Assembly (NCBI RefSeq): GCF_900105305.1
Contig: NZ_LT629765.1
Span: 2,480,001-2,544,000, forward strand
DNA length: 64,000 bases
Reading direction: 5' to 3'
Source: Corynebacterium timonense
GTDB lineage: Bacteria; Actinomycetota; Actinomycetes; Mycobacteriales; Mycobacteriaceae
Below are positions 1-64,000 of the stretch, one piece after another. The position numbers were made by a program, and so were the translations under genes. The first letter of the stretch is position 1; each line of letters starts with the position of its first letter. The notes under the pieces were generated by a model, which ran no database searches, had not been told where the DNA came from, and worked only from the letters and a program-made list of their open reading frames with translations.

Positions 1-1
1 A

Positions 2-343
2 GGGCCTGAGCATCTACTTCGGGATCCCGCTTACTTCGGCCAACTCTTTGAGTCATTAGTGGTGCACGAACTTCGTGCGCTAACTGGAAGAACGGTGTAC
101 CACGCTCGGCTAAACACGAAACTAGAGGTCGACGCTGTCGCGAACGTTGGCGGCCGAGACGTGCTTGTTGAAGTGAAGTTGGGCTACACCCCGGAGGTGA
201 TTGAGCATGCAGCCGGCACACTCAAGCGGTTTGCAGGGCACCTTGAGGACGACCCAGCCGTGGTGGTCATCACCTCGGGAGGACCCGCACTACGCCGGAG
301 CGACGGGGTTGCAGTAATTCCTATTGGGGCTTTGGGTCCGTAG
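2..343 (+). CDS. C-terminal part of a DUF4143-type AAA ATPase (5' end outside window)
   Basis: The frame is open from the window edge, so only the last 113 residues or so are seen. It begins DPAYFGQLFESLVVHELRA, the usual start of the DUF4143 domain that closes a family of prokaryotic AAA ATPases. It then shows EVDAVANVGGRDVLVEVKLG, a D...E-x-K arrangement like the PD-(D/E)xK nuclease fold typical of that domain. The missing 5' part should carry the Walker A and B motifs. The function of these ATPases is poorly known; many lie in mobile or defence regions. It converges with the Abi-like gene, leaving about 24 bp between the stops. Confidence 0.7.
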   Translation, partial: GPEHLLRDPAYFGQLFESLVVHELRALTGRTVYHARLNTKLEVDAVANVGGRDVLVEVKLGYTPEVIEHAAGTLKRFAGHLEDDPAVVVITSGGPALRRSDGVAVIPIGALGP

Positions 344-367
344 CAAAAACGCACGGCGCACCGCACG

Positions 368-1300
368 TTAGAAGGGAGGTAACCCAAGTGTGGCCTTTAG
401 CTGCCGCAGCTGCTCAGCTTCCTCAGCATTTCGGTGTTCAATCTGCTGTTGGAAGGCTGCATCCAGGCGTTGTCTCGTGACGAGGTCGTCCCATGCTCGT
501 TCGGGGTGAAGGGGTACCGAGGCTTTACACGCTTCTACTGTTTCTTTCACGAGTTCCTCGATGTCTGGGATGGGATCAATGACCCGCAGGCTGGCCAGAA
601 TCGAGGATGGATCTGCATGAAGATTGCCGAATTTGTCGGTGTAAAGACCTTGAAAGACACCCTCGCGATAACCGACTGGCCAGTCCTTGATTGAGTCGGA
701 TCTCGCACAATCTTCGACACCATCGCCCCAAACTACGAACGTTCCCTGCATGCCGCGTCTTGCGACCGCAAGTCCAATCTCTCTCTGCTGCTGTGGCCCG
801 AGCTTGTCGAGGTTGGCGTCCAACAGCCGATTGACCAGCAGCCCACGGGTGAAAGTGTTGTTTATCACTATCAAATCCCTGATAAGAACATCAGGCCGAC
901 CTTCTGCGAATTTGTCGATACGTGGAAGCGCCCAGTGAATCCATGAAAAGGCAATTGCGGAAAGAACCTCAACTGTGTCGGGCTTAATGTCGGGCAAGAT
1001 AGTTCGGCCGTGCCCAGAGCCAGATTGGTTTCGTATCTCGTCTAAGGAAAGAAACATCTTCCTTGCCTGCTCAAGGACATTTCTGGAGGGCCCCTTAACG
1101 TTGTGCCCCTCAATCGATTGATCGAGCAGTTTGGCGTGCGCTGATTGAAAAACTACAGGAAATGTCGTTTTGTTGTTCGGGGATTCCCCTCCTAGTTCCA
1201 GAACTGTTTTGGAGATGCTTTCAATCATCGTCTTGAGAGATCCGACTACATCCCCTAAATCCTCCGCTAGAACTGATCTATCGAACCGTTGCCGTTCCAA
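368..1300 (-). CDS. Abortive-infection-like protein (Abi C-terminal-domain-like)
   Basis: 310 residues with no signal peptide or membrane segment. The central stretch (about residues 78-125) contains LDEIRNQSGSGHG and then an alpha-helical region with IAFSWIHWAL. This resembles the C-terminal domain of abortive-infection proteins, where an RN...(G/S)GHG motif precedes a helix. The start is TTG, chosen because AGGAGGG sits 7 nt upstream. The gene follows hsdR on the same strand after 83 bp, so it is probably the last gene of the restriction operon and may provide a second layer of phage defence. The family assignment rests on motif recognition only; a defence role is inferred from context. Confidence 0.6.
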   Translation of the reverse strand: MERQRFDRSVLAEDLGDVVGSLKTMIESISKTVLELGGESPNNKTTFPVVFQSAHAKLLDQSIEGHNVKGPSRNVLEQARKMFLSLDEIRNQSGSGHGRTILPDIKPDTVEVLSAIAFSWIHWALPRIDKFAEGRPDVLIRDLIVINNTFTRGLLVNRLLDANLDKLGPQQQREIGLAVARRGMQGTFVVWGDGVEDCARSDSIKDWPVGYREGVFQGLYTDKFGNLHADPSSILASLRVIDPIPDIEELVKETVEACKASVPLHPERAWDDLVTRQRLDAAFQQQIEHRNAEEAEQLRQLKATLGLPPF

Positions 1301-1383
1301 AAGCAGTCCCTCCTAATTGCTATCGTCGAAATGCTGAGGGCGTTCGAAATCGACTTCGCGATACTTGAGCAGCATTGTTGTCA

Positions 1384-4300
1384 TTACGCTGCCTCCGACC
1401 ACCGTGGTGCAAAACGCTCCATTTGCTCGAGCACGAGCACGACGGCTTCGTTGCGCTGTTCCGGCGGGTACTTGTGCTTGCGCAAGAGGGTTTTGATGGA
1501 GCGGCGCAGCTTGGCGCGCACGTCGTCGCGTACCGTCCAGTCCGTTTTCGCGTCGCGTCGAAGGGCAGCCACCAGTTCGCGCGCGATCTGCGCTAGAACG
1601 TCGTCTTCGAGCGCTTCGCCGGCAGACCCGTTGGTGGCCATCACGTCGTAGAACGCGAGCTCGTCGTTGCTTAAGGGTGGGCTGAACTGCTCGCCGCGGT
1701 TGCTCTCCGCGACGATCTCCTTGGACAGCTCGATAAGTTCGGCGATCACTTCCGCCGAGGTGAGTTGCTGGTTGGTGTACCGGTTCATCAGCTCGCGGAT
1801 GCGCTCGGAGAACTGCTTGGCTCGTACCTCGTTATTTCCGGTGGCGTTGCGGGATTCTTGGAGGAGGTCGCGCCGGAGGGCGTCGATAAGCAATGCGGTC
1901 TCGGATTCGTCCCTGGACTTGAGATTGAGTGCCTCGATGTTCAACTCCTGCAGGTTAGGCAGTTCCCGGCCTACTTCGTCGTAGACGTCGATCACCTGCG
2001 AGGACGCTGTGGAATCGACAACGAGTTGGCTCAGTAGGGTGAGGATCTCGTCGCTCAGCGGCTCCCCGTTTGCACGACGATCCGCTGCCTCCATCTTGAT
2101 CAGCTGGTTGCGCACGTCTGAGTAGAAGCGGACGTCACTGCGCACGTCAGTGGCGTTCGGGCTGCCAGATGCCAGCGCCCACGCCCTGGCAAGCTTGCCC
2201 GCATTCGCGTTGAACTCTTTCGCTAGCGGGTAGCGCCCGTTCTCATCCACCGTCTGCGGGTCGCGCAGCTTTGCCAACAACTGCAGGCGGGCCTTGCGCT
2301 GCTGGCCAGCGGCTTCGAGCTCGCGCCATTCTTCGCCAGCGAGGGCGTTGAGCTTATCGACGAATTCGCGGACGATCACCAACGCTTCCTCGATGTTCTG
2401 GCCGATCACCTTCTCATCCTCGCCCGACGAGCTCTTGGTGAATTCCGCGATAGCCGCCTGAAGATTGTCGATGAGCGGGGCGTACGCCACCAGCAGACCG
2501 CTTTCCTTTTGGCGGAACTTGCGGTTCACGCGGGCGAGCGTCTGCATGAGCAGCGCGCTTTTCAGTGGCCGGTCCAGATAGAGCGTGTGCAGCGGGGGAG
2601 CGTCGAACCCGGTGAGCATCATGCCTTGCACGATGGCGATTTCGAGTTCGTCACCGGCATCTTTCATCCGGTCCTTGATCGCATCCATCCGGCTTTGGTT
2701 GCGGACGTGCTTCTGCAGATGCGACGGGTCAGAGGCGGCACCTGAGTAGATGACCTTAAGCTTGCCTTTGAGATCGTCATCGTCGTGCCAATCCGGCCGT
2801 AGTTCGATGATCTTCTCGTACAGGTTGGCTGCTATGTCGCGGGTTTGCACCACGATCATCGCCTTACCGGGCCCGCCAATGAACTGACGCATGTTCTCTC
2901 GGCGGTCCTCCCAGTGGCGCACAAAATCCTGCGCAAGAGTGCTCAGGCGCTGGTCAGAACCGTAGACGGTATTCAGCACCGCGACGGAGCGTTGCGCTTT
3001 CTCTCGATCTTCGTCGTCGATGTCCGCGAGAATGTTCGCAGCTGCGTCATCGATCTCGTCATCGGTGATCCCTTGGATGCGTTCAAGCGGGATCAACCGC
3101 GGCTCGAAGTAGACCGGAACCACCGCGCCGTCCGCCACCGCGCGGTTCATGTCGTAAACGTCGATCTCCCCGCCGAAGACCTCGCGGGTGTTCCGGTCCC
3201 ACTCGTCAATCGGGGTGCCGGTGAACGCGATCATGGTGGCGTTTGGCAGCGCTTTGCGCAGGTGATGAGCGTAGCCGTCCGCGTTCGTGTCACCGAAGCC
3301 GTAGTGGGATCGGTGCGCTTCATCCGAAATCACCACGATGTTGTGGCGTTCTGAGAGCACCGGGTGTTGCAGCTCGCGTTCCTCCTTCGCACCCTGCAGA
3401 CCAAATTTCTGCAGGGTGGCAAAGTAGATTCCACCGGATCGGCGCTGACTCAGCTGCTCGCGCAAGTCTTCTCGGCTTGAAATGTGAATTGGATCTTCGG
3501 GCAGCAGGGTTGAGACCGAAAATGTGTCAAAAAGCTGCTTGTCCAGCTCATTGCGGTCATTCAGCACAACAACGGTCGGTGAATCCAAGCGCGAGTCGCG
3601 CATGATCTTCGCGGTGTACATCTCCATTTCCATGGACTTACCGGAGCCGGTGGTGTGCCACACCACGCCTGCTTTTTTATCGCTGCGGGCGGCTTGGATG
3701 GTTCTGCCAGCAGCCTTGGTCACGGCGAAGTACTGGTGTGGTTTAGCAACACGCATGCGTAGTTCCCCGTCGATTTCATCGAACGCGGTGAAATCCACGA
3801 AGATCTGGCCGAAGCGCTCTACGTTGAACAGGCCCCACATGAGCATGTCGAACTCGGTCATCTGCTCGCCGTCAACGATGACGAGGGGACCTTGTTCAAA
3901 TGGTTCCCCGTCATCGTCGACACGCCATGTGCTCATGTGCTCGCGCGGGGTGAATGGCGTGCCGTAGATGGCATCGATGCCATCGGAGGCTACGACGATG
4001 TTGGCGAAGCGGAACGCCATCGGGAATTCTTCAACGTAGGTTCGGAGCTGGTTGAACGCATTTTCGACGGTGGCCGTTGAACCGGACTGTTTCAACTCGA
4101 TGATCGCTAGCGGCATCCCGTTGACATACAGCACAACGTCAAACCGTCGCTCCTTGTCCAGATTCCGGATGGTGATCTGGTTGGCTGCGATGTAGTCGTT
4201 TTTGGACGGGTCGCGGGAAAAGAAGGTGATGGTCGGGTTCTGACGCTTCCCGTTGGGGTCGTAATACTCGATGCCGCGGTACCCCTCGACCAAGATCTCG

Positions 4301-4560
4301 TGCAGACGGCGGTTCTCAGCGATAGCGCTCTGCGACTGCGCAGTAACCACCTCAGCCATCGCTTGCTGCAAATACTCGTCCGGTACGTCGGGGTTGAGGT
4401 TGCGCAGAGCGTTGAGGAGGCGACCACGCAGCACGATTTCGCGCCAACTGTCGCGCTCACCGCTGCCGGGAGCGAGTTCTTTGCCGTTGACTGGTTTCCA
4501 CTCGAGATCGCCGAGCAAGTCGAGCGCGTCGACTTCGAATGCTGCCTCGCTGTAGACCAT
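1384..4560 (-). CDS. hsdR: Type I restriction enzyme, R (endonuclease/translocase) subunit
   Basis: About 1058 residues, normal for HsdR. The N-terminal nuclease domain shows a catalytic D...E-x-K pattern (RFDVVLYVNGMPLAIIELKQ, ending near residue 155). The SF2 motor follows, with Walker A HTTGSGKS near residue 303, the DEAH box SDEAHRSH near residue 411, and motif III TGTPID. The C-terminal helical region binds the HsdM/HsdS core. It translocates DNA with ATP and cuts unmethylated DNA when assembled with HsdM2HsdS. I chose ATG at 4560, preceded by GAGG and 4 nt after the hsdS stop; an in-frame start 10 codons upstream would overlap hsdS. The ORF is intact, but hsdS is split by an IS, so the complex may lack its specificity subunit. 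Confidence 0.96.
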   Translation of the reverse strand: MVYSEAAFEVDALDLLGDLEWKPVNGKELAPGSGERDSWREIVLRGRLLNALRNLNPDVPDEYLQQAMAEVVTAQSQSAIAENRRLHEILVEGYRGIEYYDPNGKRQNPTITFFSRDPSKNDYIAANQITIRNLDKERRFDVVLYVNGMPLAIIELKQSGSTATVENAFNQLRTYVEEFPMAFRFANIVVASDGIDAIYGTPFTPREHMSTWRVDDDGEPFEQGPLVIVDGEQMTEFDMLMWGLFNVERFGQIFVDFTAFDEIDGELRMRVAKPHQYFAVTKAAGRTIQAARSDKKAGVVWHTTGSGKSMEMEMYTAKIMRDSRLDSPTVVVLNDRNELDKQLFDTFSVSTLLPEDPIHISSREDLREQLSQRRSGGIYFATLQKFGLQGAKEERELQHPVLSERHNIVVISDEAHRSHYGFGDTNADGYAHHLRKALPNATMIAFTGTPIDEWDRNTREVFGGEIDVYDMNRAVADGAVVPVYFEPRLIPLERIQGITDDEIDDAAANILADIDDEDREKAQRSVAVLNTVYGSDQRLSTLAQDFVRHWEDRRENMRQFIGGPGKAMIVVQTRDIAANLYEKIIELRPDWHDDDDLKGKLKVIYSGAASDPSHLQKHVRNQSRMDAIKDRMKDAGDELEIAIVQGMMLTGFDAPPLHTLYLDRPLKSALLMQTLARVNRKFRQKESGLLVAYAPLIDNLQAAIAEFTKSSSGEDEKVIGQNIEEALVIVREFVDKLNALAGEEWRELEAAGQQRKARLQLLAKLRDPQTVDENGRYPLAKEFNANAGKLARAWALASGSPNATDVRSDVRFYSDVRNQLIKMEAADRRANGEPLSDEILTLLSQLVVDSTASSQVIDVYDEVGRELPNLQELNIEALNLKSRDESETALLIDALRRDLLQESRNATGNNEVRAKQFSERIRELMNRYTNQQLTSAEVIAELIELSKEIVAESNRGEQFSPPLSNDELAFYDVMATNGSAGEALEDDVLAQIARELVAALRRDAKTDWTVRDDVRAKLRRSIKTLLRKHKYPPEQRNEAVVLVLEQMERFAPRWSEAA

Positions 4561-4564
4561 GGTG

Positions 4565-5704
4565 TTATGCCTCGCTCTCCTCACCTGCAATATCCGGGCC
4601 AGCAGCGGTGGCTTCCTGCTCCGCTTCCTTCACAGTGATCTTTCCACTCATGAGGAGCGGAAGCAGCTCATCGCGGGTTTTGGCGAGGATAAGGTTCTCT
4701 CTCTCGAGCGCGACAATCAAGTCCTCCAAAGTGTTGAGCTTTCGGTGGAGGGGCTGCGCGTGATCACTGAATACAGACGGAACTAAGGCTTCCTGTATTT
4801 GTGTTTTCGTAATTGTAGAGAAAACCGACCCGTGGGATTTGGCCCGCAATTCTTTAACCGCCGACATGACAGCTAGACGGAGTGCAGCATCGAATCCTGG
4901 CTTAGCCTCGAACCCGTAAGCCGATTGGTTGAATGATGTTGGACCTACTATCGAAACTACGCGTCCAACGGTGCCGCGAGCTGACAGCAAGACGGACCCT
5001 GCAGGCAAGGGCGAAAACCGCTTCTTTTTCGCAGCCACATCCGAAATCGTTTCGACAGTAGTCAGTAGGTGGGATCTTGGACTTGCGGTTATATCGGCAA
5101 CGGAAGCCCACTTGTGACCCCCGTTCCAACTGGCTTCGTCTTTACGCGGCGGAGTGCCTCCCAAAACCGGTCCGGCCACTTCGACAAGCGGGATCAGATC
5201 TGCGTTCTCGGTGTGTGTTTGCCAAACCGCGAGTTGGAGCTGAAGGGCCATCTTAACTGTGTGAGAATTCGCCGCGATCTTGTCGTCGAGGACGCGAAGT
5301 AAGCGGCCAATGACGCTTTGTATTGGCATCGGGGGCAATCGAAACTCGAACTCCGAGATCGTGCTGGGGGAAGTGTGATGAACAGTTGTTCCGGTGGAGG
5401 TTGCGGCAATATAGTGCCGGTAATCTGCCATGCGCAACCTGTGATACAACCACGAGGGGTCGACGTTCTCGGATTTGACTACAAGCTTACCAAGCCGCTG
5501 GTTATGCAGATATTTCCATCGGTCGTGCTCCGGAACAATCATGGGCGACCCAAGGGTGTCTATGTTCCTACTCAAATCAGTCATCGAGATGAGAATCTCT
5601 CCTGGTTCGAGGACGAAGTCTGATCTGATCGGGCCGTCGAAGAACCGAGGTTTGCCCTCCTGAAAGCCACCGTTGGGCGAAAAATTCCCTGGAGTTAGTA
5701 GGTA
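4565..5704 (-). pseudogene. hsdS: Type I restriction specificity subunit HsdS, 3' part (split by IS3-family element)
   Basis: This is the larger part of hsdS. The reading frame runs upstream of the first ATG at 5584 into the IS boundary, encoding LLTPGNFSPNGGF, then a segment ending EILISMTDLSRNIDTLG; these are hallmarks of the first target-recognition domain (TRD1). A central conserved region and TRD2 (around GGTPPRKDEASWNGG) follow, then a helical C-terminus. HsdS sets the sequence recognised by the methylase/endonuclease complex. The element at 5705-7145 removes the first 29 codons or so. Translation from ATG 5584 would give a 339-residue protein missing the start of TRD1, which might keep TRD2 function. 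Confidence 0.9.
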
Positions 5705-5738
5705 TGAACTGGCCCCCGAAAGTTGGACTGGTTTAATT

Positions 5739-6560
5739 CTAGGCGGTTAGGGTTTCAAGGGTCTGATTCCGGTATTGCATCGGGGTCAGGCCCTTGAGTC
5801 GTTGTTGGAGTCGTTGCGTGTTGTACCACTGGATGTACTCGTCGACCGCGGCGGTGAATTGCTCGATGGTGTCGAAGACTTCTCCGTGGAACATTTCGGT
5901 TTTCAGGTGGCCGAAGAAGTTCTCCATGACTGCGTTGTCGTAGCAATTGCCTTTGCGTGACATTGACTGGACTCCATGGTGCTGGCTAATCAGGGTGCGC
6001 CAGGATGAGTGCTGGTATTGGAATCCTTGATCGGTGTGGATCATCCAGCCCGGCTTTGGAGCACACGCTTCGATCGCCTGCGCCAACGAGGCCGAGGTCA
6101 AGGCTGTGGTTGGCGATGTGGCCACTGTGTGGGCGACGATTGCGCGGTCGAACAGGTCCATCACCGGTGAGAGATACACCTTGCGGCCGGCGACCTTGAA
6201 CTCGGTGACGTCGCTGACGAAAACAGAGTTGGGTTTATCCGGGGTGAAGTTGCGCTCGAGTGTGTTCTCGGCGATGTGACTGGTTGTGCCTGTGTAGGAG
6301 ATGTAGGGCCTGCGCTGGCGGATCTTGGCTTTCAAGCCCATCTCACGCATGAGCTTTAAGACAAGTTTGTGGTTGACTATCCAACCTTGGTTACGAAGGT
6401 CGAGCAGTACCCGCCGGTAGCCGTAGCGGTGTTTGTTGCGCTTAAAACTGTCCCGGATCGCCTGTTTGAGCTCGGCATGTTTATCCGGTGCGGTGAGTCG
6501 TTTCTGGTGGTAGAAGAATGTCGAGCGTGCCATACCGGCCGCATCCAGGAGGTACTCCAA
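5739..6560 (-). CDS. IS3-family transposase OrfB (DDE catalytic domain)
   Basis: About 273 residues with a typical IS3 OrfB layout. An N-terminal HTH_21-like part (RYGYRRVLLDLRNQGW) is followed by the RNase-H-like integrase core. The catalytic residues are visible as D in FVSDVTEF, D in MIHTDQGFQ, and E in NAVMENFFGHLKTE. The first in-frame start is TTG, and the frame is open upstream into orfA. The active protein is therefore probably the OrfAB fusion made by -1 frameshifting at 6632-6638. No inactivating change is seen. Confidence 0.93.
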   Translation of the reverse strand: MEYLLDAAGMARSTFFYHQKRLTAPDKHAELKQAIRDSFKRNKHRYGYRRVLLDLRNQGWIVNHKLVLKLMREMGLKAKIRQRRPYISYTGTTSHIAENTLERNFTPDKPNSVFVSDVTEFKVAGRKVYLSPVMDLFDRAIVAHTVATSPTTALTSASLAQAIEACAPKPGWMIHTDQGFQYQHSSWRTLISQHHGVQSMSRKGNCYDNAVMENFFGHLKTEMFHGEVFDTIEQFTAAVDEYIQWYNTQRLQQRLKGLTPMQYRNQTLETLTA

Positions 6561-6598
6561 GCGGTGGTGTGACTTGAGGATGACGATCGCCTGGGCTT

Positions 6599-7081
6599 TT
6601 AGGCGTGTCCCTGGTTCCTCAAGTCCCGCAATTTTTTTAAGTAGGCGATTTCCGCTTCCAGCCGTTCAACCTGGCAGCGAAGCTTTTCTTCCTCAGAAAG
6701 CACCTTCGGTTTGCCTGAACCTTTCGGCCTGCCCTTCGGCTTCGGGCGCAGAGCCTCGTCGCCGCCTTTGCGCCACTTAATCACCCAGTCCTTGACGAGT
6801 TGGTCGGATGAAAGATTGAACTTTCGGGCAAGATCCATCTTCGACTCACCGGCCAGATGACGTTCCACAACCTCCTTCTTCGTCTCGAAGGAGTAGCGCT
6901 GCTTGTTCGGTTTCTCCACGAGACATAGCCTGCCACGTAGTTGGAAACGGCGATAGAGGCAGCGCGCTGCATCCCTCGAGACACCGACAACACGAGAAGC
7001 GGCGTGGGAACCCATTCCCTGCTCGAAAAGGTCGACTAACTGCTCACGCTGAACTTCACTCAGCGAACTACGTGCTCTCAA
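6599..7081 (-). CDS. IS3-family transposase OrfA (helix-turn-helix protein)
   Basis: 160 residues. It has two helix-turn-helix segments (EQLVDLFEQGMGSHAASRVVG and the region around HLAGESKMDLARKFNLSSD) and a C-terminal leucine-zipper-like helix (LRCQVERLEAEIAYLKKL), as usual for IS150-group OrfA. OrfA binds the terminal repeats and joins OrfB through frameshifting. Translation appears to begin at TTG 7081. The last codons overlap the slippery A7 tract that leads into orfB. Confidence 0.9.
   Translation of the reverse strand: MRARSSLSEVQREQLVDLFEQGMGSHAASRVVGVSRDAARCLYRRFQLRGRLCLVEKPNKQRYSFETKKEVVERHLAGESKMDLARKFNLSSDQLVKDWVIKWRKGGDEALRPKPKGRPKGSGKPKVLSEEEKLRCQVERLEAEIAYLKKLRDLRNQGHA
6632..6638 (-). 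other. Programmed -1 frameshift site of the IS3-family element
   Basis: Read on the minus strand, seven consecutive A residues follow TT near the end of orfA, inside codons for AYLKK. A -1 slip here changes ...KKLRDL to ...KIAGLEEPG and then runs without a stop into orfB (LKAQAIVILKSHHRLEYLL). This is the arrangement by which IS150-type elements make the OrfAB transposase. The site is seen directly; its use is inferred from the family. Confidence 0.75.
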
Positions 7082-7145
7082 AGAACATGCTCCCCACTAG
7101 TTGTTAGCAACTGATTTCTCAGTCCAACTAATGGGGAGCAGTTCA

Positions 7146-7232
7146 GTAATAGGGGGTTTCAGCGTCGACGAATCCTGAGCTGGGAAAAGCATATCCGTGA
7201 TGAATTTCCGCGATCTCACCGATCTTAACCAT
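7146..7232 (-). pseudogene. hsdS: HsdS, 5' part (first ~29 codons, cut by the IS)
   Basis: Starts at ATG 7232, 5 bp after the hsdM stop. It encodes MVKIGEIAEIHHGYAFPSSG and continues to ...AETPYY, the typical start of a type I specificity subunit. The frame then meets TGA, the first bases of the IS. The missing continuation is the 3' part at 4565-5704. Joined across one copy of the TAC duplication, the two parts give one uninterrupted specificity subunit of ordinary length. Confidence 0.85.
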
Positions 7233-7237
7233 TTCCA

Positions 7238-8824
7238 CTATCCCAACCTCCCCAACTGTTCCCGAACGATCGCGTCGAGACGGGCCGATTCATCCAGCGC
7301 CGCAGTGAGCTCAGCAGTGAGCCGCGCGATCTTCTCGTCGATCGGTTCGTCGTCCTCCTCGGTTTCGGCGAAGCCGACGTAACGGCCCGGGGTGAGCGCG
7401 TAGTTTGCCTCGCGGATCTCTTCGAGCGATACCGATTTGCAGAAGCCGGGGACGTCTTCGTACTCACCTTCGGCAGATTCGCGTCCGCGCCAGGTGCGGA
7501 ACGTGTTCGCGATCTTCTGGATGTCCTCGTCGGAGAAGGCGCGCTCGGTGCGGTCGATCATGTGGCCGAGGGTGCGGGCGTCGATAAGCAAGAACTGCCC
7601 GCGACGGTCCACGGAACCCTTCGAGCCTGCGCCCTTGTTCTTGGCAAAGAACCACACACACACCGGGATCTGCGTGCCGCGGAAGAGCTGGGAAGGCAGC
7701 GTGATCACGCAGGAGACAATGTCGTCTTCGAGCATGTTCTTGCGGATCTCGCCCTCGCCTGAGGTGTTCGAGGTCATGGTGCCGTTGGCCATCACCACAC
7801 CCGCCTCGCCCCGTGGTCCGAGCTTGGAAATGATGTGCTGCATCCAGCCGAAGTTCGCGTTCTTCTCCGGTGGTACCCCGTAGACCCAACGCTTGTCGTC
7901 GGTGTTGCGGACCCAGTCCTTGATGTTGAACGGCGGGTTGGCCAGCACGTAGTCCATCTCCACGCCGGGGTGGATGTCACGGGCGAAGGTGTCGCCCCAG
8001 CGCTCACCAAGGCCCTTCGCGCTCAGTGCGTGGATAGCGAGGTTCATGCGGGCCATGCGCCACGTGCGCTCGTTGAGCTCCTGGCCGTATATCGCGATTG
8101 CGGACGGATCCTTGTCGTGCGCGTCCAGGAACTTCTCCGCCTGAACGAACATGCCGCCGGAACCGCAGCACGGGTCGTAGACGCGGCCCTCCGTCGGCTC
8201 GAGGATTTCCACGAGCGTGCGAACCACCGGGCGAGGGGTGTAGAACTCGCCGCCGCGCTTGCCTTCTGCGGAAGCGAAGCGAGCGAGGAAGTACTCGTAG
8301 ACTTCCCCCAGCAGGTCGCGGGCCCGCTCCGGGCCTTCGGCCGTGAACCGGGTGGTGCTAAAGAGGTCGACGAGCTCGCCGAGGCGGCGCTGGTCCACGC
8401 TTTCGCTGTTGTAGTTGTGCGGCAGCGTGCCCTCGAGGGTGGGGTTGTCGGCCATGAGGGTTTCCGCGGCTTCGTCGATAAGCTTGCCTATCGCCCTGAA
8501 CTCGCCGCCAGCCTCCTCGGTCTTGCCCTTGGAGTGGCGCTGCAGAAAGTCCCAGCGAGCAGCAGGCGCGACCCAGAAGACGTTCTTTTCCAGGTAGGCG
8601 TCGCGGTCCTCGAGCTCCTCTAGGATCTCCTCCTCGGTGGCACCTTCCTCTTCGAGCTCGGCTTGGAGCTCTTGGCGGCGTGCATCGAAGGCATCGGTGA
8701 CGTACTTGAGAAACACGAGTCCGAGGACGATGTCTTTGTATTGCGAGGCATCCATGGAGCCGCGCAGCTTATCGGCGGCCTTCCACAAGGTGTCCTGGAA
8801 CTCTTTGACGGGGGTGGGAGTCAT
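7238..8824 (-). CDS. hsdM: Type I restriction-modification system, M (adenine methyltransferase) subunit
   Basis: 528 residues. It has an N-terminal HsdM helical domain (LWKAADKLRGSMDASQYKD) and then an N6-adenine methyltransferase domain introduced by GGEFYTPRPVVRTLVEIL. The S-adenosylmethionine motif is DPCCGSGGMF near residue 220 and the catalytic motif IV is NPPF near residue 297. With HsdS it methylates adenine in the target site and protects host DNA. I chose ATG 8824 (MTPTPVKEF) because family members begin there; the frame stays open 22 codons upstream. It is the first gene of hsdM-hsdS-hsdR. With hsdS broken, its targeting is uncertain. Confidence 0.95.
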   Translation of the reverse strand: MTPTPVKEFQDTLWKAADKLRGSMDASQYKDIVLGLVFLKYVTDAFDARRQELQAELEEEGATEEEILEELEDRDAYLEKNVFWVAPAARWDFLQRHSKGKTEEAGGEFRAIGKLIDEAAETLMADNPTLEGTLPHNYNSESVDQRRLGELVDLFSTTRFTAEGPERARDLLGEVYEYFLARFASAEGKRGGEFYTPRPVVRTLVEILEPTEGRVYDPCCGSGGMFVQAEKFLDAHDKDPSAIAIYGQELNERTWRMARMNLAIHALSAKGLGERWGDTFARDIHPGVEMDYVLANPPFNIKDWVRNTDDKRWVYGVPPEKNANFGWMQHIISKLGPRGEAGVVMANGTMTSNTSGEGEIRKNMLEDDIVSCVITLPSQLFRGTQIPVCVWFFAKNKGAGSKGSVDRRGQFLLIDARTLGHMIDRTERAFSDEDIQKIANTFRTWRGRESAEGEYEDVPGFCKSVSLEEIREANYALTPGRYVGFAETEEDDEPIDEKIARLTAELTAALDESARLDAIVREQLGRLG

Positions 8825-8834
8825 AGTTGGGAGC

Positions 8835-9463
8835 CTACTTTCCGGAGAAGACGAGATTGAGCAGGGCGTCGCTCGCGTGTTCGGCTTCACACTCGAGCTG
8901 GCGCGCCGCCGTGCGGGCGTTGTCGAGGGATCGGTGAGTCTCCGTATCTACGGCGCGCTGCCCGCTATAGAGCCCCGGGATGGCAATGCGGGCAACCGGC
9001 AGGTGCCGCGGAACCCTGCCGACGGCATCGATGTTTACCGGAGCATTGAGCCACGCCACGTTGAAATCTGGGTCGTATTCATCCTAGGAGGGGTGGGAAA
9101 CGAAGAGGGAGTCTGCTGGGACCCAGGTCTTGCCGTCGTCCTGGTGCGCCCGGGCTGGAAGCTCTCCGACTCGTGGCATTAGGATGCCGCCGGGGCGGAG
9201 AACATCGCTGGCTTCGTAGTTGTCTACGAATGCGGGAGCGGCGTCCCCGGCTGCGGCGGAGCCTGTATCTTCGGGGGCTTCGGCACTTTCTTGCCCGGTA
9301 GTGCACTCACATGCGCATACCGTTCTCCACTTGCCCTGCAAGGTTCTCGCAGCATCCGGAAACTGAAGAAGTCCTTTAGAAGCACACCTGTGGTGGACAG
9401 GTCGAAGGCGTCGACGCAGACCTCGCGCACGACGTTTTTCAGCTCATCCGGGGGACGGGACAT
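8835..9463 (-). pseudogene. Decayed specificity-subunit/N-6 methylase-like remnant
   Basis: Three overlapping open stretches in different frames form one protein-like sequence. The first (9463 downward) gives MSRPPDELKNVVREVCVDAF and on. The second (9341-9084) gives VDNYEASDVLRPGGILMPRV and WVPADSLFVSHP. After a 1-nt shift near 9080 the third (to 8835) gives EYDPDFNVAWLN, VGRVPRHLPVARIAIPGL and SDALLNLVFSGK. The 'DVLRPG...PRVG...DPDF.vAWLN...VGRVPRHLPVA.l.IPGL' pattern is like the recognition part of HsdS or of methylases with a fused specificity domain. At least two frameshifts make it inactive. It lies just upstream of hsdM and looks like debris of an older restriction gene. Confidence 0.55.
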
Positions 9464-9501
9464 TTAACGTGTTTCTGGTGGAGACTCCGTTTCGCAGTTG
9501 C

Positions 9502-9819
9502 TTATCGACGTGCCTCCGGCGCGCCGCCGGTGTCGCCCCCGCCGAACTCGCGGCGGAAATCCCCGTCCCAGTCGATCTCGCGGGCTAGGTATCCGGTGGA
9601 CTCCGGCGGGCCGTAAAGGTCACGCTCGAGCGTGTCGAGGTGGCGGTCGTTGGCGGCCTGGATGCCCATGACCAGAAACACTGCGCCCGCGACCGCGGCG
9701 GCGACGCCGGTGAACACGGCCGTCGGCCCGGACAGGAACGCAAAGGACAGGACGGCCACCACGATCAACGCCACGGCGGCGGCGTAGTTGCGGCCCGAGG
9801 AATTGCCTGTGTTGTTCAT
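9502..9819 (-). CDS. Small two-helix membrane protein, function unknown
   Basis: 105 residues from ATG 9819 (MNNTGNSSGRNYAAAV). Two adjacent hydrophobic helices are visible (AAAVALIVVAVLSFAFLSG and VFTGVAAAVAGAVFLVMGI), followed by a charged, mostly acidic tail with ERDLYGPPE and AREIDWDGDFRREFGGG. I do not recognise a family. The frame is open upstream of 9819, but the extra residues look non-coding. It is on the same strand as the GAP-family gene about 100 bp upstream and may share its transcript. Confidence 0.65.
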   Translation of the reverse strand: MNNTGNSSGRNYAAAVALIVVAVLSFAFLSGPTAVFTGVAAAVAGAVFLVMGIQAANDRHLDTLERDLYGPPESTGYLAREIDWDGDFRREFGGGDTGGAPEARR

Positions 9820-9919
9820 GGGGCTGAGTATTCCAGAGACACGAAGGCGGTGGGGCCGAGGAAAACAAATGGGGGCACCGTAGCCGGGCCGAGATGGAGG
9901 TCGTTTAAGACGGTAAAAC

Positions 9920-10609
9920 TCACAGAGCAGGAAGGTCGCCGCGGATCGTCGCAACGCTGCGGGCCACCATGTAAATGCCGACGATGGCGGCGATCCAGAG
10001 AAGCGTCACTTTTGCCTCGTACTCGAGGCGGGGGATAAGGCGCTCGAGCCGCGGGAAAAACTTCTGGCCGAACAGCAGTGCCAAGGTAGCGAGGAGAACT
10101 GTTGGCACGATCATAATGAGGCAGTAGATACCCACTGCCCCGGCCTTTGCCACGGATGGGATATCCCAGCTGCCGATGATGCCCATCGCTGCGATGTACG
10201 GCAGCATCGTCGCCGCCTCGGTAAGGGATGCGCCGAGGCCCAGGGCGACCATCCTTGGCAGACTGCTTGTGGCTCCGGTTGCGCGTTTCGGCAGCTGCCC
10301 GGGTTCGGGCTTTGTGGGGTCGGGGCCGAAGATGCCGAAGACCGCAAGGGCCGCGCCCAGCGTGAGCGTGATCCACGGGAAGATGTCGGTCTGCGTGACG
10401 CGTTCTGCGACCGAGCCGAGTCCTGCGAACCCGAGGAGCATCCCAAGTCCGAGGAGGAAGTAGACCAGCGCGACGGTGAACAAGTACGCGGTAAGTGCCG
10501 GTACTCGAACGGCACGCCAGTGGACGATGAGCGCAAGGGGAATAACTAGGGTGCCCAGGCTCAGGCTGTCGAGCAGCGCTAAGCCAATAACGGGGATGAC
10601 CGAGCTCAT
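9920..10609 (-). CDS. GAP/Sap-family (LysE-like) integral membrane protein
   Basis: About 229 residues with six hydrophobic segments (for example IPVIGLALLDSLSLGTLVIP, FPWITLTLGAALAVFGIFG and VTLLWIAAIVGIYMVARSV). The pattern matches the GAP/Sap family of the LysE/RhtB superfamily, whose mycobacterial members help move envelope lipids. ATG 10609 is chosen because GGAG lies 6 nt upstream; the TTG four codons earlier overlaps that ribosome-binding site. It is divergent from a TetR regulator across 73 bp with inverted repeats, so it is probably that regulator's target. The substrate cannot be told. Confidence 0.75.
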   Translation of the reverse strand: MSSVIPVIGLALLDSLSLGTLVIPLALIVHWRAVRVPALTAYLFTVALVYFLLGLGMLLGFAGLGSVAERVTQTDIFPWITLTLGAALAVFGIFGPDPTKPEPGQLPKRATGATSSLPRMVALGLGASLTEAATMLPYIAAMGIIGSWDIPSVAKAGAVGIYCLIMIVPTVLLATLALLFGQKFFPRLERLIPRLEYEAKVTLLWIAAIVGIYMVARSVATIRGDLPAL

Positions 10610-10628
10610 AGGTTGCTCCAATTCTCTC

Positions 10629-10664
10629 GTACGGACGTACTACGTCTTACGAACGTACGGTACT
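10629..10664. promoter_or_regulatory. Putative TetR operator / divergent promoter region
   Basis: The 73 bp between the GAP-family gene and the TetR gene contain two CGTACG palindromes flanking further ACGTAC/GTACGT elements (10629-10664). TetR repressors usually bind such inverted repeats between themselves and their target. TACTCT just downstream could be the -10 box of the TetR gene. Binding is inferred, not shown. Confidence 0.5.
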
Positions 10665-10682
10665 CTAGACTGGCTTGCAACC

Positions 10683-11264
10683 ATGAATGACTTTTCCCTG
10701 GACCATCAGTTTTCAGAATCGGCCGCGGCGATTGCCGACGCCACTATCCGCATCATTGCGTCGCGGGGGCTCGATGCCGTGAGCGTGCGGGAGGTGGCGA
10801 AGGAATCCGGGTTCGCCGCCGGCTCGGTGCAATATCACGCTCCGAACAAGGACACCCTGCTGGCGCACGCGTTCATCCGCTCCATCCAACGCCAGGGAGA
10901 GCGAGTAATGGCAGTTCCAGAACGGGGAGGCAGGCTTGAAACCTGGGTGGCGAGGCTTGCCGAGCTCCTCCCGATCGGAGGTGTGCGTTCCGAAGACGCC
11001 GCAATCTGGGTCACCTACGGCTCCGCCTCTGCGACCCGGGTCTGGATTGCGAAGCTCTATACGGAGGTGCTGGAAGACTTCCAGAACCGCATCGTCCTTG
11101 CGCTCGGTGGCGAGGAACGCGAGGAAGAAGCAAAACGCAAGGCACGCCTTGTTACCGCGCTCGTCAACGGCCTCGCCCTGGATAACCTGCGTGTTTCCGA
11201 AGCGGAGGCCGACCGCATCTTAGCCGACCTCCGCGAAGGCCTGCGCCTCCTCTTCGCCGGCTAA
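10683..11264 (+). CDS. TetR/AcrR-family transcriptional regulator
   Basis: 193 residues from ATG 10683. The N-terminal helix-turn-helix is clear: IADATIRIIASRGLDAVSVR, then EVAKESGFAAGSVQYHAPNK with the recognition helix ending SVQYH. The C-terminal domain is a generic TetR ligand-binding region with no assignable ligand. The frame is open upstream, but MNDFSLDHQFSESAAAIADA is the natural start and the mRNA may have a very short leader. It is divergent from the GAP-family gene and probably represses it and itself. Confidence 0.85.
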   Translation: MNDFSLDHQFSESAAAIADATIRIIASRGLDAVSVREVAKESGFAAGSVQYHAPNKDTLLAHAFIRSIQRQGERVMAVPERGGRLETWVARLAELLPIGGVRSEDAAIWVTYGSASATRVWIAKLYTEVLEDFQNRIVLALGGEEREEEAKRKARLVTALVNGLALDNLRVSEAEADRILADLREGLRLLFAG

Positions 11265-11296
11265 CCCCACCCAACCGCGAGCCGGTCGAGGAATCC

Positions 11297-13335
11297 GTGT
11301 CCGAACCGTTACGCTTAATCACGAATGTTTCAGTGCCGGACCGAAAGAGCCGGAAACGGAAAGTGAGACTTGTGGAAAAGACCTCGAACGCCGCCCAGGC
11401 TGATCGTGCGCTTGCGCGTGTTTTGATGCCCCGCAAGGGCGAACCGCACGACGTCCGGATGCTCTACCTGATCGAGGCGGAGCAGAACAAGGAGCGTCTG
11501 CGCTGGTCGGAGCGCACCACGCTGACCGTGCCTGCGGGTGCGGAGGTGTCATTCCAGACGTACTTCAACGCCTTCCCGGCGTCCTACTGGCGTCGCTGGT
11601 CGCAGCTCGATCGCGTTGTCCTCGCCCTCGACGTCGAAGGCGCGGCCACGATTTCGGTGTACCGCTCGAAGCACGACGGCGTGCGCATCAGCGTGGTCAG
11701 CGTCGAAGCGGCCGATGAGCACGTGGAGATCCCACTGGAGCTGCGCAACTTCGAGGACGGCGGCTGGCTGTGGTTCGACGTCACCGCCGGCAGCGAGGTC
11801 ACCGTGGATAACGCCGGCTGGTTCGCCGACCGCCTCCCGCAGGCGCAGATCATGCCCGACGGCACCGAGGTCCCCCCACAGCCGAAGCAGGTGGCCGTGG
11901 GCATCCCCACCTTCAACCGCCCGCGCGACGCGGTCAACGCGCTGCACGCCCTGTCCGAGGACCCTGTCGTGCTCGAGGCGATCACGCATGTGCTCATGCC
12001 CGACCAGGGCACCCAGCACCCGGCCGACGAACCGGACTTCGCCGAAGCCGAGGAGAAACTGGACGGTAAGCTGCAGATTTTCCAGCAGGGCAACCTGGGC
12101 GGCTCCGGCGGCTACTCCCGCATCATGTACGAGGGCGTGAACAACACGGACGCCCCGTTCATCCTGTTCATGGACGACGACATCGCCATCGAGCCCGACT
12201 CCATCCTGCGGGCCGTCCAGGCCGCCCGCTACGCGAAAAGCCCCATCCTCGTCGGCGGCCAGATGCTCAACCTGCAGGACCGCGCCCAGCTGCGCACGAC
12301 CGGCGAAGCGGTCGACCCGCACACGTTCATGTGGGGCGCGGCCCCCACGCGGTCTACGACCATGACTTTGCCACGTACCCGCTCGGCTACCTGGGCACGC
12401 GCGAGGAGCAGCTCGACCCGCGCAAGACCACCTCGCGCGCGCTGCACCGCCGCGTCGACGTGGACTACAACGGCTGGTGGATGAACCTGTTCCCCCGCGT
12501 CGTCGCGGAGCAGCTGGGCTTGCCCCTGCCCCTGTTTATCAAGTGGGACGACACCGAGTACGCGCTGCGCGCCAAGGCCGCGGGCTTTCCCACGGTGACG
12601 TGGCCCGGCGTGGCCATTTGGCACATGGCCTGGGCGGACAAGGACGACGCCATCGACTGGCAGGCCTACTTCCACCTGCGCAACCGCCTCATCGTCGCAG
12701 CGATGTACCACGAAGGCGAGGGCCCAGAGGGCATCCTCAAGAACATGCTGAAGTCCACCTACAAGCACATCATGTGCATGGAGTACTCCACCATGGCGAT
12801 CCAGGTGGAGGCCATGAAGGACTTCCTGGCCGGCCCTGACCGGCTCTTCGACATCCTCGAGTCGAGCCTGCCGCGTATCCAGGAGGTGCGCAAGGACTTC
12901 TCGGACGCCCAGGTCATTCCCTCGGCGGCGGACCTGCCGGCGCCGACCGGCGCGCCGGGTGTGCCCACCGCCAACATCGGCGGGCGCCTGGCCAAGATCA
13001 AGAAGATCCCGTGGGCGATCAAGGCGCTGCGCCACCAGCTCACGGACGAGGACCGCGCCCACTGGCAGGCCCCGCAGCTCAACCTCACAGCCGACGAGGC
13101 CCGCTGGTTCACCCTCGCCCGCGTCGACTCCGCCACCGTCTCCACCGCCGGCGGCACGGGCGTGGCCTTCCGCAAGAGGGACAAGCAGCTTAGCGACGAC
13201 CTCCTGGCGCAGACCAAGAAACTCCACGCCCAGATCAAGGAGCGCTGGCCCGAGCTGCAGGCCGCCTACCGTGCGGCGAAACCCGAGCTGACCAGCCACG
13301 ACAACTGGGGAAGGATCTTCGATGAGCAAGCGTGA
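11297..13335 (+). pseudogene. glfT2: Galactofuranosyltransferase GlfT2, disrupted by a 1-nt frameshift
   Basis: GlfT2 polymerises the galactan of arabinogalactan from UDP-galactofuranose. The 5' part (GTG 11297) has the beta-barrel-like N-terminal domain, then the GT-A domain with VGIPTFNRPRDAVNAL and the metal-binding FMDDDI. The 3' part has KWDDTEYALRAKAAGF (catalytic WDD-E) and AIWHMAW. The frames switch at the C5 run 12342-12346; a sixth C would restore FMWGAAPHAVYDHDFA and about 680 residues. The enzyme is normally needed for growth, so a sequencing error is as likely as true loss. It is the first gene of a tight run with the PAP2 phosphatase, ubiA and aftB. The exact start is uncertain. 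Confidence 0.85.
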
Positions 13336-13825
13336 GAGTGACCTCCTCGTCGCGGTCCAGTCCACCCTGTTCACGCCCGCGGTGACGAAGGCGGCGCGCA
13401 CCCTGAGCCACTTCGGCGAACACGACCTGGGCTGGTTGGCTGTGGGCGGCGCTGGGGTGGCCGTCGATAAGCAGCGGCGCCGGCAGTGGGCAGCCTTGGC
13501 GGCCGGGACCTTCGCGGCGCACGCGGCCTCCGTGGTGATCAAGCGCATAGTCCGCCGGCCCCGGCCCAACGACGAACGCGTGAAGGTAGGGGTGAAAACA
13601 CCGTCCCAGCTGAGCTTTCCGTCCTCGCACGCGACGAATACCGCCGCCGCGGCGGTGCACCTGGCGGACATCACGGGCTCGAAGCTGCCGTACGTCGCTG
13701 TTCCGGTGATGATGCTGTCGCGTATGGTGCTTGGCGTGCATTACCCGACGGACACCCTCGCGGGCGCCCTCCTCGGCGCGGGTGTTGCCTCAGCAACGAT
13801 CAAGGCGGAGAAGGAGACCAGGTGA
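13322..13825 (+). CDS. PAP2-family phosphatase (decaprenyl-phosphoryl-phosphoribose phosphatase, Rv3807c-like)
   Basis: 167 residues with the three PAP2 phosphatase motifs: KRIVRRPRP, PSSHAT, and SRMVLGVHYPTDTLAG (catalytic His). Several hydrophobic helices indicate membrane location. Between glfT2 and ubiA, the mycobacterial counterpart is thought to dephosphorylate decaprenylphosphoryl-5-phosphoribose made by the next gene product, on the way to decaprenyl-phosphoryl-arabinose. It overlaps the glfT2 end by 14 bp and the ubiA start by 4 bp, so translation is probably coupled. The specific substrate is inferred from gene order. Confidence 0.85.
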   Translation: MSKRESDLLVAVQSTLFTPAVTKAARTLSHFGEHDLGWLAVGGAGVAVDKQRRRQWAALAAGTFAAHAASVVIKRIVRRPRPNDERVKVGVKTPSQLSFPSSHATNTAAAAVHLADITGSKLPYVAVPVMMLSRMVLGVHYPTDTLAGALLGAGVASATIKAEKETR

Positions 13826-14805
13826 GCGAACCGCACGAGCCACTGCTGAAGTCCGAACCCCACACCGAGGGCATCGACGACGTCCGCAAGCGTGTTCCGC
13901 CGAAGAACCTGCCGGACGCGATGGTCAAGGGGCTGCGCCCCAAGCAGTGGGTGAAAAACGTCCTCGTGCTGGCCGCCCCGCTCGCGGCCGGCGCCGAGGC
14001 CTTCACCGCCCGCACCGCGCTCGACGTCGCCCTGGCCTTCGTGGTGTTCTGCCTCGGCGCGTCGTCGATCTACCTGGTCAACGACGCCCGCGACGTCGAG
14101 TCGGACCGCCAGCACCCGACGAAGCGCTTCCGCCCGATCGCCTCGGGCATGCTGCCGATCAACGTGGCCTACACGATGGCCGTCGTGCTCATCCTCGCCG
14201 CGGTGGGGCTGTCGCTGCTGGCCACGGACGGTGTCTCGCTGGCCGTCGTCATCGGCGTGTACATCGCGCTGCAGCTCGGCTACTGCTTCGGCTGGAAGCA
14301 CATCCCGGTCATCGACATCGCGCTGGTGTCCTCGGGCTTCATGCTGCGCACGATGGCCGGCGGCGTGGCGGCGGGCATCGACCTGTCGCAGTGGTTCCTG
14401 CTCGTCGCCGCGTTCGGCTCTCTGTTCATGGCCTCCGGCAAGCGCTACGCCGAGCTGTTGCTGGCGGAGGAAACGGGTGCGAAGATCCGCAAGGCTCTCG
14501 AGGGCTACACCGCGACCTACCTGCGGTTTGTGTGGACGCTGTCCGCCACCGCCGTCGTTATGTCCTACGCCCTGTGGGGCTTCCAGCAGTCCTCCCTCGT
14601 CGAGGGCCCGGCCGCGATCTGGTACCAGATTTCGATGGTGCCCTTCGTCATCGCTATCCTGCGCTACGCCGCGGAGGTCGACGGCGGCAAGGGCGGCGCC
14701 CCGGACGAGATCGCGCTCGAGGACCGCGTCCTGCAGGCGCTCGCCCTGTTGTGGGTGTTCTGCATCGTGATGGCTGTCTACATTGTTCCGACGCTGACCC
14801 AGTAA
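13822..14805 (+). CDS. ubiA: Decaprenyl-phosphate phosphoribosyltransferase (DPPR synthase, UbiA family)
   Basis: 327 residues from GTG 13822, overlapping the upstream stop by 4 bp. It is a polytopic UbiA prenyltransferase with the Asp-rich motif NDARDVESDRQHPTKRFRPI near residues 90-110 and a second conserved loop at ASGKRYAE. The enzyme transfers phosphoribose from PRPP to decaprenyl phosphate, the first committed step to the arabinose donor DPA. The position next to the PAP2 phosphatase and aftB matches the mycobacterial Rv3807c-Rv3806c-Rv3805c order. Confidence 0.92.
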   Translation: MSEPHEPLLKSEPHTEGIDDVRKRVPPKNLPDAMVKGLRPKQWVKNVLVLAAPLAAGAEAFTARTALDVALAFVVFCLGASSIYLVNDARDVESDRQHPTKRFRPIASGMLPINVAYTMAVVLILAAVGLSLLATDGVSLAVVIGVYIALQLGYCFGWKHIPVIDIALVSSGFMLRTMAGGVAAGIDLSQWFLLVAAFGSLFMASGKRYAELLLAEETGAKIRKALEGYTATYLRFVWTLSATAVVMSYALWGFQQSSLVEGPAAIWYQISMVPFVIAILRYAAEVDGGKGGAPDEIALEDRVLQALALLWVFCIVMAVYIVPTLTQ

Positions 14806-14815
14806 ACTTCCCAGG

Positions 14816-16639
14816 GTGACACCAACGGGAACGGCCCCCAACGCCCGACTGTCGCTGCTTGTCGCGGCGGCGGCCGCGGGCCTTTTCGCGTTAGTCGGCG
14901 GGTGGCAGCGGCGCTGGATGAGCGACGACGGCCTCATCGTCCTGCGCACTGTGCGCAACCTCCTGGAGGGCAACGGCCCCGTGTTCAACGCGGGCGAGCG
15001 GGTGGAGGCAAACACCTCGACGCTGTGGCAGTACCTCATCACAGCCTTCGGCTGGCTCACGGGAGCGCGGCTCGAGGACGTGGCCATGTGGCTCGCGCTG
15101 CTGCTGTCGGTCGCCGCGGCGGTGGGGGCGACCCTCGCGGCGGGCCGCTTCTGGGGGAGCGCGACCGTCCTGCTGCCCTTCGGCGTCATCCTGTACTTCG
15201 CGCTGCCGCCGGCGCGCGATTTTGCCACCTCCGGCCTGGAATGGGGGCTTAGCCTCGCGTGGATCGCCGGGTGGTGGGCCCTGCTCGTGGCGTGGGCGAT
15301 GCCCGGCGGGCGCCGCGCGAAGGCGCCGGTGGGCTACTGGCTCGCCTTCTGGTGCGGTCTGTCCTGGTTGGTGCGCCCTGAGCTCGCGCTCTACGGCGGC
15401 ATCACCGGCCTCGTCCTGCTCGCGCACGCCCCGCGTAAGGCCCCGGGCATCCTCGCGGCCGCGCTCCCGATCCCGGCCGCCTACCAGGTCTTCCGCATGG
15501 GGTACTACGGCCTGCTCACCCCGCACACGGCGGTGGCGAAGTCCGCGTCCGACGCTGAGTGGGGCCAGGGCGCCGCCTACGTTTGGGACTTCATCGCGCC
15601 CTACGCGTTGTGGGCCCCGCTTCTGGTCGCCGTCGCCATCGGGGCATGGTTGCTTCACGACGCCCACGGCCGCCGCCTCACCATCGTCGCCCTCGTCGTC
15701 GGCTGCGCCCTCGTGCACGTCCTCTACGTCACGCGCGTCGGCGGCGACTTCATGCACGGGCGGATGCTGTTGCTGCCCCTGTTCGCCCTGCTGCTGCCGC
15801 TCATGGCGGTGCCCGCACGCCCGCTCACCGCCGCGGCGGCCGCGGCGGCCGTGGCGTGGGCGGGTGTGGTCATCGTCCGCGCCCACCCGCTGCCGGACGA
15901 CCTGGAAGAGCGCACGGCCGACGAGCTCGGCGTGGTGGACGAGCGCGAGTTCTGGACCATGGCCGTGCAGCGCGACCCGGGAGACCCGCCGCTCTACGCC
16001 GAGGACTTCCTCTCCTCGAAACTCATGGGCAACTGGTCCGACGCGATCGAGGAGGCGCGCGCGAACGACGCCGCCCAGATGATCCTGGCCAGGACGAACG
16101 ACGACCCCGAGACCTACGCCTGGTTCTTCCGGCCGCGCTTCCCGGGGCAGGACTCCGACTTGGAAGATCAGCCGCTCACCGTCTACCTCATCAACCTGGG
16201 CATGACCGGGATGAACGCCGGGCTCGACGTCCGCGTCCTCGACACCGTGGGCCTGGCCACGCCGCTGGGCGCGCGGATGCCGCGGGACCCAGACGGGCGC
16301 GTCGGCCACGACAAGCACCTGCCGCTGGAGTGGCAGGTGGCGGACACCGGCATGGACCTCGACACCCTGCCGGAGTGGGTGGATCGGACGACGGCGATGC
16401 AGGCCAGGGCGGCGCTGCGCTCGCCGGAGATCGCGGACCTTCTGGCGTCGTCACGCGAGCCGATGTCCGCGAAACGTTTTATGCACAACCTGCGATATGC
16501 CCTTCAGGGCGGTCGCACGCTCGAGCTCAGCGACGACCCGTCGGTGTACCTCGACGAGGCGACACTGCGGCGCATCGAATCCGGCGATGACGTCGGGCGC
16601 GAGGGAGCCCGCGTGGTGTGGCCGCGACACGCCGACTAG
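14816..16639 (+). CDS. aftB: Terminal beta-(1->2)-arabinofuranosyltransferase AftB
   Basis: 607 residues from GTG 14816, 10 bp after ubiA. It is a GT-C type membrane glycosyltransferase. The first extracellular loop carries the diagnostic acidic pair in RWMSDDGLIVLRTVRN and then ERVEANTSTLWQYL. About ten hydrophobic helices follow, then a soluble periplasmic C-terminal domain from about residue 350. AftB adds the terminal beta-linked arabinofuranose to arabinogalactan, which the downstream mycolyltransferases then mycolylate. Gene order supports the call. Confidence 0.92.
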   Translation: MTPTGTAPNARLSLLVAAAAAGLFALVGGWQRRWMSDDGLIVLRTVRNLLEGNGPVFNAGERVEANTSTLWQYLITAFGWLTGARLEDVAMWLALLLSVAAAVGATLAAGRFWGSATVLLPFGVILYFALPPARDFATSGLEWGLSLAWIAGWWALLVAWAMPGGRRAKAPVGYWLAFWCGLSWLVRPELALYGGITGLVLLAHAPRKAPGILAAALPIPAAYQVFRMGYYGLLTPHTAVAKSASDAEWGQGAAYVWDFIAPYALWAPLLVAVAIGAWLLHDAHGRRLTIVALVVGCALVHVLYVTRVGGDFMHGRMLLLPLFALLLPLMAVPARPLTAAAAAAAVAWAGVVIVRAHPLPDDLEERTADELGVVDEREFWTMAVQRDPGDPPLYAEDFLSSKLMGNWSDAIEEARANDAAQMILARTNDDPETYAWFFRPRFPGQDSDLEDQPLTVYLINLGMTGMNAGLDVRVLDTVGLATPLGARMPRDPDGRVGHDKHLPLEWQVADTGMDLDTLPEWVDRTTAMQARAALRSPEIADLLASSREPMSAKRFMHNLRYALQGGRTLELSDDPSVYLDEATLRRIESGDDVGREGARVVWPRHAD

Positions 16640-16705
16640 ATTAAAAAGCAACGAATTGATAACGTCTACCAAGATTTCTTCTGCCAACAACCTTGAGGGG
16701 GCATT

Positions 16706-17722
16706 GTGAACGCGACAGGAACCATCAAGCGCGCGCTGATCGCCGCGCTTGTCACGCTGGGCATGGCGCTCGGCCTCGTCGCCACCGCGCCGAACGCCTC
16801 GGCGGCGCACCGCGACTGGCTGCGCCCGGACGCGACCGGCACCTGCATCTGGGACCCGGGCGTGGCCTACTGGGTCCAGCGCTGCGACGTCTGGTCGGAG
16901 GCGATGGGCCGCACCATCCCGGTCCAGATCCAGCCGGCGAAGCGCGGCGGTAACGCGGCGCTGTACATGCTCGACGGCCTGCGCGCTCAAGACACCACCA
17001 GCGCCTGGGTCAACGACGTCAACGCGGCCGCGACCTACGTCGACCACAACATCACCCTGGTCATGCCGGTCGGCGGCGCGAGCTCCTTCTACGCCGACTG
17101 GCAGGCGCCGGCGACCTACGACTTCGAGAACCCGGTCATCTACAAGTGGGAAACCTTCCTCACCGAGGAGCTGCCGGCGTACCTGGAGCGCCACTTCGGC
17201 GTGGCCCGCAACAACAACTCGATCCTCGGTCTGTCCATGGGCGCGACCGCCGCGATGAACCTGGCCGCCAAGCACAACGACCAGTTCCGCCAGGTGCTGT
17301 CCTTCTCCGGCTACCTGACCACGACGCTGCCCGGGGGCCAGACCGCACTGCGCCTCGCGCTTCTCGACGGCGGCCTGTACAACATCAACGCCATGTACGG
17401 CTCCGTGATCAACCCGCGCCGTTTCGAGAACGACCCCTTCCTTAACATGGAGGGCCTGCGCAACAGCGACGTGTACGTCTCCGCCGGCTCCGCCGTCCCG
17501 GGCCCGGCCGATCAGAAGTACAAGCCGGAGCACCAGGCGTCCGGGATCGCGCTCGAGGCCTACGCTAACCTCACCACCCGCGTGTGGGCGCTCAAGGCGC
17601 GCGCCACCGGCCTGAACTTCACCGAGGTGTACACGCCGACCGGCCTGCACAACTGGGACCAGTTCGGCGGCCAGATGGAGGCCACGAAGCCTCGCGTCCT
17701 GGACGTGATGAACGCCTGGTAA
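16706..17722 (+). CDS. Secreted mycolyltransferase (antigen 85/Cmt family, short form)
   Basis: 338 residues from GTG 16706 with GAGGGGGC just upstream. A Sec signal peptide ends at NASAA (about residue 33). The alpha/beta-hydrolase core contains MPVGGASSFYADW (oxyanion region), the nucleophile elbow LGLSMGATAA, and the catalytic His in TGLHNWDQFGG. It transfers mycolic acid between trehalose esters and to arabinogalactan. There are no C-terminal LGFP repeats, unlike the paralogue at 18698. It resembles the Cmt2-type enzyme at this locus in C. glutamicum, but the exact orthologue name is inferred from position. Confidence 0.92.
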   Translation: MNATGTIKRALIAALVTLGMALGLVATAPNASAAHRDWLRPDATGTCIWDPGVAYWVQRCDVWSEAMGRTIPVQIQPAKRGGNAALYMLDGLRAQDTTSAWVNDVNAAATYVDHNITLVMPVGGASSFYADWQAPATYDFENPVIYKWETFLTEELPAYLERHFGVARNNNSILGLSMGATAAMNLAAKHNDQFRQVLSFSGYLTTTLPGGQTALRLALLDGGLYNINAMYGSVINPRRFENDPFLNMEGLRNSDVYVSAGSAVPGPADQKYKPEHQASGIALEAYANLTTRVWALKARATGLNFTEVYTPTGLHNWDQFGGQMEATKPRVLDVMNAW

Positions 17723-17729
17723 TCGCGCC

Positions 17730-18563
17730 ATGAAACCGCTCGCCGTCGTCACCGGTGCAACCTCAGGGATTGGCCGGGCGACGGCGTTGCGCTTGGCGGA
17801 GCACTTCACCGTCATTGGCACGACCCGCGACCCCGCCTCGCTTGCGGACCCGCTGCCGGGCGTGAGCTACGTGGCCCTGGATCTGGGCGACCCGGAGTCG
17901 ATCAGGCGCTGCGCCGCCGAGATCCTCGCGCGTGGGGTGCCCGAGGTGCTGGTGAACAACGCCGGCGAGTCCCAGTCGGGGCCCTTCGAGGAGCTGCCGC
18001 GCGAGGCACTCGAGCGCCTCTTCCAGGTCAATGTCCTCGGGCACGTCGACCTCACGCAGCGGTTGGTGCCGGCGATGAGGGCGGCGGGGCGGGGGCGCAT
18101 CGTCATGGTCGGCTCGATGCTCGGCAGCCTTCCGCTGGCCTACCGGTCGAGCTACGTCGCCTCCAAGGCGGCGATCAAGGGTTTTGGTCTTGCCGCGCGC
18201 CGCGAGCTCGCGCCGCACGGCGTGTGGGTCGCCGTGGTGGAGCCGGGTTCCATCGCGACGGGAATTTCGGCGAGGCGCACGGAATACGTCGATAAGCATG
18301 GGCCCTACGCGGCGGAGTTTGAGACGATGGTGACCCGCCTGAACGCCGCCGAAGAGGGCGGGATCAGTGCGGACCGGGTGGCGCGGGAGATCATGAAGCC
18401 GGTCCGGGCGGCGCGGCCGCGGGCCTTCTACGCGCGCGGTTCCTTCGCGCGGGTGGTGTTTCCGCTGGCGCGGCTGCTGCCGCGGGAGGCGATGCTGTGG
18501 ATCGTTGCCAGGAAACATGGCCTAAAGGGCGTGTCGCGCGTTAAAGTCTCAAGTAAGACTTAA
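17730..18563 (+). CDS. Short-chain dehydrogenase/reductase
   Basis: 277 residues, 8 bp after the mycolyltransferase gene. Classical SDR motifs are present: TGATSGIG for NAD(P) binding, NNAG, and the YxxxK active site in SSYVASKAAIKGF. The C-terminal region (VFPLARLLPREAMLWIVARK) is hydrophobic and may touch the membrane. The substrate is unknown. CmrA-type keto-mycolate reductases are SDRs too, but they normally lie elsewhere; the position between two mycolyltransferase genes makes a lipid substrate possible and no more. An AAGTCT/AGACTT inverted repeat overlaps its last codons. Confidence 0.85.
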   Translation: MKPLAVVTGATSGIGRATALRLAEHFTVIGTTRDPASLADPLPGVSYVALDLGDPESIRRCAAEILARGVPEVLVNNAGESQSGPFEELPREALERLFQVNVLGHVDLTQRLVPAMRAAGRGRIVMVGSMLGSLPLAYRSSYVASKAAIKGFGLAARRELAPHGVWVAVVEPGSIATGISARRTEYVDKHGPYAAEFETMVTRLNAAEEGGISADRVAREIMKPVRAARPRAFYARGSFARVVFPLARLLPREAMLWIVARKHGLKGVSRVKVSSKT

Positions 18564-18623
18564 TATATCGTGTAGTGTAACGACACGACGCTGTACGCCG
18601 ATACGTCCGAACGTAGACCGGCC

Positions 18624-18660
18624 CCGGGAGAGGGGAACTCCCGGAGCCTGCATACGCAGG
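18624..18660 (+). promoter_or_regulatory. Two hairpins in the leader of the PS1-like mycolyltransferase mRNA
   Basis: CCGGGAG (18624-18630) pairs with CTCCCGG (18638-18644) around a 7-nt loop, and CCTGC (18647-18651) pairs with GCAGG (18656-18660) around ATAC. They lie about 40 bp upstream of the ATG at 18698, within a 134-bp gap. They could stabilise the mRNA of a highly expressed secreted protein or end read-through from the SDR gene. No U-run follows, so they do not look like a simple terminator. Confidence 0.4.
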
Positions 18661-18697
18661 ATGCTCAACGCGACCTCACAGAAAAGGCAGGATAACC

Positions 18698-20629
18698 ATG
18701 CGAGATTACCGTTCCCCGCGTCGCACGTGGCTCGTCGCGGCTGCACTCCCGACGGCGATTGCCCTCGGCGTCGGTGCCGCCCCCGCGATGGCGCAGAGCG
18801 CCCTCCCCTTCAGCTCCCAGGGGGGCAGCCTCTCGGACAACATCCGGCCGAAGGACCCGCCGAAGCGGACCCCGATTGAGGTTGACGAGAACCCGCAGAT
18901 CCCGGGCCTGCCCGAGGGGGTCTCCGTCGACCGCATCGAGTGGCTGACCAACCGCCGCGTCGCGGTGTTCGTTAAGTCCGCCGCCATGCCGGAGCAGCTC
19001 ATGCAGGTGCAGATCCTGCTCGCCCGCGACTGGCACCAGAACCCGAAGGCGACGTTCCCGGAGGTGTGGGCCCTTGACGGCCTGCGCGCCCGAGACGACG
19101 AAAACGGCTGGACCATCGAGACCAACATCGAGCAGTTCTACGCGGATAAGAACGTCAACGTGGTTCTGCCCGTGGGCGGCGAGTCCTCCTTCTACGCCGA
19201 CTGGCAGCGCCCGAACAACGGCAAGAACTACAAGTGGGAGAGTTTCCTCACCAAGGAGCTCGTCCCGATCATGACGAACCACTTCCGCTCGAATGGCAAG
19301 CGTGCCGTCGTGGGCATCTCCATGGGCGGCACCGCCGCGGTGAACCTCGCGGAGCGCAACCCGCACCTGTTCGACTTCGTCGGGTCCTTCTCCGGCTACC
19401 TCGACACCACGACGACCGGCATGCCGACGGCCATCAAGGCGGCGCAGATGGATGCGGGCGGCTACAACTCCGATGCGATGTGGGGCCCGCCCGGCTCCCA
19501 GGACTGGATCGACCACGACCCGAAGCTCGGCATCGAAAACCTCCAGGGCATGACCGTCTACGTCTCCTCCGGCTCCGGCCGCGACGACTTCGGCGACCCG
19601 AACTCCGTGGCCCGCGGCGCGGCAAACCTCGCGGGCACGGGCCTGGAGATCATCTCCCGCCTGTCCACCCAGACCTTCGTCGACTACGCCTCGCGCACCA
19701 ACGTCAAGCCCATCGTGATGTTCCGCCCCTCCGGCGTCCACTCGTGGGAGTACTGGCAGTTCGAGATGACGCAGGCGTGGCCCTACATCGCCGACGCGCT
19801 GGAGGTCCCCCGCGAGGGCCGCGGCGCTGACTGCGCCCCGATCGGCGCGATTGCGGAGACCACGAAGTCCGGCGTGATTGGCTCCTGCGTGAACAACGAG
19901 TACGACGTGGCCAACGGCGGCAAGGCACAGGACTTCCGCGGCGGGCAGGCGTTCTGGTCGCCGACAACCGGCGCGCACGCCCTCTTCGGCGCGATCCTGG
20001 CCAAGTACAACGGCCTCGGCGGCCCGGCTGGATGGCTGGGCTTCCCCACCACCGGAGAGACACCCACGCCGGACAAGCGCGGGCGCTTCGTTCACTTCGA
20101 ACACGGCTCGATCTACTGGACCCCGGAGACCGGCGCCTACGCCATCCCGGGTGACATGTTCAAGGCTTGGGGCACCCACGGCTACGAGAACGGCCACCTG
20201 AAGTACCCAGTGGCGGAGGCCCAGAGCATCAACGGCGGCTTCGTGCAGCAGTTCGAGAACGGCTTCCTCACCCGCAACCCGAACGACGGCGGCCACTACA
20301 TCGTCCACGGCGCGATCGGTGCCAAGTACGGCGAGATGAACACCGCGGCCTCCGGCCTCGGCTACCCGAAGGGCAACGAACGCGCAATCCGGGGCGGCTT
20401 CTTCCAGGAGTTTGAGAAGGGCAACATCTACTGGTCGCCCGAATCCGGCGCCCACGCCATCTACTACGGCGAGATCTTCGATGCCTGGGGCAAGGAGGGC
20501 TACGAGCAGGGCCGCCTTGGCTGGCCGGTCTCCGACATGAAGGAGATTCCCGCCGGCGGGCTCACCATCGACTTCCAGCGCGGCACCCTTGAGCAGGTCA
20601 ACGGCACCGTGCGAGAAAAGAGGCGCTAA
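18698..20629 (+). CDS. cmt1: Secreted mycolyltransferase with C-terminal LGFP repeats (PS1/Csp1/Cmt1-like)
   Basis: 643 residues. The signal peptide ends at AMAQ (about residue 31). The antigen-85-like domain shows PVGGESSFYADW, nucleophile VVGISMGGTAA, and the catalytic His in SGVHSWEYWQFEM. From about residue 435, four LGFP-type repeats follow (AGWLGFPTTGE, LKYPVAEAQ, GLGYPKGNE, GRLGWPVSDM), which are thought to anchor PS1 to the arabinogalactan layer. It makes trehalose dimycolate and mycolylates the wall. The start has AGG upstream and a hairpin-bearing leader. Its stop overlaps the next start (TAATG), so it is coupled to the lipoprotein gene. Confidence 0.93.
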   Translation: MRDYRSPRRTWLVAAALPTAIALGVGAAPAMAQSALPFSSQGGSLSDNIRPKDPPKRTPIEVDENPQIPGLPEGVSVDRIEWLTNRRVAVFVKSAAMPEQLMQVQILLARDWHQNPKATFPEVWALDGLRARDDENGWTIETNIEQFYADKNVNVVLPVGGESSFYADWQRPNNGKNYKWESFLTKELVPIMTNHFRSNGKRAVVGISMGGTAAVNLAERNPHLFDFVGSFSGYLDTTTTGMPTAIKAAQMDAGGYNSDAMWGPPGSQDWIDHDPKLGIENLQGMTVYVSSGSGRDDFGDPNSVARGAANLAGTGLEIISRLSTQTFVDYASRTNVKPIVMFRPSGVHSWEYWQFEMTQAWPYIADALEVPREGRGADCAPIGAIAETTKSGVIGSCVNNEYDVANGGKAQDFRGGQAFWSPTTGAHALFGAILAKYNGLGGPAGWLGFPTTGETPTPDKRGRFVHFEHGSIYWTPETGAYAIPGDMFKAWGTHGYENGHLKYPVAEAQSINGGFVQQFENGFLTRNPNDGGHYIVHGAIGAKYGEMNTAASGLGYPKGNERAIRGGFFQEFEKGNIYWSPESGAHAIYYGEIFDAWGKEGYEQGRLGWPVSDMKEIPAGGLTIDFQRGTLEQVNGTVREKRR

Positions 20630-21114
20630 TGCGTCTCACGGCAACCAGCGGGGTGCTCGCCGCGCTCGTCGCCTCCTGCCTTGCGCTCTCCGGCTGCGGC
20701 TCCGCGACGGTCGAGAGCACCGACGAGACCACGGAGGAGACGACGTCGGAAAGCGCCACAGCGACGACGCCGGAAAGCGCCACAACGACGACGGAGAGTG
20801 CGACCACGACGGCGGCGTCTGAGGAACCGCCCGCCGACGGCGAGCGGCCCGCCCGTGAGGTGGAGTCCGTCCCGCCCGCCGGGCCGAGCTACACCGCCGA
20901 AGAAGAGCGCTTCCTGGATGAAATCAGAAACAACGGAGTGAACGTCGAGGGAGTTGAAGACCAGCTCACAGCAACGGGGCATAGCCTCTGCGCGGGTACA
21001 AACGTCACGCGTGACGCGGTCGCCGGCCAGCTTGTGGAGCAGCGGCGCACCAACCTTGACCCCGCTGACCTAGCAACGCTCATCGAAGAGACCGCGCACG
21101 CACACCTCTGCTAA
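20629..21114 (+). CDS. Lipoprotein with Thr/Ser/Glu-rich linker and DUF732-like domain
   Basis: 161 residues. The lipoprotein signal has lipobox LSGC (Cys about residue 23). A low-complexity Thr/Ser/Glu linker (residues 27-75) contains near-identical 'ESATTT' units. The C-terminal domain has FLDEIRNNGVNVEGVEDQLTA and two cysteines (SLCAG and the final HLC), the usual DUF732 look with one disulphide. Its role is unknown. It overlaps the mycolyltransferase stop and lies 8 bp before the cutinase-like gene, as in the mycobacterial Rv3802c region, so an envelope role is likely. Confidence 0.8.
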   Translation: MRLTATSGVLAALVASCLALSGCGSATVESTDETTEETTSESATATTPESATTTTESATTTAASEEPPADGERPAREVESVPPAGPSYTAEEERFLDEIRNNGVNVEGVEDQLTATGHSLCAGTNVTRDAVAGQLVEQRRTNLDPADLATLIEETAHAHLC

Positions 21115-21122
21115 GGAGATTC

Positions 21123-22064
21123 ATGCGTAAGCCTCTCATCGTCGGCGCGGTCGTGATCGTGCTGGCTCTCATCGGCCTGGGCATCTACCAGTGGCAGGTT
21201 GGCGAGACCCCGCTGCCCCCGGGGGAGCACGAGCCGCCGGCGAGCTCCGAGGCCCTGCCCCCGCCGGAGCCGGACTGGTGCCCCGCCGTCGAGGTGGTGT
21301 CCATCCCCGGCACGTGGGAGTCCTCCCAGGACGACGACCCGTTCAACCCGCAGGCGAACCCGTATTCCTTCATGCTGTCGATCACCCGCCCGCTGCAGGA
21401 GGCCTACTCCATCGACGACGTGCGCGTGTGGACGACGCCGTACACGGCCCAGTTCCGCAACATCCAGACGGCCGCGGGCCGCACGGAGATGACCTACGAC
21501 GAGTCCCGCGCCGAGGGCACCGCCCGCGCCAACGGCGAGCTCGCCTTCGTCAACGAGACCTGCCCGAGCACGAAGTTCATCGTTATGGGCTTCTCGCAGG
21601 GCGCGGTGATCGCCGGCAACATCGCCAACCAGATCGGGACCGGAGCCAACGCCGTTCCGCCGGAGAAGCTCCTGGGCGCGGTCATGATCGCCGACGGCCG
21701 GCGCGAGCCGGGCGTCGGCGTCAACCCTGGCGTGGAGATCCCGGGCACCGGCGCGGAGATCGCCCTCCAGCCGCTCAACCGCGTCGTCCAGGCGGTGACG
21801 CCGGGGGCGACCATGACGGGGGCGCGCGAGGGTGGCTTCGGCGCCGTCGCGGACCGCGCCTTCGAGATCTGCGCGCCGAACGATTCGGTGTGCGACGCGC
21901 CGCAGGACTTTGGCACGCTGCTTGACCGCGCGGGCGAGCTCTTGCTGGCCAACGGCAACCACGCGCAGTACGCGACCAACCCGGAGGTCATCCCCGGCAC
22001 GACAACGACCCAGTGGTCGATCGATTGGGCCCGTGGCGTGATCGACCAGCAGCTCGGGCGGTAA
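21123..22064 (+). CDS. Cutinase-like envelope lipase/esterase (Rv3802c type)
   Basis: 313 residues with AAGGAG before ATG 21123. An N-terminal membrane anchor (LIVGAVVIVLALIGLGIY) is followed by a Pro-rich linker and a cutinase alpha/beta-hydrolase domain. The nucleophile elbow is VMGFSQGAVIAG (Ser about residue 160), and paired cysteines occur at DWCPAV/ETCPS and EICAPNDSVCD. The probable acid is in NDSVCD and the His in NGNHAQYA. The mycobacterial counterpart, also upstream of fadD32-pks13, is an essential phospholipase/thioesterase linked to mycolate metabolism. The natural substrate here is unproven. Confidence 0.88.
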   Translation: MRKPLIVGAVVIVLALIGLGIYQWQVGETPLPPGEHEPPASSEALPPPEPDWCPAVEVVSIPGTWESSQDDDPFNPQANPYSFMLSITRPLQEAYSIDDVRVWTTPYTAQFRNIQTAAGRTEMTYDESRAEGTARANGELAFVNETCPSTKFIVMGFSQGAVIAGNIANQIGTGANAVPPEKLLGAVMIADGRREPGVGVNPGVEIPGTGAEIALQPLNRVVQAVTPGATMTGAREGGFGAVADRAFEICAPNDSVCDAPQDFGTLLDRAGELLLANGNHAQYATNPEVIPGTTTTQWSIDWARGVIDQQLGR

Positions 22065-22101
22065 CATTTCAAACGCCCAAACAAAACAACGAAGGAGTCT
22101 C

Positions 22102-23910
22102 ATGGACCTGAGCGTCATCATCCAGCGCTTCATCGACGACGACGGCACAATCGCCCTCCCGCAGAACTTCACCATCCCCGCGCTCACCGAAATGCTGTAT
22201 TTCATGGGTGCGCAGCTGGGGCAGTTGGATGAGATCAACATCCGTTTCTGGGACTTCTCGGAAAGCTCCGAGGGCGAGCTGCGCACCATGACGCGCCGGG
22301 AGGTCAACACCCGCGTGAAGGCTGTCGCGGCGCGCCTCATGCAGGTGGGGCAGCCGGGCGACCGGGTCGCCATCCTGGCGAACAACTCCCCCGAGTACCT
22401 TTTCGGTTTCATGGGCGCGATGTACGCCGGCCAGGTGCCCATCCCCCTCTACGACCCGAACGAGCCCGGCCACGGCGAGCACCTGCGCGCCGTGCTCAGC
22501 GACTCGGGGGCGACAACCGTGCTGACCAACAAGGCGGGCGGGCCCGCGGTGCGCGCCTTCTTCGCCGACCTGCCCGCGGCCCAGCGCCCCCGCATCCTCT
22601 CGGTGGATTCCCTGCCCGACTCCCTGGCCGAGTCCTGGGTGCCCCTGGAGACGCCTGAGGGCACGGACACGGCGAACGACACCGCCTTCCTGCAGTACAC
22701 CTCGGGGTCGACCCGCATGCCGGCCGGTGTGATCATCACCAACGAGTCCATCGTGACCAACGTGATCCAGATTTATACGGCGGTGGACCTGCAGCAGCCG
22801 CTGCGCGCCCCGATCTGGCTGCCGCTGCACCACGACATGGGCATCATCGTCTCCATGCTGCTCGTCGTGCTGGGCAACGAGATCGAGCTGATGTCCCCGC
22901 GCGACTTCATGCAGCAGCCGAAGCGCTACATCAAGCAGCTGTCGCGCCGCGAGGACGACCCGGACGACGTGCACATTTACTCCCTCGTGCCCAACTTCGC
23001 CCTCGACGTCATGGCCCGCTACGCCAAGCTGAGCGAGGAGGACGGGGTGGATCTGTCCGCCGTGGAGGGCCTCATCATCGGCTCCGAGCCCGTCACTGAG
23101 CGGGGAGTGGAAACCTTCGTGGGGGCCTTCGAGGAGTACGGCATGCGCCGCCCCACGATCCGCCCGGGCTACGGCCTCGCGGAGGCGACGCTCATCGTCA
23201 CCACCGCGCAGACGGAGGACCGGCCGAAGTTCCTCAAGCTCGACCGCGAGAAGCTCACGGAAGGCAAGGCGGTCGCGTCCGAGGATGGCGTGACGATGGC
23301 GTCGACAGGCCAGCCGGTGCGGTGGATGAACTTCGCCATCGTGGACCCGCAGACCCGCAACGAGGTGCCCGAGGGCACCGTCGGCGAGATCTGGATCAAC
23401 GGCGCCAACGTCGCCGGCGGCTACCTCGACCGCGAGGAGGAAACCCGCGAGGCCTTCTCCAACACCATCGGGGAGACGCTGCAGGAGGGCCTGCCCGAGG
23501 ACAACTGGCTGGCCACGGGCGACCTCGGCGCGCTCGTCGACGGCGAGCTCTACATCACCGGCCGCCTCAAGGACCTCATCGTGGTCGCCGGGCGCAACCA
23601 CTACCCGCAGGACATCGAGGACACGGTGCAGCGCGCCACCGAGCACGTGCGCACCGACTCAGTCGCGGCCTTCGCCGTGCCGGGCGATAACGTTGAGTGC
23701 CTCATCGTCTTCGTCGAGCGCGCCGACGACGCTGACCCGGCCGGGGACGCCGCCGCGGAGGACGCCATCCGCTCGGCCGTGACCTCGGTCCACGGCATCT
23801 CGCCTGACGTCATCGCCTTCCACGCCCCGAACGAGATCGCGCGCTCTTCCTCTGGCAAGATAGCCCGCCGGGTGAACATGACGAGGTTCCTCGAGCGAGA
23901 TAACGGGTAA
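22102..23910 (+). CDS. fadD32: Long-chain fatty-acid AMP ligase FadD32
   Basis: 602 residues with GAAGGAG before ATG 22102. Adenylating-enzyme motifs are LQYTSGSTRMPAGV, RPGYGLAEATL and ATGDLGAL. An FAAL-type insertion lies around residue 360, and the C-terminal Lys is in RSSSGKIARR. FadD32 activates the long meromycolic chain as acyl-AMP and loads it on the N-terminal ACP of Pks13, encoded 32 bp downstream. Gene order with pks13 and accD4 is the conserved mycolate-condensation operon. Confidence 0.96.
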   Translation: MDLSVIIQRFIDDDGTIALPQNFTIPALTEMLYFMGAQLGQLDEINIRFWDFSESSEGELRTMTRREVNTRVKAVAARLMQVGQPGDRVAILANNSPEYLFGFMGAMYAGQVPIPLYDPNEPGHGEHLRAVLSDSGATTVLTNKAGGPAVRAFFADLPAAQRPRILSVDSLPDSLAESWVPLETPEGTDTANDTAFLQYTSGSTRMPAGVIITNESIVTNVIQIYTAVDLQQPLRAPIWLPLHHDMGIIVSMLLVVLGNEIELMSPRDFMQQPKRYIKQLSRREDDPDDVHIYSLVPNFALDVMARYAKLSEEDGVDLSAVEGLIIGSEPVTERGVETFVGAFEEYGMRRPTIRPGYGLAEATLIVTTAQTEDRPKFLKLDREKLTEGKAVASEDGVTMASTGQPVRWMNFAIVDPQTRNEVPEGTVGEIWINGANVAGGYLDREEETREAFSNTIGETLQEGLPEDNWLATGDLGALVDGELYITGRLKDLIVVAGRNHYPQDIEDTVQRATEHVRTDSVAAFAVPGDNVECLIVFVERADDADPAGDAAAEDAIRSAVTSVHGISPDVIAFHAPNEIARSSSGKIARRVNMTRFLERDNG

Positions 23911-23942
23911 CGCTCGGGCCCTCGTCAGCGATAGGGAGTGCT

Positions 23943-26900
23943 ATGACTGAAAATGAGCTAAGCGTCTGGCTGCAGAAGTGGGTCGCGGAGGCCGTCGGCC
24001 TCGAGCCAGATGAGGTCGAGCCGACGAAACCGCTGGAGGCCTTCGGTTTATCCTCCCGCGACGCGGTCATCATGTCCGGCGAGCTGGAGAACCTGCTCGG
24101 CCGCCGCGTCGACCCCACCGTGGCGTACCAGTACCCGACGATCGCCACGCTCGCGGCCGCGCTGACGGCGGCCGAGGGGGAGAGGCGCCCGGTGAGGCGT
24201 CGTCACGCGAGCTCGTCCCCGGGGGCGCACGACATCGCGATCATCGGCTCGGCCGGGCGCTTCCCCGGCGCCGAGAACAACGACGAGTTCTGGCAGGTGC
24301 TTATCGACGCCCGATCGACCACCGGGCCCCTGCCGGAGAAGCGCTGGTCGGAGTACGCGGGCGACCCCGTCGTGCGCTCGAAAATGGCGGAGGAGAACAC
24401 CGACGGCGGCTACCTGTCGGACATCGAGAGCTTCGACAACGAGTTCTTCGGCCTGAGCCCGCTGGAAGCGGTGAACATGGACCCGCAGCAGCGCGTCATG
24501 CTGGAGCTGGCGTGGGAGGCGCTCGAGGACGCGAAGCTGCCCGCGAGCTCGCTGCGCGGCGAGCCAGTCGGCGTCTTCGTCGGCTCCTCCAACAACGACT
24601 ACGGCATGCTCATCGCCGCGGACCCGGCGCAGGCGCACCCCTACGCGCTGACGGGTTCGTCGAGCGCGATCATCCCGAACCGCATCTCCTACGCCTTCGA
24701 CTTCCGCGGGCCCTCTATCAACGTTGACACGGCGTGCTCCTCGTCGCTGGTCTCGGTGCACCACGCGGTGCGCGCGCTTCGCGACGGCGAAGCCGACGTC
24801 GCTCTCGCCGGCGGCGTGAACATCATGGCGAACCCCTTCGCCTCCCTCATGTTCGCCGAGCTCGGCGTCATCTCCCCGACGAGCAACATCCACGCGTTCT
24901 CCGAGGATGCCGACGGCATTGTCCGCTCGGAGGCGGCGGGTTTTGTCGTGCTCAAGCGCGTTGACGACGCCCTGCGCGACGGCGACACCATCCTCGCCGT
25001 GATCAAGGGCTCCGCCACCAACTCCGACGGCCACTCCAACGGCCTGACCGCGCCGAACCCCGACGCGCAGGTCGACGTGCTCGAGCGCGCCTACGCGGAC
25101 GCGGGACTCGACCCCGCCGCTGTCGACCTCGTCGAGGCGCACGGCACCGGCACCCTGCTCGGCGACCCGATCGAGGCGACGGCCCTGGGCACGGTGCTCG
25201 GACGCGGCCGCGACGGCGCCAGCCCGCTGCTGCTCGGCTCCGCGAAGTCGAACATCGGGCACTCTGAATCCGCCGCGGGCGTGGTCGCGCTGATCAAGGT
25301 GCTCGAGGCGCTCAAGCACGACACGATCCCGGCCTCCGTGAACTACGTCGGGCCGAACACCTACGTCGACTTCGACGCGCAGCACATCGAGGTGGTGGAG
25401 GACCCGCGCGAGTGGCCGCGCTACTCCGGGCGTCGCGTCGCGGGTGTGTCCGGGTTCGGCTTCGGCGGCACGAACGCCCACGTCGTGCTCGCGGACTTGG
25501 ACCCGGCCGAGTACGACACCGACGCGGCCGCCACGCCCGCCGAGCTGCTCGGCGCGGGCGCCGTGGGGCTGCCGGTGTCGGGCCTTTTGCCCTCGCGCCG
25601 AGCCGCGGCTGCCGCCGGGCTCGCCGACTTCCTCGAGGGGCGCCCGGACGCGGACCTGCAGCCGGTGGCCCGCTCGCTGGCCACACGCAACCACGGCCGC
25701 AGCGCCGCTGTCGTCCAGGCGTCGACCGTCGAGGAGGCGGTGAAAAAGCTGCGCCAGGTCGCCGAGGGCAAGGTCGCCCCCGGCATCGCCGTGGCGGACG
25801 CGCCCGCCGCGATGGGCCCCGTCTTCGTCTACTCCGGCTTCGGCTCGCAGCACCGCAAGATGGCGAAGCGGCTGCTGGAGACCTCGCCGCTGTTCCGCCG
25901 CCGCATGGAGGAACTCGACGAGTACGTGCAGTTCGAGGCGGGCTGGTCGATGCTCGAGATCATCCGGGACGACGAGCTCACCTACGACACGCTCACCGGC
26001 CAAGTCACCATCACCGCCATTCAGATCGCGCAGACGGACCTGCTGGCCTCCCTGGGCATCACGCCCGCCGCGACCATGGGCATGTCCATGGGGGAGATGG
26101 GTGCCGCCTACGGCGCGGGCGGGATCACCGCGCGCGACGCCATCCTCATCGCCTGCCACCGCGCCCGCCTCATGAGCGAGGGCGAGGCGATGATCGCCGG
26201 CACCGCCCAGGAGGGCGCGATGGCGGTCGTCGAGCTCAGCCGCGAGGAGCTGAGCGATTTCGTCGACGCCCACCCCGAGGCGCAGGGCGCGGAGCCCGCC
26301 GTCTACGCCGGGCCCGGCATGACCACCATTGGCGGCCCCGCGACGGCGGTCGAGTTCGTCGTCGCCGAGCTGGAGAAGCAGGAGAAGTTTGCCCGCACGC
26401 TCAACGTGCGCGGCGCGGGCCACACCAGCATGCTCGACCCCATCATGGGCGACCTGGCCGGCGAGCTCGCCGGGCTCGAGCCCTCCCCGCTGACGGTGCC
26501 GCTGTTTAGCTCCGTCGACCGCGGCGTGGTGTACCGCCCCGGCGAGGTCGTCCACGACGCCGAGTACTTCCTGCGCATGACCCGCCACTCCGTGTTCTTC
26601 CAGGACGCCACGGAGGCGGCGCTGGCCGCGGGGCACACTGCCTTCGTCGAGATCTCCCCGAACCCCGTCGCGGTGATGGGCATGATGAACACTGCCTTCG
26701 GCGCGGGCAAGCCCGACACGCAGCTGCTGTTCACCTCGAAGCGCAAGATCGACGAGGTGGCCAGCCTGCTCGACCTCGCCGCGAAGCTCTACGTCCAGGG
26801 CGTCGACGTCGACTTCCGGGGCTTCTACGGGCCGGGCCGCGTCATCGACGCGCCGCGCACGCCCTTCAAGCGCACCCCGCTGTGGACAAAGGCCCGCCCC

Positions 26901-28673
26901 TCCTCCGCGTCGACCTCCCTGTTGGGGGCGAAGGTGACGCTGCCGGACGCGACTGTCGCCTACTCTATCCAGGCCGACCAGGTGTTCAGCCCGCACCAGC
27001 TCATCGAGTCGGTCGCGGAGGAGGTCGCGCCGGGTGCGCGGGTCGTGGCCACCGAGGAGTCCGGGTACCTGCCGGCCGACGGCGAGCTGACCACCATCGT
27101 CGCCACCTCGCTCGGTGGGGCGAGCATCAAGGTCTACCACGGCTCCGAGCTCGTGGTGGAAGGCTTCGCCACCGCCCTCGAGCTGGGTGAGAAGCGCGGC
27201 CTGCAGGGCGTCGCCGACGTCACGCCGACCCCGACCCCGGCGCCCCTCGACGAGGAGATCGAGGCCGTGCGCTGGGACCCGCACAGCGGCGAGACGGTGC
27301 GCGAGCGCCTGCGCGCGATCGTGTCCGAGTCGATGGGCTACGACGCCGAGGATCTGCCGGACGAGCTGCCGCTCATCGACCTCGGCCTCGACTCCCTCAT
27401 GGGCATGCGCATCAAGAACAGGGTGGAAAACGACTTCCAGATTCCCCCGCTCCAGGTACAGGCGCTTCGCGACGCCTCCGTCGCCGACGTCATCAGCATG
27501 GTCGAAGACGCCGTGGCGGGCCGCCCCGACGCGCCGCAGCCGCTACCGTACAACTCCGAGAACCGCACCCCGGCGGCCGCCGCGACGAAGGCGCAGGGCG
27601 TGGGCGTCGCCCCGCGCGATGCGGCGGAGCGCCTTGTCTTCGCCACCTGGGCGAACTACGTCGGCGCCGCCGCGGCGGGCGTCACCTCGGAGCTCCCGCA
27701 GATCACCGAGGAGCAGGCCGAACACATCGCCGCGCGCCTGAGCGAGCGTGCTGGGGTGGAGATCACCGCGGCGTTTGTTCGGGGCGTCGATACGCTCGAG
27801 CCCCTCGCCAACGAGGTGCGCGAGGGCCTGGAGACCCCCGTCGAGGGCAACATCCGCGTGCTGCGCGAGCGCACGGAGGGGATGGACGCCCCGAGCGTGT
27901 TCGTGTTCCACCCGGCGGGCGGCTCGAGCATCGTGTACGAGCCGCTGGCCCGCCGACTCGGAGAAAACGTGCCTGTCTACGGCGTGGAGCGCCTCGAGGG
28001 CAGCCTGGAGGAGCGCGCGGAGGCGTACCTGGAGGACATCGAGCGGCTTGCCGCGGGCCGCCCCGTGGTCCTCGCCGGGTGGTCCTTCGGCGGCGCGCTG
28101 GCCTACGAGGTCGCCGAGCGCCTCGGCGACGACAAGGTCGCCTTCATCGCGCTTCTGGATACCACCCAACCCTCCGAACCCACCCCGAACACGCCGGAGG
28201 AGACGCGCGCCCGCTGGGAGCGCTACGCCGCCTTTGCCAAGGGCGCCTACGGCCTGGATTTCCCGGTGCCCTACGAGCTGCTCGACTCGGCTGGCGAGGA
28301 GGCTGTGCTGAACATGCTCGGCGAGTTCCTGGCCACGACCGACGCCTCCGAGCACGGCCTCGCCGCCGGCGTGCTCGAGCACCAGCGGGCCTCCTTCGTG
28401 GACAACCAGATCTTGGCCAACCTCGACTTCGGCCGGTGGGCCGCGGTGTCCGTGCCCGTGCTGCTGTTCCGCTCGGAGCGCATGCACGACGGGGCAATCG
28501 TGCTCGAGCCCGCCTACGCGCACATTGACGACGACGGCGGGTGGGGCGCTATCGTGGATGACCTCACCATTGTCCACCTGCCGGGCGACCACCTCGCGGT
28601 CGTGGACGAGCCGGCGGTGGGCATCGTTGGCAAGCACATGAACGAATGGATTGACAATGTCGACAGCCTCTAA
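23943..28673 (+). CDS. pks13: Polyketide synthase Pks13, mycolic acid condensase
   Basis: 1576 residues, the standard single-module layout. The N-terminal ACP has its Ser in FGLSSRDAV (about residue 37). The ketosynthase has DTACSSSL (Cys about 264), HGTGT (about 400) and NIGHSE. The acyltransferase has the nucleophile GMSMGEMG (about 715). The second ACP has LGLDSLMGM (about 1150). The C-terminal thioesterase has LAGWSFGGAL (Ser about 1381). It condenses the FadD32-loaded chain with a carboxylated acyl chain from the AccD4 complex, and its thioesterase passes the product to trehalose. All active-site residues are visible. The stop overlaps the accD4 start by 17 bp. Confidence 0.97.
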   Translation: MTENELSVWLQKWVAEAVGLEPDEVEPTKPLEAFGLSSRDAVIMSGELENLLGRRVDPTVAYQYPTIATLAAALTAAEGERRPVRRRHASSSPGAHDIAIIGSAGRFPGAENNDEFWQVLIDARSTTGPLPEKRWSEYAGDPVVRSKMAEENTDGGYLSDIESFDNEFFGLSPLEAVNMDPQQRVMLELAWEALEDAKLPASSLRGEPVGVFVGSSNNDYGMLIAADPAQAHPYALTGSSSAIIPNRISYAFDFRGPSINVDTACSSSLVSVHHAVRALRDGEADVALAGGVNIMANPFASLMFAELGVISPTSNIHAFSEDADGIVRSEAAGFVVLKRVDDALRDGDTILAVIKGSATNSDGHSNGLTAPNPDAQVDVLERAYADAGLDPAAVDLVEAHGTGTLLGDPIEATALGTVLGRGRDGASPLLLGSAKSNIGHSESAAGVVALIKVLEALKHDTIPASVNYVGPNTYVDFDAQHIEVVEDPREWPRYSGRRVAGVSGFGFGGTNAHVVLADLDPAEYDTDAAATPAELLGAGAVGLPVSGLLPSRRAAAAAGLADFLEGRPDADLQPVARSLATRNHGRSAAVVQASTVEEAVKKLRQVAEGKVAPGIAVADAPAAMGPVFVYSGFGSQHRKMAKRLLETSPLFRRRMEELDEYVQFEAGWSMLEIIRDDELTYDTLTGQVTITAIQIAQTDLLASLGITPAATMGMSMGEMGAAYGAGGITARDAILIACHRARLMSEGEAMIAGTAQEGAMAVVELSREELSDFVDAHPEAQGAEPAVYAGPGMTTIGGPATAVEFVVAELEKQEKFARTLNVRGAGHTSMLDPIMGDLAGELAGLEPSPLTVPLFSSVDRGVVYRPGEVVHDAEYFLRMTRHSVFFQDATEAALAAGHTAFVEISPNPVAVMGMMNTAFGAGKPDTQLLFTSKRKIDEVASLLDLAAKLYVQGVDVDFRGFYGPGRVIDAPRTPFKRTPLWTKARPSSASTSLLGAKVTLPDATVAYSIQADQVFSPHQLIESVAEEVAPGARVVATEESGYLPADGELTTIVATSLGGASIKVYHGSELVVEGFATALELGEKRGLQGVADVTPTPTPAPLDEEIEAVRWDPHSGETVRERLRAIVSESMGYDAEDLPDELPLIDLGLDSLMGMRIKNRVENDFQIPPLQVQALRDASVADVISMVEDAVAGRPDAPQPLPYNSENRTPAAAATKAQGVGVAPRDAAERLVFATWANYVGAAAAGVTSELPQITEEQAEHIAARLSERAGVEITAAFVRGVDTLEPLANEVREGLETPVEGNIRVLRERTEGMDAPSVFVFHPAGGSSIVYEPLARRLGENVPVYGVERLEGSLEERAEAYLEDIERLAAGRPVVLAGWSFGGALAYEVAERLGDDKVAFIALLDTTQPSEPTPNTPEETRARWERYAAFAKGAYGLDFPVPYELLDSAGEEAVLNMLGEFLATTDASEHGLAAGVLEHQRASFVDNQILANLDFGRWAAVSVPVLLFRSERMHDGAIVLEPAYAHIDDDGGWGAIVDDLTIVHLPGDHLAVVDEPAVGIVGKHMNEWIDNVDSL

Positions 28674-30198
28674 GCTCGCTGACCTGCGCGCGCGGCTGGA
28701 AAAGGCCCAGGACCCCGGGTCGGAACGGGCGCGCAAGCGCCGCGACGACGCCGGGCAGACCACCCCGCGCGAACGCATCCACGCGCTCCTCGACGAGGGC
28801 TCCTTCGTCGAGATCGGCGCCCTCGCCCGCACCCCAGGCGACCCCGACGCCGTGTACTCCGACGGCGTGGTCACCGGCTACGGCCGCGTCGACGGGCGGC
28901 CCGTGGCCATCTACGCTCACGATAAGACCGTGTACGGCGGTTCCGTCGGCGTGACCTTCGGGCGCAAGGTGACCGAGGTGATGGAGATGGCCATCAAGGT
29001 CGGCTGCCCCGTCATCGGCATCCAGGACTCCGGCGGCGCCCGCATCCAGGACGCGGTGACCTCGCTGGCCATGTACTCCGAGATCGCCCGCCGCCAGCTG
29101 CCACTGTCGGGGCGCTCCCCGCAGATCTCCATCATGCTGGGCAAGTCCGCCGGCGGCGCGGTGTACGCCCCCGTGACCACCGACTTCGTCGTCGCCGTCG
29201 ACGGGCAGTCCGAGATGTACGTGACCGGCCCGAACGTCATCCGCGAGGTCACCGGCGAGGACATCTCCTCCGCCGAGCTCGGCGGGGCGCGCATCCAGGA
29301 GCAGTCCGGCAACATCCAAGCCGTTGTCGCCACCGAGGAGGAGGCCTTCGACTACGTCCGCGACCTGCTCGCCCTCCTGCCCACCTCGGCTTTCGACGAC
29401 AGCCCCGTCGCCTGGGCACCCGCCGACGAGGACCTCGACGATTCCGAGTTGGACACCTTCATGCCGGACGATACCAACGCCGGCTACGACATGCGCGAAC
29501 TGCTCGCCCAGCTCGGCGACGACGACGACCTCGTCGAGATCCAAGCCAACTACGCCGAGAACATCATCTGCGCCTTCGGGCGTATCGACGGCCGAACCGT
29601 CGGCTTCGTGGCTAACAACCCGATGCACTACGCCGGCTGCATCGACGCCGACGCCGCCGACAAGGGCGCCCGCTTCGTGCGCACCTGCGATGTGTACAAC
29701 ATCCCGCTCGTCTACGTGGTAGACACACCCGGCTACCTCCCCGGCGTGGACCAGGAGCGGCAGGGCCTCATTCACCGCGGCGCCAAATTCGCCTTTGCCA
29801 GCGTCGAGGCCACCGTCCCCAAGGTGGCCCTCATCGTGCGCAAGGCCTACGGCGGCGCCTACGCCGTCATGGGCTCAAAGAACCTCGCCGGCGACATCAA
29901 CCTGGCGTGGCCCACCGCGCAGATCGCGGTCATGGGCTCCGCCGCTGCCGTCGTGATGATCCAGGGCAAGCAGCTCGACGCCATCGAGGACCCCGCCCAG
30001 CGCGAGGCGATGAAGAAGATGTTCATGGACTTCTACGACGAGACCATGACCTCTCCCTACGTCGCCGCTGAGCGCGGCTACATCGACGCGATGATTCAGC
30101 CCTCGGAAACGCGTCTCGCGCTGCGCCGAGCTCTGCGTCAGCTGTCTACCAAGTACGACGCTGACCTGCCGAAAAAGCACACAATCTCGCCGCTGTAA
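28657..30198 (+). CDS. accD4: Acyl-CoA carboxylase beta subunit AccD4 (AccD3 in C. glutamicum numbering)
   Basis: About 513 residues from ATG 28657, inside the last codons of pks13. It is a carboxyltransferase of the propionyl-CoA carboxylase type. Acyl-CoA-site signatures include GGSVGVTFGRK and GIQDSGGARIQDAV, and carboxybiotin-side signatures include VVDTPGYLPGVDQE and VRKAYGGAYAVMGS. With AccA3, AccD5 and AccE it carboxylates the fatty acyl-CoA that becomes the alpha branch of mycolate. The position after pks13 is diagnostic. The next gene on this strand is a 38-codon ORF followed by a terminator. Confidence 0.95.
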   Translation: MSTASKLADLRARLEKAQDPGSERARKRRDDAGQTTPRERIHALLDEGSFVEIGALARTPGDPDAVYSDGVVTGYGRVDGRPVAIYAHDKTVYGGSVGVTFGRKVTEVMEMAIKVGCPVIGIQDSGGARIQDAVTSLAMYSEIARRQLPLSGRSPQISIMLGKSAGGAVYAPVTTDFVVAVDGQSEMYVTGPNVIREVTGEDISSAELGGARIQEQSGNIQAVVATEEEAFDYVRDLLALLPTSAFDDSPVAWAPADEDLDDSELDTFMPDDTNAGYDMRELLAQLGDDDDLVEIQANYAENIICAFGRIDGRTVGFVANNPMHYAGCIDADAADKGARFVRTCDVYNIPLVYVVDTPGYLPGVDQERQGLIHRGAKFAFASVEATVPKVALIVRKAYGGAYAVMGSKNLAGDINLAWPTAQIAVMGSAAAVVMIQGKQLDAIEDPAQREAMKKMFMDFYDETMTSPYVAAERGYIDAMIQPSETRLALRRALRQLSTKYDADLPKKHTISPL

Positions 30199-30265
30199 CG
30201 TTTTGGTTACGTCACACGTTAGACTCCTCTAGAAGTCATCGTTCCCAAGAAAGGTTCCGAAACCT

Positions 30266-30382
30266 ATGCTCTCCAGCGCTTTCGACATCGCCGGCGACCT
30301 GATCAACTACCTCGTGTGGACCTTCAAGGCCCTCTCCAGCGGCAACCCGCTGTTCAACCTCGGTTCCAGCTTCCCGCGCTAG
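30266..30382 (+). CDS. 38-residue amphipathic peptide, possible mycomembrane peptide
   Basis: Starts at ATG 30266 with AAGAAAGG 11 nt upstream and stops at 30382, 13 bp before a strong terminator. The sequence starts MLSSAFDIAGDLINYLVWTF and ends NLGSSFPR. It is hydrophobic-amphipathic with no signal peptide, like the very short corynebacterial mycomembrane peptides (PorA, PorH, ProtX), which are secreted without a signal and O-mycoloylated on Ser. Serines occur in MLSSA, ALSSG and LGSSF. The location in the mycolate operon fits, but I see no direct sequence match, so the identity is a guess. Alternatively it is a non-functional ORF. Confidence 0.55.
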   Translation: MLSSAFDIAGDLINYLVWTFKALSSGNPLFNLGSSFPR

Positions 30383-30394
30383 AAGCTGCGCCTG

Positions 30395-30430
30395 CGGCAC
30401 CCGCCCCCAATGGGGTGGGTGCCGTTCTTT
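30395..30430 (+). terminator. Rho-independent terminator ending the mycolate operon
   Basis: GGCACCCGCCCC pairs with GGGTGGGTGCC across a short A/T-containing loop, followed by TTCTTT. It is the strongest terminator seen in the window and lies 13 bp after the 38-codon ORF, supporting that ORF as the operon's last gene. Confidence 0.85.
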
Positions 30431-30469
30431 GTAATTGCGTGGGCATATTCGGTGGAGCCGTGTGTGGGG

Positions 30470-30834
30470 TATGCATTGCATAGTCGGGGCGCTCGCCGGC
30501 TGGGCGTTGATCCGTATGCATTGCATAGTTGCGGCGCTCGCCGGCTGGGGGCTGATCCGTATGCATTGCATAGTCGCGGGCCCGTCCGCTTCGGGGCCGG
30601 GGTGTATGCATTGCATAGTTGGGGCGGTCGGGGGCTGATCGGTATGCATTGCATAGTCGCGGCGCTTGGTTGTCGGGGGTTGATCCGTATGCATTGCATA
30701 GTCGGTGCGCTCGACGCTCGGGCGCTGATCCGTATGCATGGCATAGTTTCGGGCCCGTCCGCATGCGGCCGGGGGTATGCGTTGCATAGTTGCGGCGCTC
30801 GACGGTCGGGGGCTGATCGGTACGCATTGCATAA
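30470..30834. repeat. Array of nine TATGCATTGCATA near-palindromes with 45-bp period
   Basis: Copies of the 14-mer TATGCATTGCATAG start at 30470, 30515, 30560, 30605, 30643, 30688, 30733, 30776 and 30821. Steps are 45 bp except one of 38 and one of 43. The last three copies carry single changes. The core is a 13-bp palindrome except for its central base and contains an NsiI-type ATGCAT. Linkers are GC-rich and related to each other (GCGCTCG, GGGGGCTGATCCG). The array fills the 500 bp between the accD4 operon terminator and the HNH gene. It is not a CRISPR: repeats are too short and spacers are similar. Function unknown. Confidence 0.9.
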
Positions 30835-30935
30835 TCCGTTGCATTCAAACACGCGCGCTATGCAAACGTCGAAAAGCTGCCTTTAGCCAGCTCAACCCAC
30901 ATGTCCGAAGCGTTGTTATACTGTCAATCAAACAC

Positions 30936-32213
30936 ATGATCGACACGCTTGGGGGAGCAATGGACACACCACCAACCACCGTCAGCAGGGACAGCGCGCC
31001 CTTGCATATCGCGCACACCATCGAAAAAGGGTTCGGCGTATTCTCGCGCCGCAAGGCGCAGATACTCTACGCCATAGCACTTTTCGACGTCCTCGGGCTC
31101 GCCCCCCAGTTCGGCGCACAAACGACCGCATTATGGCTTGTTAGGAGCATCGCGGTGCCGAACTCCACCGCCCACGAGTACGTCAGGGTTGCCCGCGCAA
31201 TGCTGCGCTTCGAGGTGATGGCACAAGCATTCTTGGAGGGGCGAACAAACTACTCCAAGGTCAGATTGATACTGCCGCTGCTCACAAAGGACAACGAGGC
31301 TGAGCTGGTGGAGCTGGCCTGCACCATGACGTTTCACGAGTTGGAGATCGCGCTGCTGCAATTCCGCCAGCCAGCAAAGAAAGCGACGAGGACGTCCTAC
31401 GTGCGTCTAAAAGCCGCGCCGGATGGGCGTATAAAGCTGTGGGCGGATTTCAACGCGGCGGAAGGCGCGCGTGTGATGGCGGCGATGAAGGTCGGGGAAC
31501 TCGCCTGGCACGACGTGGACTGGGCATCCTTGGCGGGCAACGACGGGGCGGTGGATCCGGAGCGTATCGACGGTGAAATGGACCGTCAGGATAAGCAGGG
31601 TAAGAAAGCGCGCGGCTGTTCCGGTTTCGGCCTGCCCATCGGTCAGGTGCTGGTCAGCGCGTTTATGGGTATGGTGAACATGACGTTGTCGCGGCCGCGT
31701 AACCCGTTGCGCGCACCGGGGGCGCACGTCAACGTCGTTATGACCACCGACGGCAAGGCCTACCTGCCCTACAACCCTGGTGCGCCCTCGGAGGCGGTGA
31801 AAAACTTCCTCGCCAACGCCTCCTACCGGCTCAACAGGGTCGACGATAAAGGGCTGGTGCTCAACAGTGGGCGCGCGTTTCGGCTTGCCTCCGACGCCCA
31901 GGTTAACGCGCTGATGCTCATGTGGCGTCACCAGTGCGCGATGCCCGGGTGTAGTCACACGCGCTTCATTGAGATGCATCACGTCCGTGACTGGGCGGAC
32001 GGCGGGCCGACGGACCTGGACAACTTGCTGCCGTTGTGTTCGGCGTGCCACAGCCTCGTCAGCGACAAGCACATCACGATTTTGCGCGACGGTGGGGACT
32101 TTCATTTCCTGGGCCCGGGCGGGGTGCGCTACGTCAGCACAGACCGCGGGCTGCCGGTGCGCAACGACGACGCCCGGACGCTGGAGGAGTTCAACGAGCT
32201 CAGCTGGGTCTAG
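30936..32213 (+). CDS. HNH endonuclease of the DUF222 / 13E12-repeat type
   Basis: About 425 residues. The N-terminal two-thirds is a helical DUF222-like region (FGVFSRRKAQILYAIALFDV and on). The C-terminal HNH nuclease has the zinc-binding and catalytic pattern CAMPGCSHTRFIEMHHVRDW, then DLDNLLPLCSACHSLV. Such proteins occur in many actinobacterial copies, often with repeats or mobile DNA; their role is not established. The start is uncertain: ATG 30936 lies shortly after a TATACT box, while ATG 30960 has GGGGGAG very close. The frame is open back into the repeat array, probably by chance. Confidence 0.82.
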   Translation: MIDTLGGAMDTPPTTVSRDSAPLHIAHTIEKGFGVFSRRKAQILYAIALFDVLGLAPQFGAQTTALWLVRSIAVPNSTAHEYVRVARAMLRFEVMAQAFLEGRTNYSKVRLILPLLTKDNEAELVELACTMTFHELEIALLQFRQPAKKATRTSYVRLKAAPDGRIKLWADFNAAEGARVMAAMKVGELAWHDVDWASLAGNDGAVDPERIDGEMDRQDKQGKKARGCSGFGLPIGQVLVSAFMGMVNMTLSRPRNPLRAPGAHVNVVMTTDGKAYLPYNPGAPSEAVKNFLANASYRLNRVDDKGLVLNSGRAFRLASDAQVNALMLMWRHQCAMPGCSHTRFIEMHHVRDWADGGPTDLDNLLPLCSACHSLVSDKHITILRDGGDFHFLGPGGVRYVSTDRGLPVRNDDARTLEEFNELSWV

Positions 32214-32557
32214 CGGCGCCTCGACACGGCGAGCCTCGCGATGCCGCGCCAGCCGAGCATCAGCGCCGCGGAGGTCGTGCCTGCCACAAGGACGAAGGAC
32301 CAGTGAGGCAGCTTGTCGCGGTAGAAGCCCCAAATGATCAGGCCGACGACAAGGGTGATCAGCCAAATCAGCCACCCCGTGTTGCGCCGCACCGCAAGCC
32401 ACGCAAGGGCCAGGCCGACGCCGAAAGGAACAAAGGTCTCGAGCCAACCGAGGAACGTGAACGGCATCTCTTCGGTTTGGTGGGCAGCGCGGGCGAGGAG
32501 GGCGAAGGCGGCGATGGCGACGAAATCGGCGGCGATGGCGTAGGGCTTGTGCAACAT
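32210..32557 (-). CDS. DUF3054-family membrane protein
   Basis: 115 residues with four hydrophobic helices (AIAADFVAIAAFALLARAAH, FVPFGVGLALAWLAV, WLIWLITLVVGLIIWGF and FVLVAGTTSAALMLGW). This layout, with an N-terminal D in the first helix and E-E in the loop, matches DUF3054 proteins common in actinobacteria and haloarchaea. The function is unknown. It converges with the HNH gene (4-bp overlap of the ends) and lies 10 bp after the flippase-like gene on the same strand. Confidence 0.75.
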   Translation of the reverse strand: MLHKPYAIAADFVAIAAFALLARAAHQTEEMPFTFLGWLETFVPFGVGLALAWLAVRRNTGWLIWLITLVVGLIIWGFYRDKLPHWSFVLVAGTTSAALMLGWRGIARLAVSRRR

Positions 32558-32567
32558 GACAGGAAGC

Positions 32568-33575
32568 CTAGCGCTCGGGGGTAGCGGGAGCGCCTAGGAC
32601 GTAGCCCCGCCCCGCGTAGAAGATGAAGTAGTACACCCAGCCGATGGCGGTGATCAATACGAAGGAGATCAGGCGATAGAGGAGGGTGATGGCGGTGGCG
32701 TCGCCAAGCGAGAAGCCCCCGGCGGCGAGGACGCCGACACCGACGGCGTCGACGGTGCCCACGCCGCCGGGGGTGACTTGGGCCGTGCCGGCGAGTTTGG
32801 TCATGACGAACGCGAGCATGACGGAGCGCAGAGCTGGGTCGTCGGTGATGGCCAGGGCGGCAAAGTAATACGTGGCCGCGTCGAGGACGCGGTTGAGCAG
32901 TGACAGAACGGCCGAGGAGGCGAAGGTACCCGTGGACATGTGAACGGCGGCGATCTGGCCGACGACGTCGGCGACGGGACGTTCGATCCGGCCGGGCAGG
33001 TGCCGTACCGCGCGCTGCATGGTGTTCGGGTTGCGGGCCACCCAATACAGGGCTAGGGCAACGCCGACGGACGCGGCCAGGGACGCGGCGAGCGCAGGCA
33101 GGGAGAGGTCGGCGCCTAACACGGCGACCGAGAGGACGCCGATGGCCACTAGCCACACCGTGGACAGGGCGCTGGAGATCACGATGAACCAGCCGCACAG
33201 CCCGACCGAGGCGCCCCACGAGCGATGCACCTTGAAGGTGAACCAGGCGGAGATCGCGGGGCCCCCAGGGACGGTGGTGGACCACGCGTTGGAGGCCAGC
33301 GACAAGCGGTTGCAGGGCGGGAAGCCGACGATGTGGCCCTGGCTGTTAAGCAGCACCTGGCGCACCCCGGACATGGCCACGATGGAGACGTAGGCGACGA
33401 CGACGGCGGCGATGACGGGGCCCACTCTCGCCCGCGCGAGCGCGTCCCATGCCTCGCCGAGGAAGGGAAGCTGGTCGCGAAGAAAAAACAACGCGAGGAT
33501 GAGGGCGACGAGGGGCAGGAGCCACCGCGCCCACTTCGCTGCCCGTTCGCGGGCGGTGGTGGCGGGGGTGGACAT
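32568..33575 (-). CDS. LPG-synthase-type integral membrane protein (UPF0104, flippase-like)
   Basis: 335 residues with about eight membrane helices. It carries family hallmarks of the lysylphosphatidylglycerol synthase transmembrane region: NAWSTTVPGGPAISAW near residue 95 and QVTPGGVGTVDAVGVGVL near residue 265. Members without a catalytic domain are thought to flip or move lipid-linked molecules. The start codon directly follows the stop of the CmpL1-like gene (TAG then ATG), so the two are translationally coupled. A role beside the trehalose-mycolate exporter is plausible but inferred only from this coupling. Confidence 0.85.
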   Translation of the reverse strand: MSTPATTARERAAKWARWLLPLVALILALFFLRDQLPFLGEAWDALARARVGPVIAAVVVAYVSIVAMSGVRQVLLNSQGHIVGFPPCNRLSLASNAWSTTVPGGPAISAWFTFKVHRSWGASVGLCGWFIVISSALSTVWLVAIGVLSVAVLGADLSLPALAASLAASVGVALALYWVARNPNTMQRAVRHLPGRIERPVADVVGQIAAVHMSTGTFASSAVLSLLNRVLDAATYYFAALAITDDPALRSVMLAFVMTKLAGTAQVTPGGVGTVDAVGVGVLAAGGFSLGDATAITLLYRLISFVLITAIGWVYYFIFYAGRGYVLGAPATPER

Positions 33576-35879
33576 CTACCGCTCCAGCTCGCGTGGGCCT
33601 TGCTCGGAAAGACGGCGCATGAGCTCGTCGAAGGGCACGAGGGAGGAGTCCTCGTCGATGCTGCGGCCGCCGCGGACCGGCAGGGTGTCTGGGATGGTGT
33701 CTGAGATGGCGATCTCGCCGGTGCGCGGGTAGGACTCCGGCGTCGCGGGGGCGGGCCCGGAGGAGGACTCGCCGAGGGACGAGTAGGCGCGTTTGACCCA
33801 GCGCGGCGCCCACCAGTTGTCCTCGCGCAGCAGGTGCATTACGGCGGGCACGAGCAGGAGGCGGATGATGGTGGCGTCGAGGGCCAGCGAGAAGATCATG
33901 CCGAAGGCGATGTACTTCATCATGACGATGTCGCTCATCGCAAACGCCGCCGCGACGACGATCATGATCGCGGCGGCGGCGGTGATGATCCCGCCGGTGC
34001 GCGCGGTGCCCGCGGCGATGGCCTCGTCCGTCGACGCCCCGTGGTGGCGCGCCTCCACCATGCGCGAGACGAGGAACACCTCGTAGTCCGTCGACAAGCC
34101 GTACAGGATGGCCACGATGAGCACGAGCACGGGGCTCATGAGCGGCCCCGGCGTGAAGTTCAGCACACCCGCCCCCAGCCCGTCGACGAAGACGGCGGTG
34201 AGGAAGCCGAGGGTGGCGCCGATCCCGAGCACGTTCATGATCACGGCCTTCGCAGGCAGGATCAGCGACCCGAACAGCAGCGCCATGAGCACGAACGTAG
34301 CCACGACCATGTACAGGGCCATCCAGGGCAGCCGCTCGAGCAGCGCCTCGATCGACTCGACCTCCATCGCCGGGGTGCCGCCCACGTACAGGTCGACGCC
34401 CTCGGGCGCGTCGATGGCACGCAGTTGCGTGACGACGTCCTCCCCACCGTTTCGGTCCTCCAGCGGCGCAGACAGCACCGTGGTGCCGTCCTGGGAGGGG
34501 TGGGTCGGCTCGAGCGGGGAGGTCAGGCCGGTGACCTGGCGCGCTTGGAGGACGACGTCGACAAGCTGCTGGTTGTCCGCCCCGGTGACGACGAGCTTGA
34601 TGGGGTCGGTCCGGAAAGCGGGGAACGTCTCGTTGAAGGTGTCCTGCGCCTGGCGGGTTTCCTGGTCGGGCGGGAGGTAGGACTCGTTGATGCCGCCGAA
34701 GCTGATGCCCACCATCGGGATGGTCAGGGCGATGAGCAGGGCGGACACACCGACGGCGACGCCCTTGGCGTGGCGCATGGCCCAGCGCGGGACCTTGTAC
34801 CAGACCGTGTCCTCGAGGCGGCGGGCGCGGCGCGACGTGCGGCGCACGGACCACCGGTCGATGTTGTGGCCCAGCGTCCCGAACAGCGCAGGCAGCACCG
34901 TCACCGAGATCACGGCCGCGAGGACGACGGCACTGATCGCGCCGTAGGCGACAGACTTGAGGAAGGCCTGCGGGAACATGAGCAGGCCCGACAGGGCGAC
35001 GCCCACCATAAGCGCCGAGAAGAACACCGTCTTGCCGGCCGTGGTCGTGGTCGCCGCGACGGCCTCCTCGACGTCGACGCCGCGGTCGAGCTCCTCGCGG
35101 AAGCGCGAGACCATGAACAGGCCGTAGTCGATGGCCAGGCCCAGGCCGAGCAGGGTGATCACCGACTGGGAGAACACGTTCACCTGCTGCACTGTGGCCA
35201 AGATGGACAGCAGCGACAGGGAGCCGAGGATGGAGAGGATGCCCACGATGAGCGGCATCGCCGCCGCGATGACGCCGCCGAAGACGAACAGCAGGATGAC
35301 GGCGACGAAGATGAGGCCGATGCGTTCGGCGCGGGCGATGTCGTCGGACATGCCGTCGTCGAGCGCGTCCGCGACGGTGGTCGCGCCGGCGATGTGGACG
35401 GTAGCGCCGTCGGGCAGCTCGATGCTGCGAAGCGCCGGTTCGATGGTGCGGAAATCCTTGAGCGTCTGCTCCCCGTCGCCGGCGAGGCCGATGGCGGCGA
35501 AGGCGCGGGTGCCCTCGGCGTTGACCTGCTGCGGGTTCGGCGAGGCGAAGTAGCTGGCCACCGAGTCGATCTCGGCGGGGAAGCGCTGCTGTAGTTCGGT
35601 GATCTGCCGGTTGGCCTCGTCGAAGACGGGGCCGGAGGTGACGCCCGTGGGGGCGTCGACAAGCAGGATGACGTCGCCCGAGTTATCGCGGCCGAAGGTC
35701 TCTTCCTCGATGACCGCGGCCGTGGTCGAGTCGGCGTTCGGGTCCTCCCAGCCCTCCTGTGACAGCCGCTCCGGCAGCTTCGAGCCGAAGAAGACCTGCA
35801 TGAGGATGATGATGGCGATGACCACCACGGGGATGATCCGGCGGAACCGGTAGGCAATGCGCCCCCACGTATAGAACAA
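33576..35879 (-). CDS. cmpL1: MMPL-family trehalose-monomycolate exporter (CmpL1/MmpL3-like)
   Basis: 767 residues, RND/MMPL topology: helix 1, periplasmic domain, helices 2-6, second periplasmic domain, helices 7-12. The proton-relay Asp-Tyr pairs are in LGLAIDYGLFMVSRFREE and YGLSTDYEVFLVSRM. The family flips trehalose monomycolate across the inner membrane. The neighbours (NYN protein, trmB, pck) match the C. glutamicum cmpL1 locus. The start is TTG with AGGAGG 5-6 nt upstream. The C-terminal tail is acidic and short compared with mycobacterial MmpL3. The second MMPL protein in this window (52782) is of a different subtype. Confidence 0.9.
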   Translation of the reverse strand: MFYTWGRIAYRFRRIIPVVVIAIIILMQVFFGSKLPERLSQEGWEDPNADSTTAAVIEEETFGRDNSGDVILLVDAPTGVTSGPVFDEANRQITELQQRFPAEIDSVASYFASPNPQQVNAEGTRAFAAIGLAGDGEQTLKDFRTIEPALRSIELPDGATVHIAGATTVADALDDGMSDDIARAERIGLIFVAVILLFVFGGVIAAAMPLIVGILSILGSLSLLSILATVQQVNVFSQSVITLLGLGLAIDYGLFMVSRFREELDRGVDVEEAVAATTTTAGKTVFFSALMVGVALSGLLMFPQAFLKSVAYGAISAVVLAAVISVTVLPALFGTLGHNIDRWSVRRTSRRARRLEDTVWYKVPRWAMRHAKGVAVGVSALLIALTIPMVGISFGGINESYLPPDQETRQAQDTFNETFPAFRTDPIKLVVTGADNQQLVDVVLQARQVTGLTSPLEPTHPSQDGTTVLSAPLEDRNGGEDVVTQLRAIDAPEGVDLYVGGTPAMEVESIEALLERLPWMALYMVVATFVLMALLFGSLILPAKAVIMNVLGIGATLGFLTAVFVDGLGAGVLNFTPGPLMSPVLVLIVAILYGLSTDYEVFLVSRMVEARHHGASTDEAIAAGTARTGGIITAAAAIMIVVAAAFAMSDIVMMKYIAFGMIFSLALDATIIRLLLVPAVMHLLREDNWWAPRWVKRAYSSLGESSSGPAPATPESYPRTGEIAISDTIPDTLPVRGGRSIDEDSSLVPFDELMRRLSEQGPRELER

Positions 35880-35888
35880 GCGAGCCTC

Positions 35889-36572
35889 CTACTTGTGGTC
35901 GCGGTGGTTGTGCAGCAGCGACGACAGCGGGCGGAACGGCTGCAGCCACGCGCCCTCCTCGGGAAGCTGCTCCAGGTTGACCCGGGGCAGAGGCTCGCGG
36001 AACACACCCGGGATGTCCTCCAGGTCGACGAAGGTGATCTCCTTCGAGCTCACCGCCCACGAGGCGTGCTCGTGGAAGCCGAGGACGATGACCGGCACGC
36101 CGGCGGCGATGAGCTCCTCGATCGGGCCGTGGAAGTTCTGCCCGTCGGCGGAGGCGATGACCACGCCGCGCAGCACGCCCTCGGAGCGGCGGCGCTCGAT
36201 GTGCGCGAGCATGTCCTTGTCCACGTCCGAGTCGTCCTCGCTCTTCGGCTTGGCAAAGACAGCGAAGCCGACGTTGCGCAGCGCCTCCACCCACGGGCGC
36301 ACCACGTCCGCGCCCTGCGGCGAGATGTTGGTGAACACGGTGGCCTCGGGCTCGACGCGCTCCTCGATCTCCCGGGAACGCGCCTGGGCCTGGGAGATCA
36401 GCCAGCGGCCGATGGCGTCGAAACGCGGGCGGTAGGCCGCTGTGGGGCGGCCGCCGAGGATCGCGCCGAGGCCCATGTCCAGGTTCGGTGCGTCCCACAC
36501 CAGCAGGAAGCTGTTCGGGCCCGGCGTCGCGCCGGGGGAGTAGGGGTGCGTGATTTCGTGCAGGTCCTGCAT
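35889..36572 (-). CDS. NYN-domain (PIN-like) putative RNase
   Basis: 227 residues. The NYN fold is recognisable from LLVWDAPNLDMGLGAILGG (N-terminal acidic residue), AKPKSEDDSDVDKDMLAHI (acidic cluster) and VIASADGQNFHGPIEEL (third acidic site). These residues form the metal-binding site of NYN/PIN nucleases. The RNA target is unknown. It starts 4 bp after the trmB stop and precedes cmpL1, an arrangement kept in corynebacteria. Confidence 0.85.
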   Translation of the reverse strand: MQDLHEITHPYSPGATPGPNSFLLVWDAPNLDMGLGAILGGRPTAAYRPRFDAIGRWLISQAQARSREIEERVEPEATVFTNISPQGADVVRPWVEALRNVGFAVFAKPKSEDDSDVDKDMLAHIERRRSEGVLRGVVIASADGQNFHGPIEELIAAGVPVIVLGFHEHASWAVSSKEITFVDLEDIPGVFREPLPRVNLEQLPEEGAWLQPFRPLSSLLHNHRDHK

Positions 36573-36576
36573 TGTC

Positions 36577-37347
36577 TTAGATCCTCTCCCACAGGTATTC
36601 GCGGATAGTGTGGTCCTTGGTCAGGCCTTTGCCCTCGAACTTGGTTATCACCTGGCGGTCCGTGAGCAGCGGCGCCTCCGGCCACGGCCAGCCCCGGTAG
36701 GCCAGGCGCGGCTCGACGTCGACCCGCTCGTCGATCCACTCGGCGTAGCCCGCGTGGTCGGTGGCCACATGGAGCACCCCGCCCGGCGCCAGGCGGGAGG
36801 CGATGAGGTTCAGGGTGCCGGACTGGATGATGCGGCGCTTGTGATGGCGCGCCTTCGGCCACGGGTCGGGGAAGAAGATGCGCACCCCGGCGAGGGAGGC
36901 CTCCGGGATCATGCGGGCGAGGACCTCGACGCCGTCGCCGCGGACCATGCGGATGTTCTCGATGCCGCCGCGCACCACGGCGCCGAGCAGCTTGGCCAGG
37001 CCGGGCTTGTACAGCTCGACGGCGATGACGTTGGTGTCCGCCTCGAGGGGGGCCATCGCGGCGGTCGAGGTGCCGGTGCCCGAGCCGATCTCCACGATCG
37101 TCGGGTGGCCGGTGCGGCCGAACCAGGCGTCGACGTCAATGGGGTCGTCGCTGAGCACGCGGCCGAGACGCGGCCATTCGGCGTTGAAGAGCGCTTCCTG
37201 GTTGTCCGTCAGGGTGCCGCGGCGGAAGGTGACGGAGCCGAGGCGCGGGTAGTCCAAACCGGTGTCGAACTCGGTCTGAAGTGGCCGGCCGTGGGGCAGT
37301 TCGCCCACGCCTAGCCGTTTAATTTTAGGGTTATCAGAACTATTCAT
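36577..37347 (-). CDS. trmB: tRNA (guanine-N7-)-methyltransferase
   Basis: 256 residues. The Rossmann methyltransferase motif is [15 protein letters not shown], and the diagnostic TrmB motif is [17 protein letters not shown], with a C-terminal T-KFEGKGL region. It makes m7G46 in tRNA variable loops. ATG 37347 is preferred over the GTG one codon earlier. It is divergent from pck across a 425-bp gap and heads the trmB-NYN-cmpL1-flippase-DUF3054 run. Confidence 0.95.
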
Positions 37348-37427
37348 CACGTTAATTGTCCATATGACGTGGGTAAAGGCAAGTTTCTGGGCACTCTATC
37401 GGGCGAGGGAGCACCCGCGTGGCGTCC

Positions 37428-37563
37428 CACCCCTTAATGGGGGTAGTAAACGGTCACGCGGGGAGGGTTGGGCCGCTTGACTCGGGTGGGGGTGGCGATT
37501 GGTGCAGCGTAACGGCCATAACTACGGGGCGACAGGCAGACATTGCCACCCCCGCACAGGGGT
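37428..37563. promoter_or_regulatory. Paired ACCCC...GGGGT inverted repeats upstream of pck
   Basis: Two similar inverted repeats lie in the trmB-pck gap: ACCCC-TTAAT-GGGGGT at 37429-37444 and ACCCC-CGCACA-GGGGT at 37548-37563. G/C tracts of this kind are what corynebacterial RamA binds, and pck is a gluconeogenic gene under acetate-related control in C. glutamicum. TTTGTGCAAGAT near 37630 is loosely RamB-like. No clear -35/-10 pair was chosen. Regulation is inferred. Confidence 0.4.
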
Positions 37564-37772
37564 AGGATGCCGCGTGTTGTGCGTGGCCTGCGTCACCGGT
37601 GGGGACCAATCTGGGGTGCGTGTTATGCGCATTTGTGCAAGATGTGCCGCCCTTTCGGCGTGATTCGATAACCTAGGTGCCTATGTGTCGCCCACCGGCG
37701 ATCCCCGGTACCCCCGCGGTCGACACGGTGAACGTACAACTGAGGATGCACAGCAATCACACAGGAGGGCAG

Positions 37773-39599
37773 ATGGCCACTGCAGTAAAGGGCATGGCGC
37801 AGCCCGCGCCGACTGAGAACGAAGAACTCATCGCGTGGGTCAATGAGGCCGTCGAGCTGTTCCAGCCGGAACGCGTCGTGTTCGCGGACGGCTCCCGCGA
37901 CGAGTGGGACCGCATGGCGGCCGAGCTCGTGGAGAAGGGCACGCTGACCAAGCTCAACGAAGAGAAGCGCCCGAACTCCTTCCTGGCGCGCTCCAACCCG
38001 ACAGACGTCGCGCGCGTGGAGTCGCGCACGTTCATCGCCACGGAGAAGCAGGAAGACGCGGGCCCAACGAACAACTGGATGAAGCCGGCCGCGCTCAAAG
38101 AGGAGATGCTCTCGCACTTCCGAGGGTCGATGAAGGGCCGCACGATGTACGTCGTCCCCTTCTGCATGGGCCCGATCACGGACCCGGACCCCAAGCTGGG
38201 CGTGCAGCTGACGGACTCCGAGTACGTCGTCATGTCCATGCGCACCATGACGCGCATGGGGCAGACGGCCCTAGACAAGATCGAGGGCGATAACTTCGTG
38301 CACTGCCTCCACTCCGTGGGCGCCCCGCTCGCCGAGGGCGAGGAGGACGTCGCCTGGCCATGCAACGAAACCAAGTACATCTCCCAGTTCCCGGCGACCA
38401 AAGAGATCTGGTCCTTTGGCTCCGGCTACGGCGGCAACGCGATTTTGGCGAAGAAGTGCTACGCCCTGCGCATCGCCTCCGTCATGGGCAAGGAGGAAGG
38501 CTGGATGGCGGAGCACATGCTCATCCTCAAGCTCACCTCCCCGGAAGGTAAGAGCTACCACATCGCAGGCGCTTTCCCCTCGGCCTGCGGCAAGACCAAC
38601 CTGGCCATGATCAACCCAACCCTCGAGGGCTGGTCCGCCGAGGTCGTCGGCGACGACATCGCCTGGCTGAACCTGCGCGACGACGGCCTCTACGCCGTCA
38701 ACCCGGAAAACGGCTTCTTCGGCGTCGCGCCGGGCACCAACTACGCCTCGAACCCCATCGCGATGCAGACGATGGAGCCGGGCAACACCTTGTTCACCAA
38801 CGTCGCGCTCACCGACGACGGCGACATCTGGTGGGAGGGCATGGACGGCGACGAGCCGGAACACCTCATCGACTGGCGCGGCGAGGACTGGACGCCGAGC
38901 TCCGGCCGCGACGCCGCCCACCCGAACTCGCGCTACTGCGTGCCCATCGAGCAGTGCCCGACCGCGGCCGCGGAGTTCAACGACCCGCAGGGCGTGCGCC
39001 TTGACGCGATCCTCTTCGGCGGCCGCCGCGCCGACACCGTCCCGCTGGTGACCCAGGCCTACGACTGGGAGCACGGCACCCTGATCGGTGCCATGCTCTC
39101 CTCCGGCCAGACCGCCGCCTCCTCCGAGGCGAAGGTGGGCACCCTGCGCCACGACCCGATGGCCATGCTGCCCTTCATGGGCTACGCCGTCGGCGACTAC
39201 TTCCAGCACTGGCTCGACATGGGCGCCAAGGGCGGCGACCGCATGCCGGCTATCTTCCTGGTCAACTGGTTCCGCCGCGGCGAGGACGGCCGCTTTCTGT
39301 GGCCGGGCTTCGGCGAGAACTCGCGCGTGCTCAAGTGGATTGTCGACCGCATCGAGGGCCGCGTCGGCGCCGAGGACACCCTGGTGGGCCACACCGCGCG
39401 CACCGAGGACCTCGACCTCGCGAATCTGGGCACCCCGCTTGACGACGTCAAAGAGGCCCTCTACCCCGACCCCGACCTGTGGATGGAGGACATCGACGAC
39501 TCCCGCCGCTACCTCGAGGGCCTGGGCCAGCGCGTCCCGCGTGAGCTGTTTGAGCAGCTCGACGCCCTGGAGAAACGCGCGGAGGAGGCCCGCGGCTAG
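37773..39599 (+). CDS. pck: Phosphoenolpyruvate carboxykinase (GTP)
   Basis: 608 residues from ATG 37773, with AGGAGG just upstream; an open extension of 32 codons lacks a ribosome-binding site. Motifs include the phosphate-binding loop [12 protein letters not shown] (reactive Cys), [11 protein letters not shown] and the GTP-site [20 protein letters not shown]. It decarboxylates oxaloacetate to PEP for gluconeogenesis, which also feeds the PEP-dependent PTS encoded 16 kb downstream. The 3' end is overlapped by an antisense IS481 fragment, but the enzyme is complete. Confidence 0.97.
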
Positions 39600-39922
39600 G
39601 TGTGCTTCCCCCGTGGCGTTGTGGACGCGTTGTGCGGGGGGTGAGGCTGTCGGTGGCGGTGTGTACCCCACTGGCGGGTCAATCGCAGCTTGATGATGCG
39701 TCGTTGGGCGCGCATCGGCAGCTGGTGCGGGCAGCTGCGGGGCCGACTGGACCGGTCGGTGAGCGCTTTCCCCCGGCGGGCCCGGCTCACCCACCTGTCG
39801 GCGGTGGCTGGGCAGACCTGGAAGGGTTCAGTGACTCGGCGCTGCGTCCATCCGCGAGTGATGACCAGCTCAACCATCCTTGCTCTGCCGGCCGGGGTCA
39901 AGGGTGCGTTGCCGTGTGGCAC
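39596..39922 (-). pseudogene. IS481-family transposase, N-terminal fragment
   Basis: About 108 residues on the minus strand starting NAPLTPAGRARMVELVITRG, with RVTEPFQVCPATADRWVSRA and DRSSRP. This is the N-terminal helix-turn-helix region typical of IS481 transposases. Homology fades after LTRQWG, and the whole integrase core is missing. No terminal repeats were found. The remnant abuts the end of pck and marks the left edge of an IS-scarred stretch. Confidence 0.8.
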
Positions 39923-40009
39923 GGAAGCCTCCGTTGTGGATGTTCGAGTCGGTACCTACAGCTTCCCCCATCCGCTCACACCGTTCACAACCTCCCAGGG
40001 AAGTACAGA

Positions 40010-40491
40010 CCGCGTGTACACGGGAGATTGTTGGCTGGCAGATCACCAACCACATGCGCCCATCACTGGCTAAAGACGCGCTCGAGATGGCCTTGTCAGC
40101 GCGCGTGCGCGCCGGTGAAGATGTCTCCGGTCTGACCCGTCACTCAGACAGTAGCGTGCAGTACCGGTCGGTCGTCTATGGAGAGACCTTGGCTCAGTCG
40201 CAGGTTATCGCTTCGGTTGGCTCGCGGGGAGACTCCTACGACAACGCGATGGCAGAAGCGCTGAACTCAGTGTTCAAAGCTGAACTCATCAACCGTAGAA
40301 CCCGGCCCTGGCCGGGGCTGCGAGATGTTCTCGTCGCGACGTCGACATGGGTCGGCTGGTACAACAACCGTCGTGTGCACTCGGCGCTGGGGTACCGCTC
40401 ACCCTGCAAGGCCCATCAGGAATACACCGCCGCGAAAGCCCAAGCGGCCTAATCGACAACAATAGGGCCCTTTACAAAACCTGGGGCTTGA
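40010..40491 (+). pseudogene. IS3-family orfB 3' fragment (copy A)
   Basis: Encodes REIVGWQITNHMRPSLAKDA and on to DSYDNAMAEALNSVFKAEL, the second half of an IS3-type integrase core with the last catalytic Glu. The 5' half, including the first Asp, is missing, and one stretch carries a small insertion (NRRTRPWPGL). The 3' flank AATAGGGCCC...GGGGCTTGA is the element's right end, shared with copy C at 49619. The right end abuts the truncated SDR gene at 40507. Confidence 0.85.
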
Positions 40492-40506
40492 TACTTTGTC
40501 GTTGAA

Positions 40507-40557
40507 CTATCGACCGATGCCCTTGGTCGCGCCGGTGACGAGAACGTGTTTACGCAT
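40507..40557 (-). pseudogene. SDR oxidoreductase, first 16 codons only (truncated at IS boundary)
   Basis: ATG 40557 overlaps the ABC-transporter stop by 8 bp. It reads MRKHVLVTGATKGIGR and then meets TAG. TGATKGIG is the NAD(P)-binding start of a short-chain dehydrogenase of FabG type. The rest of the gene is gone, replaced by IS copy A, whose right end is 15 bp away. It shows that the ABC gene was once coupled to a reductase gene. Confidence 0.7.
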
Positions 40558-42201
40558 CTGAAGACTCCCTGCCGGTCGGCGTACTTTCGACGATTCTCCC
40601 GTCGGTGACCGTTAGAACCCGTTCTGCCAGATTCACGATGTTTGCATCGTGGGAGGTAAAGATGATTGTGGCTTCTGTCTCTAAGAGCCTGTTCATTGAC
40701 AACTCTGCTGATTTTGAATCAAGAGCGGATGTCGGCTCATCTACCAGGATGACCGGCGATTTTTGAAGGACAGCACGGATGATGGCAACTCGCTGTCGCT
40801 CTCCTCCGGACAATCCGCTATTGCCGAATCCTACTAACCGGTCGAGGCCGTCGGTACTAGCGAAGTTTCTCAGTCCGAACTGATCTAGCATCGTGATAAG
40901 AATTTCGTCTTCGAAACTTTCCTCTGTCCCTAGAGTAAGGTTTTCTCTAAGTGTTCCCGAAAGCAAGTCAGGTTCCTGCTCTACGTAGGTGATCACTGTG
41001 CGAAGATCCTTCCTGTTCCAGCCACTAAGATCCCGCCCGCCGACACGGATGTGGCCGGCCGAGGTGTCATAGAATTTCAGTAGAAGACTGAATATTGTGG
41101 TTTTTCCCGCACCAGAAGCTCCTGTGAGTGCCACTTTCTCACCTGGTCGAACTGTTACAGTTGCGTTATCTAAGATGGTTCGGCCCTCTCGGCTGTACGA
41201 TACCGACTCGAATTCGATGGATCCTGGGGGAGCGGGCCAACGCTCTGGAAGTGAATCGTGTTCGATTGAATCTTCAACTTCCAGATCGAAGAGCTGGTTA
41301 ATTCTGCCCAGTGCCCCCCTAGCCGCAAAGAAGGTTCCGAGGGACTGAGACACCTGCACGATTGGGGCGAGCATCAGGAACAATGCGGTAACGAAGACGG
41401 TAAGTTCCTCTCCCGACAAATCACCGTTGTTTAGCCTAATGGACCCGAACAGGACGACCGCGAGAAGTGCCAGGTAGGAAGCCACAGTGCTCAAGGGGTC
41501 GAGAACAGCTTCGACGAAGCTCATTTTTCGCCGGCTCCGGTAGGCGTGGTCAATTTCGGTGGACAAGTTGCGAATGACCTTCGTCTCGACCCGGAAGGCC
41601 TTGATAGTCCGAATTGCTGATAACGCCGACTGTAAGATTTCCCCCAGCGCTGCGAGGTGGTCCTGGACTTTCGACGAGATATTCTGTAGGGAACTTGAAA
41701 TAGCTAGAATTATCACTAGGGCTATCAACAGCACTACAACAACGACCAAGAGTAATTTCCAGTCCACCACAGCCATATAAATGAGCGCACCGATGATGAC
41801 GGTGAACCCACCCACGAAGTCAGTGAGGGTAGAAGAGAGAGCGGTGCTGACGATGGAGGTGTCCGACGTTATCCGTGTGGTGAAGCTGCCCGCCCCCCCT
41901 TCTCAAACTCCTTCATCTGCAGGTAAAGAAGGTGGTTCGTGATCTTCTTACGCATGTCGCGGACTGTTCGATCCGCCGCGATGGATACCACGTACATGGT
42001 GGCGGCTGTCAAAACGGACGTTCCCAAAATAGTCAGAAGTAGGAGCATCAGTGGTCTCTGAAGCTCTCCGCTACTCACTCCGGATATCAACTGGCCAACA
42101 AGTGCGGGTTGAAGAAGAGTAACGGCGGTAGCCAACAATGACAGGAGGATTCCCAGGCTGATCAGTACAGCATTGCTTCGCAGAAGGTTAGAGGCTGTCA
42201 T
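40550..42201 (-). pseudogene. ABC exporter, fused membrane and ATPase domains, frameshifted
   Basis: Helices from 42201 (NLLRSNAVLISLGILLSLLA) continue through ALIYMAVVDWKLLLVVVVVL. The ATPase domain has Walker A GASGAGKTT, the Q-loop YVEQEPD, signature LSGGERQR, Walker B VILVDEPTSALD and switch His TSHDAN. Two frames meet at the G7 run (41893-41899, C on the plus strand). Removing one G would join EFEKGGAGSFTTRITSDTSI into a full half-size exporter of about 550 residues. Such proteins export peptides, lipids or antibiotics. Base composition is less GC-rich than the flanking envelope genes, suggesting transfer. Confidence 0.85.
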
Positions 42202-42246
42202 TGGTTCGTACTACTCCTCGGTTCAGGCTCTCGCCGGGGGCTGGGG

Positions 42247-42602
42247 TCACTGCGGAAAGTGTTCGATTCCGTTCCGGACCATGAAACGGTAGTAAAAGAC
42301 AGGCTCCCCATCATGTGCGTAGCCTGCGTAATGAACCAGTATAACCTCATACTCGGAGGTATGCGTCGACATTTCGTTGGCGGTGGTAACCATAAAATCG
42401 GCGACAGCTGGCGTCTTCCCTGAATGACCGCGCTGTCTCCTTTGGAGAGGCCTGTCCAAAAAGACTGTGCGTCTTTCTTCTCGATCGCGCCCTGGGGGGT
42501 GTCGCGCCAGGAGTCGAGGCGGCTGCTCCAATAGTGTTTGTAGACGTCGAGTTTGTACCGCACATCGGCACGACTTAAGCGGTGAGTAGTCGCGGAGGTC
42601 AC
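42247..42602 (-). pseudogene. Hypothetical protein remnant upstream of ABC exporter (frameshifted)
   Basis: The first frame (from 42602) encodes ADVRYKLDVYKHYWSSRLDS and FWTGLSKGDSAVIQG. After a 1-nt shift near 42425 a second frame gives KTPAVADFMVTTANEMSTHT, YEVILVHYAGYAHDGEPVFY and ends at 42247. Together they would form about 115 residues. I do not recognise the family. It sits 46 bp before the ABC exporter on the same strand and is probably part of the same lost cluster. Confidence 0.5.
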
Positions 42603-42729
42603 CTATCCACCATAAGTACTTCCCCACAAACTACGATCTACCTCACTTATGGTGTGAGTTTTCTCCTCAAAAATCTCCAAAAAAGAGAGCTAGATAAGGG
42701 GTACCTGCCTACAGGCAGGCGAACTACCG

Positions 42730-43112
42730 TGTCAGCGCGCGTGCGCGTCGGTGATAACGTCTCCGGTCTGATCCATCACTCAGACAGGCCCGTGCAGTAC
42801 AGGTCGGTCGTCTATGGAGAGACCCTGGCTCAGTGGCAGATTATTGCTTCGGTTGGCTCGCGGGCAGACTCCTACGATAACGCGATGGCAGAAGCGCTGA
42901 ACTCAGTGTTCAAAGCTGAACTCATCGACCGTAGGACCTGGCCGGGGCTGCGAGATGTTCTCGTCGCGACGTCGACATGGGTCGGCTGGTACAACAACCG
43001 TCGTGTGCACTCGGCGCTAGGGTACCGCCCACCCCGTCAGGCCCATCAGGAACACGCCGCCGCGAACACCCAAGCGGCCTAATCAACAACAATAGGACCC
43101 TCTACAAAAACC
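42730..43112 (+). pseudogene. IS3-family orfB 3' fragment (copy B)
   Basis: Homology to copies A and C starts at TGTCAGCGCGCGTGCG and encodes VSGLIHHSDRPVQYRS, DSYDNAMAEALNSVFKAELI and WVGWYNNRRVHSALGYRPP. It holds the second Asp region and the final Glu, but no first Asp, so it is dead. The element's right end is cut after CTCTACAAAAACC, directly before the methyltransferase stop at 43119. With copy A it brackets the foreign ABC/SDR segment. Confidence 0.85.
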
Positions 43113-43118
43113 GGCGTT

Positions 43119-43877
43119 CTAGCTTGCGCGCAGCACCACCACGAGGTTGGACACTGCGAACTCGCGCAGCACCGGGACACGGGCGAGCCACCACGCCCAC
43201 CGGGGGTGGTAGCGGGGAAAGGCGAACACGAACTCGCCTTTCCCTGCTGTCTGCATCTCGCGGGCCCAGTTGAGGCCGGCGGCGGCGGAGACGTCGAAAA
43301 GCGAGGTGCCCCACACGTTTTTCGGCTCGCGGCCGTGCTTTCTCACGTAGCGGCGCCGGGCGAACTCGCCGCCAACGTAGTGCTCCCACAGTCCGGTCTC
43401 GTGGCCGCCGAAGGGGCCGAGCCACACGGTGTAGGACAGCACGACCAGCCCGCCGGGGCGGCACACGCGCAGCATCTCTGCGCCCATGTCGCGCCAGTTG
43501 GGGATGTGCTCGGCCACGTTGGAGGAGTAGACGAGGTCGAAGGAGGCGTCGGCAAAGGGCAGGGCGGCGCCGTCGCCGCGCACCGCGCCGTAACCGGTGA
43601 GCCCGGCCGCGCTCATCTCGGAGACGCTGGGCTCCAGGCCGACGTAGAAGGAGTCGGCGAAGGCGTCGGCGAAGTAGCCGGGCCCGCCGCCGACGTCGAG
43701 CACGCGTGCGCCGCGGACGGGCGTGCCGGTGAGGTCGGTGGAGAGGGCGTCGAGAAGCTGGCGCGTATCGCGCGCGAGGCCGGAGTAGAAGATGCTCGGG
43801 CGCACCTGCTCGTAGGGGAAGGACCGCAGAAGCCGAAGGGAACGGCGGAGCGTGGCCAGGCGGCGGGTACGGTACAT
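43119..43877 (-). CDS. mtrP: SAM-dependent methyltransferase, probable MtrP orthologue
   Basis: 252 residues, class I methyltransferase: motif I VLDVGGGPGYFADAF, then VRGDGAALPFADASFDLVYS and VAEHIPNW, and LRVCRPGGLVVLSYT. The C-terminal part is rich in aromatic and basic residues (YHPRWAWWLARVPVL), hinting at membrane contact. In C. glutamicum a methyltransferase in this neighbourhood (MtrP) is needed for efficient trehalose-mycolate transport; identity here rests on gene order and family. Its start is only 5 bp from the divergent GT4 start, so both genes probably have very short or no leaders. Confidence 0.75.
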   Translation of the reverse strand: MYRTRRLATLRRSLRLLRSFPYEQVRPSIFYSGLARDTRQLLDALSTDLTGTPVRGARVLDVGGGPGYFADAFADSFYVGLEPSVSEMSAAGLTGYGAVRGDGAALPFADASFDLVYSSNVAEHIPNWRDMGAEMLRVCRPGGLVVLSYTVWLGPFGGHETGLWEHYVGGEFARRRYVRKHGREPKNVWGTSLFDVSAAAGLNWAREMQTAGKGEFVFAFPRYHPRWAWWLARVPVLREFAVSNLVVVLRAS

Positions 43878-43882
43878 AACCT

Positions 43883-44947
43883 ATGAAGATACTTCTCCTA
43901 TGCTGGCGCGATACCACCCACCCGCAGGGCGGCGGTTCGGAGCGCTACCTCGAACGCGTGGGGGAATACCTCGCCGGGCGGGGCCACGAGGTGGTCTACC
44001 GCACGGCGAAGCACACGGACGCGCCGCGGCGCTCGACGCGCGGCGGGGTGCGCTACGAGCGCGCGGGCGGGAAGTACGGGGTGTACCTGCTGGCGCCGCT
44101 GTCGGTGTGGAGGCACCGCCCGGACGTCATCGTGGACACCCAAAATGGCATTCCTTTCTTCGCGCGCGCGTACTCGCGAGCGCGATCGGTGCTGCTGACC
44201 CACCACTGCCACAAGGAGCAGTGGCCGGTCGCGGGCCCGTTCATCGGGCGCTTCGGGTGGCTGTTGGAGTCTGTGGTGGCCCCGTGGGTCTATCGCGGGG
44301 CGCAGTACGTGACGGTGTCGGAGGCGTCGAAGGCGGACCTGGTGTCCCTCGGCGTCGCCCCCAGCGACATCGCGATTGTGGAAAACGGGGCCGACCCGGT
44401 GCCCGAGGGGGTGCCCTCGCTTGTCGACGACGGTCTCGTCCACGTCCTCACCCTCTCGCGCCTGGTGCCGCACAAGCGCCTCGAGCACGCCATCGACGCG
44501 GTCGCAGAACTCGACGGGGTGGTGCTCGACATCGTGGGGTCCGGCTGGTGGGAGGATAAGCTGCGCGCCTACGCCGAGCCCTACGGCGACAAGGTGGTGT
44601 TCCACGGGCACGTCAACGAGGCGCACAAGCACGCCCTGCTCGAGCGGGCGGAGCTGCACCTCATGCCCAGCGCGAAGGAGGGCTGGGGGATCGCGGTGAC
44701 GGAGGCGGCGCAGCACGGGGTGCCCACCGTGGGCTACTACGACGCAGGCGGCCTGCGGGACTCCGTCATCGACGGGGCCACAGGCCGCCTGGCGCGCAAT
44801 CGCGCTGAGTTCATCGAGGTCACGAGGGCGTTGCTTGACGACGCCCCCGCACGCGCCCGCCTCGGCGCTGCCGCGCGGGAACTGGCCACCCGGCTGTCTT
44901 GGGCGGAAACGGGGCGCAAGTTCGCGCAGCTGCTCGCGGGTGGTTAG
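43883..44947 (+). CDS. GT4-family (GT-B fold) glycosyltransferase
   Basis: 354 residues. MKILLLCWRDTTHPQGGGSE is the classical GT-B acceptor-side start. The donor domain shows VLTLSRLVPHKRLEHAIDA, the E-x7-E region PSAKEGWGIAVTEAAQHGVP and a C-terminal helix. It transfers a sugar, probably mannose or glucose, to an unidentified acceptor at the cytosolic face. It is divergent from mtrP and ends 4 bp over the small gene at 44944. A role in envelope glycolipids is suggested by the neighbours only. Confidence 0.88.
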   Translation: MKILLLCWRDTTHPQGGGSERYLERVGEYLAGRGHEVVYRTAKHTDAPRRSTRGGVRYERAGGKYGVYLLAPLSVWRHRPDVIVDTQNGIPFFARAYSRARSVLLTHHCHKEQWPVAGPFIGRFGWLLESVVAPWVYRGAQYVTVSEASKADLVSLGVAPSDIAIVENGADPVPEGVPSLVDDGLVHVLTLSRLVPHKRLEHAIDAVAELDGVVLDIVGSGWWEDKLRAYAEPYGDKVVFHGHVNEAHKHALLERAELHLMPSAKEGWGIAVTEAAQHGVPTVGYYDAGGLRDSVIDGATGRLARNRAEFIEVTRALLDDAPARARLGAAARELATRLSWAETGRKFAQLLAGG

Positions 44948-45168
44948 AGCGCCCCGCTGCGCAGGCGGTCGAGCATCTCGGCCTCGACGAGAACGGGCAG
45001 GAAGTTGTCCACCGTTGCCTTTTCGCGGTGCGAGGCAAGGACGGAGTCGAAGTTGTCGCTGATCTGGTTCTCCGCGTAGCGGTCAGACCAGGTGGAGATG
45101 AGGTCCTCGCGAATGTTGCGCAGGGCCTTCTCGCGGATGATGCTGAAGTCGATGGTCTTCTTGGTCAT
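44944..45168 (-). CDS. Small protein of 74 residues, paralogue of the 60-residue protein upstream
   Basis: AAGGAGG lies 8 nt before ATG 45168, a near-ideal ribosome-binding site. It starts MTKKTIDFSIIREKALRN and ends NFLPVLVEAEMLDRLRSGAL. It shares an N-terminal M-x-KK-x-I-x4-IRE and a C-terminal EAEML-x-R-x-R-x-G-x-L with the next gene upstream. No signal peptide, membrane helix or Cys is present. I do not recognise the family. Strong translation signals and duplication suggest an abundant, functional small protein. Confidence 0.75.
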   Translation of the reverse strand: MTKKTIDFSIIREKALRNIREDLISTWSDRYAENQISDNFDSVLASHREKATVDNFLPVLVEAEMLDRLRSGAL

Positions 45169-45192
45169 GGTGTTTCCCTCCTTGGGGAATTG

Positions 45193-45375
45193 TTAGAGAG
45201 AGCCGAAGCGCATCCGGCCGAGCATTTCGGCCTCGAGGAACAGGGGCATGAAGTTCGTCTCGCCGAACTTATTGCGCTGGGCCATCTCGTAGGTGTCGCG
45301 GACGCGGTTCGTGCGGTGCCGGTTGGCGCTGATGTTTTCGCGGATGGTGTGAAGGTTGATGTTCTTCTTGGCCAT
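45193..45375 (-). CDS. Small protein of 60 residues, conserved C-terminal EAEML motif
   Basis: AAGGAG lies 8 nt before ATG 45375. It starts MAKKNINLHTIRENISANRH and ends FMPLFLEAEMLGRMRFGSL. The N-terminal half is very basic and the C-terminal half hydrophobic and acidic, like its 74-residue paralogue 24 bp downstream. There is no recognised domain. It could be a ribosome- or nucleic-acid-associated protein, a precursor peptide, or a partner of the envelope enzymes nearby; nothing in the sequence decides. Confidence 0.75.
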   Translation of the reverse strand: MAKKNINLHTIRENISANRHRTNRVRDTYEMAQRNKFGETNFMPLFLEAEMLGRMRFGSL

Positions 45376-45406
45376 AGTGGAACTCCTTAGGGTTGGTCGT
45401 GGTGCC

Positions 45407-45478
45407 TTAGAGAAAGGCGGGGCAGGAGGCGGTGATTGCTGCCGCCGCTGCGGAAGGTTGGTCGTGTGCGTCGGTCAT
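45407..45478 (-). CDS. 23-residue peptide at the head of the small-protein run
   Basis: ATG 45478 has AAAGGGTGA about 9 nt upstream, and the stop is 31 bp before the next small gene. The peptide begins MTDAHDQPS, has five Ala in a row, and ends ITASCPAFL with a single Cys. It may be a leader peptide controlling the two genes behind it, or a small secreted or signal peptide. The reading frame is seen directly; translation is inferred from the ribosome-binding site. Confidence 0.5.
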   Translation of the reverse strand: MTDAHDQPSAAAAAITASCPAFL

Positions 45479-45508
45479 TGTCGGAATCACCCTTTCGCTT
45501 CGAATCGC

Positions 45509-45566
45509 GGTTACCGTGGTATGTAACCTGGCGTTCAACTGAAGTTCACTTTATACCTGGAGGTAT
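45509..45566. promoter_or_regulatory. Two inverted repeats upstream of the small-protein run
   Basis: GGTTAC (45509-45514) and GTAACC (45523-45528) form a perfect 6-bp inverted repeat with 8-bp spacing. ATACCT (45553-45558) and AGGTAT (45561-45566) form another around GG. Both lie 30-90 bp before the 23-codon ORF, where a promoter should be; TATAAA on the minus strand overlaps the second repeat. The rest of 45479-45719 shows no gene. Operator function is inferred. Confidence 0.4.
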
Positions 45567-45719
45567 GTGGTGGCAAGCCGGGAACGATCCCACGGCGCAA
45601 AAATGCTGGGCTTTAGCCAACTTATGCGCATGTCCATGCAGGTCAAGGCATTGATAACAAAAGTATAACAATGGGTCGTGGCCCACGGTTCCGGGCGAAA
45701 AGGGCAGATTAACCGAAGG

Positions 45720-47087
45720 TTAATAAGGTGTCCTTCTCGTGCATCCCCACAGCCCCAGGGCGACCCAGATGACCAGGAGCGCGACCCCCGTTGGCGGCAG
45801 ATCGCGCGCCGGCGCCCCCGTATCCACGACGCGGCCGTCCGGGTACACGACAAGCCCGATACCGAGGCCGCGCAGGGCCCCCGCGTCGCCGACGTTCTCC
45901 GCGGCGGCGCGCCACCGCGGAGAAACCTCGTCCACCACGACGCCGTCGACGACGAGCTCGCCGGGCTCCACCACGTTCATCACCTTGGGCGCCGGGTCCA
46001 CCGCCGGGGCGCCGTCGGGGCGCAGCACGAGCGCGGGCCGGTCGACGAAGAAGACGTCGCGGCCGCGGTGGTCGACGGCCGGGACTTCGACGCCATCGAC
46101 CGGCCGCAACGCCGCAACGGCCACGGCGGCGTCGGGCACCTGCAGAAGCGCCAGCGCGAGGGCGGCCGGCGCGGCCCGCGGGGGCAGGGCACCGGCGGCG
46201 CGGACGAACGCGGGGAGGGCGAGGATGAGCCACTTGTGGGCGTCGCGAAGCAGCCCACCCCCGGGCAGCTCGGTGACGGCCCACGCCAGCGCGCCGCCCC
46301 ACGAGGCCAGGGCGATCCCGACACCGAGCGCGGCGAGAACGAGCAGGCGCGCCTCCACGCCGCGCCAGCCGGCGGCGAGAACCACGACCAGGGCGATGCC
46401 GAAGAGGGCGAACCCCGCCTCGCGCGAGTCCGGCACCGCGGCGCCGTTCCAGATCCCGCCCAGCCCGGCGAGCGTGCCGAGCGTGCCCGCGGCCTCCTCG
46501 GCGCGGGGGGCAAACACATCGGCCGATGCCGCCGAGGCCGTCCCTGACCCAGAGGCGAGCATGCCGGGCACCACCCACGGCAGGCACAGCGCGGCCGAAA
46601 ACACGGCGGTGCCCAGGCTGCGCGAGCTCACCACCGCCGCGAGCGCACCGGTCGGCGTGAGCGAGGCCAGCCAGCGCCACCCCCACGCGGGCGCGACCGC
46701 GATCCACGGCATGAGCCACGCCGCCACCGCCAGCGACCACTGCCCCTGCAGCAGGCGTTCCACCACGAAGGGGTTCCACACCGCCACCGTCATCGCGGCG
46801 GAGCGCCCCCACGCGGTCTCCGCCGCGCGCCACCCCGCCCGCGCAGCGCACGCGGCGGCCGCCACCACCATCACCCGCACGATGAGCACCGGAACGGGAA
46901 GCACTCCGAGCAGCGCGTCCTGCGGCACGTTGCGCGCGGGAAGGTCGCCGAAGCCCAGCGCCGCGCGGGTCAGCGCCATGTCGGGCAGCACCATCATGTC
47001 GCGCAGCGCGAACGCCTCGCCCGGCAGGAAAAAGGGCCACGTCAGAGCGAGGACGAGGACGACCCCCCAGGCCTTAGCGGCGCGCAA
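45720..47087 (-). CDS. Polytopic membrane protein of the trehalose-mycolate locus, function unknown
   Basis: 455 residues, very Ala/Val/Leu-rich, with about nine membrane helices starting with AWGVVLVLALTWPFFLPGEA. A soluble segment near residues 340-420 (DVFFVDRPALVLRPDGAPAV and on) is followed by a final helix LLVIWVALGLWGC. Loop 1 (ALRDMMVLPDMALTRAALG) is outside-facing and carries acidic residues, as in GT-C enzymes, but no firm motif is seen. The TTG start overlaps the DUF3068 gene by 14 bp. The pairing with DUF3068 and a TmaT-like gene is conserved in corynebacteria. Confidence 0.75.
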   Translation of the reverse strand: MRAAKAWGVVLVLALTWPFFLPGEAFALRDMMVLPDMALTRAALGFGDLPARNVPQDALLGVLPVPVLIVRVMVVAAAACAARAGWRAAETAWGRSAAMTVAVWNPFVVERLLQGQWSLAVAAWLMPWIAVAPAWGWRWLASLTPTGALAAVVSSRSLGTAVFSAALCLPWVVPGMLASGSGTASAASADVFAPRAEEAAGTLGTLAGLGGIWNGAAVPDSREAGFALFGIALVVVLAAGWRGVEARLLVLAALGVGIALASWGGALAWAVTELPGGGLLRDAHKWLILALPAFVRAAGALPPRAAPAALALALLQVPDAAVAVAALRPVDGVEVPAVDHRGRDVFFVDRPALVLRPDGAPAVDPAPKVMNVVEPGELVVDGVVVDEVSPRWRAAAENVGDAGALRGLGIGLVVYPDGRVVDTGAPARDLPPTGVALLVIWVALGLWGCTRRTPY

Positions 47088-47757
47088 CGGCCACCGCCAG
47101 CCACGCGAGGGTGAGCACCGCGACGGCGCGCGAGAGCCACGACAGTACCTCGAAGCCGCGCAGCATACGCACGCTGCCGCGCGCCGTATCGACGGCCGCT
47201 CGGCGCGACTCCTCCGACAAACGGAACAGCCCGTCGGCGGTGGACCACGTCTCGTCGAGCACGCGCCCGGTGCGCCTCTCTAGGTCAATGATGCGCTCGG
47301 CCTGGTAGTCGCCCTCGTCCACCACGGCGCGGTACTGGTAGGTCTCCACGCCCGCGACGTTGCCGGGGCCGACGTAATCCAGGGGCACGGCGCCCGACGC
47401 GAACGGGTCGGCGTAGGGGTAGCTGCGCGGCCGCGGCACGGCGGGGAACAGATAGGTCAGGCCCGGCCGGTCGTCGACGGGCAGGGCGGTGTCGGCGCGG
47501 GCGGTGTAGGAGTCGCGGTGCTCTGTGGCGTCGATAAGCATGCGTGCCTCAATGGCGACCTCGCCGCGGGTGGCGCCGCGCGTATAGGAGACCTCGAGGG
47601 AATAGGGCACCGGCCCGTCGTAGGTTGCGGTGGTTGTCGACGGGAGGGGCAGGGCGCGCTGCGCGGAGACGAGGGCGGGGATGAGCAGGTTGAGCGCGAG
47701 GCAAGCGAGGAGGACGGCCGCGGCGATGCGCAGGCGTCTGACTCCTACAATGAACAC
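47074..47757 (-). CDS. DUF3068 (PorA-family) membrane-anchored protein
   Basis: 227 residues. N-terminal helix AAAVLLACLALNLLIPALVS, extracytoplasmic domain (about residues 30-200) with VPYSLEVSYTRGATRGEVAI, AGVETYQYRAVVDEGDYQAE and RRTGRVLDETWST, and a C-terminal helix VLSWLSRAVAVLTLAWLAV. This two-helix sandwich layout is typical of DUF3068. The start appears to be GTG 47757; it is divergent from the tmaT-like gene with overlapping 5' ends. The function is unknown; a link to envelope lipid export is suggested by context. Confidence 0.8.
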   Translation of the reverse strand: MFIVGVRRLRIAAAVLLACLALNLLIPALVSAQRALPLPSTTTATYDGPVPYSLEVSYTRGATRGEVAIEARMLIDATEHRDSYTARADTALPVDDRPGLTYLFPAVPRPRSYPYADPFASGAVPLDYVGPGNVAGVETYQYRAVVDEGDYQAERIIDLERRTGRVLDETWSTADGLFRLSEESRRAAVDTARGSVRMLRGFEVLSWLSRAVAVLTLAWLAVAVARR

Positions 47758-48795
47758 ATCAGAAACAATAACCTACTGCCCGAACTCGAGGGCCTGCGCG
47801 CCGTCGCCGCCCTCGGGGTCCTGACCACGCACGTGGCCTTCCAGACCGCCACCGAATCGCGCATCCTCGAACGCTTCGACTACTTCGTCGCGGTGTTTTT
47901 CGCGCTCTCGGCGTTCCTCCTCGCGCGCGGCGGGCGCACACCCGGCTACTACCCGCGCCGCCTCGCGCGCCTCGCCCCCGCCTACGTGGTATGCGTCGTC
48001 GTGGTCGCGCTCACCCTACCCGAGCTGACGAACCTGAGCGTGCCCACCTTCCTGGCCAACCTCTTCCTCGTGCAGATCTACGTGCCCGACGCGCTCATCG
48101 CGGGCCTGACGCAGATGTGGTCGCTGTGCGTCGAAGTGGCCTTCTACCTCGTCCTTCCGGCGTACCTCGCCCTCGGCACGCGCGGGCGCTGGGCCGCGCT
48201 CGCGGTGGCGGTGCCGCTCTCCTTCGCCTGGCCGTGGCTCATCGACTCCGTGGACTGGGTCAACATGCAAATCTGGCCGCCGTCCTACATCTCGTGGTTC
48301 GCGGTGGGCCTCGCCGCCGCCGAACTCGAGCGCGCCGGGGTGCGCTGGCGGTGGCCGCGCTGGCCCGTCGCCCTTCTTTTCCTGCCCATCGCCTGGCTCG
48401 GCGGGGTCGCCGGCCCCCCGGGCCTCGAGCACCCCACCCCCGCGGAGTTCAACCTCCGCATCCTCCTCGGCGCCTGCTTCGCCGCCGTCCTCGTCGTGCC
48501 CTTCGCCCTCGGGCCGCGTGACGACGCCCCCCTGGCCTCACCCCTCATGACCCGCCTCGGCCGCTGGTCCTACTCCATCTTCCTCTGGCACGTGGCCGTC
48601 CTCTCTTTCGCGTTCCCGATCCTCGGCGTGCCGCTTTTCAGCGGGTACTTCCTCCCGGTGCTCGCGTTCACCGCAGCGTTCAGTATCGCGGTTGCCTACG
48701 TCTCCTACGAGTGGATCGAAGTGCCGGGAGCGCGGTGGCTGCGCCGCGCACTCGCGACGGGCACGCCGCGCGGCCAAGAGACAGTGGGGCGGTAG
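47750..48795 (+). CDS. tmaT: Acyltransferase-3 family protein, probable TmaT (trehalose-mycolate acetyltransferase)
   Basis: About 345 residues with ten membrane helices. The acyltransferase-3 signature is at the start: LLPELEGLRAVAALGVLTTH, with the catalytic His and later GRWSYSIFLWHVAVLSF. In C. glutamicum TmaT acetylates trehalose monocorynomycolate, which is needed for MmpL transport. Identity is inferred from family and locus. Oddity: the only suitable ATG (47750) is one base out of frame with the rest. One extra A in ACAATAAC would give MNTSETNNLLPELEG. Either a base is missing in the sequence or a non-standard start is used. Confidence 0.72.
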
Positions 48796-48801
48796 GGCGC
48801 C

Positions 48802-48822
48802 GGGGTATGCATTGCATACCCC
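48802..48822. repeat. Perfect palindrome containing TATGCATTGCATA after the tmaT-like gene
   Basis: Arms GGGGTATGCA and TGCATACCCC flank a central T. The core equals the 13-bp unit of the 30.5-kb array, and the left context GGGCGCCGGGG is shared with the copy at 55013. It lies 7 bp after the tmaT-like stop and 13 bp before an IS3 remnant. The hairpin could end transcription, but no U-run follows. Confidence 0.8.
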
Positions 48823-48835
48823 TGGCCTGAATCAT

Positions 48836-49619
48836 CTCGATCTATTCGCGACCGACAACTACTCTTGCCATGGAGCGCGCACACTATGGGCCGAGGTCAA
48901 CCGCCGAGGCGAGTTCGGTCGCCTCGCCCGGTGCACCGTTGAGCGTCTCGTGGCACTCGACAACATCCGTGGTATCCGGCGCCGGAGGAAAAGGCCTTCC
49001 ACCCGCAGCGCTGCCCCCGATAACTGCCCAGTCGACTTGGTCGAGCGCGACTTTTGTGTCGATGCGCCGAACCGGCTGTGGGTCGCGGATATCACATACA
49101 TCCCCACGCGTGTCGGGTGGGTGTACGCCTCGTTTGTCCTCGACGCGTATACCCGGGAGATTGTTGGCTGGCAGATCACCAACCACATGCGCACGTCACT
49201 GGCTAAAGACGCACTTGACATGGCCTTGTCAGCGCGCTTGCGCGCCGGTGAAGATGTCTCCGGGCTGGTCCATCACTTTAGACAGGGGCGTGCAGTACAG
49301 GTCGGTCGTCTATGGAGAGACCTTGGCCAAGTCGCAGGTTATCGCTTCGGTTGGCTCGCGGGGAGACTCCTGAGACAACGCGATGGCAGAAGCGCTGAAC
49401 TCAGTGTTCAAAGCTGAACTCATCGACCGTAGGACCTGGCCGGGGCTGCGAGATGTTCTCGTCGCGACGTCGACATGGGTCGGCTGGTACAACAACCGTC
49501 GTGTCCACTCGGCGCTAGGATACCGCCCACCCCGCCAGGCCCATCAGGAATACACCGCCGCGAAAACCCACACGGCCTAACCAACAACAATAGGACCCCC
49601 TACACAACCCGGGGCTTGA
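48836..49619 (+). pseudogene. IS3-family orfB remnant (copy C), frameshift and nonsense
   Basis: The longest of three related fragments. It encodes SCHGARTLWAEVNRRGEFGR, the first catalytic Asp in NRLWVADITYIPTRVGW, then REIVGWQITNHMRTS. A 1-nt shift near 49280 breaks the second Asp motif (HHSDRGVQYRS), and TAC has become TGA at about 49374 (DS*DNAMAEAL). The 5' end of orfB and all of orfA are missing. The right end GGGGCTTGA at 49611-49619 matches copy A. It marks the left edge of the ribB-plsC-mmpL island. Confidence 0.87.
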
Positions 49620-49670
49620 CATGTTCTGGATGCGAGTGTTGATTCGATCCGGCCGCGATGGGACTGGAAC

Positions 49671-50162
49671 CTAGAGCTTGTTGAACAGGTGTGGGTAGCG
49701 CTTCTTCATGGCTGCGCTTAGGGAGGGGTCAGTCAGTAGACAGGTCAGTTGGGTGAGGATGTCCTCCGGGTGAGCGCTGAGCGCGTGGGCGAGGGCATCA
49801 CCGATACTGTCGTCGAAGTTCTTCTTGAGATTGGTGATCGCGGCAACCATTTCACGACCGGCCGGCGTGAGAGCGTGGAGGGTTGCCCGTTTATCTGTGG
49901 TGGACTGGGAGGTCATTGTCAGCCCTTTGGATGCGAGAGTGGTGAGCAGGCGACTGGGACTGCCGGATTCGCAGACGAGGTAATCGCCGACTTCTCGAGT
50001 GCTCATCGGGCCGTAGGTGCCGATGACTTCGATGGCTTCGGCTTGGGAATTGGTCAGGTCCAGCTGTGCAAAGAGATTGTTGAGTTGTCGGTTTCCTTGC
50101 CGTTGGAGGGCGAGGATCAGGTAGCGGAACTCTTCAGGGTGGTCGGCAATGGTCTTGTTCAT
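49671..50162 (-). CDS. MarR-family transcriptional regulator
   Basis: 163 residues with a winged helix-turn-helix: SQAEAIEVIGTYGPMSTREV, then GDYLVCESGSPSRLLTTLAS with the recognition helix, and the wing STTDKRATLHALTPAGREMV. The C-terminal helices serve dimerisation. Its start overlaps the stop of the SRPBCC gene by 4 bp, so they are co-translated. It is probably the regulator of itself and of the divergent ribB-plsC-mmpL genes; a palindrome at 50728-50741 is the likely operator. The ligand is unknown. Confidence 0.85.
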   Translation of the reverse strand: MNKTIADHPEEFRYLILALQRQGNRQLNNLFAQLDLTNSQAEAIEVIGTYGPMSTREVGDYLVCESGSPSRLLTTLASKGLTMTSQSTTDKRATLHALTPAGREMVAAITNLKKNFDDSIGDALAHALSAHPEDILTQLTCLLTDPSLSAAMKKRYPHLFNKL

Positions 50163-50584
50163 GAGGGGATGTCGTGTGGGGAGGAGTTGTTGAGGGTCTG
50201 GGCGAGGCGGGTCAGGCGTTTGTGGGGGACGAGCGAGGCTTCGTGGTCACCGATGATGGCGGTGAGGACACCGTGCTGGTTGATGGTGTGGGCGACCGTC
50301 GTGCCGCGAGGATCTGGGGTGAGGGTGAAGGTGGATTCTTCGGTGAGGCCCGGGATCTCGATATGAAACGTGATGACGTCAGGGGAGGGTTGCGTGTAGG
50401 TTAATTTTCCTTTCAGGAGGCTACGGACGGTCACGGAATGCGCACCGTCGGAATCTTCTGGCCCGATATTGCTGAAGGCAGGGTTCCATGTGGAGAGATT
50501 GCTGATGTCGAGCAGGATTTTTCTAATCATAGACGGATCATGCTCAAGAGTAATAACCGCGGAATTCTGAGTCTTTAATGACAT
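50159..50584 (-). CDS. SRPBCC-fold (START/polyketide-cyclase-like) small protein
   Basis: 141 residues. The pattern VITLEHDPSMIRKILLDISN, LSTWNPAFSNI, then beta-strands (TVRSLLKGKLTYTQ, VITFHIEIPGLTEESTFTLT) and a long C-terminal helix (HKRLTRLAQTLNN) is typical of ligand-binding SRPBCC proteins. These bind hydrophobic molecules, so it could bind or process the lipid handled by the neighbouring PlsC/MMPL pair. It is translationally coupled to the MarR gene. No catalytic residues can be assigned. Confidence 0.75.
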   Translation of the reverse strand: MSLKTQNSAVITLEHDPSMIRKILLDISNLSTWNPAFSNIGPEDSDGAHSVTVRSLLKGKLTYTQPSPDVITFHIEIPGLTEESTFTLTPDPRGTTVAHTINQHGVLTAIIGDHEASLVPHKRLTRLAQTLNNSSPHDIPS

Positions 50585-50655
50585 GGCATGAATGATAGGT
50601 GATCACCCTGTAAAAAGCGAGTGCTTACTCATTACGCTGGAGTTATATAGCAAAC

Positions 50656-50746
50656 TACCCCCAATTTTGGGTACTTTACCGTTCGTGTGGAGCACATTTG
50701 CGGCCTGGAGTACAAATACCAATGACACAACATCGATGTTGCGTCA
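50656..50746. promoter_or_regulatory. Operator-like palindromes between the MarR-SRPBCC and ribB-plsC-mmpL units
   Basis: CAACATCGATGTTG (50728-50741) is a perfect 14-bp palindrome flanked by TGAC/GTCA arms, making a 24-bp near-palindrome at 50723-50746, 26 bp before the ribB start. TACCC...GGGTA (50656-50673) is a second inverted repeat. MarR dimers commonly bind such sites. No FMN-riboswitch sequence (for example AGGGATCGGGG-type conserved boxes) is present in this 188-bp gap. Confidence 0.55.
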
Positions 50747-50772
50747 CGGGTATTTCTTGAAAGGATCTGACC

Positions 50773-51525
50773 ATGACCCGCATGCTGACCGACATTCCAC
50801 AGACCAACGACACCAAGACCACCGCTCGCCTCGATGCAGAAACCCATCTGGCTCCCATTGAAGACATCGTCGCGGATATTGCCGCCGGCAAGATGGTCGT
50901 TCTCGTCGACGATGAAGATCGAGAAAACGAAGGCGACCTCATCATGGCCGCCGAAGCGATCACTCCCGAGACTGTCAACTTCATGATCTCCCAAGGCAAG
51001 GGACTGCTGTGCGTTCCCATGACCGCTGAGCACGCCCGCACCCTCAACCTCGCTCCCATGGTCGAACGCAACGAAGACGACTTCGGCACCTCCTTTACCG
51101 TCTCTTGCGATGCCACCGCCGACTTCGGCATCACCACTGGCATTTCCGCCTCCGACCGCGCCGCAACGATCAACCTGTTGGCCTCCGGGGGAGTAGCCAG
51201 CAACTTCCACCGCCCCGGCCACGTCTTCCCACTCATGGCACGCGAGGGCGGCGTGCTCACCCGCATCGGCCACACCGAAGCAGGCAGTGACCTCGCCGCC
51301 ATGGCTGGATTCGCTCCCGTGGGAGCCATCGTCGAAATCATCGGCGACGACGGCGAAATGCTGCGCCTGCCACAGCTCGTGGAATGGTGCGCCGAACGCA
51401 GCATCGCACTATCCACCATCGAGCTCTTGCGCGCCTACCGACAAGAACAGGTCGCCGCCGGTGTCGCGATCACCCAACGTCCCGACGGCTCCCCACTGGC
51501 CACCCCCCTGACGAGCGTGAAGTAA
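50773..51525 (+). CDS. ribB: Stand-alone 3,4-dihydroxy-2-butanone-4-phosphate synthase
   Basis: 250 residues, with GAAAGGA before ATG 50773. Catalytic motifs are intact: VLVDDEDRENEGDLIMAAE (acid/base and metal residues), TGISASDRAATI, and HVFPLMAREGGVLTRIGHTE with the metal His. RibB converts ribulose-5-phosphate to 3,4-dihydroxy-2-butanone-4-phosphate and formate. It normally serves riboflavin synthesis, and in many actinobacteria it is fused to RibA. Here there is no RibA domain and no other rib gene; plsC starts 8 bp downstream and an MMPL gene follows. The C-terminal 40 residues and the N-terminal 25 are unusual extensions. Either a spare riboflavin gene or a supplier of an odd lipid head-group precursor. 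Confidence 0.9.
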   Translation: MTRMLTDIPQTNDTKTTARLDAETHLAPIEDIVADIAAGKMVVLVDDEDRENEGDLIMAAEAITPETVNFMISQGKGLLCVPMTAEHARTLNLAPMVERNEDDFGTSFTVSCDATADFGITTGISASDRAATINLLASGGVASNFHRPGHVFPLMAREGGVLTRIGHTEAGSDLAAMAGFAPVGAIVEIIGDDGEMLRLPQLVEWCAERSIALSTIELLRAYRQEQVAAGVAITQRPDGSPLATPLTSVK

Positions 51526-51533
51526 GTGCCACC

Positions 51534-52778
51534 ATGGTCAACCACAACACCACCCGCATCGGGCAATACATCCGCAAAATATCGACCCCTCGCATCCACG
51601 ACCTCGTCCTCCGACACGTCGGTTATGTCGAAGGACTAGAGAATATCCCACGCACAGGACCGGTCATCCTCGTCGCCAACCACTCGTCCTACATGGACCA
51701 CTTCGTGATGAAAACCCTCGCCGAGTCTGTTCGCCCCGGCCGCATCTGGTTCCCGACAAAGGCGGAAGCCTTCGGCACCTTCTTGTCGCGCGTCTGGCAC
51801 GAATCCATGGACTGCTACCCCGTGGATCGCAACGCGCCCAGCGAAGAAATCTTCCAACGTGCCCGCGACGTCCTGGATCGTGACGACACACTCGTTCTCT
51901 ACCCCGAAGGAACCCGCAACACGGGAGAGGGGCTCCTCCCGTTTAAGTCCGGAGCGTTCCGGATGGCATTGGCCAACAAGACGCCCGTCATTCCCGTCGG
52001 GATGACCGGCCTGGCCGAGGTGCTTCCGAAGGGTGCGTCCATTCCCCGCCGCCGGTTGTTCTCTGTCGCGATTGGTCAACCGTTGACGGTGCCGACCAGT
52101 GGTGATGAACGTGCCCGAGCGCGCGCCATGCGCGATGACGCTTTCGACAAGATCTCGGGTCTGAAGTACCGCTCCAGTCACGTCACCGCGAAAGATTCCG
52201 GCCAGGCGCTCGACGGGATGGTTACGCTCTCCCACACCATGGTGGCTGAGAACCTCACGGTGGACGGAAACCTGCCCGCCGAGGTTGTCTCCCGGATTCA
52301 GCTTCTGCTGAGACTTGCAGATAAAACGTCCCGACGGCGCTTGGACTTGCAGGTACAGAAAACACGCATCGACGGCTTCCGCGCTTTAAACTCACTGACT
52401 CCCGTGGGCACGATGGTGCGTGCCGCTGTCGTGAATCAAAAAGCCGATCGACTTTCCGACCTGCATTCGTCCTACGACTTCGCGGCCTACCTCGCTGGTC
52501 GTAGCTCTCTGGTCCTGCCGCCATGGATGGGAGGCGGCACAGGCAAAGCGAGCACGCACTTCAAGCGTGCCGTCGCCCGCGAAGGGCAGATGACATCACA
52601 GGCCTATGTGGGGCTTGGGGAGTCTCTTGCTGCCGCCGGTGACACCTCCGGCGCCGTCGACGCCTACGAACACGCACTACACAACATTGATGCTTCTGAC
52701 CCCCGAGGAGTCGCGCGCAAAGAGAAGATCTCTCGTGCCGTAGCCCAGCTCACCGGCGCAGCACACGGGAGGCCATAA
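51534..52778 (+). CDS. PlsC-type 1-acylglycerol-phosphate acyltransferase with C-terminal extension
   Basis: 414 residues from ATG 51534. The acyltransferase domain (about residues 35-230) has the catalytic HX4D motif NHSSYMD, the substrate motifs FPTKAEAFGTFLSRV and LYPEGTRN, and VIPVGMTGL. The last 170 residues are not part of PlsC; they contain helical stretches and a short TPR-like segment (AYVGLGESLAAAGDTSGAVD). It acylates a phosphorylated acceptor with fatty acyl-CoA/ACP. Co-transcription with ribB upstream and an MMPL lipid transporter 3 bp downstream suggests a dedicated lipid whose acceptor is not necessarily glycerol-phosphate. Confidence 0.87.
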   Translation: MVNHNTTRIGQYIRKISTPRIHDLVLRHVGYVEGLENIPRTGPVILVANHSSYMDHFVMKTLAESVRPGRIWFPTKAEAFGTFLSRVWHESMDCYPVDRNAPSEEIFQRARDVLDRDDTLVLYPEGTRNTGEGLLPFKSGAFRMALANKTPVIPVGMTGLAEVLPKGASIPRRRLFSVAIGQPLTVPTSGDERARARAMRDDAFDKISGLKYRSSHVTAKDSGQALDGMVTLSHTMVAENLTVDGNLPAEVVSRIQLLLRLADKTSRRRLDLQVQKTRIDGFRALNSLTPVGTMVRAAVVNQKADRLSDLHSSYDFAAYLAGRSSLVLPPWMGGGTGKASTHFKRAVAREGQMTSQAYVGLGESLAAAGDTSGAVDAYEHALHNIDASDPRGVARKEKISRAVAQLTGAAHGRP

Positions 52779-52781
52779 CTC

Positions 52782-54941
52782 ATGATTCTTACGTTTGTTC
52801 AGCGTCACGCCAAGCTCGTGATTCTCCTGTGGGCAGTAGTGTTCGTCCTCAGCGCGGTCGGCGCATGGCACCTTAACGACTCCGTCAAAGCCGGCGGCTT
52901 CAATGACCAACACGGTCAATCGTTCGCCGGCCAAGACGTCAACCGCGAGGCCTTCGGTGATGCCGACAATGAACTCTCCGTGGTGCTCACCTCCGACGAG
53001 ACCGTTGATTCTTCAACACTGGATGCCGTGGAAACTGCCATCCACGAGCTGCCACACGTTGAGTATGTGACGGATGGACGACAAGTCGCGCAGCTCGGCT
53101 CTGACTCCGGGCAGACGCAGATCGTCCAAGTCGGCTTCGACGCCGACAACACGACGACACAGAACATGGTGCCCACACTCCGTGACAAAGTCGCCGAGGC
53201 TGTCGACGGCACCGCGGTAGACAGTCACGTTACGGGCGCCGCGGCACTGGACTATGACCTGAATATTCAGTCCCAGCAAGATGCCCTGCACGCGGAAATG
53301 ATCGCCTTCCCGCTGCTCATCCTCGTGCTGCTGTTCATCTACCGCGCCGTCGGTCCAACCGCGGTCACGCTGATCACGGCAGGCATCTGCCTGGCGGGAA
53401 CACAAGGTGCCGGGACGGTCTTGGCTCAGTTCATGGATGTGTCGAACATGTACGTCACGGGTGCATCATTGATCGGCTTGGCCGTGAGCGTGGACTATTG
53501 TCTCTTCCTCACTGCTCGTTACAAAGAGAACATCCACGCTGGGGTGGACACACCGGAGGCATTGCGCCTGGCGACGCATACCGCGGGGCATGCCATCCGC
53601 TTTGGTGGCCTGAGCGTCATCGCCGCCTTGTGCGCCCTGTTTATCGCTCGGAATATGGTCTTTTCTTCTATTGCGTTAGCAGGGATCATTGTGACGACGA
53701 TTGCGCTGCTTGCTCTGTCCACCCTGGTGCCGGCCATCATCACCGTGCTCGGCGACCGACTCTTCTTCGGCAAACTGCCGGGCTTCCACGACGCGCTGGT
53801 TATCGAGGAGGAAAAAGATTCACCGATGCTCCGCACCGCGCTGACCAAACCAGCCATCGTGGCTCTCTCGGTCGTCGTGCCACTGCTCGTAAGTGCCGCA
53901 CCGTTAGCGGGAATCAAGCTGCAGGTCCCAGTCGCCAGCGTGTCGATCCTCCCAGAGGGCAAGGATTCCCGTGAGGGCATCGAAGCGATCCAGTCCGAAC
54001 TCGATGCCCGCGCCTTGTTCCCCACGAGCGTGACCTTCGAAGGGGCACCAGGCGAATCAGCTGAAGACGTGCAGGCGAAAGCCACAGCATTCGCCGACCA
54101 ACTTGATGGCGTCAGCAACGTCGATCAGGTGCTTGTCCCGGGGACGCCAGAGGAAAAGTTCTCCCCCTACCCACTATCGGGATCGCAACAGTCAGTGAAT
54201 TACTCTCGCGTGCTCGTCACCTCGACGGGACTGCCGGATTCTGATGACGCCCACGAGATGATCCGAGATATTAAAGATCTCACAGGCGACCAGGCTGATG
54301 TCTACGTCTCGGGAGCCACCGCCCAGGGGGACGATTTCGACCGCTTGGTCGAAAGCTCCATTCCCTGGATCATCGCAGCCGTGGTGCTCATCTCGCTGGC
54401 CCTGCTGGGCTGGGCATTCCGCTCGTGGCGCCTGCCCGTCCTCGCGGTTGTCCTCAACGGACTGGTGGTGTCTGCGGCGATGGGACTGTTGTCCTTTATA
54501 TGGAAAGCCGTGACGGGTGATTCCATCAACTCGGTCACCCCGATCGTTATCTTCGCAATCGTCTTTGGCCTATCGATGGACTACATGGTCCTCATGGCCT
54601 CCCGCATGAAAGAAGAATTCGTTAACGGTGCGGCCCACCGTCGTGCCATTGCGTTGGGAATCGCCAAGACGTCACGGTTGGTGATCTTCGCGGCGATCAT
54701 CATGATCGGAGTATTCCTGTCGTTCCTAGTCGCGGAAATCAGCATTGTGCGCGAGATCGGTCTGGGCTTGGCCATGGCCGTCGCGATGGACGCGCTGATC
54801 GTCCGTCCACTGCTGCTGCCGTCGATCTTGACGCTGATCGGGCCGAGCGTGTGGGGTGGTACCTCCACTACCACGACGGAGTTGGGGGGAGATGAAGCCT
54901 ATGACCCCCGACGCCCAGAGCCCACACCCGTGGCCGTTTGA
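52782..54941 (+). CDS. MMPL-family (RND) lipid transporter, distinct from CmpL1
   Basis: 719 residues: helix 1 (LVILLWAVVFVLSAVGAWHL), first periplasmic domain, helices 2-6 with GLAVSVDYCLFLTARYKENI, second periplasmic domain (about residues 370-525), helices 7-12 with VFGLSMDYMVLMASRMKEEF. The two Asp-Tyr pairs for proton relay are kept. It starts 3 bp after plsC with GGGAGG upstream, so the export substrate is probably the product of that acyltransferase. It is shorter than CmpL1 in this window and lacks the long C-terminal tail; similarity to CmpL1 is limited to family motifs. Confidence 0.9.
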   Translation: MILTFVQRHAKLVILLWAVVFVLSAVGAWHLNDSVKAGGFNDQHGQSFAGQDVNREAFGDADNELSVVLTSDETVDSSTLDAVETAIHELPHVEYVTDGRQVAQLGSDSGQTQIVQVGFDADNTTTQNMVPTLRDKVAEAVDGTAVDSHVTGAAALDYDLNIQSQQDALHAEMIAFPLLILVLLFIYRAVGPTAVTLITAGICLAGTQGAGTVLAQFMDVSNMYVTGASLIGLAVSVDYCLFLTARYKENIHAGVDTPEALRLATHTAGHAIRFGGLSVIAALCALFIARNMVFSSIALAGIIVTTIALLALSTLVPAIITVLGDRLFFGKLPGFHDALVIEEEKDSPMLRTALTKPAIVALSVVVPLLVSAAPLAGIKLQVPVASVSILPEGKDSREGIEAIQSELDARALFPTSVTFEGAPGESAEDVQAKATAFADQLDGVSNVDQVLVPGTPEEKFSPYPLSGSQQSVNYSRVLVTSTGLPDSDDAHEMIRDIKDLTGDQADVYVSGATAQGDDFDRLVESSIPWIIAAVVLISLALLGWAFRSWRLPVLAVVLNGLVVSAAMGLLSFIWKAVTGDSINSVTPIVIFAIVFGLSMDYMVLMASRMKEEFVNGAAHRRAIALGIAKTSRLVIFAAIIMIGVFLSFLVAEISIVREIGLGLAMAVAMDALIVRPLLLPSILTLIGPSVWGGTSTTTTELGGDEAYDPRRPEPTPVAV

Positions 54942-55026
54942 TGACGCGGACATCGTGAATATCTACCCCGTGCAATTGGCCCATGACCCGCAGGGTGGTG
55001 TGGGCGCCGGGGTATGCATTGCATAG
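54901..55026 (+). CDS. Possible 41-residue ORF cut short by the palindromic repeat
   Basis: ATG 54901 lies inside the last codons of the MMPL gene with GGGGGGAG about 9 nt upstream. It reads MTPDAQSPHPWPFDDADIVN and IYPVQLAHDPQGG, which looks protein-like, then runs into the TATGCATTGCATAG repeat that supplies its stop. It may be the start of a gene truncated when the repeat arrived, or chance. I do not recognise it. Confidence 0.3.
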   Translation: MTPDAQSPHPWPFDDADIVNIYPVQLAHDPQGGVGAGVCIA

Positions 55027-55156
55027 TTTTTGGGGCCGCCGGCCTAGGAGCAGTGTGGGTGCCGGACTATGCATTGCATAGTTTTTGCGCGGGGCTGCGG
55101 CCACGAAATGGCCTGGACGCCGGGCATGCATTGCATAGTTGGTATGCATTGCATAG
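55013..55156. repeat. Four dispersed copies of the TATGCATTGCATAG repeat
   Basis: Copies start at 55013, 55068, 55125 (CATGCATTGCATAG) and 55143. Three are followed by TTTTTG. Steps are 55, 57 and 18 bp, so the 45-bp rhythm of the 30.5-kb array is absent. They occupy most of the gap between the MMPL gene and ptsI; apart from the small ORF above, 54942-55216 shows no gene. The flanking sequence GGGCGCCGGGG matches the copy at 48802. Confidence 0.85.
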
Positions 55157-55216
55157 TTTTTGGGCGGGGCCTCCCCACACTCCCCGGATACATGAACCCG
55201 CAGGGCCACTACCGGA

Positions 55217-56908
55217 TCAAAGCAACGCCTCGAGCTTCGGGTTGGCGAGCGCGGCGACGGCTGCCTTGGCGTCGGCGGCGGTGAGGGCGTCGACGGCGTA
55301 GGCGGCCATCTGCTGGCAGGTCGCGCGGTCGTGCATGTGCAGGGCGGCGCGCACGGCGGGGATCTTCGAGGGGGCCATGGACAGGGAGCTCACCCCGAGG
55401 CCGACGAGCACGAGGGCGAGCAGCGGGTCGCCGCCCGCTTCGCCGCACACGCCGATGGGTTTGCCGGTGGCGTCGCCGCCCCGGCAGGCGGTGCGGATCA
55501 TGGTGAGGACCGCGGGTTGCCACGGCGAGAGCAGCTCGGAAAGCGCGCCCTGCATGCGGTCGGCGGCCATCGTGTACTGGGAGAGGTCGTTGGTGCCGAT
55601 GGACGCGAAATCGACGACGTCGAGAAGCTGCTTGGCGCTGATGGCGGCGGCGGGCACCTCGATCATGATGCCCACGTGGGGCAGCTGGCGGGCGCGGGCC
55701 TTGTCGGCGAACCAGCGGGCCTCCTCCATCGTGGCCACCATGGGTGCCATCACGCGTAGGTCGGCGCGGCGGTCGGTGGCCTCGAAGGCGGCGGCGAGCG
55801 CGTCGAGCTGGGTGTCCAGCAGGTCCTCGCGCGCCTGGGAGAGGCGCAGCCCGCGGCGCCCGAGCGCCGGGTTGTCCTCCTCGCCCAGGTTGGCGAAGGC
55901 CAGGGGCTTGTCGGCGCCGGCGTCGAGGGTGCGCACGACGACGCGGCGGGTGCCAAAGGCCTCGAGGACGCGGGAGTATGTCTCGGTCTGTTCCTCGAGC
56001 GTGGGGGCGTTGGCGTGGTCGAGGAAGAGGAACTCGGTGCGGAACAGGCCGGTGCCTTCGACGTCGCGGGCGGTGGCGGCCGCGCCGTCCTCGGCGGTGC
56101 CGATGTTGGCCAGCAGGCTCACGGGGTAGCCGTCGGCAGTCCTGCCGGGGCCGGTGGATTCCGCGAGGGCCGCTTGTCGACGCTCCGTGCGGCGCCTCAT
56201 CTCGTCGACCTCCTCATCGGAGGGGCGGACGATGACCTCGCCGGCCCCGCCGTCGAGGGCGACGAGGGTGCCCTCGGGGACATCCATGACCCCCTCCGCC
56301 CGGACCACGGCGGGGATGCCGAGCTGGGCGGCGAGGATGGCGGTGTGGCTGGTGGGGCCGCCAGCGGCGGTGATGATGCCGACGACGAGCTGGGGGTCGA
56401 GCCCGACGGTGTCGGCGGGCGCGAGGTCCTCGGCGAGCAGGACGGAAGGTTCGTCGATGGTGGGGACGCCGGGCTTGGGCAAGCCGCGTAGCTCGCAGAT
56501 GGTGCGGTCGCGCACGTCGTAAAGGTCGGTGACGCGTTCGGCCATGTAGCCGCCCAGGTTGCTGAGGATCGTGGCGTAGTCCTCGACGGCCTCGTGGACC
56601 GCGCGGGTCACTCCGGCGCCGGCTGTGAGCTTCTTGTCCGCGGCCTTTGCCAACGCGCGGTCGGAGGCGAGCTGGGCGGTGGCCTCCAGGATGGGGCGGG
56701 CCTTCGGGCCGGCGGTTTCGGCCTGCTGTTTGAGGGACGCGGTGACCGCGGCCATCGCGGCGCGGATGCGCTCGCTGTCGGCGGCGGGGTCGGTGGAGGC
56801 GGGCTCGTCGGCGTCCACGCCCGGCGCGGGGAGGACCTTGACTGCCTCGGCGCTCGCTGTGCCAGGGGAAACGCCAATGCCGTAGATGACGGTGTGCTGT
56901 TCAAACAT
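55217..56908 (-). CDS. ptsI: PTS enzyme I (phosphoenolpyruvate-protein phosphotransferase)
   Basis: 563 residues, with AGGAGG 5 nt before ATG 56908. The phospho-accepting His is in GGPTSHTAILAAQLGIPAVV (His188). The PEP-binding domain shows GLFRTEFLFLDH, VRTLDAGADKPL, the metal site GIMIEVPAAA and the Cys in GVCGEAGGDP. EI takes phosphate from PEP and passes it to HPr. The HPr nearest to it here is not a free protein but the C-terminal domain of the gene just upstream. It is the last gene of the EII-antiterminator/HPr-EI operon. Confidence 0.96.
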   Translation of the reverse strand: MFEQHTVIYGIGVSPGTASAEAVKVLPAPGVDADEPASTDPAADSERIRAAMAAVTASLKQQAETAGPKARPILEATAQLASDRALAKAADKKLTAGAGVTRAVHEAVEDYATILSNLGGYMAERVTDLYDVRDRTICELRGLPKPGVPTIDEPSVLLAEDLAPADTVGLDPQLVVGIITAAGGPTSHTAILAAQLGIPAVVRAEGVMDVPEGTLVALDGGAGEVIVRPSDEEVDEMRRRTERRQAALAESTGPGRTADGYPVSLLANIGTAEDGAAATARDVEGTGLFRTEFLFLDHANAPTLEEQTETYSRVLEAFGTRRVVVRTLDAGADKPLAFANLGEEDNPALGRRGLRLSQAREDLLDTQLDALAAAFEATDRRADLRVMAPMVATMEEARWFADKARARQLPHVGIMIEVPAAAISAKQLLDVVDFASIGTNDLSQYTMAADRMQGALSELLSPWQPAVLTMIRTACRGGDATGKPIGVCGEAGGDPLLALVLVGLGVSSLSMAPSKIPAVRAALHMHDRATCQQMAAYAVDALTAADAKAAVAALANPKLEALL

Positions 56909-56916
56909 GGTTCCTC

Positions 56917-58026
56917 CTACTCAGAGCTGAGGTCGCGTTCGAGCATAGCGGCGAGGGCGTCGAGCGCGTCGGCGGCTCCGTCGCCGGTGGCGGAGAGGGT
57001 GACCACGTCGCCGTGCTTGGCGCCCAGCGCCATGACCTCCAGGACGGAGGCGGCGTCGGCCTGCTGCCCATCGAAAGATACGGTCACGTCGGCGCCGGAC
57101 GCCGCGGCCGCTTCGGCGAAGAGGGAAGCCGGGCGCGCGTGGAGCCCGATCGGCGCGGCGATCGTGGCGGTGCGGGTGGGGGTGGCCGCCTCCACCATGC
57201 GGGCGATGTGGAGGGTCAGGTAGGACACCTCGTCCTCGGTGAGGGCTGCGCCGAGGCGCAGCTCGATAAGCGCCGCGAGGCGCTGGGCGCTGCGGTAGGC
57301 GCCGGGGGAGGAGTCGCGGATGGCGCGGCCGATGGCGGAGGAGTGCTCGCTGAGCTGCTCGTGGTTGGCGATGCGCACGAAGAGGTAGCGCAGGTGGGTG
57401 ATAAAACGCGCGACGCTCACCGACCCGGAATCGAGGGCGATGCCGTAGTCGCTTTCGACGTGGTCGAGCAGCTGGTTGAGCATGCCCGTCATCGTGTAGG
57501 TGAAACTCAGGTCACCGGTGGAAAAACCGGCGTTGACCAGGTGCAAGGCGATGGCCACGGCCTCCGCGTCGGGTAGCGGGGCGAGCTCACGCTGCACCAC
57601 GGCGCGGTTCACCGCCGCGACGATGGCCTTCGCCTGGCGGTACTCCTCGCCGTAGAGCTGGCTCACCTCCGCCTGGAGGGGATAATCGAGGCGTTGGCCG
57701 CTCGCCGCGCGGGAGATGGCGAAGCCGATGTGGTCCGCCAGCGCGACGAGCAGCGAGGCGCTGTGCGCCAAGGAGTCCGGCAGCCCGGCCTCCGCGACGG
57801 CGTCGGTGACCAGGGTGACATGCGCCAGCGGGATCGAGCTGAGCATCGTGGCCACGTGGTCGGGGTCCCGCCCGTCTTCGGGAACGAAGGTCCTGGCAAC
57901 GCGGGCGTCGTCGATGACGTCGCCGGGGTGCGCCTTGAAGCCAATGCCCCGGCCGGTGACGATCTTCTCGCCGGCGGAGTCCTTGGCCAGGACCACGTTG
58001 TTGTTAAAGACGCGCAGAATCTCCAT
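56917..58026 (-). CDS. BglG/LicT-type antiterminator (CAT-PRD1-PRD2) fused to an HPr domain
   Basis: 369 residues from ATG 58026. Residues 1-55 form the RNA-binding CAT domain (ILRVFNNNVVLAKDSAGEKI, VTGRGIGF). PRD1 has His99 (ALADHIGFA) and His162 (IALHLVNAG). PRD2 has His211 (FITHLRYLF) and His273 (LTLHIARMV). Residues 285-369 are a complete HPr domain with active His296 (IGLHARPAS) and Ser327 (ADAASVLEVMALG), 31 residues apart as in free HPr. There is no stop or frameshift at the junction. PRD antiterminators are switched by phosphate from HPr and EIIB; here the donor domain is covalently attached. The operon's leader carries a matching RAT and terminator, so it most likely controls its own operon. 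Confidence 0.92.
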   Translation of the reverse strand: MEILRVFNNNVVLAKDSAGEKIVTGRGIGFKAHPGDVIDDARVARTFVPEDGRDPDHVATMLSSIPLAHVTLVTDAVAEAGLPDSLAHSASLLVALADHIGFAISRAASGQRLDYPLQAEVSQLYGEEYRQAKAIVAAVNRAVVQRELAPLPDAEAVAIALHLVNAGFSTGDLSFTYTMTGMLNQLLDHVESDYGIALDSGSVSVARFITHLRYLFVRIANHEQLSEHSSAIGRAIRDSSPGAYRSAQRLAALIELRLGAALTEDEVSYLTLHIARMVEAATPTRTATIAAPIGLHARPASLFAEAAAASGADVTVSFDGQQADAASVLEVMALGAKHGDVVTLSATGDGAADALDALAAMLERDLSSE

Positions 58027-58030
58027 GGCG

Positions 58031-60028
58031 CTACGGCTGCACCTCAATGACGGTGGTTCCGGCGCCGACGGTGCCGCCGGTGATGGGCTCGACGTGGGAC
58101 ATCTTCTTCGTGTTGGTCACTGTGACGAGTGTGGTCGTGGGGTAGCCCGCCTCGGCGATGGCAGTGAGGTCCACAGTGGCCAGCAGGTCGCCTGCCTCGA
58201 CGCGCTGCTTCTTTTCTACCGCGACCTCGAAGCCCTCGCCGTCCATCTTCACCGTGTCGATGCCGATGTGGACGAGCACCTCGACGCCCTCGTCCGTCTT
58301 GATGCCGAAGGCGTGGCCCGTCTTCGCCACCGTCATCAGCGTGCCGGCGACGGGGGAGACCACCGTCGGCTCGCTCGGGATGATGCCCAGGCCCGCGCCG
58401 AGGGCGCCGGAGGAAAACACTTTGTCGCCGGTGTCCTCCAGGCTGATCGCCTCCCCGGCGACGGGGGCGGTGACGTGGACGGTCGACGGGGCGTCGTCAC
58501 GCGGCGCGGGCTCCGCCGTCTCACGCTGGGCCTGCTCCGCGGCGGCGACGCGCGCCTTGACCTCGGCCCGCTGTTCGGGCGTGCGGTAGTCCGTGAGCAC
58601 AATCGCGAACATGGCGACGAAGAAGGCCACCGCGATGGAGATGGCATACACCCACATCGGGCTGAAGACCACGGTGGTCAGCAGCGATGTGAACACGAAG
58701 GCTTGGGTTTGCACCCCGTCGAAGGGGGCGGAGAGCACGGCGATGGTGATGCCGCCGGCGAGGCAGCCGAGCAGCATGCGCGGGTAGATGCGCTTGAAGC
58801 GCAGGTGGATGCCGTAGAGCGAGGGCTCGGAGATGCCGCCGAACAGGCCCGCGGCGAGCGCGCCGGAGGCGGTCTGGCGCATCTGGGTATCGCGGTCGCG
58901 CATGGAGAGGGCGAGGACGCCGGCGGTGGCGCCGAAGCAGGCGAAGTTCCACACGCCCATCGGGCCCTGGATGAAGTCGTAGCCCAGCGTCTGGATGTTC
59001 ACCAGCATGAGCGCGTTGAGCGGCCAGTGCAGGCCCAGCGGGACGAGGAAGGGGTAGAGCAGCGGGATCATGACCGCGAAGACGAACGGCGCGTTGGAGT
59101 TCATCCACGCCAGGCCCTCGCCAATGCCGTTGCCCAGCCACACGCCCAGCGGGCCGATGAGGAAGGCGGTCAGCGGGATGATGATGAGCATGGAGATGAA
59201 CGGCACGAACACCATCTGCACGTTCTCCGGGAAGACCTTCTTCAGGCCGTGGTAGACCAGCGCGAGGATGGGCACCATGAGCAGCGGCACGAAGACCTGG
59301 GAGCCGTAGTCGTTGAGCTGCATCGGGATGCCGAAGATTTCGGTGGTGAAGAACTCCTGGCCCAGCGACTCGTTGACGGCGGAGGTGGTGTCGGCGAAGC
59401 GCTCCGGGTCGGACAGGCTCATGAACTCCGGCGTCATCAGCGCGGCCATGACGGCGGCGCCGAGCCACGGGTCCACGCGCAGCTTCTTCGCGGCGTTGTA
59501 GGCGATCATCAGCGGCAGGAAGTAGAACACGCTGCGCCACATGGCGTCGACGAACACCCAGGTCGCCGGCTTGTCCTCCGCGCGGAAATCGACCACGCCG
59601 AGCGCGTCGAGCACGGCGGCGATGGCGATGATGAGCGAGGCACCCAGCAGGACGCCGAGGATCGGGCGGAAAGAGTCGGACAGGTACTCGAAGAAGTTGT
59701 CCAGCCAGGAGAACCTCCCGCGCCCCCTCGCCCGCGCGGCGGCCTTGACGTCGGCGTCGGAGGCGCCGCCCTTCATCTCCGGGAGGTTCTTGATCGCGGC
59801 GTACGTCGACTCGACGCCGCCGCCGCAGATGACCTGGTAGCGGTTGCCTCCCTGGCGCACGACACCGAGCACGCCGGGGGTGTTTTCGAGCGCCGTGTCG
59901 TCTGCCTGGGCGGGGTCGTTGAGCTCAAGCCGCAGACGCGTCGCGCAGTGGGTCAGGCTGGAAATGTTGCCTGGCCCGCCGAGGTTGGCGACGATATCGC
60001 GGGCGGCGGACTCTGTGGTCGTTGCCAT
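58031..60028 (-). CDS. Beta-glucoside-type PTS permease EIIBCA
   Basis: 665 residues from ATG 60028 (AAGG 7 nt upstream; an earlier ATG falls in the leader terminator). The EIIB domain has Cys28 in SLTHCATRLRLEL. The ten-helix EIIC domain (about residues 100-470) has GGISEPSLYGIHLRFKR and PLGLHWPLNALML. The EIIA domain has its His near residue 585 in VEVLVHIGIDTVKMDG. The BCA order and the RAT leader point to the BglF/BglP beta-glucoside family rather than glucose PtsG, but sugar specificity cannot be read from sequence. It is the first gene of the operon. Confidence 0.93.
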   Translation of the reverse strand: MATTTESAARDIVANLGGPGNISSLTHCATRLRLELNDPAQADDTALENTPGVLGVVRQGGNRYQVICGGGVESTYAAIKNLPEMKGGASDADVKAAARARGRGRFSWLDNFFEYLSDSFRPILGVLLGASLIIAIAAVLDALGVVDFRAEDKPATWVFVDAMWRSVFYFLPLMIAYNAAKKLRVDPWLGAAVMAALMTPEFMSLSDPERFADTTSAVNESLGQEFFTTEIFGIPMQLNDYGSQVFVPLLMVPILALVYHGLKKVFPENVQMVFVPFISMLIIIPLTAFLIGPLGVWLGNGIGEGLAWMNSNAPFVFAVMIPLLYPFLVPLGLHWPLNALMLVNIQTLGYDFIQGPMGVWNFACFGATAGVLALSMRDRDTQMRQTASGALAAGLFGGISEPSLYGIHLRFKRIYPRMLLGCLAGGITIAVLSAPFDGVQTQAFVFTSLLTTVVFSPMWVYAISIAVAFFVAMFAIVLTDYRTPEQRAEVKARVAAAEQAQRETAEPAPRDDAPSTVHVTAPVAGEAISLEDTGDKVFSSGALGAGLGIIPSEPTVVSPVAGTLMTVAKTGHAFGIKTDEGVEVLVHIGIDTVKMDGEGFEVAVEKKQRVEAGDLLATVDLTAIAEAGYPTTTLVTVTNTKKMSHVEPITGGTVGAGTTVIEVQP

Positions 60029-60068
60029 CGTGGCCTTCTTTCTTCCGGAGGTGACTGTCGCTCGCATG

Positions 60069-60110
60069 AAAAAAGACCCGAGGCACCACGACGTGGCGGC
60101 CTCAGGTCTT
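60069..60110 (-). terminator. Leader terminator controlled by antitermination
   Basis: On the minus strand AAGACCTGAGGC pairs with GCCTCGGGTCTT around a loop of about 14 nt and is followed by T6, a strong rho-independent terminator 41 bp before the EII start. Its left arm overlaps the RAT sequence, so protein bound to RAT would prevent it from folding. This is the classical bgl/sac/lic layout. Confidence 0.9.
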
Positions 60111-60131
60111 GCCTCGTGCGAGTAACAACCC
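60104..60131 (-). promoter_or_regulatory. RAT (ribonucleic antiterminator) for a BglG-type protein
   Basis: Read on the minus strand it contains TTGTTACT, a short hairpin segment, and GGCAAGACCT, the two conserved halves of BglG/LicT/SacY RAT sites. It overlaps the 5' arm of the terminator at 60069-60110. The CAT domain of the downstream PRD-HPr protein is the expected ligand. Confidence 0.88.
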
Positions 60132-60139
60132 TGAATCAG

Positions 60140-60167
60140 TTCCTACGCTTCCCTAATGTAGCCGCAA
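60140..60167 (-). promoter_or_regulatory. Probable promoter of the PTS operon
   Basis: On the minus strand TTGCGG (60167-60162) and TAGGAA (60145-60140) are 16 bp apart. Transcription would start near 60132, immediately before the RAT element, which suits an antitermination leader. The boxes are moderate matches to the consensus. Confidence 0.45.
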
Positions 60168-60191
60168 GGTTGCCGCGCGGTAAAGGCCGCG

Positions 60192-63122
60192 CTACCCCCG
60201 GGTGGAGGGCTCGTCCGGCAGGGCGAGCGCCGCGACGGCGACGCACCCGGCCACGAGGACGAGCAGCGAGTCCCCGGCGTAGCCCTCCTGTGGCCACGGT
60301 GCCCGCGCCAGCCACAGCCCCATGACCACGGCCGAGCCGCCGGCCAGCACGCGCGAGCTGATGAGCGTGTAGCGCCGGATCGCCCACACCGCCGCGGCCG
60401 CCACCGCGCCGGGCACAAGGCCCACGCCGACCGCCGCCACCAGCGGGGACAGGGCGCGGGGAGCGTCCTGTGGCTCGGCGCGCGGGGAGCGGCGGCGCGC
60501 GGCCAGCGCCAGGCAGGCAAGCACGGTGGCGGCGGAGAGCGCGCCGCCGAGGAGAAGGCTCAGGCGGTAGGGGCGCTCGCCGGCGAAGGAGAACGTGAGC
60601 TCGCCGCTCACACCCGGGGGGACGCGGAAGGCCTGGGCGTTGGCGTCGATACGCTCGGGCGCGAGCTCGACCCCGCCGACGTGCGCGCGCAGCCCCTCGT
60701 TGAAGGCTCGCGTGGTCAGGATGAGCTGGTCGCGTGTCGACGCCCCGACCTCGCCCCCCAGGGGCTCCCAGCGCGGCAGGTGCAGCGGCGCCCGCGACAC
60801 GAGCAGCGTCTCGGCCTCCGTCAGCACCTCGTGCGTCCCCGCCGCCAGCGCCACGGTGCCCTCGACCTCCTCGCCGTCGATGACGGCGGGCGCGCTGAGC
60901 GTCCACGTGGCGTCGTGGGCGGTGGTGAAGCGGCGCTGCACGAGGTCGGTGGCCGGAAACACGCGCTGGAAGAAGTACGCGTCCGCGGTGCCGGGCACGT
61001 CGACGATGCGCGTGGTGCCGGTGTCGAAGGCGCTGATGCCGGCGGGCTCCGACAGCGTGATGCGCACCGGCCCGGCGGGCACCGCGAGCGAGCGCGGCTC
61101 GTCCGCGACGAGCGAGACCGTCCGCTCGGCGCCGCCGGCGGTGACGGTGACGGTGGTGTCGCGCGTGGCGGTGATGCTCACCCGCCCGTCGGGGGATTCG
61201 GACTCGATCCATCCGGTGGTGTCCCCGGGCGCGGGCCACCAGGCGGTGGAGTCGAGCCCGTCGAAGGCGGCGGTGAGCGAGGCAGAGGGGTCGGCGCCGC
61301 CGAAGGCGGTCGCGTCGGCCGCGGAGCTCGAGGCGCGCGCCGTTCCCTCCTGCGCCACCCCGACGCGGGTGCCCGCCGAGGGGTAGTCCTTCAGCCGGTT
61401 GCGCACGTCCGCGCCCTCGGATTCCGTGAGCAGGTGGGCCGAGACCGGCGAGTCGAGCGTGCCGTAGTTGCGGGCGGCCAGCGCCGGGGTGTCGGTGACA
61501 ATGTCGGGGCTGTCGCCGGAGACGAGCCGCGCCGGGGCGTAGCCCAGCTCCCGGTAGAGCAGGGCCAGCACCTCGCCGCCGCCGTCGACGCGGAGGGGCT
61601 CGTCGGCGGTGACCATCATGTCGCGCTGCTGCTCCAGCAGGTGGATGTCCACCTCGCCGAAGCTGACCGTCGGCTCGCCGAGGTCCGGCGGCTCGGGCCC
61701 GTCCTCGAGGTCGTGGCGCACCACCACGGCGCTAACGCCGATGGAGCGCAGCGCCTCGGCGTCCACGGCGGCGACCTGGCCGTCGAGTCCGCGGATCGCC
61801 TCCGGGTCCACCAGCGGGATCGCGTCGCGCACGGCGAAGCGCGCGCCGGTCAGCGCCTGGATCGGCTCGTCGCGGGTCCACCCCCACGTCTGGCGGGCGA
61901 AGGGCGCCGCGGGCACGACGAGCGTGCGCGTGCCGGCGGCGTGTTCGTCGAGCCAGCGGCCCGCCTCCACCCAGTCCGGGGAGACCTCCGTCCACGTCCC
62001 CTGCGGCAGCAGGCGCAGCGTCCACGCCGGGGCGACGGCGACGGCGAGGGCGAGCGTGGTGGCGACGGCGGCGGGTGGGCGCACACGGGAGCACAGCCAG
62101 CCCAGCCCGATGGCGAGGGGCAGGCGCACCAGCGGGTCCAGTTTGTGCAGATTGCGGACGGGGGCGAGGGGGCCGTCGTAAAGCGGCGTGACAAAGTGCG
62201 CGGTGCCGAGCACGAGGAAGCCGAGGCTGAGAAGGAGGACGAAGTAGCCGCGCCACGGCGAGCCGCGGCGCGCCACGCCGACGAGCCCGGCGGCGGCGAC
62301 GAGCGTCGTGGCCAGGATGAACACGGGCTCGGTGACAAGCAGGTAGCCGGCGGTGCGCTCGGTGTCGACGAAGGGCGCCCAGCTGGTCGTGCCGCGCAGG
62401 ATCTCGACGGGGTTGAGCCACTGCGTGGTCACGGCGGCGGACTCGATGAACTCGAGGAACGGCGGGGAGTAGCGGCCGAGCACGAGCAGCGGGCCGATCC
62501 ACCACGCGCTGACGAGGGCGGTGCCCGCCGACCACAGCGCCAGCGGCGCCCACGCGCGGCGCCACGCCAGCAGCACGAAGGCGGGCAGGCACGCGAGGAC
62601 GGTGGCGGTGGCGTTGACGGCGCCCATGAGCGCGACCGCGACGAGCGAGGCCGCCACGTTCGGCCGGCGGGAGAGGAGGGGAAGGAGCGTCCACGGGACG
62701 AGCGCCACCGGCCAGGCCTCGGAGGAAATGGCGGTGAGCGTGGTCAGGATGCGGGGGCTGAGCGCGTAGGCGAAGGCCGCGGCGACGGCGGGCACGCCTG
62801 GGGCGACGCCGACGCGGCGGGCCACGGCGAGCGTGCCGGAGAACGCGAGGCCGAGCAGCAGCGCCCACCACAGGCGCTGCAGCACCCATTCGGGCAGCGG
62901 GAGCAGGAAGAACGCGCCCTGCGGGAAGAGGTAGCCGTAGGCCTGGTTCTGGATCTGGCCGAGGGTGAACTGGTCGGTGTAGGCGTGGGTGGCCTGGCTC
63001 AGAAAACCCGCCGGGTCCTGCGTGAGGTCGAACTTCGTGTCCGCGGCCACCCGGCCGGGAGGTTGGAGGAAGCTGAGCAGGGTGAGCACTGCCCAGCCGA
63101 CAACGTGGCCGCGCACGTTCAC
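60192..63122 (-). CDS. aftD: Alpha-(1->3)-arabinofuranosyltransferase AftD-like membrane enzyme
   Basis: 976 residues from GTG 63122. A GT-C membrane domain (about 12 helices, residues 1-400) begins NVRGHVVGWAVLTLLSFLQP. The first loop has acidic KFDLTQDPAGFLSQATHAY, and a Gln/Tyr-rich QIQNQAYGYLFPQGAFF follows. A large extracytoplasmic part (about 400-900) includes carbohydrate-binding-like beta regions (AFDGLDSTAWWPAPGDTTGW), and two C-terminal helices close the protein. AftD adds alpha-1,3 arabinose branches to arabinan. It is shorter than the mycobacterial enzyme, as usual in corynebacteria. The DUF2613 gene lies 9 bp upstream. Confidence 0.88.
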   Translation of the reverse strand: MNVRGHVVGWAVLTLLSFLQPPGRVAADTKFDLTQDPAGFLSQATHAYTDQFTLGQIQNQAYGYLFPQGAFFLLPLPEWVLQRLWWALLLGLAFSGTLAVARRVGVAPGVPAVAAAFAYALSPRILTTLTAISSEAWPVALVPWTLLPLLSRRPNVAASLVAVALMGAVNATATVLACLPAFVLLAWRRAWAPLALWSAGTALVSAWWIGPLLVLGRYSPPFLEFIESAAVTTQWLNPVEILRGTTSWAPFVDTERTAGYLLVTEPVFILATTLVAAAGLVGVARRGSPWRGYFVLLLSLGFLVLGTAHFVTPLYDGPLAPVRNLHKLDPLVRLPLAIGLGWLCSRVRPPAAVATTLALAVAVAPAWTLRLLPQGTWTEVSPDWVEAGRWLDEHAAGTRTLVVPAAPFARQTWGWTRDEPIQALTGARFAVRDAIPLVDPEAIRGLDGQVAAVDAEALRSIGVSAVVVRHDLEDGPEPPDLGEPTVSFGEVDIHLLEQQRDMMVTADEPLRVDGGGEVLALLYRELGYAPARLVSGDSPDIVTDTPALAARNYGTLDSPVSAHLLTESEGADVRNRLKDYPSAGTRVGVAQEGTARASSSAADATAFGGADPSASLTAAFDGLDSTAWWPAPGDTTGWIESESPDGRVSITATRDTTVTVTAGGAERTVSLVADEPRSLAVPAGPVRITLSEPAGISAFDTGTTRIVDVPGTADAYFFQRVFPATDLVQRRFTTAHDATWTLSAPAVIDGEEVEGTVALAAGTHEVLTEAETLLVSRAPLHLPRWEPLGGEVGASTRDQLILTTRAFNEGLRAHVGGVELAPERIDANAQAFRVPPGVSGELTFSFAGERPYRLSLLLGGALSAATVLACLALAARRRSPRAEPQDAPRALSPLVAAVGVGLVPGAVAAAAVWAIRRYTLISSRVLAGGSAVVMGLWLARAPWPQEGYAGDSLLVLVAGCVAVAALALPDEPSTRG

Positions 63123-63131
63123 GCGGCGTGC

Positions 63132-63329
63132 TTACTGGCGCGAGCCGTACTCCGGGCCGCCGAGCACGGCCTGGTCTGCGGGGACGGCGTTGCCGGCGGG
63201 GATGGTGCTCTGGCCGGAGAAGGAGGCGATGCCGATCACGCCGACGGCGCCGAGCATGACGCCGACCACGATGCTGGCCACGAGGGGCGAGACGGTGCGG
63301 CGAAGCAAAGACGGGTTCTCCTGAGACAT
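63132..63329 (-). CDS. DUF2613-family small membrane protein
   Basis: 65 residues from ATG 63329 (MSQENPSLLRRTVSPLVASI). One hydrophobic helix (VVGVMLGAVGVIGIASF) is followed by an extracytoplasmic tail with NAVPADQAVLGGPEYGSRQ. This is the DUF2613 layout; the family is found upstream of aftD in mycolata. The frame is open far upstream, but the added residues are non-coding. The gap to aftD is 9 bp, so the two are probably co-expressed. Function unknown. Confidence 0.85.
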   Translation of the reverse strand: MSQENPSLLRRTVSPLVASIVVGVMLGAVGVIGIASFSGQSTIPAGNAVPADQAVLGGPEYGSRQ

Positions 63330-63404
63330 GCTGGCGAGTCTAGCAGCGCTAGAGTAGGTATGTTCAGCGCACGCACGGGGCAGGTGACGTGGGAGGTGAG
63401 GCCT

Positions 63405-64000
63405 GTGCGCTACCCGAGGGGGAAGGTTGCTGTCGCGCTCGCCGCGGCCGGCATCGTGGCGGGGTGCGCGGCGGGGGAGGAGCCCGAGCCCATGGTCGAG
63501 CCTGCGGCCCCGTCTCCGTTTGTCGTGGAGCCGCCGCCGAGCGAGGCCGAGGCGCGCGTGCCCGAGGACCTGCGCGCGAAGGTCGCCTCGCTCATGGTGG
63601 TCGGCGTGTCGGACTACGGGCAGGCCCGCGCCGCGCTCGACCAGGGGGTCGGCGGCCTGTTCATCCCGAGTTGGGCGGACCCGGCGCTGTTGACGGAGCC
63701 GGGCCGCGACATCGCCGCCCTGCGCGCCGAGTACCACCACCCCTTCTCCGTCGCGGTGGATTTCGAGGGCGGGCGCGTGCAGCGCCACAGCGAGGTTTTT
63801 GGCACGTGGATGGCGCCGCGCGATCTCGCCGCGCAGCCCCCTCAGGTGATCCGGGGGACCGGCTACGACATCGGCCGCGCGCTGCGCGCCCGCGGCGTGA
63901 ACGTGGATTACGCCCCGGTGCTCGACGTTGACGTCTCCGACATGGAGATCGTGGGCGACCGCGCGTTCAGCGGCGACCCCCAGGAGGTGGCCCGGGTGGC
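63405..64000 (+). CDS. GH3-family beta-N-acetylhexosaminidase lipoprotein (NagZ/LpqI-like), 5' part
   Basis: The frame is open to the window end, giving about 198 residues. GTG 63405 is chosen because GGAGG lies 7-8 nt upstream; in-frame GTGs at 63384 and 63396 are less suitable. The lipobox IVAGC (Cys21) is followed by a Pro/Glu-rich linker and the GH3 domain: AKVASLMVVGVSDYGQARAA, FSVAVDFEGGRVQR, GYDIGRALRARGVNVDYAPV, and DRAFSGDPQEVARV. Such enzymes remove N-acetylglucosamine from wall fragments in recycling. It is divergent from the DUF2613-aftD pair. The catalytic nucleophile lies beyond the window. Confidence 0.85.
   Translation, partial: MRYPRGKVAVALAAAGIVAGCAAGEEPEPMVEPAAPSPFVVEPPPSEAEARVPEDLRAKVASLMVVGVSDYGQARAALDQGVGGLFIPSWADPALLTEPGRDIAALRAEYHHPFSVAVDFEGGRVQRHSEVFGTWMAPRDLAAQPPQVIRGTGYDIGRALRARGVNVDYAPVLDVDVSDMEIVGDRAFSGDPQEVARV

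Follow-up and report, generated by a model that had tools for sequence, protein, structure and literature searches.

PRD regulators normally receive their phosphate from a diffusible HPr that they share with the permeases, and a covalent donor could abolish or alter this competition. The whole 64,000-nucleotide stretch of DNA analysed here (the window) raises the question of whether such a donor exists, in the form of a gene whose predicted product is a PRD antiterminator and an HPr in one chain. Is this gene real, from what did it arise, and what might the joined HPr do?

An antiterminator and an HPr domain in one open reading frame

The gene lies at positions 56917 to 58026 of the minus strand, from an ATG at 58026 to a stop codon that ends at 56917, and encodes 369 amino acids. 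Pfam gave a CAT_RBD RNA-binding domain (residues 1-51, 57874 to 58026; E 1.3e-17), two PRD stretches and a PTS-HPr domain (residues 284-363, 56938 to 57177; E 2.4e-23), each over its cut-off; EIIA, EIIB-like, EI and DNA-binding domains were absent from the Pfam result for the chain. The PRD1 stretch (57541 to 57732) runs from His99 (57730-57732) to His162 (57541-57543), and PRD2 (residues 185-276, 57199 to 57474) contains His211 (57394-57396) and His273 (57208-57210). An eight-residue linker, VEAATPTR (57172 to 57195), leads into the HPr domain, which carries the active-site motif GLHARP with His296 (57139-57141) and Ser327 (57046-57048) at +31, and which also exceeds the cut-off of TIGR01003. 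The preliminary description had named the four PRD histidines, His296, a serine at +31 and a single open frame; the residues are exact, and no stop interrupts the frame at the PRD2-HPr junction. Histidines 99, 162, 211 and 273 are conserved in every CAT-PRD row of the alignment.

The NCBIfam LicT profile matched residues 2-276 (counted on the chain without Met) with 202 bits against a cut-off of 300, and the GlcT profile scored 178.6 bits against 320. On this sequence evidence the fused regulator is assigned to the BglG/LicT superfamily, with LicT or GlcT identity itself below the equivalog cut-offs. Solved structures gave 39 matched sequences, not one of which covers both the PRD and HPr parts; the nearest are LicT (1tlv, 1h99) and HPr (1rzr). 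An artefact of a single assembly is ruled out, since many genomes carry the fusion, and a sequencing artefact is unlikely because the C. auris protein (P0001) is 98% identical to the window fusion at equal length and the fusion recurs across the genus (see below). The fusion is real and conserved.

The order CAT-PRD1-PRD2, the four PRD histidines and a RAT-like target overlapping a terminator are shared with LicT, BglG, SacY and GlcT; the fusion differs in adding an HPr after PRD2. Multiphosphoryl transfer proteins (FruB/FPr, DhaM) likewise hold an EI-fed HPr in a longer chain, but there, according to the available part of PMC2405797, HPr is joined to transport and phosphorelay domains, including IIA and EI domains, whereas here it is joined to an RNA-binding regulator. 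MtlR/LevR-type proteins are also PRD regulators bearing a PTS-derived domain; MtlR has EIIA- and EIIB-like domains (stated in part of PMC6148471), whereas the fusion bears HPr, the general donor. Neither "PRD" nor "antiterminator" appears in the main text of PMC2405797, and "fused" is absent from the available part of PMC8560693, a review of PRD virulence regulators. The earlier view that this architecture is uncharacterised agrees with our finding no PRD-HPr fusion, and no biochemistry of one, in a literature lying mostly outside subscription journals and judged chiefly by titles and the beginnings of abstracts.

The fusion gene lies between EIIBCA and enzyme I behind a RAT-like leader

The fusion gene is part of a PTS cluster with the order EIIBCA, PRD-HPr fusion, EI, all on the minus strand, with a RAT/terminator pair in front. 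The EIIBCA gene (58031 to 60067; Pfam PTS_EIIB, PTS_EIIC and PTS_EIIA_1) is separated from the fusion gene by four bases. Its longest frame has 678 amino acids, and the true start is likely the ATG at 60028, because several relatives align from residue 14-15 of that frame. The phospho-residues of EIIBCA are Cys41 of EIIB and a histidine of EIIA (numbered on the 678-residue frame), and enzyme I (ptsI, 55217 to 56908; TIGR01417 over cut-off) has its active His188. As read from these residues, one gene cluster holds predicted phospho-sites all the way from PEP to the sugar, and it would be co-transcribed as a single transcript. Just beyond the end of ptsI, the stretch 55014-55160 contains four copies of a ATGCATTGCATAGTT motif, and eight copies lie at 30471-30793 of the window (at most two mismatches; none in 100 shuffles).

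Directly ahead of EIIBCA on the same strand is a RAT-like antiterminator RNA site, GGGTTGTTACTCGCACGAGGCAAGACC (60105 to 60131), which fits 18 of 20 positions of what we take to be the RAT consensus. Its six 3' bases are the start of an intrinsic terminator (60069 to 60110, minus strand; -27.5 kcal/mol, z -6.4, six T at the end), and the two structures are mutually exclusive. The RAT stem alone is no better than shuffles (-6.2 kcal/mol, z -0.95), so support for the site comes from its conservation and its overlap with the terminator. The RAT core does not vary across an alignment of 11 leaders, of which nine belong to fused loci and two to unfused or split ones. By eye, both halves were recognised in the window and in each of the 13 further Corynebacterium fusion loci; among eight unfused or split loci inspected in this way, L058 showed no RAT halves within 320 bases. 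A strictly beta-glucoside operon is unsupported: the beta-glucoside EII model TIGR01995 scored 515.5 against a cut-off of 614.7, and GH1 enzymes were found in four of 15 fusion genomes, the window genome included.

Distribution of the fusion and of its PTS partners

A domain search, one of the checks named in the preliminary description, recovered CAT-PRD-PRD-HPr in at least 14 of 242 Corynebacterium genomes, among them the window genome, and in a Trueperella-like genome (G634), among the matches listed. In the same terms, at least two of 394 genomes of the class carry it, both of them Corynebacterium, and so does at least one among 396 genomes from the order to which G585 belongs, namely G634, whose protein is like that of Trueperella pecoris (P0050) in length and linker. 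The Trueperella-like genome also has, downstream (L156:11098-14365), another PRD gene, genes that match EII, and a free-standing HPr with GAAAGGA before its start. The best 55 protein matches (P0001-P0055), many of them near-copies, all have both PRD and HPr. Their named records read HPr family protein, except that P0055 is hypothetical or PRD domain-containing, and the "HPr family" name on most named records hides the regulator half. A query with the HPr part, limited to proteins of 0.55-1.75 times the fusion length, returned 51 proteins: 45 PRD-HPr, five with PF03610 (presumably EIIA of mannose type) and HPr, and one EI with HPr.

Of the 14 Corynebacterium fusion loci, 13 have EI next to the fusion, and each of the 14 genomes has one EI. 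In G240 no EI lies on the fetched stretch by the fusion, and its only EI is elsewhere, near its other HPr. The EI beside the fusion in L051 (G091, 8869-10558), the sole EI found there, is split into two frames of 81 and 442 amino acids. PF02378 EIIC is represented once, by the cluster's own gene, in 10 of the 14 genomes, twice in G017, G195 and G232, and four times in G240. Extra HPr domains number one in eleven genomes, two in G232 and none in G148 and G110, so that 12 of 14 fusion genomes, the window genome among them, carry a further HPr domain. G148 and G110, each with a listed completeness of 100%, have the fused HPr as the only HPr found; the fused gene therefore has to supply the PTS HPr in these two, unless a very divergent HPr was missed. 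This strongly suggests that the chain can serve as the HPr for sugar uptake, as had been proposed for it. For Ser327, which would correspond to the regulatory Ser46 that HPr kinase uses, no kinase was found: family PF07475 gave no match in 15 genomes, in a search that did not recover the B. subtilis control either. According to the available part of PMC2405797, Actinobacteria lack HPrK.

Separate licT and ptsH genes as the likely source of the fusion

In five loci, that of Scardovia wiggsiae (L006) and four from other actinobacteria (L157-L160), licT, ptsH and ptsI are separate neighbours. These loci resemble the fused ones in gene order and in the GAAAGGA ribosome-binding site before ptsH, and differ in having PRD and HPr in separate genes. 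In L157 a single TGA, in the frame shared by PRD and HPr, separates the two. The licT product of L158-L160 has PIRKES or PIRKESQ at its end, and the codons there contain CGAAAGGAATC, which is the Shine-Dalgarno stretch of ptsH. A joined match in Scardovia was rejected as a fusion, PRD and HPr being separate genes, and so was G965, where both matches had the same open-frame length and one in-frame TGA intervenes. Corynebacterium loci L055, L056, L058 and L060 show EII-PRD-EI without an intervening HPr; L057, L059 and L061 show EII-PRD, and their fetched stretches contain no EI. In L168 (G907), an 818-residue PRD-matching ORF (6606-9062; PRD at residues 539-813) overlaps a 685-residue EII ORF (7541-9598), and because of this overlap its real start is probably internal.

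The 24 fused rows in a 49-row PRD tree fall into one group (100/98) that includes a single unfused member, P0059, and the window, C. auris and P0002 sequences are nested deep inside it. The 11 EIs used from fused clusters also group together in the EI tree (84/99). L045 and L046, near-copies of L044, were left out of both trees, and L051, with its two-piece EI, was left out of the EI tree as well. A smaller PRD tree with fewer outgroups placed an unfused clade, weakly supported (85/62), among the fused rows, where P0056, P0059 and P0057, the last labelled partial, fall; the backbone of this tree is weak (75/45), and the single origin therefore rests on the 49-row tree. The fusion likely arose when licT was joined to the ptsH that followed it in an EII-licT-ptsH-ptsI operon, and the split clusters would show that ancestor.

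Most relatives keep a ptsH start inside the fused frame

Eleven of 14 Corynebacterium loci, together with the Trueperella-like locus, have a linker that ends in (R/G)K(D/E)xxM. The DNA of these loci reads GAAAGGA-N7-ATG, which is thus present in 12 of 15 fused genes with DNA, and in all 12 GAAAGGA occurs once per gene, solely at that site. The arginine codon at the motif is CGA in 11 of the 12, a minor codon in these genes; L049 has glycine, and its GGA preserves the motif. The product of the per-gene codon chances is about 10^-13, which is not a probability, as the genes are related. Among the proteins, RK(D/E)xxM was found in 46 of 55, and P0003 has RKE, three residues and Met. P0036 and P0040, available as protein sequences only, carry Leu and Val in place of this Met, and these would be compatible with other start codons. 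The motif is absent from six of the 55 (P0001, P0002 and P0052-P0055), and P0052-P0055 together with G240 represent a second loss of the ptsH site.

Over 10 pairs from five C. amycolatum-like loci, the PRD part had a dN/dS of 0.06-0.15, HPr one of 0-0.06 and the linker one of 0.38-1.29, with zero amino-acid changes in RKDST; the HPr domain of these fused loci is strongly constrained. Frames are open throughout 25 fused rows with 17 distinct linker lengths, a biased count in that the rows were chosen as fused. Because the ptsH ribosome-binding site and ATG persist inside the frame in 12 of 15 genes, we infer that this start is used and that such genes probably make both the fusion and free HPr. 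They would represent a gene fusion that keeps a joined and a free product by means of the second gene's ribosome-binding site inside the frame. The linker of the window gene is without this in-frame ribosome-binding site and ATG, and the window species and C. auris are probably obligate fusions in which the ptsH site was lost.

How the joined HPr may act

The fused protein probably switches on the sugar-uptake operon. Read from the sequence, the architecture, phospho-sites, gene order, RAT/terminator pair, fused descent and the relatives' conserved internal start form the setting of the reading that we somewhat favour, namely a LicT/BglG-type antiterminator with a working C-terminal HPr, derived from a licT-ptsH fusion, in which His296 would charge both EIIA and PRD2, in cis or across the dimer. 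By the usual PRD rule, as given in part of PMC6148471, PRDII is activated by HPr(H15~P) and PRDI is inactivated by the cognate permease. We infer the phosphate transfers and the direction of control as follows. EI~P would charge His296. From His296~P the phosphate would go to two acceptors: EIIA of the permease encoded in the same operon, for sugar uptake, and PRD2 (His211/His273), reached in cis or across the dimer, so that the active dimer is favoured. Transfer from HPr to PRD in cis is plausible. With no sugar, P~EIIB would phosphorylate PRD1 (His99/His162), the regulator would be inactive and transcription would stop at the leader. With sugar, PRD1 would be dephosphorylated and PRD2 charged by the tethered or another HPr; the dimer would then bind the RAT and prevent termination, and EII, regulator-HPr and EI would all be made. 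In most relatives with DNA the internal ptsH start should add free HPr, and the window species would probably make only the fusion from this gene.

Several observations count against this reading, among them the LicT score below its cut-off and the unfused members in or beside the fused group. HPr in trans could do everything, because 12 of 14 fusion genomes hold a further HPr domain, and unfused Corynebacterium regulators without a tether retain the same PRD histidines. The donor is also not always needed, because C. yudongzhengii/G240 keeps the fused frame with the HPr histidine changed to Gln: in G240 (L053:6568-7689) DGLQARA replaces GLHARP and the frame is still open. Among P0001-P0055 the HPr histidine is lost in P0055 (C. 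yudongzhengii) only. Together, the split genes, the fusions that have an internal start, those that are probably obligate and the one that lost its HPr histidine form a natural test series.

A more specific form of the favoured reading, slightly less likely than not, is that one frame would provide both a regulator with a tethered donor and, through the inherited ptsH start, free HPr, this being the only HPr in at least two species; the window lineage would have become obligate, with PRD2 charged in cis and reading EI flux directly. If true, the cell would have its general PTS carrier coupled in supply to the production of an RNA-binding regulator. It is less likely, if still a serious competitor, that sugar uptake is the sole role of the fused HPr, the join being a tolerated accident, the PRDs phosphorylated in trans and the tether without regulatory meaning. 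The nearly neutral linker of the C. amycolatum-like loci agrees with this, as do the PRD histidines of the unfused regulators and the retention of the ptsH start in 12 of 15 genes, by which free HPr is probably what the cell needs. However, frames stay open despite the varied linker lengths, in rows whose selection was biased, and the window species and C. auris have lost the ptsH start yet keep the frame, the HPr and the PRD residues.

The PRD2-HPr junction of the window species

Between residues 241 and 330 of the window gene the in-frame ATG, GTG or TTG codons are GTG267, ATG277, GTG278 and GTG314. GTG267, within PRD2, is preceded by GAGGACGAG, a Shine-Dalgarno-like stretch common to the window and C. 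auris (L042); no such stretch lies ahead of the other three. GTG267 could act as a start, and the product would be a 103-residue HPr with about 19 extra residues. GAGGACGAG may be there by chance, because it codes for the Glu-Asp-Glu of the PRD2 stretch TEDE(I/V)SYL, which is also present in nine other loci. The equivalent of codon 267 in the nine fused loci L043-L051 is GTC, GTT, ATT or ATC.

In an AlphaFold model of the window fusion (37 sequences, pLDDT 80.7, pTM 0.62), the last PRD2 helix (263-280, numbered without Met) is followed almost without a break by the opening strand of HPr (283-287); mean pLDDT is 89 for residues 271-280 and 94 for 281-290. As modelled, the window gene probably encodes an obligate fusion with a stiff junction; with a moderate pTM of 0.62, we make no claim on which PRD histidine His296 can reach. 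It is improbable that the chain also or only exists as separate parts, through internal initiation or proteolysis, with PRD and HPr acting as in known systems. The GAAAGGA-N7-ATG of relatives and the candidate GTG267 start would agree with that, and codon 267 is not a start codon in the nine other fused loci. Against it, the stretch upstream of GTG267 may be coding coincidence, ATG277, GTG278 and GTG314 are without one, and the modelled junction is continuous.

The free ptsH of the window genome

Family searches of the window genome, a single-contig 2.63-Mb Corynebacterium assembly, found one EI (PF05524), one CAT_RBD, one EIIC (counted as family PF02378) and two HPr, and the first three are all located in the fusion cluster. 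The second HPr is a free 88-residue ptsH between lexA and a DeoR-type regulator (L002; G000:C1, about 746862-747104). A search for a free ptsH had been suggested earlier, and its outcome is divided: the fused domain is ruled out as the sole HPr of the window genome, and it has that position in G148 and G110. With a free ptsH in the genome, the earlier claim that regulation would depend on EI and EII only need not hold. The free gene looks like a remnant of a fructose-PTS cluster, because C. glutamicum ptsH sits within such a cluster with sugR nearby (stated in part of PMC2222622). Only the EI adjoining the fusion, the single one found, could feed it. That the fused HPr of the window species is a relic on its way out, with the free ptsH doing the work, would fit the presence of this gene and the condition of G240/C. 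yudongzhengii (no HPr histidine, no EI beside the fusion), but is hardly likely with the window HPr motif intact, a Pfam HPr score of 86.7 bits for the fused domain against 66.4 bits for the free one, EI next to the fusion, and the fused HPr the sole HPr found in G148 and G110.
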